A DNA stretch of 32,215 bases, taken from NCBI GenBank assembly GCA_028691975.1, contig JAQUYF010000018.1:1-32215 (forward strand), in the 5' to 3' direction. This document shows positions 1-32,215 of this stretch, in pieces. The notes below the pieces were generated by a model. The model saw nothing but the letters and a program-made list of their open reading frames with translations, was not told where the DNA came from and made no database searches. Numbering within the stretch: position 1 is the first letter of the stretch; each line of letters begins with the position of its first letter. The position numbers were made by a program, and so were the translations under genes. Source of the stretch: Bacteroidales bacterium (GTDB taxonomy: Bacteria; Bacteroidota; Bacteroidia; Bacteroidales; UBA932).

Positions 1-592
1 TGTGACAATAACGGTCGGGAGATATGGTATACTGAGGCTCTGATGCCCAAATAACCTTGATATCATCCATGCTGTTCTGATCCTCTCTCGGAAACGGCAT
101 CCAAGCCTTTACGGTCTCTCCCTCAGGCACCATGTCCGGCTGAACGGTCAAAGTGTATTTGATGGTCATCGTTACAGGCAGGACTAACGACTTTTTCTCT
201 TTTCGACTCTCTGCTATCACATCTTTTATGTATCCGTCAAGGAGCAAACAGAGCTGATCCACCTCCTCCCCGTTGATTGAGTCATATACTGCCTTGGCAT
301 CCATGTCAATACGGAACAGGTTTCTTCCCGCGTTGCGGAAATATTTTTTCTGCCCGTCAATCACCATACCTTCAAGAGCATTTGTGGCTTCCCACGCCTG
401 CACCTGCTCCTGAGTAAGCTCAGGATAGTACTGCTTGAGGTAATTTACGATGTAATTGCTGTCTCGAGAAAAGTCGATTGCAATTCTTTGAGCCTTCTCC
501 TGCTCACTGATGTTGATGGTAGGGTCTGAAGACGAAAAATGTCCACATCCGCAAAGGGATATGGACAATAATATGAACAATATTTTACGCAT
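1..592 (-). CDS. Lipoprotein with transglutaminase-like N-terminal region (partial, 3' end outside window)
   Basis: An open frame runs from ATG at 592-590 to the window edge without a stop, so about 197 residues are visible and the C-terminus is missing. The start gives a short hydrophobic signal ending in a lipobox (Leu-Cys-Gly-Cys near residue 16), so an envelope lipoprotein is predicted. An acidic/aromatic region follows (YFRNAGRNLFRID), then a beta-rich stretch with VPEGETVKAWMPFPRED. That last pattern resembles the segment preceding the transglutaminase-like core in Bacteroidales secreted proteins. The Cys-His-Asp catalytic core would lie outside the window, so the family call is from resemblance only. 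It starts 15 nt after the efp stop and probably shares its transcript. Confidence 0.6.
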   Translation of the reverse strand, partial: MRKILFILLSISLCGCGHFSSSDPTINISEQEKAQRIAIDFSRDSNYIVNYLKQYYPELTQEQVQAWEATNALEGMVIDGQKKYFRNAGRNLFRIDMDAKAVYDSINGEEVDQLCLLLDGYIKDVIAESRKEKKSLVLPVTMTIKYTLTVQPDMVPEGETVKAWMPFPREDQNSMDDIKVIWASEPQYTISPDRYCH

Positions 593-607
593 TGCAAATA
601 TGTTTTG

Positions 608-1174
608 TTATTTCACTCTTTCACCATATGAACGGTCAGTTGTGTTAACTCTGATGTTGTCACCCTGATTAATAAAGAGAGGAACCATGATCTCGGCTCC
701 GGTCTCAAGAGTTGCAGCCTTCAAAGCATTGGTAGAAGCAGTATCTCCCTTAACTGCAGGCTCTGTGTAAGTAACTTGAAGCTCCACGTAAGTAGGCAGC
801 TCGCAGGTAAGGCATCTTTCTTCATCAGCTAAGAAGATCATCTCCACAGCCTGTCCCTCCTTCATCAAATCGGCATTGTCAACCATGTCTGTCAACAAGT
901 GTATCTGCTCATAAGTCTCGGTATTCATAAAGTTGAAACCATCTTCATCCTTATACAGGTATTGATATGATCTGTGTTCTACTGTAATAGTTTCAACCCT
1001 CTCCCCTGCCGAAAAAGTCTTCTCCAATATACGTCCGTTCTCTAAATTGCGCAATTTTGTCTTTACGAATGCCGGTCCCTTCCCAGGTTTAACATGCTGA
1101 AACCAAACGATTGAACATGGTTTACCGTTAAAATTCAAATAAAGGCCATTCTTAAAATCTGCTGTTGTTGCCAT
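608..1174 (-). CDS. efp: Translation elongation factor P
   Basis: EF-P binds the ribosome between the P and E sites and relieves stalling at polyproline stretches. The 188-residue length is the family norm. The N-terminal KOW-like domain carries the loop VKPGKGPAFV, whose tip lysine (Lys32) is the residue that is modified in many bacteria. Two OB-fold domains follow, and the protein ends in the typical pattern INQGDNIRVNT...YGERVK. ATG at 1174 gives the expected N-terminus (MATTADFKNG). The gene lies 41 nt downstream of ispH, and that gap contains a TAnnTTTG element, so it probably has its own promoter besides any read-through. No EF-P lysine-modification gene (such as epmA) is visible nearby. 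Confidence 0.97.
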   Translation of the reverse strand: MATTADFKNGLYLNFNGKPCSIVWFQHVKPGKGPAFVKTKLRNLENGRILEKTFSAGERVETITVEHRSYQYLYKDEDGFNFMNTETYEQIHLLTDMVDNADLMKEGQAVEMIFLADEERCLTCELPTYVELQVTYTEPAVKGDTASTNALKAATLETGAEIMVPLFINQGDNIRVNTTDRSYGERVK

Positions 1175-1201
1175 AAATGTTTATCGTGATTAAAATTTTC
1201 G

Positions 1202-1209
1202 CAAAGTTA
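1202..1209 (-). promoter_or_regulatory. Putative Bacteroidota -7 element (TAACTTTG) for efp
   Basis: On the minus strand this reads TAACTTTG, an exact match to the Bacteroidota consensus TAnnTTTG. It sits 27 nt upstream of the efp ATG, between ispH and efp. No clear -33 TTTG was found at the usual spacing. Confidence 0.55.
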
Positions 1210-1215
1210 TAAAAA

Positions 1216-2076
1216 TTAATGCAATAATGAATAAAGTTTCGTCTTGGTCTGCTCCAACTGCCATGTTGGAGTGGAGGTGGCACCGCAAATTCCGACATTG
1301 TCTCCATCCTTAAACCACCTGAGATCTATCTGCTCCATTCTTTCAATCGTATATGATCGTGCATTGACGCTTCGGCACAAATCGAAAAGCACTTTTCCAT
1401 TGGAACTTGCCTCCCCTGAGACGAACAATATAACTGAGTGGTCTTTAGCAAATTGTACTAAAGTCTTATGTCTTGAGGCAACCTGCCTGCAAACAGTATT
1501 AAACACCTTTACATCTTTCCCCTTTTCTGAAATACAATTTGCAACCTCTTGAAATTCAATGGGATCCTTTGTTGTCTGAGAAAAAAGTGCTATCGGACGG
1601 CTAAAATCGATCTTTGAAAGTTCGTGCACATTCTCAACTACGATAGCTTCGCCTTCGGTCTGACCTACCAGTCCGTTAACCTCTGCATGGCCTCGCTTAC
1701 CGAAGATGACAATCTGCCCTCCCGCAGGCTCAATCTCCATCCACGTCTGCTTTATCTTGTCCTGCAGCCTCAACACTACCGGGCAGGTGCAGTCTATTAT
1801 CTGCAAGTTGTTGCGGTGTGCAAGGGCATAAGTCTCAGGAGGTTCTCCATGTGCACGGATTAGCAGGACACTGTCTTTCAGGTTGGCAATATCCTCTTTG
1901 TCAAGTATCACCAACCCTTTTTCGGAAAGTCTTTTCAACTCCATGGTATTGTGCACTATATCTCCGAGAGAGTATAGTTTGTGGCTGTAATTGAGATAAT
2001 TTTCAGCCTGCTCAACAGCGCGGATCACACCGTTGCAGAAGCCCGATCCCTTATCTATTTCAACATTTATCTTCAT
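1216..2076 (-). CDS. ispH: 4-hydroxy-3-methylbut-2-enyl diphosphate reductase (IspH/LytB)
   Basis: This iron-sulfur enzyme makes IPP and DMAPP in the last step of the MEP isoprenoid pathway. From ATG at 2076 the protein has 286 residues. The three cluster ligands are visible: Cys14 (GFCNGV), Cys98 (CTCPVV) and Cys196 (NTVCRQ). Substrate residues His42 (VHN), His76 (RAHG), His130/Glu132 (GHAEVNG), the SQTT motif (166-169) and the ASSN motif (223-226) are all present. A longer in-frame extension to 2121 exists, but it lies inside cmk and adds nothing conserved. The chosen ATG overlaps the cmk stop as ATGA (2073-2076), implying translational coupling. IspH and Cmk are neighbours or fused in other bacteria, which agrees with this arrangement. 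Confidence 0.96.
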   Translation of the reverse strand: MKINVEIDKGSGFCNGVIRAVEQAENYLNYSHKLYSLGDIVHNTMELKRLSEKGLVILDKEDIANLKDSVLLIRAHGEPPETYALAHRNNLQIIDCTCPVVLRLQDKIKQTWMEIEPAGGQIVIFGKRGHAEVNGLVGQTEGEAIVVENVHELSKIDFSRPIALFSQTTKDPIEFQEVANCISEKGKDVKVFNTVCRQVASRHKTLVQFAKDHSVILFVSGEASSNGKVLFDLCRSVNARSYTIERMEQIDLRWFKDGDNVGICGATSTPTWQLEQTKTKLYSLLH

Positions 2077-2774
2077 AATACCTGATCGGGAAAACGCTCT
2101 TTTAAGATATGATCGAGCCAAACCATCTGATCCTCTATCGTCATATAACTGTTGTCCAACTCAATAGCATCTTCCGCCTTGCGTAGCGGCGCGATGTCTC
2201 TGTGCGAGTCAATATAGTCACGCTCTATCACATTGTTATAGATTTCATCAAAATCAGCCTTCTCACCTCTTCCAAGCAACTCGTCCACTCGGCGCTGTGC
2301 TCTGATTTTGGCGTCAGCCGTCATAAAAATCTTCAATTGTGCGTGAGGAAAGACGACAGTGCCGATATCTCTTCCATCTGCAACCACTCCGCCGCGCACA
2401 CCATACTCCCTCAGTATTTCGTCCACATAGTCACGGACAAAATCGATGGTTGAAATTACGCTGACATTTGAAGAAACGTCCAATAGGCGAATGCGTAACT
2501 CCACATTATTTCCATTGAGAAATGTCTCACTCTTGCCGCTCTCACTGTTAATCTTAAAACACACCTCGACATGCTCCAAAGATACTTTCAGCTTCTCTTT
2601 TATAATCTCTCCATCGCTCAGGATCAAACCATGTTCAAGAGCATAAAGGGTAATTGCTCTGTAAATTGCTCCCGAATCCAGAAAAATAAGGCCCAGTTTG
2701 GAGGCAATCAACTTGGCAAAAGTACTCTTCCCCGTTGAAGAATAGCCATCTACGGCAATAATAAGATTATTCAT
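2073..2774 (-). CDS. cmk: (d)CMP kinase (cytidylate kinase)
   Basis: Cmk phosphorylates CMP and dCMP using ATP in pyrimidine nucleotide salvage. The 233-residue protein has the P-loop GYSSTGKST (10-18), the substrate-side segment LDSGAIYRA (32-40) and the diagnostic VADGRDIGTVVFPHA (131-145), followed by the lid region with RAQRR (158-162). The start is set at ATG 2774; a TTG two codons upstream (2780) is in frame but less likely. It is the first gene of a cmk-ispH unit, with a 4-nt ATGA overlap to ispH. A divergent regulator gene starts 66 nt away. Confidence 0.95.
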   Translation of the reverse strand: MNNLIIAVDGYSSTGKSTFAKLIASKLGLIFLDSGAIYRAITLYALEHGLILSDGEIIKEKLKVSLEHVEVCFKINSESGKSETFLNGNNVELRIRLLDVSSNVSVISTIDFVRDYVDEILREYGVRGGVVADGRDIGTVVFPHAQLKIFMTADAKIRAQRRVDELLGRGEKADFDEIYNNVIERDYIDSHRDIAPLRKAEDAIELDNSYMTIEDQMVWLDHILKERFPDQVL

Positions 2775-2792
2775 ACCCAATTGTTAATTCTA

Positions 2793-2800
2793 CAAAAGTA
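2793..2800 (-). promoter_or_regulatory. Putative -7 element (TACTTTTG) for cmk-ispH
   Basis: The minus strand reads TACTTTTG, an exact TAnnTTTG match 18 nt upstream of the cmk ATG. The nearest upstream TTTG lies about 25 nt away, longer than the usual spacing, so the -33 half is uncertain. Confidence 0.5.
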
Positions 2801-2811
2801 TAAAAAATGCC

Positions 2812-2819
2812 TATCTTTG
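2812..2819 (+). promoter_or_regulatory. Putative -7 element (TATCTTTG) for the response regulator
   Basis: TATCTTTG matches TAnnTTTG exactly and ends 21 nt before ATG 2841. Together with the minus-strand element at 2793-2800 it makes a compact divergent promoter region. Confidence 0.55.
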
Positions 2820-2840
2820 CGAAATCAAATTTATAAGACA

Positions 2841-4001
2841 ATGAAGATACTCGTTATCGATGATGAAAAAAGCATTCGTAATACACTGAAAGAGATTTTG
2901 GAATTTGAGGGACATGAGACGGCTCTCGCTGCAGACGGAAAGGAAGGTGTTGAAGCAGCCCTCAATGGCTCTTTTGATGCTATTTTTTGCGACATCAAGA
3001 TGCCCAATATGGATGGAATCGAGGTTTTGGACCAGTTGGAAGCCGCTCAGTGCGAATCTGCAATTATTATGATTTCCGGACACGGCAGTATCGATACAGC
3101 TGTCGATTGTATCAAAAAGGGAGCATTTGACTTCATTCAAAAGCCGCTCGATCTGAACAGAATCCTGATTACACTGAAAAATGCGACCGATAAAAGTTCG
3201 CTTGTAAAGGAGACCACCATTCTAAAGAAAAAAGTCAGCAGTAAAAATGAAATAATAGGCGACTCCGAAGCTATACGGCACATTAAGGAGATTGTCGACA
3301 GAGTGGCCCCTACTGATGCAAGAGTACTTATCACCGGCTCAAACGGCACAGGTAAAGAGCTGGTAGCAAGACGTTTGCATGACAAAAGCAACCATGCTTC
3401 CGCTCCGTTTATCGAAGTTAACTGTGCTGCCATACCGAGCGAATTGATTGAAAGCGAATTGTTCGGACACGAAAAAGGAGCGTTTACATCGGCTGTCAAG
3501 CAACATAAAGGTAAATTTGAACAGGCAGACGGAGGGACTCTCTTTCTTGACGAAATTGGCGATATGAGCCTTGCAGCGCAGGCAAAGGTATTGAGGGTAC
3601 TGCAGGAAAATAAGCTGACCAGAGTAGGTAGCGACAAAGATATTTCCGTCAAAGTCAGAGTTGTGGCTGCGACCAATAAAAATCTTACCGAAGAGATTGA
3701 AAAAGGCAATTTCAGAGAGGACCTGTACCACAGATTAAGTGTGATAGTGATACATGTTCCATCCCTGTCAGAGCGTCTGAGTGATATCCCTCTACTTACC
3801 GACTATTTTATAATGCAGATCTGTGAAGAGAGCGGTATGACACCGAAAAAAGTGATGCCGGAAGCATACGAAGAGCTTAAAAAACTTCCATGGACCGGAA
3901 ATATCAGAGAACTGCGCAATGTCACGGAGAGGCTTATGATCCTCTGTGGCGACAAAATAACAAAAGAGGATGTTGTGGCTTTCGCCACTCCCGCAATATA
4001 A
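2841..4001 (+). CDS. NtrC/NtrX-type sigma-54 response regulator lacking the DNA-binding domain
   Basis: The 386-residue protein has a receiver domain (1-118) with phosphoacceptor Asp51, acidic pair Asp7/Asp8, Ser79 and Lys101. An AAA+ sigma-54 activation domain (about 139-381) follows: Walker A GSNGTGKE (166-173), the sigma-54 contact loop GAFTSA (213-218, usually GAFTGA), Walker B LFLDEIG (234-240), arginines in FREDLYHR (291-298) and sensor II WTGNIRELRN (351-360). Only about five residues follow the AAA+ lid, so the Fis-type helix-turn-helix of normal NtrC proteins is absent, as in Helicobacter FlgR. ATG 2841 is chosen because it starts the receiver domain directly; an in-frame extension to 2781 runs through the promoter. 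der follows after 9 nt. The likely partner is the NtrY-like kinase at 5325-8924. Confidence 0.9.
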   Translation: MKILVIDDEKSIRNTLKEILEFEGHETALAADGKEGVEAALNGSFDAIFCDIKMPNMDGIEVLDQLEAAQCESAIIMISGHGSIDTAVDCIKKGAFDFIQKPLDLNRILITLKNATDKSSLVKETTILKKKVSSKNEIIGDSEAIRHIKEIVDRVAPTDARVLITGSNGTGKELVARRLHDKSNHASAPFIEVNCAAIPSELIESELFGHEKGAFTSAVKQHKGKFEQADGGTLFLDEIGDMSLAAQAKVLRVLQENKLTRVGSDKDISVKVRVVAATNKNLTEEIEKGNFREDLYHRLSVIVIHVPSLSERLSDIPLLTDYFIMQICEESGMTPKKVMPEAYEELKKLPWTGNIRELRNVTERLMILCGDKITKEDVVAFATPAI

Positions 4002-4010
4002 TTTGAAAAT

Positions 4011-5324
4011 ATGAGTTTAGTAGCAATAGTTGGAAGGCCCAACGTAGGCAAATCCACCCTTTTTAACAGATTGGTGGGAATGAGGCAGGCAATCGTCGAT
4101 GAGACAGCCGGAGTAACACGCGACCGCCATTACGGCCAATGTGAGTGGTGTGGAAATGAATTTTCAGTAGTGGACACCGGAGGATTTACCGTCAACTCCG
4201 ATGACATATTTGAAGAGGAGATTAGAAAACAGGTAATTATTGCTATTGAAGAGAGTGATCTTATACTTTTTGTTGTTGAAGTAGCAACCGGAATCACTGA
4301 TTTTGATGCTGAGATTGCCGATATTTTGCGAAAAAGCAAAAAACCTGTCGTATTAGCTGTAAACAAGGTAGATACAAGTGAGAAGCAATTTGGCGTATAT
4401 GAGTTTCACGGTCTGGGACTTGGTGAGCCGTGGGGGATATCTTCGGCCAACGGCAGCGGCACCGGAGACCTTCTTGATGAGATTATAAAAAAGCTTCCCG
4501 CACTACCCAAGAACGCAGAAGTTGAACAGGGCAGCGAACTTCCGAGGTTTGCCATTGTCGGTAAGCCTAATGTAGGCAAATCGTCACTTACGAATGCTTT
4601 GCTCGGAGAAGAAAGAAATATCGTCACGCCTGTTGCAGGCACGACAAGGGATTCCATATCAAGCTATTACAATAAGTTTGGCCACGAATTCATGCTTATT
4701 GACACCGCCGGTCTGCGAAAGAAAGCCAAAGTAACCGAAGATCTTGAATTTTATTCAGTAATGCGCTCTATCAGAGCAATTGAAAATTCTGATGTCTGCA
4801 TCCTTATGGTTGATGCCTCTACCGGTATCGAGGCCCAGGATATGTCTATTTTCAACCTTATCATCCGCAACAAGAAGGGATGCGTAATCGTTGTAAACAA
4901 ATGGGACACAATTGAAAAGTCCAACAATACCATGAAGGAGTACACTCTCAGCATCGCCAGGAAGTTAGCTCCATTCAATGACATTCCCATTGTATTTACC
5001 TCGGTTATCAACAAACAGAGAATACTTGATGTGCTCAATGCAGCTACCGCAGTTTACGACAACTATTCAAAGAAAATATCAACTTCTGCACTGAATGACG
5101 CAATGCTTCCGGAGATTGAAAATTACCCTCCTCCTGCATGGAAAGGTAAATATATCAAGATCAAGTACATTACTCAACTCCCGACAAAGACGCCGTCTTT
5201 TGCTTTCTTCTGTAACCTGCCTCAGTATGTCAGAGATCCGTACAAGAGATTTTTGGAAAATAAACTCAGGGAGCACTTCGACTTTAAAGGCTGCACCATT
5301 CAGATCTATTTAAGGCAGAAATAG
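4011..5324 (+). CDS. der: Ribosome assembly GTPase Der (EngA)
   Basis: Der is an essential GTPase with two G domains that acts in 50S subunit maturation. The 437-residue protein has G1 motifs GRPNVGKST (8-16) and GKPNVGKSS (184-192), G3 DTGG (55-58) and DTAGLRKK (231-238), G4 NKVD (118-121) and NKWD (297-300), and a C-terminal KH-like domain (about 352-437). The length is normal. It is probably co-transcribed with the regulator 9 nt upstream. Its TAG stop (5322-5324) directly abuts the stop of the opposing kinase gene, leaving no room for an intergenic terminator. Confidence 0.97.
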
Positions 5325-8300
5325 TTATGGCTTTACCGGCAATTCTATCGTAAAGCAGGCTCCTCCAAGAGAAGAGGTTGCGTAAGATATTCTTCCCTGT
5401 GACTGCTCGACTATGCTTCCGCAAATTGCGAGGCCTAAGCCCGTACCGCCACTCTTTGTGGTAAAATTAGGCTTGAAAAGCTTATCATAATTGGACGGAT
5501 CCACTCCAGGACCGTCATCTTCGATTTGCACCCTGTAATAAGAGACGGAATCTATCTTTTCACTACTGAGCGAAATCTTTATTTGGCCGTCCCCACGACT
5601 GTTCTCTATGGCTTGAATGGCATTGGAAATAAGATTGACAAATACCCTCACAATCTGTTTGCGTCTTGCATATACAACAGGATCAGTAACGTATGATACG
5701 TACTTCATCTTGATCTTGTCATTATTGTCAAAGATCACAATCTGCTCCTTAATAACCTCATCAAGATCTATATCCGTATTATCTTCATTGAAAAACTTGG
5801 CGAATGAAGAGAATTCACTTGCCGTCTCCGAAAGCACATCTATCTGTTCGATCAATGAACGGCTAAGAGCTTCCAACTTATCCTCCCACCCCGGTACATT
5901 CTGCTTTTTAAGCCTCATAAGGTGCTGAATGCTGAGACGCATAGGTGTCAACGGATTTTTAATTTCATGCGCTATCTGGCGAGCCATCTCCTTCCAGGCC
6001 TGCTCTCTCTCACTTTGAGCCAACTGTTTAGTACTCTCCTCCAAATCATCTACCATATTGTTGTAAGCAGTGACAAGGACGCCCAATTCGTCTTTTGAAT
6101 TTTTATAGATAATGTGCTTGTTCTTGCTGGAAGATGATAAAGATTCCATTCTTTGTTTAATCTCGGCAAGAGGTCTGGAGAGTGAATTAGAAACGATTGA
6201 ACCGCCTAAAATAGACGCAATCAGCAATATCAGATACAAATTGATAATAGTGGCGATAGTAGAAATATTGGATTCATTTACATCCACATTGCGCGAAAAA
6301 TACGGGATATTGATAATAGCCACAAGATCCCCGTCGGCATTAAACATCGGGGCGTAGACCGAGTAATAGTTCATTCCCGCGACAGACTCAACAGTAATAA
6401 AGCGCAGTGCCCTGTTGTAATATATCTCCTTGTACGCATCGTTGTTCATTCTCTTGCCCATCAAAAACTGCTCGTAAACATTAGGTCTGGTAGAACGTAT
6501 CAAACCGCCGTGCGTATCGTAAAGATTGATGTCCACCTGCATCATGCCTGCCACTTCATCCATAGCACCGAAAAGCTCCGGAGTATTGATCTCATTGTAA
6601 CGTAACGCGTATTTACAATACTCCGATAGGGAGGTCTGAACAGACAGCATCTTCTCATCCATCTTTGTCTGGTTGCTTTCCCTTGTAAAGTTGAGAGAAT
6701 AAATGATGCTTCCCACACCCATACAGATCAATGCCACAATCATTGAAGATGTAACCAACAAATTAATCTTACGCTTGAATGAGTGTTTCGGAAGAGTGAA
6801 AAATTTGTTTTTTCTGCTCGCCTTGGTGCAGATCAGCAGAAACACCCCAAAAAATATGGCTAAATATGAGAATGATACAATGTACGAGAAGAAAGGACGT
6901 CCCTTTCTGCTCACCATGGTAATCTCATCTTCCGACACTTTATTGATAAAATGAACGAAACCATTCTGATTTTTAACCCCGTATCCGGACACATAGTCAT
7001 CAGGATTAACAATGACTGCATAGTTATATCTTCCCCCATTGGAAATAAGCCTGCCATTTGAATATTTGGCGTAGGAGTACTGTCTTGGGAGTGATACGGC
7101 ATTATTGTCCTGAAAATCAAACATATTCCCCGCATAACCAAGCTCATCTTTAAGATATTTGGAGTTAATCTCTATGAAAAGCCTCATAACCCGCCCGCTA
7201 TCAGTATCAATAAAGTTGTAAATACCTATGTATGAGGTACGTCCATCATAGTTATTTAAGTAGAAGAAGTGAGAATTAGGCGAAAGCGGATTACCGTATC
7301 TGACGAGTTGCTCCTGATAAAATGCAAAACACCCTACCGGATCGGCTCCTTTACCCAGACTGAGGTAATCATTCATCCCACAGACGGTAATTTCAATGTT
7401 GTACTTTTGGGTAATGTTTCTGTAGAGATATCTCTCAAGCAATCTGTTTTTGATCATCTCACGACTGTCATAAGAGGTGAGAAATCCTATAAACGGGTCC
7501 TGAGCTATCCCATCCTCAACCCTCCTCAACTGGAGTTCAAGAGTCAAATCACGTTCAACCGCAAGCTTATTTGTCCAGACACGATTGCTCTCATATTCCT
7601 TGTGATATCCGTAAATTCCCTCTGCAATAACACTGTAAAGCGAAATGAGCAGGATATAAATAATGATGTTTTTCCATGACAGTACAGAGAATCTTTTCTT
7701 TTTTCGAACAAAAATCACAATCATCTGCAGCAAAAAAAGTAACGCCAAAAACAACATTGCAAAAGAGAGATAGCACAAAACAGAATATCCGCTCAACTCT
7801 TCAATCTTGAATGGCTCCATTACAATACTTGAGTTGAGAATAAGAGAACGAAACACACTGTGAATATATACGGCCAGCACAATTGCAATTAATATGAAGA
7901 GAAGCTGTATATACGTTCTTTGCATGGTACTCCTAATCAGTAAATGCTTGAGAATGGTAAATCTCACCATAAACAGGGCATAGACCAGCAGTGAAACGAA
8001 CAGATTGTTAAACAAAAAACTTCCGAGAGAATCGAATATTTTGGTATTGGCATACAAAATCGGGGAAAACAGTTCATTGTCGGTTCCGATTTTTGCCGCC
8101 ATAAGGAGTGTGGCAAATCTTATAATAATCAACCCGCAGGATACCACGGCAAATGAAGCCCAACTGCGATTTTTGGCATGAAAAGCAAAGAGCGCGAAAA
8201 TGGCAAAGACAAGAGCTACCCAGCGCAATATGGGATCACCATACTTAAAAGTAGAAGGCCCCTGTTCAACGATAGAGAAAAGCGGTGCACCCTCCAGGCC

Positions 8301-8924
8301 GAAGACAACAGCTCCGTCATCAGAATTGACAGGTGCAGTCGTAAGCCCTTTACGAAGCTTTAGCTTTTTGTTTACAGTATTGTTGAGAGAAAGATCATCA
8401 GGGTATTCCGTCTTGACAAATATACCTGTAATAACCTTAGATTGCCTGTTCTTGGATATCTGAGTGTTAACGACATACCACCCTGAACCAAGATTCATAT
8501 ACTGCTCCCTTACTCCAATATAAGCCAGCGGTGTACTGTAAAGGTTGCGATTACTCATGTACTGTAACCTGTACGCAAATGGATAGACATCCACCTCATC
8601 ATTGCTTATCGGAAACTGGTGTACCCATGATTGCAGTGTATCCGCATTGTACTTGTACAGCACCATATCCTGAGGCAGATCATCCATCTCCAACCATGTA
8701 TCAGGAGGAGTCTGAAGTGCCCTTAGGGCATACTTCTCCATCACTCTTTGCTGTCTCTGCAAAGAACGCTGCACCCTTGAAGCCTCGCGTACGAGACGAT
8801 TTTCATAACGTGGATTTAAAAAAGATGCAATGAAAAGAACTACGGCAATAATTCCAAAAATCTCTGCTGAATATCTTTTCAGAAAATCTTTCGCCCGAGC
8901 ATAATATTTCTCAATGTTCTTCAT
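5325..8924 (-). CDS. Large multi-pass NtrY-like sensor histidine kinase
   Basis: This 1199-residue membrane kinase has roughly ten predicted membrane segments: about 20-36, a block at 232-438 with six or so, then 680-700, 720-743 and 889-911. They separate probable extracytoplasmic regions near 37-231, 439-679 and 744-888. A HAMP linker (about 907-965) leads to the DHp helix with phospho-His986 in the NtrY-type motif QIAHEIKNPLTPMRLS. The ATPase domain has an N box around Asn1097/Asn1101 and G boxes DDGPGV (1136-1141) and GGTGLGLAI (1159-1167). The HEIKNPLTP motif and the single NtrC-type regulator nearby suggest an NtrY/NtrX-like pair; the signal is unknown. Its ATG overlaps the rlmH stop as ATGA (8921-8924), so the two are coupled. 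Confidence 0.92.
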   Translation of the reverse strand: MKNIEKYYARAKDFLKRYSAEIFGIIAVVLFIASFLNPRYENRLVREASRVQRSLQRQQRVMEKYALRALQTPPDTWLEMDDLPQDMVLYKYNADTLQSWVHQFPISNDEVDVYPFAYRLQYMSNRNLYSTPLAYIGVREQYMNLGSGWYVVNTQISKNRQSKVITGIFVKTEYPDDLSLNNTVNKKLKLRKGLTTAPVNSDDGAVVFGLEGAPLFSIVEQGPSTFKYGDPILRWVALVFAIFALFAFHAKNRSWASFAVVSCGLIIIRFATLLMAAKIGTDNELFSPILYANTKIFDSLGSFLFNNLFVSLLVYALFMVRFTILKHLLIRSTMQRTYIQLLFILIAIVLAVYIHSVFRSLILNSSIVMEPFKIEELSGYSVLCYLSFAMLFLALLFLLQMIVIFVRKKKRFSVLSWKNIIIYILLISLYSVIAEGIYGYHKEYESNRVWTNKLAVERDLTLELQLRRVEDGIAQDPFIGFLTSYDSREMIKNRLLERYLYRNITQKYNIEITVCGMNDYLSLGKGADPVGCFAFYQEQLVRYGNPLSPNSHFFYLNNYDGRTSYIGIYNFIDTDSGRVMRLFIEINSKYLKDELGYAGNMFDFQDNNAVSLPRQYSYAKYSNGRLISNGGRYNYAVIVNPDDYVSGYGVKNQNGFVHFINKVSEDEITMVSRKGRPFFSYIVSFSYLAIFFGVFLLICTKASRKNKFFTLPKHSFKRKINLLVTSSMIVALICMGVGSIIYSLNFTRESNQTKMDEKMLSVQTSLSEYCKYALRYNEINTPELFGAMDEVAGMMQVDINLYDTHGGLIRSTRPNVYEQFLMGKRMNNDAYKEIYYNRALRFITVESVAGMNYYSVYAPMFNADGDLVAIINIPYFSRNVDVNESNISTIATIINLYLILLIASILGGSIVSNSLSRPLAEIKQRMESLSSSSKNKHIIYKNSKDELGVLVTAYNNMVDDLEESTKQLAQSEREQAWKEMARQIAHEIKNPLTPMRLSIQHLMRLKKQNVPGWEDKLEALSRSLIEQIDVLSETASEFSSFAKFFNEDNTDIDLDEVIKEQIVIFDNNDKIKMKYVSYVTDPVVYARRKQIVRVFVNLISNAIQAIENSRGDGQIKISLSSEKIDSVSYYRVQIEDDGPGVDPSNYDKLFKPNFTTKSGGTGLGLAICGSIVEQSQGRISYATSSLGGACFTIELPVKP

Positions 8925-9394
8925 TCGTGATGATAAGGTTCCCCTTTAATAATAGTGAATGCTCTATATAACTGCTCCATAAACAAAAGTCGTACAATCT
9001 GGTGAGAGAAAGTCATTTGAGACAGCGAAAGCTTATCATCCGAGCGTGCATATACCTCCTGCGAAAAGCCATACCCTCCTCCAACTACAAATATCAAATC
9101 TTTCGAACTGTGCGTCAAAGTATGCTCCAAATGTCGTGCCCAATCAATTGAAGAAAACATCTTTCCTCTCTCATCCAGCAGTACGACACAATCATTCTCC
9201 TTGACCTGTTTCAATATCAACGCTCCCTCCTTCAACTTGATCTGATCCTTCGTCATAGCCGCAACTTGCTTTAATTCAGGCATTTCTACCCTTTCAAAAG
9301 AAATATAATGCTTTAATCTGCTCTGGTATTCATCAATTCCCTTTTGCAAATACGGCTCGTTGGTCTTTCCGACTAATATTAACTTTATCTTCAT
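8921..9394 (-). CDS. rlmH: 23S rRNA pseudouridine-1915 N3-methyltransferase RlmH
   Basis: RlmH is a SPOUT methyltransferase that methylates pseudouridine 1915 of 23S rRNA on assembled 70S ribosomes. At 157 residues it has the normal length. The SAM-binding trefoil knot is visible as VVGGGYGFS (103-111), then LSLSQMTFSHQ (122-132), and it ends in the family signature GEPYHHE. ATG 9394 gives the usual start MKIKLILVGKT; an in-frame extension to 9496 reaches into the divergent promoter region and has no conserved content. It is the first gene of a unit with the NtrY-like kinase, with which it overlaps by 4 nt. Confidence 0.96.
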   Translation of the reverse strand: MKIKLILVGKTNEPYLQKGIDEYQSRLKHYISFERVEMPELKQVAAMTKDQIKLKEGALILKQVKENDCVVLLDERGKMFSSIDWARHLEHTLTHSSKDLIFVVGGGYGFSQEVYARSDDKLSLSQMTFSHQIVRLLFMEQLYRAFTIIKGEPYHHE

Positions 9395-9412
9395 ACGTAA
9401 GCAGTTAGAGTA

Positions 9413-9420
9413 CAAATTTA
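9413..9420 (-). promoter_or_regulatory. Putative -7 element (TAAATTTG) for rlmH and the kinase
   Basis: The minus strand reads TAAATTTG, an exact TAnnTTTG match 18 nt upstream of the rlmH ATG, in the 108-nt divergent gap to the DUF4783 gene. I saw no -33 TTTG at the standard distance. Confidence 0.5.
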
Positions 9421-9502
9421 AGATATAATTATCAATCAGAGTACTATATGGCTTGATTTTTGTTAATTTAGCTATTATTAATTTTTGAACGGACAATACA
9501 TA

Positions 9503-9898
9503 ATGAAGAGACTTTTACTGATAACATTGTTAGGCATTTTTTCATTTAACTTCGCATCTGCACAGCAGAATGATCAGGACGTCTTCACTCCTATCGGAAA
9601 ATATATTCAAGCAGGTGATTGCGAAAAGCTGTCGGCATGGTTTGCAGATAATTTGGAGTTGGACATCCTGGGCGCCATCAATAATTGCACACGCAATCAG
9701 GCAAAGCTTATCATGAAGAATTTCTTTACAAACTATACCCCTAAAAAATTCACAATTATTCATAAGAGCGGCAAAGCGCCTATGAAATATGCCGTCGGCT
9801 CGCTCAGTGCAGGCGGAGAAAAGTTCAGAGTAATTCTGTTTGTAAAGACCACCGACAATGTCAATTCCATTCAGCAACTCAAAATTGAGGCTGAATAG
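9503..9898 (+). CDS. Secreted DUF4783 family protein
   Basis: The 131-residue protein begins with a Sec signal peptide (hydrophobic core LLLITLLGIFSF, predicted cleavage after ASA near residue 20). The mature part carries DVFTPIGKYIQAGD, LSAWFADNLEL, the NQAK helix and a final IQQLKIE strand, which match the Bacteroidota DUF4783 family. That family looks like a small NTF2-type fold; no function is established. ATG 9503 is chosen because it starts the signal peptide; an upstream in-frame TTG (9485) adds six residues only. A relaxed promoter-like TAATTTTTG lies at 9479-9487. Its 3' end overlaps the 3' end of the opposing phosphatase gene by 20 bp. Confidence 0.88.
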   Translation: MKRLLLITLLGIFSFNFASAQQNDQDVFTPIGKYIQAGDCEKLSAWFADNLELDILGAINNCTRNQAKLIMKNFFTNYTPKKFTIIHKSGKAPMKYAVGSLSAGGEKFRVILFVKTTDNVNSIQQLKIEAE

Positions 9899-10730
9899 GA
9901 ATAATCATTGTCCCCATTACCACGCCCTGTCCACCGGCCTGTGTGATAATCACCCTTTTACCGTCAAGATCATCTACCTCTTTCGCCTGAGAAAGGAAAG
10001 TGTGTGAGTGCCCTCCGATTATCATATCAATATTCTTGGAATTCTTTGCCATAAGCAAGTCTGACGGATATTCAATACTTCCGCCGTCGTAACCGAGATG
10101 AGACAGAAGGATCACAATATCGCATTTTTTATGGTTCTTAAGCATGTCGGCAAGGTCATTAACCCTCTCTATGGTATTGAGCCTTGTCATTCCTTCCAGA
10201 AAGGTGCGCATAACTACCGTCTCAAGATGAGAAGTAGCCCCGATAATACCGATTTTGTAACCGGCACGCTTAACGATCACATAATCCTTAATATAATCTT
10301 TGAGCACTGTCTGTGAAAAATCATAATTGCAGCAAAGTGTAGGGAATGTCGCATTCTTCAATCTGCGGGCAAGCTCTTCCTGTCCATTGTCAAACTCATG
10401 GTTGCCAAGGGTAACGACATCATATTGCAGAGCATTCATAAGCTCCATCTCCAAATCTCCATTTGCTACCGTAAAGTAAGGTGTGCCCTGATTGTAATCA
10501 CCGGCATCGAGTAAAAGCACATTGTTCTTGCCATACTCCTCTCTCACAGAGTTGATATATTGCAATCTGCGATCGACTCCGCCAAGTCCGCGGGATCTCC
10601 CTACTCTCACAGGCTCAATCTGACTGTGAGTATCATTGCTGTGAAGAATTACCAAAGTCTTACGGACAGGTCCGCAAGCGGAAACCAGCAACGCAGACGC
10701 GATCAATACTAATGTTACTATTCGTTTCAT
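9879..10730 (-). CDS. Metallophosphatase half of a split 5'-nucleotidase (UshA-like), lipoprotein
   Basis: The 283-residue lipoprotein (lipobox VSAC, Cys19) contains only the calcineurin-like N-terminal domain of UshA-type 5'-nucleotidases. Metal-site motifs are all present: SNDTHSQIEP (31-40), DAGDYNQGTP (75-84), GNHEFDNG (109-116), SHLG (210-213) and GGHSH (239-243). The C-terminal nucleotide-specificity domain is missing here and is encoded by the gene immediately upstream (4-nt gap), so the two probably act together at the envelope on extracellular nucleotides. ATG 10730 is chosen for the signal peptide; a 13-residue upstream extension runs into the neighbouring gene. The split organisation occurs in other Bacteroidales. 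Its stop lies inside the opposing DUF4783 gene. Confidence 0.9.
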   Translation of the reverse strand: MKRIVTLVLIASALLVSACGPVRKTLVILHSNDTHSQIEPVRVGRSRGLGGVDRRLQYINSVREEYGKNNVLLLDAGDYNQGTPYFTVANGDLEMELMNALQYDVVTLGNHEFDNGQEELARRLKNATFPTLCCNYDFSQTVLKDYIKDYVIVKRAGYKIGIIGATSHLETVVMRTFLEGMTRLNTIERVNDLADMLKNHKKCDIVILLSHLGYDGGSIEYPSDLLMAKNSKNIDMIIGGHSHTFLSQAKEVDDLDGKRVIITQAGGQGVVMGTMIIPIQPQF

Positions 10731-10734
10731 ACCC

Positions 10735-11490
10735 TTACTTCCAGTCTTTAATTTGTACTCTGTTTTCATCCTTCAACTTGATGGTCTCACCCCTCTCTGT
10801 CATTTTAGAAATGTAGCGAGCCACAGCATCCCGCACTAAAATATCCGTACTTACAGGGTTGCCCGTCATGCCCTTGAGTCCGAAACTGTCTCCACCCTGA
10901 TAAATAAAGTCAAGAGTGGCCAATTTGTAGATCTTGTTGTCTTTAATCGGAGCTCCTCCCACTTCAAGCTTAACAATTTTATTGTTTTCGGTAATCATCT
11001 TTACATTGCTGTAAACCTCATATCTTCTGTGCTGTACCATACTGTTGAAGATCTCTTTCAAGTCGCTTCCCTTAACATCAAGCACTACGATATAATTATT
11101 AAACGGGAAAATAGACATGATGTCATAGACCCTCACCGCCCCTTTTGGAAGACTCGTGCGAATGCCTCCGAAATTCATCATGGCCAGGTCAATATTATAT
11201 CCCACAGCATCGGCGGCACTCTCTCTCAAGATGTCTGCGGTAAAGTCGGATAATTCACTTTCGGGCCTCTCTTTAGAATATTCCGCAGCACTGTATCCGA
11301 CAATTTCCATCAGAGGAGTGACCATCGGCTCGTATTTGGAGATGATTTTATTTGCGGTCATGTCCTTGCCCGTATCCCACGTTGAATCTATCTGTACCGG
11401 CTTCCATTCATATTTGAGTTGTGCGTAAGTTACCGGAGCTGCACAGAGGAGCATCAGTACCGAAAGAGAGAGGATTGTCAATCTACGCAT
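10735..11490 (-). CDS. 5'-nucleotidase C-terminal (substrate-binding) domain protein, secreted
   Basis: This 251-residue protein has a Sec signal peptide (cleavage likely after TYA near 23) and a stand-alone 5_nucleotid_C domain from about 55 to 240. Recognisable parts are LSDFTADILRESA, the segment MMNFGGIRTSLPKG, the base-stacking region SIFPFNNYIVVLDV and YQGGDSFGLKG. In fused UshA proteins this domain supplies the aromatic pair that holds the nucleobase while the N-terminal domain hydrolyses the phosphate. It is transcribed before the metallophosphatase half, the reverse of their order in the fused protein. It starts 1 nt after the stop of the ABC permease. Confidence 0.9.
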   Translation of the reverse strand: MRRLTILSLSVLMLLCAAPVTYAQLKYEWKPVQIDSTWDTGKDMTANKIISKYEPMVTPLMEIVGYSAAEYSKERPESELSDFTADILRESAADAVGYNIDLAMMNFGGIRTSLPKGAVRVYDIMSIFPFNNYIVVLDVKGSDLKEIFNSMVQHRRYEVYSNVKMITENNKIVKLEVGGAPIKDNKIYKLATLDFIYQGGDSFGLKGMTGNPVSTDILVRDAVARYISKMTERGETIKLKDENRVQIKDWK

Positions 11491-11491
11491 A

Positions 11492-12862
11492 TTAATTTTT
11501 GGTTTTAATCCACTTAAACAAATCTTTGAAAGTTGCCTTCTTGCCGTACATCAAAATACCGACCCTGTAAATCTTAGCAGATATATATACGACGAAGAGG
11601 AAAGTCAGGATAAGAAGACCGATAGAGAGAAGCAGCTGCCACAAAGGAACTACTCCGAACGGAATACGTGCCATCATCACCATGGGTGAAGTGAACGGTA
11701 TTATTGAGGCCCAGAACGAAAGTGAGCTGTTCGGATCCTGAAATGTACTGAGCATTATGAAGAGTCCCAATATCAAAGGCAAGGTTATAGGCAGAGTAAG
11801 CTGCTGAGTATCAGCCTCATTATCAACTGCAGAGCCGACTGCGGCAAACATTGCGGCATAGAGTAAATACCCTAACAGGAAATATATGAGGAAGCACCCT
11901 ATGATGTAAGGGAAATTAATACCTTTTATCTGAATAAGAGCGTCCTGCATAAATGATGAATCTCCACTCCCATCCTGAATGGTTGAAGCAGCTTCGGCAA
12001 TCTGTTCCGTACCGCCGCCTGCCATCTGAGCGATCTGGCCTGTATCCACCCCTTTCATGGCATCTTTGCCGACAGCAATATTAAATACCATCAATATGCC
12101 GAGTGTCAGTACAATCCATATAAAGAACTGAGTCAGAGCGACAAAAGCAACACCGATAATCTTACCGATCATCAAATCGAAAGATTTGACGGAAGAGACG
12201 ATGACCTCAATAATACGGTTGGTCTTCTCCTCGATTACACTTCTCATTACCATAGTGCCGAACATAAATACAAAACCGTATATCATAAAGCTAAGCACGT
12301 ATGCTATAATCATATAGATTTCGACAGAGTCTTTCTTCTCTCCGCCGTCGTCAGTGATAGTAAGGGCATCAAATTTTACGTCTGTCTGCACTTTGGCCAT
12401 TATCTCATTCAAATTTGAGATGTTGTAGGAAGCCAACTTATTATCCTCAACGGCACTCTTTACAACCTTTGAAATGGATGATTTGATATCCATATTGAGA
12501 GGCTCTTTTGAGTAAGAGACTACATTAACGTTGTTGTTGGAGTCAAGAGCGGAAATACCGACCACAGCATAACAATCCAAGTCTTTAAATTTGGACTTCA
12601 GATCCTCCACGCTCTCTCCCTGCGAAGCGTTCTGATAAGTAACTTTCTCAGTATTTTCTAAATTGTCGGCTACTAATCCGGATTGGTCAACGACCATGAT
12701 AGTCTTTGCCTTACCACCTCCATAAAGCATTATCAATGAAGGAACTGCAATTAGCGCTGCGAACAGCAGAGGGGTCAGAATGGTTGTAAGAATAAAAGAT
12801 TTTTTCTTAACGCGTACTGAATATTCCCTGCCGATTATGATTTTGATCTTATTAAAACCCAT
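11492..12862 (-). CDS. ABC-2 type exporter permease (NatB/YhaP-like)
   Basis: This 456-residue membrane protein has one membrane segment near the N-terminus (about 25-48, after a basic patch REYSVRVKKKS), then an extracytoplasmic domain (about 50-180). About five further segments follow, interrupted by a glycine/glutamine-rich loop near 275-300 (GGGTEQIAEAAST). The layout is that of ABC2_membrane_3 permeases such as NatB and YhaP. The ATPase partner is 12 nt upstream. The substrate cannot be read from sequence. Linkage to the split nucleotidase (1 nt gap) shows co-transcription but does not prove a common function. Confidence 0.9.
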   Translation of the reverse strand: MGFNKIKIIIGREYSVRVKKKSFILTTILTPLLFAALIAVPSLIMLYGGGKAKTIMVVDQSGLVADNLENTEKVTYQNASQGESVEDLKSKFKDLDCYAVVGISALDSNNNVNVVSYSKEPLNMDIKSSISKVVKSAVEDNKLASYNISNLNEIMAKVQTDVKFDALTITDDGGEKKDSVEIYMIIAYVLSFMIYGFVFMFGTMVMRSVIEEKTNRIIEVIVSSVKSFDLMIGKIIGVAFVALTQFFIWIVLTLGILMVFNIAVGKDAMKGVDTGQIAQMAGGGTEQIAEAASTIQDGSGDSSFMQDALIQIKGINFPYIIGCFLIYFLLGYLLYAAMFAAVGSAVDNEADTQQLTLPITLPLILGLFIMLSTFQDPNSSLSFWASIIPFTSPMVMMARIPFGVVPLWQLLLSIGLLILTFLFVVYISAKIYRVGILMYGKKATFKDLFKWIKTKN

Positions 12863-12874
12863 GATAGTGTCCTC

Positions 12875-13777
12875 CTATTTACCTGTTACCAATTTGATAA
12901 AAATATCGTTCATTCTCGGAATCAACTCTCTGTAGGATACGATATCAACACTTTGAATCAATTCGCCAAGCACATCTTTGGAGGCTTTGCCCTCCCTGAT
13001 ATCGAGGATTGCCCTTCTTGAACCTTTTAACTCCTCATCGGAAAATATGTCGAATGTATCAGACATCGACTGTACTTTATCAGTCGAGCGGTAGAGCAGT
13101 TCGACCTGATTGGAGCCGTATTCTCTGCGGATAGCATCCGTCTCGCCCGTAACCACAAGCTTTGATTTATTGATAAGAGCTATCTTGTCGCAAAGCTCTT
13201 CGACTGATTCCATATTGTGAGTCGAGAGGATAATGGTCGCACCCTTGTCCCTCAGAGCAATAATTTCATTTCGGATAATCTGTACATTTACAGGATCAAA
13301 ACCTGAAAACGGCTCATCGAGAATAATAAGGTCAGGCTGATGAAGTACGGTAATTATAAACTGTACCTTCTGAGCCATACCTTTTGAAAGTTCTTCAACT
13401 TTTTTATCCCACCATGACTGTATCCCGAATTTAATAAACCATTTCTTGAGTTCTGCTGTCGCCTTGTCAGCCGGCATACCTTTCAACCTCGCCAGGTAGA
13501 GGGCCTGCTCTCCGATTTTCATCTTCTTGTAAAGTCCTCTCTCCTCCGGCAAATAACCTATCTTGCGGACATCGTCCTCAGTTATACGCTTGCCGTTGTA
13601 AATAATCTCACCTTCGGTAGGAATCGTAATTTGATTGATAATACGAATAAGAGTGGTTTTTCCGGCACCATTCGGGCCCAAAAGTCCGAAAATCTTGCCT
13701 TGAGGCACCTCTATTGAGACATTGTCCAATGCCTTAAACTCACCGAAATTCTTTGTAACAGAATTACATTGTAGCAT
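12875..13777 (-). CDS. ABC transporter ATP-binding protein (NatA/YhaQ-like)
   Basis: The 300-residue ATPase has Walker A GPNGAGKT (34-41), Q-loop region GYLPEERGLY (74-83), signature LSKGM (130-134, a variant of LSGGQ), Walker B IILDEPFSGFDP (151-162) and the H-loop STH (185-187). The last 80 residues form the DUF4162-like tail found in NatA-type exporter ATPases. The EERGLY motif and the tail place it with the two-component ABC-2 exporters. It is the first gene of a four-gene operon: ATPase, permease, 5'-nucleotidase C domain, metallophosphatase. Confidence 0.95.
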   Translation of the reverse strand: MLQCNSVTKNFGEFKALDNVSIEVPQGKIFGLLGPNGAGKTTLIRIINQITIPTEGEIIYNGKRITEDDVRKIGYLPEERGLYKKMKIGEQALYLARLKGMPADKATAELKKWFIKFGIQSWWDKKVEELSKGMAQKVQFIITVLHQPDLIILDEPFSGFDPVNVQIIRNEIIALRDKGATIILSTHNMESVEELCDKIALINKSKLVVTGETDAIRREYGSNQVELLYRSTDKVQSMSDTFDIFSDEELKGSRRAILDIREGKASKDVLGELIQSVDIVSYRELIPRMNDIFIKLVTGK

Positions 13778-13798
13778 TTGTAGTGTGTATTAAAACTA

Positions 13799-13806
13799 CA
13801 AAATTA
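13799..13806 (-). promoter_or_regulatory. Putative -7 element (TAATTTTG) for the ABC/nucleotidase operon
   Basis: The minus strand reads TAATTTTG, an exact TAnnTTTG match 21 nt upstream of the ATPase ATG. The -33 region would lie inside the end of the neighbouring helix-hairpin-helix gene. Confidence 0.5.
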
Positions 13807-13807
13807 G

Positions 13808-14725
13808 TTAAAATTTATTCCTAACCTGATATTTTTCAAGTCTTTCTCTATTCTTGGTCGTTAATATACTGTTTTTCACCAGATTATCCAATGTCCACTC
13901 AGTGCTGTCGCATATTTTTTTATAACTTGCTATCCCCTTTGCGGTGTAAGAACCGATATACGGATGCCCGGCAAGTGAGTCAATATCCATCTCCCAGATG
14001 GAAAATCTCCTGATATTTGTTGTATCAACCGTTACCGACTCCATAAAACCTGCATAGCGAGACTCATCGATCCCGTTAATCTCCATCAGTTGATCCTTGG
14101 ATACAAAGCCTCCCAGCCTCTCCCGATACTGCATAATTCGCATGGCATAATATCCTCCTATTCCTGAAAGGGAAACCAGAGCCGTGCTGTCCGCACTGTT
14201 CAATTCAATCTTGGGAATGTCAATGAATGGCTCCAACCTCGCATAGAGGGAGTCGGAGACCACATAGATCTTTTTAAAGTCGCTCTTGCGACGAAATTTG
14301 CCTCCCTTTTGTCTGTAATTGTCTATCACTTCCGCCTGCTTGGGTGAAAGCCCGAGGCGTACAAGTTCTTCTACAGTCACAACATTAGGATTGAAAGGAA
14401 ATGACTCTATCGGCTTTCGAGCCGTTGGTGCAGAGGCAGTCTGTTGTGGCCTGGAATAGCCTCCAAGCCTGCTTTTAACTGCAGCATCACCACTGACACC
14501 GCTCCTTTTTCCGCTGCTTTTTCCGCTGTAACTCTTTGATCCGGAGCCATCGTCACTCTGCAAAGATTGCTCAACTGCCGCAACAGCCTCTCTCTTTTCG
14601 ACCTCTTTGCCCGGTCTGTCTATAACTTTCAGTAAAAAGATTGCCGCCTGAAAGCCGACAATCAAAAAAATCAGAGCCACAACACCCGATGCGGCTGTCT
14701 TTGATAATTTGTTCTCCCTCTTCAT
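13808..14725 (-). CDS. Membrane-anchored helix-hairpin-helix (ComEA-like) protein
   Basis: The 305-residue protein has one N-terminal membrane helix (about 13-34) and a low-complexity Ser/Gly/Lys linker (55-105). Three helix-hairpin-helix repeats follow: around 110-170 (VEELVRLGLSPKQAEVIDNY), 172-232 (the best conserved, with LNSADSTALVSLSGIGG and INGID) and 233-300. The architecture is ComEA-like: a membrane-tethered protein with DNA-binding folds. Such proteins are widespread in Bacteroidota and usually unstudied, so a role in DNA uptake or repair is only inferred. It follows rsmI by 30 nt on the same strand. Confidence 0.82.
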   Translation of the reverse strand: MKRENKLSKTAASGVVALIFLIVGFQAAIFLLKVIDRPGKEVEKREAVAAVEQSLQSDDGSGSKSYSGKSSGKRSGVSGDAAVKSRLGGYSRPQQTASAPTARKPIESFPFNPNVVTVEELVRLGLSPKQAEVIDNYRQKGGKFRRKSDFKKIYVVSDSLYARLEPFIDIPKIELNSADSTALVSLSGIGGYYAMRIMQYRERLGGFVSKDQLMEINGIDESRYAGFMESVTVDTTNIRRFSIWEMDIDSLAGHPYIGSYTAKGIASYKKICDSTEWTLDNLVKNSILTTKNRERLEKYQVRNKF

Positions 14726-14755
14726 TCTACCTTTCTCCCAAACTTTAATTGATTA

Positions 14756-15433
14756 TTACTCTTTGGATAGTGCCGAAACCACAATAACTATCTCCCCTTT
14801 GGGTTCATGCGTGCTAAACCAGTTGAACAGCTCTAAAAGTGTCCCTCGATGGGTTGTATCGTGTATTTTGGATATTTCTCTTGAAACTGATGCCTTTCTT
14901 TCTTCCCCGAAATACTCTGCCATTTGGCCGAGCGTCTTGGCCAATCTGTACGGAGACTCGTAGAATATCATGGTGCGAGGCTCTGCAGAAAGCTCTTTGA
15001 ATTTGGTCTGCCTGCCCTTTTTAATCGGAAGAAAGCCTTCAAAACAGAATCTGTCGCATGGAAAGCCGGAATTGACAAGAGCCGGAACAAAAGCTGTCGC
15101 TCCCGGGAGCGTCTCAACCTCAATTCCCGCCTCAACGCAAGTCCTTACAAGCAGAAAACCCGGATCCGATATACCGGGGGTACCCGCATCGCTGATAAGG
15201 GCAACGGATTCACCGGACAGGATACGGTCACGCACCGGGATTACAGCCTCATGCTCGTTAAACTTGTGGTGCGACTCCGCATGAGTTGTGATTTCATATT
15301 TTTTCAAAAGGACTGAACTCGTGCGAGTGTCCTCAGCCAGAATAAGATCCACCTCCTTTAATATTCGGATCGCCCTCAAAGTTATATCTTCAAGATTGCC
15401 GACCGGTGTAGGAATTATGTATAATTTAGACAT
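14756..15433 (-). CDS. rsmI: 16S rRNA 2'-O-ribose C1402 methyltransferase RsmI
   Basis: RsmI adds the 2'-O-methyl group to C1402 in the decoding centre of 16S rRNA. The 225-residue protein starts [16 protein letters not shown] and carries AEDTRTS (34-40), [12 protein letters not shown] (80-91), [11 protein letters not shown] and FYESPYRL, all signatures of this tetrapyrrole-methylase-fold family. The C-terminal extension of the Escherichia coli protein (286 residues) is missing, as is common in this phylum. It is divergent from tdk with a 47-nt shared promoter region. Confidence 0.95.
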
Positions 15434-15440
15434 TATTTTA

Positions 15441-15448
15441 TATCTTTG
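15441..15448 (+). promoter_or_regulatory. Putative -7 element (TATCTTTG) for tdk
   Basis: TATCTTTG is an exact TAnnTTTG match ending 32 nt before the tdk ATG. Confidence 0.5.
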
Positions 15449-15466
15449 TTAGTGGATTTACTCCTA

Positions 15467-15474
15467 CAAAAATA
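15467..15474 (-). promoter_or_regulatory. Putative -7 element (TATTTTTG) for rsmI
   Basis: The minus strand reads TATTTTTG, a TAnnTTTG match 33 nt upstream of the rsmI ATG. A TTTG about 22 nt further upstream, inside the start of tdk, could serve as the -33 element. Confidence 0.5.
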
Positions 15475-15480
15475 GTCAAA

Positions 15481-16065
15481 ATGTTTATAGAAAGTGCAAA
15501 AAATCCGGGCTGGATCGAAGTAATATGCGGGTCCATGTTCTCCGGCAAGACAGAAGAGTTGATACGCAGGCTGAAGAGAGCAAAATTTGCCAATCAGCAT
15601 GTCGAAATATTCAAACCGAAAATTGATACACGCTATTCTGACGAAGAGGTCGTATCGCACGACTCGAATGCCATTCTCTCCACACCCGTTGAGTCTTCAG
15701 ACTGCATAATGCTTCTAAGCGGGGATGTGGATGTGGTCGGCATTGACGAAGCTCAGTTTTTCGACCAGGGCATCGTAGAGGTTGTACAGCACCTTGCCTC
15801 CAACGGAGTCCGCGTCATAGTCGCCGGTCTGGACACTGACTATTTGGGCAAACCTTTTGGGCCGATGCCCGCTTTAATGGCTGTAGCCGAATATGTTACA
15901 AAGGTTCATGCCATCTGTGTGAAGTGCGGAGATCTTGCCAACCATTCACACCGACTCTCTGCAAGCGACAAACTTGTCGAGTTGGGTGAAAAGGATATTT
16001 ACGAACCTCTCTGCAGACACTGTTTCGATAAGATCAGAAAGATTGAGCAGGAGAAAGAGGACTAA
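15481..16065 (+). CDS. tdk: Thymidine kinase (type II)
   Basis: The enzyme phosphorylates thymidine with ATP in pyrimidine salvage. The 194-residue protein has the P-loop GSMFSGKT (17-24), the catalytic DEAQFF (89-94, Glu90 as the base) and four zinc-binding cysteines in two pairs, Cys146/Cys149 and Cys178/Cys181. The flexible lasso region (about 154-174, [10 protein letters not shown]) closes over the thymidine. Length and motifs fit the tetrameric type II family. The stop overlaps the stop of the opposing M1 peptidase by 4 nt (16062-16065). Confidence 0.97.
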
Positions 16066-18392
16066 TCCACTTTTACCAGACGTACCTTATTTTTCAGCAT
16101 CACGCTGCATGATGATTCTTCAAGCCATTGATTAACAATGTCTTTAGCCTCCTGTGTTTTATGGGATGAAAGCAGAGCCGAAGCCCAGTTTTTCGGAAAG
16201 AAAATATCTCCTGTCCGCTGAACTTCTTCCATCAAATCAAGGCCCGGCTTGATGTATTTCACTGAGTGGGAACCATAAAGAGGATGATTGAGCAGCGCAA
16301 GAGCAGTAGAAGCCCATGGCTCAATCTCTCTGTTTTCCTGCTGAAGCAGGGCATTAAAAAATGCATCTCTCCCCACTGTGTCACTATCTACAGCCCGTAA
16401 GATAAAGTCAAATCTTGCAAGCCTGTCCGGATTGGAGATACGAGCCCTCTGAACAGATAAAATCTTCTCAACCTCAGACTGCTTCCTTACAGAAAGTTCA
16501 AAAGCAAGAGAAGTCAAGTCGTTTTCCGACAAATTAATAGACTTAAAAAGCTCCGGATGACAGAAAATATCGTAGAGACGTTGCGTAGTGCCGGGAGAGT
16601 CGCAATACGAGCAGATCAGATTGAAAACGGATCTTCTGCTCTGAATATCCTTAGCTGTCTCAAGCAACTGCCAGAGCTTTGCGTCCCAATCCCTGTACTC
16701 ACGTTCACCATAAAAATAGAGAAAGTATGTTCTGCCGAGATATGAGGCAGCATGAGAAAACGAAATCGGATCCTGTTCCCACGCGAGGTAATCGAAAAGC
16801 AAGTCTAAGTAAGTGGCAGGATTAAGACGTCCGTTAAGCACATTTTCGTTTACGTTGATTAGGATATATCCCTTCCGAGACTGTGTAGAGTGATAAATCT
16901 CTTCGTCCAGGCATCTCTTCGAAAGAGTAGAATCCATTACGTAATAGCCGTAGTAAAGAGTATCAAAGTCAGGCATCTCGCCATCCGACTCTATAATCGG
17001 AATACCGGAGGTAAATACCCACTTATGCGACCACTCTTTCAAATCATCGGCACAATAACCATCCAGAATATCTATCAACTCTTCCCATGTGGCATTTGAA
17101 TAGGCAAACTTGTCGAGATAATCACGAATCCCCTGCCGGAAAGCATCCTCACCGCACTTGTCAGCCAGCATATTCATTACTATCGGAGCTTTGTTGTAGA
17201 TTATATTGCTGTAAATCAGACCGGCATTGCTGAGATTATCCAAAGGTTGCTTGATGGGAGATGCCCCTGAAGTACGATCCTCGGCAAAAGCCGACCTTTG
17301 GTAATTGATAAAATTAACCGAATTGTCCACATCCGGAAATTTCTCTTCCATCATCTTGGCTGCGAAATAGTTGGCAAACACCTCCTTGGTCCATACGTCA
17401 TTGAACCACTTCATCGTCACATAGTCACCAAACCACATGTGGGCAGTCTCATGAGCTATCAGATTGTATCTGAACATCCGCTCGTTAATGCCTGCATTCA
17501 CGTCAAGAAACATCTTGCCGTCATTGTAAAGCGTAGCTCCCGTATGCTCCATGCCGCTATACTGAAATCCCGGAAGTATGATAAAGTCGTACTTTGCAAA
17601 CGGATATTCTATGCCGGTGTACTCCTCAAGCCAGGCCATGGACTCAAATACTTCCGAAAGGATCTCATCACACTGCGCGACCTTGATCGGGTCACTTTCA
17701 CGATGATAGAGGTGTATCGTCCGTCCATTGCAACTCTTTTCCACAGAGTCGAATTTTCCGACAACAAAAGAGAAGAGATATGTACTGAGAGGTTCACTCC
17801 GTTCAAACTGTATCAACTGCCTGTTTTCACGATGACTCACAGAGACAATCGGCGAATTGGAGACGGCACTCCACGACTTGGGAACAGACAAAGTCAGATG
17901 GTACCTCGCCTTGAGGTCAGGCTGGTCCATGCATGGAAATAAGGTTCTGGCACGATCAGGGACGAGCAGAGTGTACATAAATTCATCCATTCGGTTGAGA
18001 GAACGGTCACTGGATATGAAATTGACAATTACAGAGTTCAGTCCACTTTTTAAAGCACTTGCAGGTATGATAATATGCTCATTTTCAAACTCATAGTCAG
18101 CTTCACCGTCATTTACTCTCACAGTATTGACCGTACCCTCCTTGAAATCAAGCACGAGTGGAATGTCAGACTTTGGTCTGTAAATAAATGTGATGTTGAC
18201 ATCGCCGGCGACCTTCTCCTGTTTGCTGTCGGGAATTGCAAAGAAGAGATCATAGTTCAAATCCTCCACCATACTTTTTCTTGCAATTGCAAGAGCCTGA
18301 CTGACACCTGCTTCGGTTATATCTTTATAGAAACAACTGCACCCCTGAAGGAGCAGAAGCAGCAGTGAAACGGATGCGAGAACCCTTTTCAT
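16062..18392 (-). CDS. M1 family metallo-aminopeptidase, lipoprotein
   Basis: This 776-residue lipoprotein (lipobox LQGC, Cys18) is a gluzincin peptidase of family M1. The zinc site is HETAH (314-318) with third ligand Glu337 in [11 protein letters not shown], and the downstream motif order is typical. The substrate N-terminus motif, GxMEN in canonical members, reads GMEH (280-283). An N-terminal beta-saddle domain precedes the catalytic domain and a long helical C-terminal part follows. It probably acts in the periplasm or at the outer membrane on peptides. It begins only 14 nt after the group B hydrogenase stop, so it may be the last gene of that transcript, although a functional link is not obvious. 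Confidence 0.92.
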
Positions 18393-18406
18393 AACAGTAT
18401 GATTAT

Positions 18407-19846
18407 TTATAACTTTTGGTTCAACTCATAGAGTTTGACGGAATTGTCGATAGTCTTTTCTTTAGCCTCATTACCGTATTTGTCCACGTCAAACACATTC
18501 TTTGGACTGTGAGTGATACAGAGTGCCCCATTGACACAGCCACCCTCGCAGGCCATTCCCTCAAAGAAATTTTCTGCAGCCTTACCGAATTTGAGCCTGG
18601 TCAGAGCCATCTTGCACTCATCAATTCCATTCATTGCAATCGGGATTACCCCCTCAACCCCCATAGAGGCCGCAACGTCTGCTACACCTTTGGCAATACC
18701 GCCCGATTTGGCAAAAATACGGCCATAATATGATGCATTATCAAGCATACTGTCTTCCATCTGCGTGGTATCGATGCCGCGGGCATCAACGAAAGCCTGA
18801 AGCTCCTCAAATGACATCACGCTGTCGATTACATTATTGGTCTTGGCCAACCTGTATTCAAACTTCTTGGCACTGCAAGGCCCGATAAAGACTATGCGGG
18901 CATTCGGATCGGAGTGCCTTATCAGCAATGCCGTCTCAATCATAGGAGAGGGTGAAGAAGAGATATATTTCGCCAGATCAGGGAAGTTTTTCTCAATGTA
19001 CCTCACAAATGCAGGGCAGCAGGATGTGGTCATCAACTTCTTCTCGCTCCACTCCTTAGCCTCATGATAAAGTGTGATATCGGCACCGAGAGCAGCCTCA
19101 ACTACTTGATAGAAGCCCAACTTCTTGATAGCAGTCACTACCTGTGCAATTCTTCCGAACTTGCATTGACTTACAATAGCCGGAGCTATGATAGCATAGA
19201 CTTTATATTTTTTATTATTGTCGGAATTTTGGAGCAACGAGATAATATCCAGCACAAGAGACTTGTCCTGAATAGCTCCAAACGGACATTTATAGACGCA
19301 CGCACCGCAAGAGATACATTTGTCATTGTCAATCTTGGCTTTCTTGTTCTCATCGACAGAAAGAGCCTTTACTTTACAGCTCTGTACGCAAGGGCGATGC
19401 TGCGCAATAATGGCGGAATAAGGACAGGCCTGTGTACATTTTCCACACTCTATACATTTATCTTTGTCGATAACAGCCTTTTTGTTGATAATGGAAATTG
19501 CTCCCTTTGGACACACCTCCTTACAGTTGTGAACGATACATCCGCGGCAGGCAGGTGTCACATACATTCCTTCAACGGGACATTCGTCGCACGCTATATC
19601 AATCACCTCAATCACATTCGGGTTGTTTTTGTTGCCACCCATAGCCATCTTAATCCGCTCCTGCACAACAGCTCTCTCTTTATATATGCAGCAACGCAGC
19701 TCCGATTTAGGGCCGGGACTGATAATCTTGGGAATCTCCGTGTAAGCATCTTCGAGACCACCTTCGTACGCACGACGAATAATCTCTTTTAAAACTTTGT
19801 ACTTTAAGTACTGTACATTGGTATCAAATAACCTTGGTGTTTCCAT
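18407..19846 (-). CDS. [FeFe]-hydrogenase, group B (monomeric, ferredoxin-type)
   Basis: The 479-residue protein has an N-terminal Cys-bearing region (Cys52, Cys53, Cys86, Cys89), then ferredoxin-like [4Fe-4S] modules with cysteines at 100-112, 131-141, 153/157 and 177-187. The H-cluster domain begins near 215. Its three signatures are TTSCCPAF (273-280, Cys276 the proton-relay position and Cys277 a ligand), IGPCSAKKFE (321-330) and MACEGGCVNG (431-440). The TSCCPAF form (Phe rather than Trp) and the N-terminal layout match the group B hydrogenases of Clostridia and Bacteroidales, whose direction and electron partner are not firmly known. All catalytic cysteines are intact, so it should be a real hydrogenase. 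It starts 2 nt after the phosphatase stop. Maturases HydE, HydF and HydG are not in this window. Confidence 0.93.
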   Translation of the reverse strand: METPRLFDTNVQYLKYKVLKEIIRRAYEGGLEDAYTEIPKIISPGPKSELRCCIYKERAVVQERIKMAMGGNKNNPNVIEVIDIACDECPVEGMYVTPACRGCIVHNCKEVCPKGAISIINKKAVIDKDKCIECGKCTQACPYSAIIAQHRPCVQSCKVKALSVDENKKAKIDNDKCISCGACVYKCPFGAIQDKSLVLDIISLLQNSDNNKKYKVYAIIAPAIVSQCKFGRIAQVVTAIKKLGFYQVVEAALGADITLYHEAKEWSEKKLMTTSCCPAFVRYIEKNFPDLAKYISSSPSPMIETALLIRHSDPNARIVFIGPCSAKKFEYRLAKTNNVIDSVMSFEELQAFVDARGIDTTQMEDSMLDNASYYGRIFAKSGGIAKGVADVAASMGVEGVIPIAMNGIDECKMALTRLKFGKAAENFFEGMACEGGCVNGALCITHSPKNVFDVDKYGNEAKEKTIDNSVKLYELNQKL

Positions 19847-19848
19847 TT

Positions 19849-21009
19849 CTAATCGTAATTGAGGGTAACCTTTTTACCCATTATTTTTAAATTGTCCGCT
19901 AACTTTTCAACCAACTTCATCTTCATGGAAGTGTCAATAGGAAGCCCCTGATGTGCCACATTTATACTTCTTCCGACAAAAAACTGTACATGAGATGCCT
20001 CCTCGAAAAGTACATTTGCCAGCATAGAGGCCCCGTCAGTCTTGGAAAAACTCTTGGGAGTCAGGTCATGTACCGAAATATATTTCTCGGAAAGCTCAAG
20101 AAGTTTCCTCAAGGTAAGCACTCCCTCTGTAGTAAGATCTATCCCGTCGATAAAGCCGATCGGAGGTACATCCTTGTCCGGAAAGTCGAAACTCGTTTTA
20201 AGCGGTTTATTGAGATATCTGGCTACAATCTGAGAACTTGTCCCGCCGCAAACCACCTTTTTGCCCTCTCCTTCCATAAATCTGGCCACATAGAAGTTGT
20301 CCTGCTCATTATCCACAGGAGGGCCTACCATAATATTAACATCCAGCCTTTTACGAAATTTAACCGCAGCCACGGTAGTGTCATCTCCCGGCTTGTCCAG
20401 GTAGAGGTCATTGCAGGCTGAAGCCAAAATGCAGGCCACGCAGCGGGCCGACATATACGGCCTGATTGTCCTGTCAAGATGCTCCATAATCTCCGTACGT
20501 TGCCATCCGAAATTAAGAGTCATCCCTATTCCGGCATGAATGGTACCATCCGACATAACCAGCACGATATCACCCTCATCAAGGGATAAGTCGCTCTGAT
20601 ATACCTTTTTACCGCAAATATCCATCTCTTTGCGGATAAAATTCATACATTTTCCGCGATCGTAGTAAATAGCTTGAGGATTGTCAAATTCAAACAGATA
20701 ACCTTTCCCCTGATTATTAAGGTGAATCACTGAAAAGGTAGAATATGCAACTCCTCTCTCTTTGCAGACCGGCAAGGATTGAATTATCGTCTCAAGACAA
20801 TCCTCTATGCCGATATTGTTGGAAACCATGGTACAGAGAATCTTTGAAGTCAGCGTAGAGAGGATGTTGGCCTTTACTCCGCTGCCCAACCCATCTGCCA
20901 GCACCACAGTAGTGTATTCTCCCGACACACAGCACTCCACTTTATCACCGCACAATTCTTCCCCAAACTTATTCAGTGAAGTATAACCATATTCAAGACA
21001 CAGTTCCAT
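19849..21009 (-). CDS. SpoIIE/PP2C-type serine phosphatase with extra C-terminal module (hydrogenase-linked)
   Basis: The first 220 residues form a SpoIIE-like PP2C phosphatase. Metal-binding positions are visible: Asp39-Gly40 (VVLADGLGSG), Asp154 (VLVMSDGTIHAG) and Asp209-Asp210 (PGDDTTVA). There is no membrane segment and no sensor domain of its own. Residues 225-386 form a separate module (GPPVDNEQ, KVVCGGTSSQIVARYL, DKDVPPIGFIDGIDLTTEGVLTL) that I cannot assign to a named family. The gene overlaps the HydS stop by one base (TAATG) and precedes the group B hydrogenase by 2 nt, so it is tightly coupled to both. By analogy with SpoIIE and RsbU it should remove phosphate from a Ser/Thr on a regulatory protein, but no STAS or anti-sigma gene lies nearby. 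Confidence 0.9.
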   Translation of the reverse strand: MELCLEYGYTSLNKFGEELCGDKVECCVSGEYTTVVLADGLGSGVKANILSTLTSKILCTMVSNNIGIEDCLETIIQSLPVCKERGVAYSTFSVIHLNNQGKGYLFEFDNPQAIYYDRGKCMNFIRKEMDICGKKVYQSDLSLDEGDIVLVMSDGTIHAGIGMTLNFGWQRTEIMEHLDRTIRPYMSARCVACILASACNDLYLDKPGDDTTVAAVKFRKRLDVNIMVGPPVDNEQDNFYVARFMEGEGKKVVCGGTSSQIVARYLNKPLKTSFDFPDKDVPPIGFIDGIDLTTEGVLTLRKLLELSEKYISVHDLTPKSFSKTDGASMLANVLFEEASHVQFFVGRSINVAHQGLPIDTSMKMKLVEKLADNLKIMGKKVTLNYD

Positions 21010-22718
21010 TACTCATCCGTTTTATCTTCTTGCTGAAGTGTTTGTTTCAATTTCAAAAGTGCCACCTTCGTCTCGGCGGTCGTCTCTCCAAGCAACGAGG
21101 CTATCTCCTGCGCAACGCGCATTTGCTTCTTAATTACATCATCGGTAGTGGCAAGTGTTTCAAGTCTCATATCGTTGAGCTTGTCATTGTAGTTAACTAC
21201 ATCAGTCACATCTTTCATTATGCCGAAAAGGATCTTGTGATTTTTCATCAGTGTAATAGAGAGACTTACATACTTACCGGTGCGTTCAACAAGATTTTTG
21301 CTCTGCTCAATGGAACGCTGCTCGGTAAGGGCAATAATAAAGTCGGCAGGATTGAAATAATCAGAAGCGGGATGACCTTTTACATTATCATCCGTTATAC
21401 CGAGAAGATCTTTGGCTTTAGAGTTAATGTCAATGATACTCATATCCTGATCAAGGATAACCAAACCCTCGGGGCTGTTTTGAATCACTTCGTATGACAT
21501 AGACTCAGCCCTCTCCCTCATGTACGGAAGACATATCTCCAAGTCGGCATAGCCATTGATTACCGCCCATGCTTTTTGGCGGCATGTAGAATAGCCGCAG
21601 GCACCACAATTAAGCTCATCTTCAGGTAAATACTTGCCCGTCTCACGCAAAACGGCTTCAATCTGAGCATCAGTAGCGGGTACGCTCTTGTTTCTCAGGC
21701 GAGGATAACTGTGTGAAAAATCTATATCGTACGGCTTATACTCAACGGAATTATGCTCCTCAATATCTTTTCTTACGTACTTGCGTACATCGGCAATAGC
21801 TCTCACGCTGTTGCCCTTTGTAACAAGACTACAAGGCCCGTATACACACCCGTCCATACAGGAATTCATCTCCATAAACAAGCCTGACAGGGTTTCAATA
21901 TTTTCGAGAACTCTGGCACAATGCTCCGCTCCATCAACTGCAAGATACTCATATCCGGCAGGATAAGAGTCAAACGACTTGATAATACCGCGGCGAATCG
22001 GGAAATATTTGGCAAGGTTGGCGCACTCTCCGGTTTTGTCTATGTTTAAGTGCGTAATCTCATTTAATACTATATTTTTCTCTTCAAACCACTTGTCCAA
22101 CTCCTCAAAAGTCAGGACACCATCAATAAGCCCACTCTCGGCAGCCTCTCTTTTTTTGGCAATGCACGGCCCGAGAAAAATAATCCTGGCATCTGGATAT
22201 TGAGCTTTCAATATCTTTGCATGAGCGATCATAGGAGAATCCACAGGTGCAAGGTATTTGAGAGCCTTCGGAAAATACATCTGTATCATCCTGCAGATTG
22301 CAGGGCAGGCAGAGGTAATAAAATTGGTGTAGGTTCCCTGTTCCAGGAGCTTCTGATACTCATGAACTACCGCATTCGCACCGATGGCAGTCTCTTCTGC
22401 ATACGTAAACCCTAATTTACCTAAGGCAAGTCTGAAAATTGTAAAGTCCTGTACCATGAAACTTGAGACAAAGCTGGGAGCGACTGAAGCAATAACTTTT
22501 CCTCCCTCTGCAATAATCCTCTTCACTTCATCCAGTTCACTGTGGACGATCTTAGCATTCTGAGGACAAACGTTGGTACATTTTCCACACAAAATACATC
22601 TGTCCTGAATTATCTTGGCCTGATGTTCTTTAACATCAATAGCCTTGACAGGACACTCTCTCAAGCATTTGTAGCAATCCTTGCATCTTGCTTTTTTAAA
22701 ATCCAAATATTCCGGCAT
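21009..22718 (-). CDS. hydS: Putative sensory [FeFe]-hydrogenase with PAS domain (HydS, group C)
   Basis: The 569-residue cytoplasmic protein has two [4Fe-4S] motifs at the N-terminus (Cys12/15/18/22 and Cys41/44/47/51), then an H-cluster domain. Its signatures are diverged: TSACPA (135-140), with Ala137 where catalytic enzymes have the proton-relay cysteine, then LGPCIAKKRE (182-191), and MNSCMDGC (284-291) supplying Cys287 and Cys291. A CGACGYSTC motif (371-379, with Cys396) binds a further Fe-S cluster, followed by a PAS domain (about 405-510) and a helical tail (510-569) without kinase or output domain. This order is that of group C hydrogenases, thought to sense H2 rather than turn it over. 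The neighbouring phosphatase gene points to the phosphatase-linked C3 subgroup. Confidence 0.92.
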   Translation of the reverse strand: MPEYLDFKKARCKDCYKCLRECPVKAIDVKEHQAKIIQDRCILCGKCTNVCPQNAKIVHSELDEVKRIIAEGGKVIASVAPSFVSSFMVQDFTIFRLALGKLGFTYAEETAIGANAVVHEYQKLLEQGTYTNFITSACPAICRMIQMYFPKALKYLAPVDSPMIAHAKILKAQYPDARIIFLGPCIAKKREAAESGLIDGVLTFEELDKWFEEKNIVLNEITHLNIDKTGECANLAKYFPIRRGIIKSFDSYPAGYEYLAVDGAEHCARVLENIETLSGLFMEMNSCMDGCVYGPCSLVTKGNSVRAIADVRKYVRKDIEEHNSVEYKPYDIDFSHSYPRLRNKSVPATDAQIEAVLRETGKYLPEDELNCGACGYSTCRQKAWAVINGYADLEICLPYMRERAESMSYEVIQNSPEGLVILDQDMSIIDINSKAKDLLGITDDNVKGHPASDYFNPADFIIALTEQRSIEQSKNLVERTGKYVSLSITLMKNHKILFGIMKDVTDVVNYNDKLNDMRLETLATTDDVIKKQMRVAQEIASLLGETTAETKVALLKLKQTLQQEDKTDE

Positions 22719-22730
22719 GCCAACATACTA

Positions 22731-23012
22731 TTAGAGATTCAACAACGGATAGACCTCTTTTGCGAAAATTTCCTCAGCATTATCCTTATTGACATTGTGC
22801 AGGAAAAGCTCTCCATCGGGCATCTTCTCAACGTTTGGAGTATCTTCGACCTTTACGGTCACTCCCTGTGAGCAAAATCCGAGGCAAAAAGCTGCCTGAA
22901 GATCCACCAAATCCTCAACATCGTATTTCTTCAGGATATATTTCATCTGTTCAATAACATCGTATGAACCTTTCAAGTGGCATGAACTGCCGACACATAC
23001 TTTTATTACCAT
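22731..23012 (-). CDS. Thioredoxin-fold [2Fe-2S] ferredoxin (NuoE C-terminal-like)
   Basis: This 93-residue protein has the four-cysteine pattern of thioredoxin-like [2Fe-2S] ferredoxins: Cys6 and Cys11 (VCVGSSC), Cys43 and Cys47 (CLGFC). It corresponds to the cluster-binding half of NuoE/HydC subunits without other domains. ATG 23012 is chosen because it starts the first strand directly (MVIKVCVGSS); an extension to 23039 would overlap the promoter element. It is the first gene of the hydrogenase operon and precedes hydS by 12 nt, which suggests it passes electrons to or from one of the two hydrogenase-type proteins. Confidence 0.92.
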   Translation of the reverse strand: MVIKVCVGSSCHLKGSYDVIEQMKYILKKYDVEDLVDLQAAFCLGFCSQGVTVKVEDTPNVEKMPDGELFLHNVNKDNAEEIFAKEVYPLLNL

Positions 23013-23036
23013 AATTTTGTGCTTTAAATTGTAGCG

Positions 23037-23044
23037 CAAAAGTA
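23037..23044 (-). promoter_or_regulatory. Putative -7 element (TACTTTTG) for the hydrogenase operon
   Basis: The minus strand reads TACTTTTG, an exact TAnnTTTG match 24 nt upstream of the ferredoxin ATG. The palindrome at 23057-23071 lies where the -33 element would be. Confidence 0.6.
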
Positions 23045-23056
23045 CGGCTCTTTATT

Positions 23057-23071
23057 CGATTTAAAAAATCG
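23057..23071. promoter_or_regulatory. Perfect palindrome CGATTT-AAA-AAATCG, candidate operator in a divergent promoter
   Basis: Two perfect 6-bp arms are separated by three A residues. The site lies 12 nt upstream of the -7 element of the hydrogenase operon (minus) and 17 nt upstream of the -7 element of the M14 peptidase gene (plus), so it covers the expected -33 position of both. This placement suggests a dimeric regulator binding site. It is too far from any stop codon to act as a terminator and has no U-run for either neighbour. Confidence 0.5.
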
Positions 23072-23088
23072 GAAGTAAGGATAATAGT

Positions 23089-23096
23089 TATATTTG
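23089..23096 (+). promoter_or_regulatory. Putative -7 element (TATATTTG) for the M14 peptidase gene
   Basis: TATATTTG is an exact TAnnTTTG match ending 21 nt before ATG 23118. Confidence 0.6.
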
Positions 23097-23117
23097 CACC
23101 AATAAATCCATATAATT

Positions 23118-24695
23118 ATGCGTAAACTTATCATAGCCTCCGTTTTGACAGTTGCCATTTGCTTCACATGTAATGCGCAAGTGATATTTGACAGCAACTT
23201 TGAGAGCGGATCTCTGGGCGGAACCGTGCTTATAGACTCAATGAATTTCTGCGTAAGCCCCGGTGATACCGTTCAGCACCTTTCATATCTTATCAAAGGC
23301 AGCTTTGATCCTGTAAACCCGATTGACACGACTCTTGCAGCAAGTGCGGCCTGGTACTACTTTTCCATGTCTGGAGTAAAAGGGAAGCAGGTTTACCTCA
23401 CTTTTGAAGATTGCGGCACCCACAGAAGCATGTACTCATACGACAACGTAACCTGGCAACACTTCGATATGAACGAGGCACCGCGACAAAAAGTGGATAA
23501 AAGATTTAAGCACGATACAGTCTATTTCGCACTCTACGTGCCATATACATATTCATACCTGCAAAAGAGATTTGCGAGTTGGACATCCCGCGAAGGGACA
23601 ACTCTCGATACGATAGGTTACAGTTTTGAACACAGACCTCTGCAAATGCTTCACGTGACGGATCCTTCCATACCTCAAAACAAAAAAGCCGTTATCTGGA
23701 TACAGGGAAGGCAGCACACTTCCGAAACTCCCGGATCGTGGATGCTTGACGGCCTGATTGAAAGCCTTACGTCCGACACTGATCAGGGACGTGCGCTACG
23801 TCAGCAAATAGATGCATATATTCTGCCTTTCACCAATCCTGACGGAGTAGTCAACGGACTTTCACGATCCAATATGACCGGTGTCAATCAGGAAATTAAT
23901 TTTGGAAGAAGCGACGACTCGACTGTGGTCGAAGTAAAGGCTATCAAGGCCATGTTCGAAAAATTGACAGCCGACAGACCGGTAGATGTGATGATTAACA
24001 GCCACTCTCAGCATGCTGACCATGCCACATTCTGGATGCATACTGGACGCAGCACCACATACGATTTTTTGCGCAGGCAATGGGTACTTACCGGACTGAC
24101 CTGTTGCTTCAACGACTATATAACTCCTACCGATATGCTCTTTTCCTCACCGGCCCCAAGATATCCGGAAGGATGGTTTTGGTCACACACAGGGGACCGA
24201 ACTCTCGCCATCACTATTGAAACCCCATATACATGCTACTCACGCAACAGGGATGGAGAGTGGACCAGCAACGACAATCTGCGTGTACTTGGTGAAAGAT
24301 TGCTGCAGGCAACGGCAGAATATCTCGAGATCAGTACCCCCGACCGAATCATAGTAGAGACTCCCGACAATATCTCCTCCGACTGGACCCCAATAGATCT
24401 TAATCAGGAGACCTACATGGGCAGAGATGGCTGGAAAGCGATCAGAAAAGGTGCAAAAGTCATCTATTCATTACAAAATTTAGGAAAAGGCGAATATGAA
24501 ATATACCGCTATATTCCCGGCAAAAACATTGAACCTCCCGAAGGCAAGGATAACATCGTCTCGGAAGAGACAGGCCCTCTCGGCTGGGTAAAAGAAGCTA
24601 CTTACACCCAACGCCGTGACGGTCGTTTTAAATATGTTTACCGCGCAAAGCAGGAAGGTGATCCTGCCGACGCTCTGCTGCTGATCAGGAAGTAA
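23118..24695 (+). CDS. Secreted M14 family zinc carboxypeptidase
   Basis: The 525-residue protein has a signal peptide (about 1-20, ending CNA before Gln21). A beta-rich N-terminal domain (about 22-165) precedes the M14 catalytic domain (about 170-405). Zinc ligands are His200 and Glu203 (GRQHTSE) and His296 (INSHSQ); the general base is Glu368 (ITIETPY). The arginine region GLSRSNMTGVNQEINF (248-263) corresponds to the usual substrate-binding segment, but the common GVDLNRN is altered to GVNQEIN. The C-terminal 115 residues look like a separate beta domain I cannot name. It is transcribed divergently from the hydrogenase operon and its TAA abuts the stop of the GH109 gene. Confidence 0.9.
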   Translation: MRKLIIASVLTVAICFTCNAQVIFDSNFESGSLGGTVLIDSMNFCVSPGDTVQHLSYLIKGSFDPVNPIDTTLAASAAWYYFSMSGVKGKQVYLTFEDCGTHRSMYSYDNVTWQHFDMNEAPRQKVDKRFKHDTVYFALYVPYTYSYLQKRFASWTSREGTTLDTIGYSFEHRPLQMLHVTDPSIPQNKKAVIWIQGRQHTSETPGSWMLDGLIESLTSDTDQGRALRQQIDAYILPFTNPDGVVNGLSRSNMTGVNQEINFGRSDDSTVVEVKAIKAMFEKLTADRPVDVMINSHSQHADHATFWMHTGRSTTYDFLRRQWVLTGLTCCFNDYITPTDMLFSSPAPRYPEGWFWSHTGDRTLAITIETPYTCYSRNRDGEWTSNDNLRVLGERLLQATAEYLEISTPDRIIVETPDNISSDWTPIDLNQETYMGRDGWKAIRKGAKVIYSLQNLGKGEYEIYRYIPGKNIEPPEGKDNIVSEETGPLGWVKEATYTQRRDGRFKYVYRAKQEGDPADALLLIRK

Positions 24696-26066
24696 TTACT
24701 GCTTCTCGTAAAGTTTGATACCATCTACTTTGTTCCACGCTCCGCGTGTAAAATCCGGTATCTGTACAGGGCGGCTGCCGTTCTTTACAGAGATTTCACT
24801 TAGAGGACCTATTGCTGACCATTCGGCTGCATCATAGACATCTTCATCCAAAGGCAACCCGTTGTGGAGACAATAAATCAGCCTGTAATCCATAATGAAG
24901 TCCATTCCGCCGTGTCCGCCTACCATGCGGGCTTTTTCGCCTATTTCCTTAGTCAAAGGATGCTCCCACTCCTTCATGAAGGCATCAAACTCCTCTTTTG
25001 GCATAGCCTGATGAGCATTCGGTTCAAATGCCAGCTCCTGTACGGGATATTTGCGTGCGTACCCCTTTGTACCGCTGATCAGGTGGTGTCTATCGTATGG
25101 ACGGGGACTAGTTACATCATGCTGAATAAGAATAGATTTCCCTCTTTCTGTGCGAATCAGCGTGGTATTCATATCGCCCAAAGCTATTGTCGTATCAGCC
25201 AAAGCACTGCCTTCCCCAAACTTGTTTTTGGCGTACTCGGTCATTCCTTTCTGATCTGTCGAAAGTGAAACCAGATAATTCATCCTGTCACCGCGATGAA
25301 TGTTCAAAATCTGGCACACAGGACCCAGACCATGAGTAGGATACGGATCTCCGGTATGAGCGATATGGTGGTTCAACCTCCAATAGCCCTGATATCCTCC
25401 CTCTTCTTCACTGGCGAAATTCAAGAATCGCAGATCATGTATATATGACCCCTCTACATGCAAAACCTCTCCAAAGAGACCATGCTGAGCCATGTTGAGA
25501 GTAGCCATTTCGAAGAAGTCGTAACAGCAGTTTTCAAGCATCATACAGTGACGTCTCGTCTGCTCGGCGGTATTGACCAGTTGCCAGCACTCCTCCAATG
25601 TGGTTGCGGCAGGAACCTCAATAGCGACATGCTTGCCATGTTGCATGGCATATACTGCAATTGGAGTATGCAAATGCCACGGAGTGCATATATAGACCAG
25701 ATCTATATCGTCTCTTTCACAAAGTTGCTTCCAGCCATCCTCTCCGGAATATTCGTCAGCTTTAGGTAAGCCCTTGTCTATCAAAATCTTCTGGGCATCA
25801 GCTACTCTTTCGGGATAAAGGTCGCAAAGAGCCTTTATCTCTACACCTTCTAAAAATGTATATCGAGCTACAGCCCCTGGTCCTCTCATTCCAAGCCCCA
25901 CAAAACCGACACGAACAACAGGTATCGGGTCACATCTGAGAAGTAACACATCTTCCTGCCCCGCTTTTCGAGGCGGAGTGTCAGTCGTTATGATACTGTC
26001 CGCAACCTTGCCGTTGCATCCGATAATCAGAAAAGCGGATACTAAATATAAGGCTAATTTTCTCAT
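24696..26066 (-). CDS. GH109 family NAD-dependent glycosidase (probable alpha-N-acetylgalactosaminidase), lipoprotein
   Basis: The 456-residue protein has a lipobox (IIGC, Cys17), so it acts at the envelope. The Gfo/Idh/MocA-type Rossmann fold binds NAD at GFVGLGMRGPGA (54-65), and AIEVPAA (148-154) and YICTPW (125-130) complete it. The second domain has NCCYDFFE (179-186), YPTHGLGP (242-249), which carries residues known to be essential in GH109, and GGHGGMDF (383-390). These strings match the Bacteroidales GH109 group closely, which removes alpha-GalNAc through a redox mechanism with tightly bound NAD. The start overlaps the stop of the sugar kinase gene (ATGA, 26063-26066), consistent with GalNAc release and phosphorylation. 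Confidence 0.93.
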   Translation of the reverse strand: MRKLALYLVSAFLIIGCNGKVADSIITTDTPPRKAGQEDVLLLRCDPIPVVRVGFVGLGMRGPGAVARYTFLEGVEIKALCDLYPERVADAQKILIDKGLPKADEYSGEDGWKQLCERDDIDLVYICTPWHLHTPIAVYAMQHGKHVAIEVPAATTLEECWQLVNTAEQTRRHCMMLENCCYDFFEMATLNMAQHGLFGEVLHVEGSYIHDLRFLNFASEEEGGYQGYWRLNHHIAHTGDPYPTHGLGPVCQILNIHRGDRMNYLVSLSTDQKGMTEYAKNKFGEGSALADTTIALGDMNTTLIRTERGKSILIQHDVTSPRPYDRHHLISGTKGYARKYPVQELAFEPNAHQAMPKEEFDAFMKEWEHPLTKEIGEKARMVGGHGGMDFIMDYRLIYCLHNGLPLDEDVYDAAEWSAIGPLSEISVKNGSRPVQIPDFTRGAWNKVDGIKLYEKQ

Positions 26067-27151
26067 AATAAGGTATTTATAAAGTCATTCATCTCGCTCT
26101 CATGACTTTCTATACTCTTCAACAGCGTATATTGAGCCATGGTGCGGTCATAATTATGTTCAGGATATTTGATTTTGTAATAGGTATCTCCATTGAGATA
26201 ATCAGTCAGAAATCTGACCGTCTGCATATAAGTCAGCAATTTTGCACCATAAGGAAGCATTTTCACCTCGGTCTCAGTGATAAAAGGCTTTGAACCTTCA
26301 AGATAGCCTTTAGTGAATGAGCGAAAAACTTCCATATTCACTTTTACCCTGTCCAGATCTTTATCATCTTCAGCCCCCGTATTGGCGGCAGTCCGTATGA
26401 AGTCTCCAAAGTCCGAAAGGACAAATCCGGGCATTGTGGTGTCCAAATCTATAACGCAAAGAAACTTGCCGTTGTGGTCAAAAAGCATATTATTGACCTT
26501 TGTGTCACAGTGAGTTATCCTGCGCGGCAAAGTACCTTCTCTCCCCATTCTCTCCGCAAGGCACATATCATTTCCACGAGCAAGTATCTCATTGACTATA
26601 GGTTGCATTTTTGCCAGACGCCCTGCTCTGTCGTCCCTGACAGCCTCCTGAAGCTGCTTCAATCTGAACTCCATGTTATGAAAATCAGGTATCGTATTGC
26701 CAAGTGGCTCTCCCGGCAGGTCGGACAACATATTCTGGAAATCCGAAAAGGCCTTGCCCGTCAGATAGGCAAATTCCGGAGTAACCTCTTCAAAGCTCTG
26801 CGAATCCTTGATATATACCGACATACGCCAATAGTCATCATCTATGTGGCAATACGTCTGACCACTCTTGGTCTTGATAAAGCGCAATACCTTGCGATCA
26901 ATGTCACTTTCGCCACGCGCCACAAGCTTCTGACGAATATGATCCGTCACCCGCTCAATGTTGCGCTGCATCAGGCCTACATCGGTAAATATGGTACTAT
27001 TAATCCTCTGAAGGATATAGTCAGGCACATCTTCCTCCACTGTTCTTACCAGAAAGGTGTCATTTATCAGACCGTTGCCGATAGATGACACCTCAATCGG
27101 TAAGCCTTCAATGGCGAATTGTCCTATGATATTTCTCCACTGACGCTTCAT
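26063..27151 (-). CDS. APH-fold sugar kinase, likely N-acetylhexosamine 1-kinase (NahK-like)
   Basis: The 362-residue protein has the aminoglycoside-phosphotransferase fold. The N-terminal nucleotide region contains GNGLINDTFLV (26-36). The catalytic loop is THCDTKVNNMLFD (213-225, Asp216 and Asn221), and the metal-binding segment is VIDLDTTMPG (233-242). The NDTF segment and HCDTKVNN loop match NahK/LnpB-type kinases that phosphorylate GalNAc or GlcNAc at C1 in galacto-N-biose and mucin glycan metabolism. Overlap with the GH109 gene strongly supports a GalNAc substrate. No epimerase or uridylyltransferase gene is nearby. A homoserine- or choline-kinase-like activity is the main alternative. 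Confidence 0.85.
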   Translation of the reverse strand: MKRQWRNIIGQFAIEGLPIEVSSIGNGLINDTFLVRTVEEDVPDYILQRINSTIFTDVGLMQRNIERVTDHIRQKLVARGESDIDRKVLRFIKTKSGQTYCHIDDDYWRMSVYIKDSQSFEEVTPEFAYLTGKAFSDFQNMLSDLPGEPLGNTIPDFHNMEFRLKQLQEAVRDDRAGRLAKMQPIVNEILARGNDMCLAERMGREGTLPRRITHCDTKVNNMLFDHNGKFLCVIDLDTTMPGFVLSDFGDFIRTAANTGAEDDKDLDRVKVNMEVFRSFTKGYLEGSKPFITETEVKMLPYGAKLLTYMQTVRFLTDYLNGDTYYKIKYPEHNYDRTMAQYTLLKSIESHESEMNDFINTLL

Positions 27152-27163
27152 AGTATAATCAAC

Positions 27164-28789
27164 TTACTTCATGTAAATATATTTGTAATCTGTAGCCGGC
27201 ACCAAAGTCTCTTTGATAACGCGTGGGATGACCCATCTGATCAAGTTGTACTCTCCACCTGCCTTATCATTGGTACCGGAAGCACGTGAACCACCGAACG
27301 GTTGCATACCGACTACCGCTCCTGTAGGCTTGTCATTGATATAGAAGTTACCTGCCGCATATCTCAATTTGTCTGCAATCTTCTGAACTGCAACTCTGTC
27401 TCTTCCAAACACAGCTCCTGTCAGACCATAAGGAGAGGTTGTATCGCATAACTCAACCGCCTTGTCAACCTCTTCATCTTTGTAAACATAAACTGTCAAT
27501 ACCGGTCCGAAAATCTCTTCCTGAATGGATTTAAAATGAGGATTGGTGGTCTGAATAACCGTAGGTTCTACAAAAAAGCCTTTTGACTTATCGCATTTAC
27601 CTCCCATAACGACCTCGGCATCAGCCGCATTACGTGCATATTCAATATAAGAAGCGATATTGTCAAATGAGGCCTCGTCAATCACTGCATTGATATAGTT
27701 GTCATGGTCGCAAACATCGCCCATCTTAACCTCTTTTGCATCTTGTTTCATAATCTCAAGAACATCCTGCCACATAGATTCGGGAATATACATTCTTGAG
27801 GCTGCCGAACACTTCTGTCCCTGGAACTCGAAAGAACCGCAGAAGGCAGCATTTGCAACCTCTTTTACATCAGCTGAAGGGTGGACAAAGATAAAGTCCT
27901 TTCCTCCCGTCTCACCGACAAGACGCGGATACGATACATAATGACCGACATTCTCTCCGACCTGTTTCCAAAGGGTATTGAAAGTAGCGCAGGAACCGGT
28001 GAAGTGAATACCTGCCAGGTGAGGAGACTCAATAGCATATTTACCGATTGTAGCTCCGCTGCCCGGCAAGAAGTTTACAACCCCTGCAGGAAGTCCGGCC
28101 TCCATATAGATCTGCATCAGATAGTAGTTGGAAAGGATTGCTGTCGTTGCCGGCTTCCAAAGAGTAGTGTTACCCATCAGTACCGGAGACATATTAAGAT
28201 TGGATGCGATTGATGTGAAGTTAAATGGGCTTACTGCAAATACGAACCCTTCCAGGGCTCTGTACTCTACGCTGTTGATGCATGCTTGAGAACTCTTTGG
28301 CTGAATTCCGTAGATCTTGGATGCAAAAGCCACATTGTACCTCAAAAAGTCTATAAGTTCGCAGGCAGAATCGATTTCAGCCTGATAGATGTTTTTACTC
28401 TGACCGAGCATGGTGGCGGCATTAAGCAGAGCGCGGTATTTGCCGGCTATCAGTTCGGCAGCACGCAGAAGAATGGCGGCACGTACAGTCCAATCTGTTT
28501 GTGACCACTCTTCATGAGCCTTCATGGCTGCATCAATGGCCATCTTTACCTCTTTTTCACCTGCTTTGTGATATGTTGCAAGTACATGCTTGTGATCGTG
28601 AGGCATAATCACCGTACCGGTATTCTCTGTACGGACCTCTTTACCTCCGATAATAAGAGGAATATCGATTACCGTATTGCTTTGGCGTTTAAGCTCTTTT
28701 TCAAGGGCTTCTCTCTCGGGGCTTCCCTTAAGATATGATTTTACCGGTTCATTTGCCGGCTGTGGAAAAGTAAATATTGAATTGTTCAT
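27164..28789 (-). CDS. pruA: L-glutamate gamma-semialdehyde dehydrogenase (1-pyrroline-5-carboxylate dehydrogenase)
   Basis: This 541-residue aldehyde dehydrogenase oxidises glutamate semialdehyde to glutamate with NAD in proline and arginine breakdown. Catalytic Cys327 (GQKCSAASR) and Glu293 (VGETGGKDF) are present, with the cofactor motifs SPFNFT (187-192), WKPA (211-214) and FTGS (263-266), and the C-terminal MQPFGGSRASGTNDKAGG. The stand-alone length and these motifs fit the monofunctional P5CDH family. No proline dehydrogenase gene is adjacent. It is the first gene of the unit with the NahK-like kinase (12-nt gap) and the GH109 gene. Confidence 0.95.
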   Translation of the reverse strand: MNNSIFTFPQPANEPVKSYLKGSPEREALEKELKRQSNTVIDIPLIIGGKEVRTENTGTVIMPHDHKHVLATYHKAGEKEVKMAIDAAMKAHEEWSQTDWTVRAAILLRAAELIAGKYRALLNAATMLGQSKNIYQAEIDSACELIDFLRYNVAFASKIYGIQPKSSQACINSVEYRALEGFVFAVSPFNFTSIASNLNMSPVLMGNTTLWKPATTAILSNYYLMQIYMEAGLPAGVVNFLPGSGATIGKYAIESPHLAGIHFTGSCATFNTLWKQVGENVGHYVSYPRLVGETGGKDFIFVHPSADVKEVANAAFCGSFEFQGQKCSAASRMYIPESMWQDVLEIMKQDAKEVKMGDVCDHDNYINAVIDEASFDNIASYIEYARNAADAEVVMGGKCDKSKGFFVEPTVIQTTNPHFKSIQEEIFGPVLTVYVYKDEEVDKAVELCDTTSPYGLTGAVFGRDRVAVQKIADKLRYAAGNFYINDKPTGAVVGMQPFGGSRASGTNDKAGGEYNLIRWVIPRVIKETLVPATDYKYIYMK

Positions 28790-28825
28790 ATTGTATTGAT
28801 TAATGTTTTTGTCGTATTTAGCTTA

Positions 28826-28833
28826 CAAATATA
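28826..28833 (-). promoter_or_regulatory. Putative -7 element (TATATTTG) for pruA-nahK-GH109
   Basis: The minus strand reads TATATTTG, an exact TAnnTTTG match 36 nt upstream of the pruA ATG and directly after the stop of the hybrid kinase gene. Confidence 0.5.
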
Positions 28834-31800
28834 TCAATTTATTACCTGTTCATTGCCAATTTCTTCCAAAACGGCAAACAATTCTGCCCTTTTAATCGGT
28901 TTTGCAACGAAATAGTTGCATCCGGCTTTCAATGCCTCTTCCTTGTCGGAAACAAAAGCATTGGCAGTAACTGCAATAATTGGGATTGTCCGATCAAAAG
29001 TCCTGATCTGTATTGTGGCTTCAATACCGTCTATGTCAGGCATCTTGATATCCATCAAGATGACATCGTATCCGGCAACGGAAGCCATCTGTATCGCCTC
29101 ACGTCCCGTACATGCCCTTGCAATCTCAAAATCGGACAGTATATACTTCAAAAGAAGGAAGTTACTGTCATTATCTTCAGCCACAAGTATCTTTTTTACC
29201 GTACCGAAACGATTACTGGCGTCAATTGGCTTCTTAGGCAAAGTCGGAACGAATTCTGCATCATTTCCGATAATATTGATAGTCGAGCTTGGCGTCCATG
29301 ACCAGAAGGTAGAACCCACTCCCTCCTCCGACTGGAAGCCTACCTGCCCGCCATAGGACTCGGCAAGCGCCTTCACAATAGAGAGTCCCAAGCCTGATCC
29401 CTGTGCGAACTCATCCAGCTTTTCAAACCGTTGAAAGACTTTATTCTTTTTATTTTCGGCAATACCTATACCTGTGTCGGAGACATATACTTTGATGCCG
29501 CCATTCTCTACCACATAGCCGACCTTGATATACCCTTTCTTTGTATATTTGATAGCATTAGAGACGAAATTGTTTACGACTTGAGTAAATCTGCCCTTAT
29601 CATAGAATACCTCACAACTTCTGTACGGATTTTCTACCACAAGCTCTACATCCGGATTGGTAATCCTCGATCTGAAAGATTCCGACAATTCGTTGAAGTA
29701 CCGGGCCATATCAAAAACTTCACGTTTTAAATCTATCATGCCTGCTTCTATTTTAGATAAATCGAGAATATCCCCTATCAAGCGAAAAAGTACCTCGTTA
29801 TTGTTTGCAATTATTTTATAATATTGTGCTTTCTCTTCAGGATCATCGGTTTCGGACATCAATTCCGAAAAGCCTACTATCGCATTGAGGGGCGTCCTCA
29901 GTTCATGGCTCATATTGGCGAGGAAGGCAGATTTAAGTTTATCGGACTGTTCGGCTTTTTTTCGCATTTCCTGCAGCTCAGTATTAATCTGATGCAGATA
30001 GGTCACATCTGTGGCTATTCCGACAATAAACTTCGTCCTGCCGACCTCAATTAGTGATTTACTGATCTGCCATTTCATCGTACCGTTACCTTTGGTCTCA
30101 AAAGACGAGTTGTAAGAGACTCTGTTCTCTCCGGCAAGAAGGCGCTGATCATATTTACGGTAAAGATCGGCCGTCTCTTTGCTGTATATTTCATAGTCAG
30201 TTTTGCCTATGATATCCTCCCTTTTAACGCCAAGATTCTTACAATACATATCATTGGCCAAAATATATCTGTAATCATCATAAACATCCTTAAAATAAAT
30301 TGCTCCCGGAAGCCGTTCAACGATCTCATTCAACAATTGGTTGGCGTGTTCGGCTCTCTCTTTCTCTTCGTTGATATTGTGAATCATCCTTCTTTGTTCG
30401 GTAACGTCATCCATCTCGATAATCGTACCGACATGAGTCATGTCATCATCCAAAACCGGAATTGTAGATACTTTTACGATACTGCCATTATCAAATGTAA
30501 TTTCCTCGTTATTGATACATCCCGAGTTACGTGAATTCCTAAGGATACACTCAATGGTTTGATCACAGCAGCCGGACTCATTTCTATGACGGCAACAACC
30601 TTTATCGTCAAGATATACGCTCATTTGCTCCTGTTGCAATGGTGTCGCTTTGTAATTGGACCACTGCACGGTACAATCATTGGAGAAAAACAGCACTTTG
30701 CAATTAATATTATCAAGGATGATTTTATTGAGAGCACTCTGTTCCTTTAGTTTGGCATTCAGATCCAACCAGTGGCTTATATCTCTTCTGATGCCGGAAT
30801 ACCTTATGACTTCATCATTTTCATCCTTGATGGCAATTCCACTGACAGCACACATTGAATAATCTTCACATACCGAAAGCCTGAATCTGACCTCTACATT
30901 GATAACATCTATTTCCCTCCTGTCAACCTGACGTATTACATCTTTCACTTTTGGAACATCATCCGGATGGATAAGGGTTAAAAATGTCTCCACAGTCATA
31001 TCGGAATTTGGCATAAGAGACCTCCCGTAGTAAGCACTGACAATGTGTTTATCAATATCATAGTCCCACTGAACCATATCACACAATTCATTAATTATCT
31101 GAGTCTTCAAGACAAACTCATCTATTTTCCGACGTCTGAGATAATCTTCGGTAATATCTTTCTGTGTACCGAGCAGCAAAAACACCTTACCGTCTCTCTT
31201 TTTGGTAATGACAAAACTTTCCAAATAGCGATAATCAGTATCATCCCTGTGCAGCCTGTAGCGGAAGACGCCATGGCTCTTATCTATCTTCCCTGACATA
31301 AGATCCTCAAATACAGCCTGCTGCCTGGATACATCGTCAGGATGGAGCAACAATAAATTGTCATTGACGGAAATACCGCCACCTGAAACTGTCTCTCCAT
31401 AGAGGGTAAAATATTGATTTCTCTCTATATTGTACGTCCATGCCGAGATTTTTCCGGCCTCAAGTGCGAGGTTAAGTTCTTCCCGATTCTTTTCGAGAGC
31501 AAGTCTCTGTTCATACAGGGATGTTAGATCGTCCGCAACTCCCCAGACTTTTACCACTTTTCCATCCTCTATGATACCTCTGAATGACATCATGATATGA
31601 ACATTCTTGCCCGTCCTGTTGGAAAGAGAGACGAATGCACTTCCGGTCTTATCCTTTCTATCAATTACGTTTTGCAGGGATTCCTTAAAATGTTCGATGC
31701 AGTCCTCGTCTAATACTGAGAGCATATCGTCATAGGAAATTATAGGCGATATAAATGATTCACCTCTCACCACGCGAAACCCTTTCTCTAAGACATTATA

Positions 31801-32215
31801 GCACCACACATTCATCCGTCCCGCAGAAAGTGCCATATCTAAATTATCATTGGTCTCCTCCAATTGACGATTACGGGATATAATCTCGGTGCTGTCGTGG
31901 AGACTTACCACAAATCCTCCAATCTGCCCCTCTTTGTTGCGGACGACTACACTCCTTAACTCTAAATACCTTCTTTCGAGATCATCTCCCCTAACCAAGG
32001 TGAAATTGACACTGTTGCCGGCTCTGACCTCCTCCTTAATATGCTCCGGAATATCTTCAACGTCAAAGAAATTTTTATACGGTCCCTCTCTCTTACTAAC
32101 ATTCCTATATAACTGCCCGGCACTGTCATTTACCTCAACAGGATCACCCTGACTGTTGTACACGATTATGCCGAATGGTATTGCAAGATTGAAAGCATTA
32201 TTAAATTGAGCATCA
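28834..32215 (-). CDS. Multi-PAS hybrid histidine kinase (5' partial)
   Basis: The frame stays open to the window edge, so the true start lies outside; the GTG at 32163 is inside a PAS fold and is not a start. Numbering from that codon as residue 1, PAS-type regions lie near 1-95 (cut), 105-215, 228-340, 355-465, 478-590 and 608-725. The DHp domain has His753 in MSHELRTPLNA, the ATPase domain has NNFVSNAIKYT (864-874), DTGIGIA and GSGLGLSI, and a receiver domain (991-1104) has Asp1038 and Lys1088. No membrane segment is seen in this part. The fifth PAS region has six cysteines between 523 and 549. No DNA-binding domain follows the receiver, so the phosphate must pass to another protein or the receiver is regulatory. 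Confidence 0.93.
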   Translation of the reverse strand, partial: DAQFNNAFNLAIPFGIIVYNSQGDPVEVNDSAGQLYRNVSKREGPYKNFFDVEDIPEHIKEEVRAGNSVNFTLVRGDDLERRYLELRSVVVRNKEGQIGGFVVSLHDSTEIISRNRQLEETNDNLDMALSAGRMNVWCYNVLEKGFRVVRGESFISPIISYDDMLSVLDEDCIEHFKESLQNVIDRKDKTGSAFVSLSNRTGKNVHIMMSFRGIIEDGKVVKVWGVADDLTSLYEQRLALEKNREELNLALEAGKISAWTYNIERNQYFTLYGETVSGGGISVNDNLLLLHPDDVSRQQAVFEDLMSGKIDKSHGVFRYRLHRDDTDYRYLESFVITKKRDGKVFLLLGTQKDITEDYLRRRKIDEFVLKTQIINELCDMVQWDYDIDKHIVSAYYGRSLMPNSDMTVETFLTLIHPDDVPKVKDVIRQVDRREIDVINVEVRFRLSVCEDYSMCAVSGIAIKDENDEVIRYSGIRRDISHWLDLNAKLKEQSALNKIILDNINCKVLFFSNDCTVQWSNYKATPLQQEQMSVYLDDKGCCRHRNESGCCDQTIECILRNSRNSGCINNEEITFDNGSIVKVSTIPVLDDDMTHVGTIIEMDDVTEQRRMIHNINEEKERAEHANQLLNEIVERLPGAIYFKDVYDDYRYILANDMYCKNLGVKREDIIGKTDYEIYSKETADLYRKYDQRLLAGENRVSYNSSFETKGNGTMKWQISKSLIEVGRTKFIVGIATDVTYLHQINTELQEMRKKAEQSDKLKSAFLANMSHELRTPLNAIVGFSELMSETDDPEEKAQYYKIIANNNEVLFRLIGDILDLSKIEAGMIDLKREVFDMARYFNELSESFRSRITNPDVELVVENPYRSCEVFYDKGRFTQVVNNFVSNAIKYTKKGYIKVGYVVENGGIKVYVSDTGIGIAENKKNKVFQRFEKLDEFAQGSGLGLSIVKALAESYGGQVGFQSEEGVGSTFWSWTPSSTINIIGNDAEFVPTLPKKPIDASNRFGTVKKILVAEDNDSNFLLLKYILSDFEIARACTGREAIQMASVAGYDVILMDIKMPDIDGIEATIQIRTFDRTIPIIAVTANAFVSDKEEALKAGCNYFVAKPIKRAELFAVLEEIGNEQVIN

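Follow-up and report, generated by a model that had tools for sequence, protein, structure and literature searches.

Described relatives of the operon

HydDB lists phosphatase-linked [FeFe]-hydrogenases as a putative group, C3 (PMC5037454), in which, as in the operon described here, the hydrogenase HydS is linked to a serine/threonine phosphatase. Ruminococcus albus 7 carries the order Rex-adhE-phosphotransferase-2Fe2S-2Fe2S-hydS-PP2C-hydA2 on pRUMAL01 (NC_014824.1), an eight-gene cluster described as dropping 111-fold once a partner removes H2 (PMC6776011). The same source labels HydA2 as group A1, unlike our own search, in which HydA2 scored 577 bits against TIGR04105 (cut-off 450). A third relative is the four-gene hfsABCD operon of Thermoanaerobacterium, described as encoding a PAS-bearing HfsB, a phosphatase-like HfsC and a ferredoxin-linked HfsD (PMC5707799, PMC11837493). 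Deletion of hfsA or hfsB in T. saccharolyticum is reported to raise ethanol and adhE transcripts, while deletion of hfsC or hfsD is reported not to; the authors take the hfsA and hfsB effects as regulation, and the hfsA deletion is confounded by lowered expression of hfsB, hfsC and hfsD (PMC5707799).

The 32,215-nt stretch of DNA analysed here (the window) contains an hfsABCD/hydS operon of group C3 type. This kind of operon is already known from HydDB C3, from the hydS-hydA2 genes of R. albus and from the hfs genes of Thermoanaerobacterium, and the original prediction rightly treated the class as not new. The order of 2Fe-2S protein, HydS, SpoIIE phosphatase and hydrogenase is that of R. albus 7, at identities of 47% for the 2Fe-2S protein (38% to the second R. 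albus copy), 39% over 573 columns for HydS, 45% for the phosphatase and 54% for HfsD/HydA2, and R. albus HydS ends in the same tail as the window protein. The R. albus cluster differs in having two 2Fe-2S genes and, upstream, Rex, adhE and the phosphotransferase. The Thermoanaerobacterium operon, likened here by its published description, has the same four genes in identical order but belongs to a thermophilic clostridium whose AdhE is tied to the operon by mutants.

The window has no gene for Rex, AdhE or the kinase, and none of the three was found in the genome it comes from (87% complete). A Rex-controlled operon in that 87%-complete genome was rejected, as no PF06971 match was obtained. 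The window operon had been called a minimal form, which is apt relative to the R. albus cluster, given the missing Rex, AdhE and kinase, but not more generally: where the upstream DNA spans 6 kb or more, AdhE or the kinase precedes the hfs operon at 21 of 60 loci (2 of the 21 having a short Fe-ADH only), so operons free of both are common.

Operon layout, protein families and origin

Four genes run on the minus strand in the order hfsA-hydS-hfsC-hfsD, packed with gaps of 12, -1 and 2 nt as originally reported; a fifth co-directional gene, for an M1 peptidase, starts 14 nt past hfsD. The single promoter-like element anticipated ahead of the genes lies at 23037..23068 (minus strand, thus read 23068-23037) and has the form TTTT-N20-TACTTTTG, which we take to be the Bacteroidetes promoter consensus. 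It is the sole match in the window against 0.30 expected, for a pattern picked after the sequence had been read and matched at least once in 25 of 100 shuffles. Scans of the window for sigma-70 promoters (16 matches versus 14.7 in shuffles) and terminators (6 versus 6.3) gave no excess.

The first gene, hfsA (22731..23012, minus strand), encodes 93 residues matching PF01257 (2Fe-2S_thioredx) at 29.4 bits, above the cut-off of 24.8, with cysteines spaced CX4C ... CX3C when read by eye; it is a NuoE-like, thioredoxin-like [2Fe-2S] ferredoxin, in agreement with the small [2Fe-2S] protein first proposed. The last, hfsD/hydA2 (18407..19846, minus strand; 479 aa), was likewise correctly assigned to group B: its product scores 541 bits against TIGR04105 (monomeric [FeFe]-hydrogenase B1; cut-off 450) and has L1 and L3 motifs TSCCP and GMAC. 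Group B enzymes from three Bacteroides species are described as making H2 upon expression (PMC12578642), and H2 production by HfsD is putative.

Between them, hydS/hfsB (21009..22718, minus strand; 569 aa) overlaps the phosphatase gene by 1 nt. HydS comprises a ferredoxin part for two [4Fe-4S] clusters, an H-cluster domain (PF02906), a C-terminal [4Fe-4S] region (PF04060, residues 369-398), the predicted PAS domain (PAS_9, 416-506) and a conserved tail. By eye, the C-terminal Fe-S cysteines are spaced CX2CX4CX16C, with the PAS domain after them, a motif described for sensory hydrogenases (PMC8163306). All four H-cluster cysteines are present, and the L1-L3 motifs read TSAC, GPC and EMNSCMDGC. 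The window protein reads A, G and N at the positions of CpI C299, M353 and M497, group A residues for which variation is described in sensory group C enzymes (PMC8163306). Replacement of M497 is seen in 94 of 96 HydS sequences but in none of the 85 rows from groups A and B. The cysteine at C299 is kept in 52/96 HydS (and in R. albus HydS, outside the 96, as SSCCHS), and M353 is also replaced in all 72 group B rows, so neither of these two changes alone marks a sensor.

Placement of HydS among catalytic group A enzymes was rejected on a tree of 49 H-domains, with group labels of our own assignment, in which the 13 group A rows form one clade (100/100) with HydS outside it. The 16 group C rows require two changes on this tree and come together in 30% of the 200 bootstrap replicates, so the tree does not show group C to be a single group. 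Assignment to C3 was made from the gene link, motifs and tree. Together, protein families, gene link, tree and direct comparison support the proposed class of C3-like HydS, PP2C phosphatase and group B hydrogenase, and its kinship with R. albus.

Gene order is conserved far beyond chance. Among the window and 80 named relatives (the best 80 of at least 575 confirmed loci, in which loci from metagenome-assembled genomes may be chimeric), all 77 Clostridia-type loci whose upstream DNA is long enough have HydS immediately before the phosphatase. In the same set HfsA precedes HydS at 76 of 77 such loci, and a group B hydrogenase follows the phosphatase at 56 of the 64 with enough downstream DNA. 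Bacteroidota loci, the window included, keep A-B-C in 18 of 18 cases, and D in 14 of the 16 with enough downstream DNA.

The order Bacteroidales also has another HydS-phosphatase version, represented by 18 of 20 retrieved loci (the remaining two being of the window type) hand-picked from 101 genomes with a match. It shares a HydS with the tail, a PP2C with a C-terminal domain and, at most loci, a 2Fe-2S protein, and HydS adjoins HfsC at 16/18 (by script and inspection). Its phosphatase, however, is at most 37% identical to that of the window, and the catalytic hydrogenase next to the HydS-HfsC pair varies between group B and HydABC (hyd genes at 11/18 loci, a group B gene at 5/18). In trees built with one row per locus, as were the conservation counts (minimum lengths HfsC 360, HydS 520, HfsD 430 and HydA 540 aa), the window operon falls among Bacteroidota loci that are themselves nested in a larger set dominated by clostridia. 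This nesting, far from the order's other version, suggests that the window operon was acquired by transfer, and its distribution is patchy.

The HydS tail and the second domain of HfsC

In Bacillus, RsbP-type proteins combine PAS, coil and PP2C parts, and the PAS domain and helical linker are thought to switch a SpoIIE-type PP2C. Here, sensor, PAS and tail are on one protein and the phosphatase on another, and input would come from an H-cluster domain.

HydS had been described as having no output domain. It has, however, a conserved tail of about 30 residues after the PAS domain (residues 525-556; 21051..21146, minus strand), and this 30-residue segment ranks first of 540 in conservation across 96 rows and second of 540 across the 38 rows below 60% identity. 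A motif derived from the rows in which it was counted occurs in 96/96 HydS and 0/89 other hydrogenases, a comparison from which HydS of HydDB classes C1 and C2 is absent. The tail is a candidate output element towards HfsC. In Acetoanaerobium noterae, where 0.88 Mb of a single record separates the HydS gene from the phosphatase gene, the tail of HydS is retained.

The phosphatase HfsC (19849..21009, minus strand; 386 aa) matches PF07228 (SpoIIE) at 39.2 bits (cut-off 25) over a domain spanning residues ~1-218. Residues D22, D39, D154 and D210, presumably the metal-binding aspartates of the family, are invariant in 9 and in 38 aligned sequences. The predicted model (pLDDT 88) matches SpoIIE 5mqh in Foldseek at E 1.8e-14, consistent with a PP2C fold.

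The claim that the phosphatase lacks a sensor domain fails as written, since alignment and model show a conserved C-terminal alpha/beta domain (residues ~219-386; 19852..20358, minus strand), albeit one with no confident fold match. Its CGGT loop is invariant, GPP and PP..G motifs are present as well, and the domain is modelled at pLDDT 86.7. Searches with this domain gave no PDB match at E <= 0.001 and, for the window member, no Pfam match. Two weak hints at its identity disagree with each other: methylglyoxal synthases in Foldseek (best E 0.012) and a phosphoheptose isomerase in a profile search (E 0.002). HfsC also exists without an adjacent HydS, at loci L041 and L056 and in A. noterae. 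A literature search for sensory [FeFe]-hydrogenases with SpoIIE and PAS found no paper, weak evidence of absence given that a search for C3 was also empty though HydDB defines that group, and novelty in print is claimed for neither the tail nor the second HfsC domain.

Proposed hydrogen signalling and competing explanations

We lean, by a little over even chances, towards a clostridial-type C3 HydS-phosphatase operon in a Bacteroidales-like genome, in which HydS senses H2 and switches HfsC via its tail. The ligand, the tail-phosphatase contact, the direction of control and the target are ones that we infer. In this scheme, H2 would bind the HydS H-cluster, and the resulting change would travel via the H-domain and the C-terminal Fe-S region into the PAS domain and the helical tail, which would dock on or switch the co-encoded phosphatase. 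HfsC may then dephosphorylate a Ser/Thr-phosphorylated regulator governing how far the ferredoxin hydrogenase HfsD, HydABC elsewhere and AdhE in many clostridia are expressed or used. HfsA probably serves HydS as an electron donor or acceptor. The C-terminal Fe-S relay step is doubtful, since in a group D enzyme the C-terminal cluster is described as not reduced by H2 (PMC13104023).

A fuller version of this scheme is more tentative, possible but not favoured, with odds nearer one in three than one in two: besides the tail docking on and switching HfsC, the CGGT-loop domain would be a second, metabolite-binding input, making a two-protein module gated by H2 and metabolite that pairs with varied hydrogenases, while the kinase belongs to AdhE. 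The 2026 group D paper calls finding interaction partners critical (PMC13104023); the present comparison offers a mutable candidate, the 30-residue HydS tail, and a partner, HfsC, for the output of an H2 signal. Such a switch in the gut or rumen would be expected to affect H2 output, and hence methane and ethanol.

Alternatively, HydS could be a redox or electron-transfer hydrogenase, with HfsA, HydS and HfsD serving electron flow, the phosphatase tuning it, and mutant phenotypes arising from hydrogen cycling and electron balance. The retained Fe-S motifs and H-cluster cysteines, the C299 cysteine in about half of HydS and the NuoE-like HfsA are consistent with this. So is the report that in T. 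thermosaccharolyticum hfsD alone, with the rest of the operon absent, suffices for high ethanol yield, which its authors explain by hydrogen cycling and not signalling (PMC11837493), as is the view that HfsABC is a possible functional hydrogenase without HfsD (PMC13277313). Such an enzyme would need no PAS domain, conserved tail or constant phosphatase partner, however, and M497 is almost always replaced; furthermore, hfsB deletion in T. saccharolyticum is reported to raise hydrogenase activity (PMC5707799). On balance, we regard this explanation as unlikely but worth keeping in view.

A further suggestion, that HfsC antagonises the APH-type kinase adjoining adhE and that reversible phosphorylation thereby puts AdhE (or Rex) under the control of H2, is quite improbable. 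It draws on the R. albus 7 gene order, on catalytic motifs conserved in 22 aligned kinase sequences and on the report that adhE expression accounts for only part of the enzyme activity change in hfsA and hfsB mutants (PMC5707799). Yet in 45 genomes hand-picked from those of the 80 named relatives, the kinase directly follows adhE in 19 of 20 kinase-bearing genomes, and in 10 of the 20 it is on a different contig from hydS. Searches for it came up empty in all 17 named Bacteroidota carriers examined, where a lone match of 22% identity in a 479-aa frame was discounted, in the 87%-complete genome of the window, and in 8 of another 13 clostridial carriers. The kinase therefore cannot be a general antagonist of HfsC, and its distribution indicates that it goes with AdhE, which removes it as a general partner.

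Least probable is that the cassette reached this genome by transfer and survives there as a remnant with no regulatory role, a reading prompted by the patchy distribution and the failure to find HydF, AdhE, Rex or the kinase in the 87%-complete genome, but opposed by four intact and tightly spaced frames, conserved catalytic and ligand residues, the retention of the operon across Bacteroidota loci, and a hydABC cluster in the same genome.

Organization and published counterparts of the hfs operon

In the window, the hfs operon occupies minus-strand positions 23012-18407 as four packed frames separated by 12, -1 and 2 nt: hfsA, encoding a [2Fe-2S] thioredoxin-like protein (PF01257); hfsB, encoding HydS, with an H-domain, a C-terminal Fe-S motif and a PAS domain; hfsC, encoding a SpoIIE/PP2C phosphatase; and hfsD, encoding a group B [FeFe]-hydrogenase (TIGR04105, 541 bits against a cut-off of 450). 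These frames, gaps and families bear out the four-gene set of the original prediction. A promoter-like element of what we take to be the Bacteroidetes consensus form ends 24 nt ahead of hfsA, and a divergent M14 peptidase gene lies upstream of the operon. On the same strand as hfsD, an M1 peptidase gene (16062-18392) begins 14 nt past it; a terminator scan found no terminator-like site in this gap, and read-through from hfsD is possible. The scan, which showed no excess of sites over shuffled sequence, placed one at 18361-18340, barely within the M1 gene.

Because of the HydDB, Ruminococcus albus and Thermoanaerobacterium papers, both the class and the outline of its mechanism must be regarded as already published, with the mechanism contested. 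HydDB describes class C3 as phosphatase-linked and putative, its role being given as undetermined (PMC5037454). Searching a plasmid collection with HfsC returned three records, including R. albus 7 pRUMAL01, whose annotation gives, in sequence, Rex, adhE, phosphotransferase, two 2Fe-2S proteins, [Fe-Fe] hydrogenase, SpoIIE phosphatase and 4Fe-4S protein. Compared with the window's proteins, the two 2Fe-2S proteins are 47 and 38% identical, HydS 39%, the phosphatase 45% and the hydrogenase 54%; this counterpart of HfsD scores 577 bits against TIGR04105, yet is labelled group A1 in PMC6776011. The same source reports that the cluster dropped 111-fold when R. albus was grown together with an H2 consumer; its authors propose that H2 is sensed, with a phosphatase that may modify downstream regulators. 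For the T. saccharolyticum hfsABCD operon, PMC5707799 reports that deletion of hfsA or hfsB increased ethanol and the adhE transcript, while ethanol was not raised by deletion of hfsC, hfsD or the entire operon, and PMC11837493 speaks against a purely signalling role: in T. thermosaccharolyticum, hfsD in the absence of the other operon genes sufficed for a high ethanol yield, which its authors attribute to hydrogen cycling.

The window's HydS keeps all four H-cluster cysteines and, by eye, fits the CX2CX4CX16C motif. Where group A has TSCC, MPC and IMAC/VMAC, this protein has TSAC, GPC and EMNSC, so that C299, M353 and M497 (CpI numbering) are replaced by A, G and N. According to PMC8163306, groups C and D lack C299, and T. 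maritima HydS has G at M353 and S at M497. The three changes differ in their value as marks. At M497, 94 of 96 HydS but none of the 85 rows from groups A and B carry a replacement; at M353, all 96 HydS do, and so do all 72 group B rows (HfsD itself has G there, with TSCC and GMAC kept); C299 is still cysteine in 52/96 HydS. The proton-path cysteine position divides HydS into a cysteine type (52/96) and an alanine type (36/96). In a 49-row H-domain tree, whose group labels we assigned from gene context and best match, all 13 group A rows fall into a single clade (100/100) that excludes the window's HydS, in keeping with the earlier reading of this protein as something other than a catalytic group A enzyme; group C rows require two changes on this tree, which therefore does not establish group C as a unit. 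One HydS from a Treponema sp. (L083:4592-6562; 656 aa) carries an insertion of ~90 residues within the H-domain.

The HydS-phosphatase unit and the HydS tail

When the window is counted together with 80 named loci (the best of at least 575 confirmed), HydS lies immediately upstream of the phosphatase in all 77 loci with sufficient DNA, and HfsA is present in 76 of them. A group B hydrogenase follows downstream in 56 of the 64 loci with sufficient DNA; of the remaining eight loci, four contain HydABC genes, in one HfsD lies farther along and three have neither. In the order's other version, a separate HydS-phosphatase type of Bacteroidales, HydS adjoins the phosphatase in 16 of 18 loci (15 by script, L047 by inspection), with hyd genes in 11/18 and a group B gene in 5/18. 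From these counts, HydS plus phosphatase, usually accompanied by HfsA, emerges as the constant unit, with variation in the catalytic hydrogenase. In one locus of the other version (L043, genome G233), the triad sits between two hydABC-like clusters. Group B hydrogenases occur in 43 of 295 genomes of the order (42 above the cut-off); 26 of the 43 also carry the phosphatase, versus 75 of the other 252 (Fisher p 0.0002, kinship ignored); in 21 of the 26, the two genes are, by our reading of coordinates, at most 5 kb apart.

The original prediction held for the most part as to class, but its anatomy was incomplete, lacking a conserved HydS tail and a second domain in HfsC. Across 80 Clostridia-type HydS, no other part compared is conserved as well as residues 525-556: the mean share of the commonest residue is 0.85 there, 0.78 in the C-terminal Fe-S motif, 0.60 in the H-domain and 0.52 in PAS. 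The top window of 540 thirty-residue windows across all 96 HydS is 528-557, and among 38 rows below 60% identity the tail ranks second, practically level with the Fe-S motif (0.693 versus 0.694). A loose tail motif, derived from the same rows on which it was counted, occurs within the final 80 residues of 96/96 HydS versus 0/72 group B, 0/13 group A and 0/4 group D rows, a control set drawn from groups A, B and D. It recurs in three HydS beyond this set, from R. albus (already seen before the motif was written), Monoglobus and Acetoanaerobium noterae. In A. noterae, HydS and phosphatase lie 0.88 Mb apart in a single record, with no other hfs genes seen in the two stretches examined, and the end of HydS is still retained. 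That record (NZ_CP154629.1; L142, L146), 2.6 Mb and filed as a plasmid, is chromosome-like in size and genes. This conservation fits, without proving, a role for the tail as a candidate docking or switching element for the phosphatase, giving an output element open to testing.

The phosphatase and the adhE-linked kinase

HfsC keeps D22, D39, D154 and D210 in alignments, and its model (pLDDT 88.2, pTM 0.86) matches the SpoIIE structure 5mqh (E 1.8e-14). Residues 219-386 are conserved equally with the PP2C part (0.65 each, 82 rows), with invariant GPP, CGGT and PP..G motifs and a confident model (pLDDT 86.7); a structure search with this model gave zero PDB matches at E <= 0.001. Hints of methylglyoxal synthase and phosphoheptose isomerase suggest, as a lead only, a phosphate-binding alpha/beta domain.

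An APH/RIO-like kinase (PF01636) adjoins hfs in many clostridia. Among the 45 genomes behind the loci, it occurs in 15/15 carriers outside Bacteroidota with an HfsC sharing 54% identity or more with that of the window, in 5/13 other carriers and in 0/17 Bacteroidota carriers (one match at 22% identity, in G304, was discounted); the window's genome yielded none, the best E being 0.006. In 19 of 20 kinase genomes, the kinase lies no more than 130 nt behind a co-directional adhE (in the twentieth it sits at the end of a contig), and in 10/20 it is on a different contig from hydS. We therefore reject it as the general partner of HfsC; following adhE in nearly every case and often apart from hydS, it is instead a partner of AdhE proteins of that type. 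In Bacteroidota at least, the opponent of HfsC must be a different protein. The adhE-kinase pair, conserved in clostridia and a Treponema (19/20 genomes; e.g., L134:1522-4899), may reflect AdhE phosphorylation. In the window's genome, we found no Rex match and no full AdhE, only one 28% partial match with stops.

Distribution, transfer and genome context

The phosphatase has a match in 101 of the 295 genomes of the window's order, which we call Bacteroidales after the nearest named loci; apart from its own genome, only two exceed 37% identity (74 and 72%), both from one other family. The best 80 of at least 575 confirmed loci in the genome-collection scan came from Bacteroidota, Bacillota and one Treponema. 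In quick, midpoint-rooted trees, the window's HfsC (100 rows) belongs to a starred 34-row set made up of 16 named Bacteroidota, 14 Bacillota, 1 Spirochaetota and 3 rows without group. This set is nested within 82 rows, 61 of them Bacillota, and the window's HfsC stands well apart from the order's other version. Nineteen Bacteroidota-side HfsC rows unite at 82, without a star, and the corresponding HfsD (15 rows) and HydS (20 rows) clades both reach 99*. The simplest reading of these trees would be that the operon was transferred once between bacteria of Clostridia-like and of Bacteroidales-like type, in a direction that we infer.

The window's genome contains four PF02906 genes. HydF (TIGR03918) was not above the cut-off there, the best match being the window's own Der-like GTPase gene; as the genome is 87% complete, a missing contig is a likely cause. 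On contig C100 (L037:8542-12281), a DRTGG protein, an RsbW-like HATPase and a group D-like HydS (444 aa), together with a small protein, a PHP protein (by eye) and another HATPase, precede a hydABC cluster (HydA by search, B and C by eye), putatively a second H2-sensing set in this genome. On contig C65 (L038:3366-6021), an RsbU-like SpoIIE phosphatase (778 aa) lies next to transporter genes and, by eye, a STAS-like protein, and represents a separate partner-switching system.
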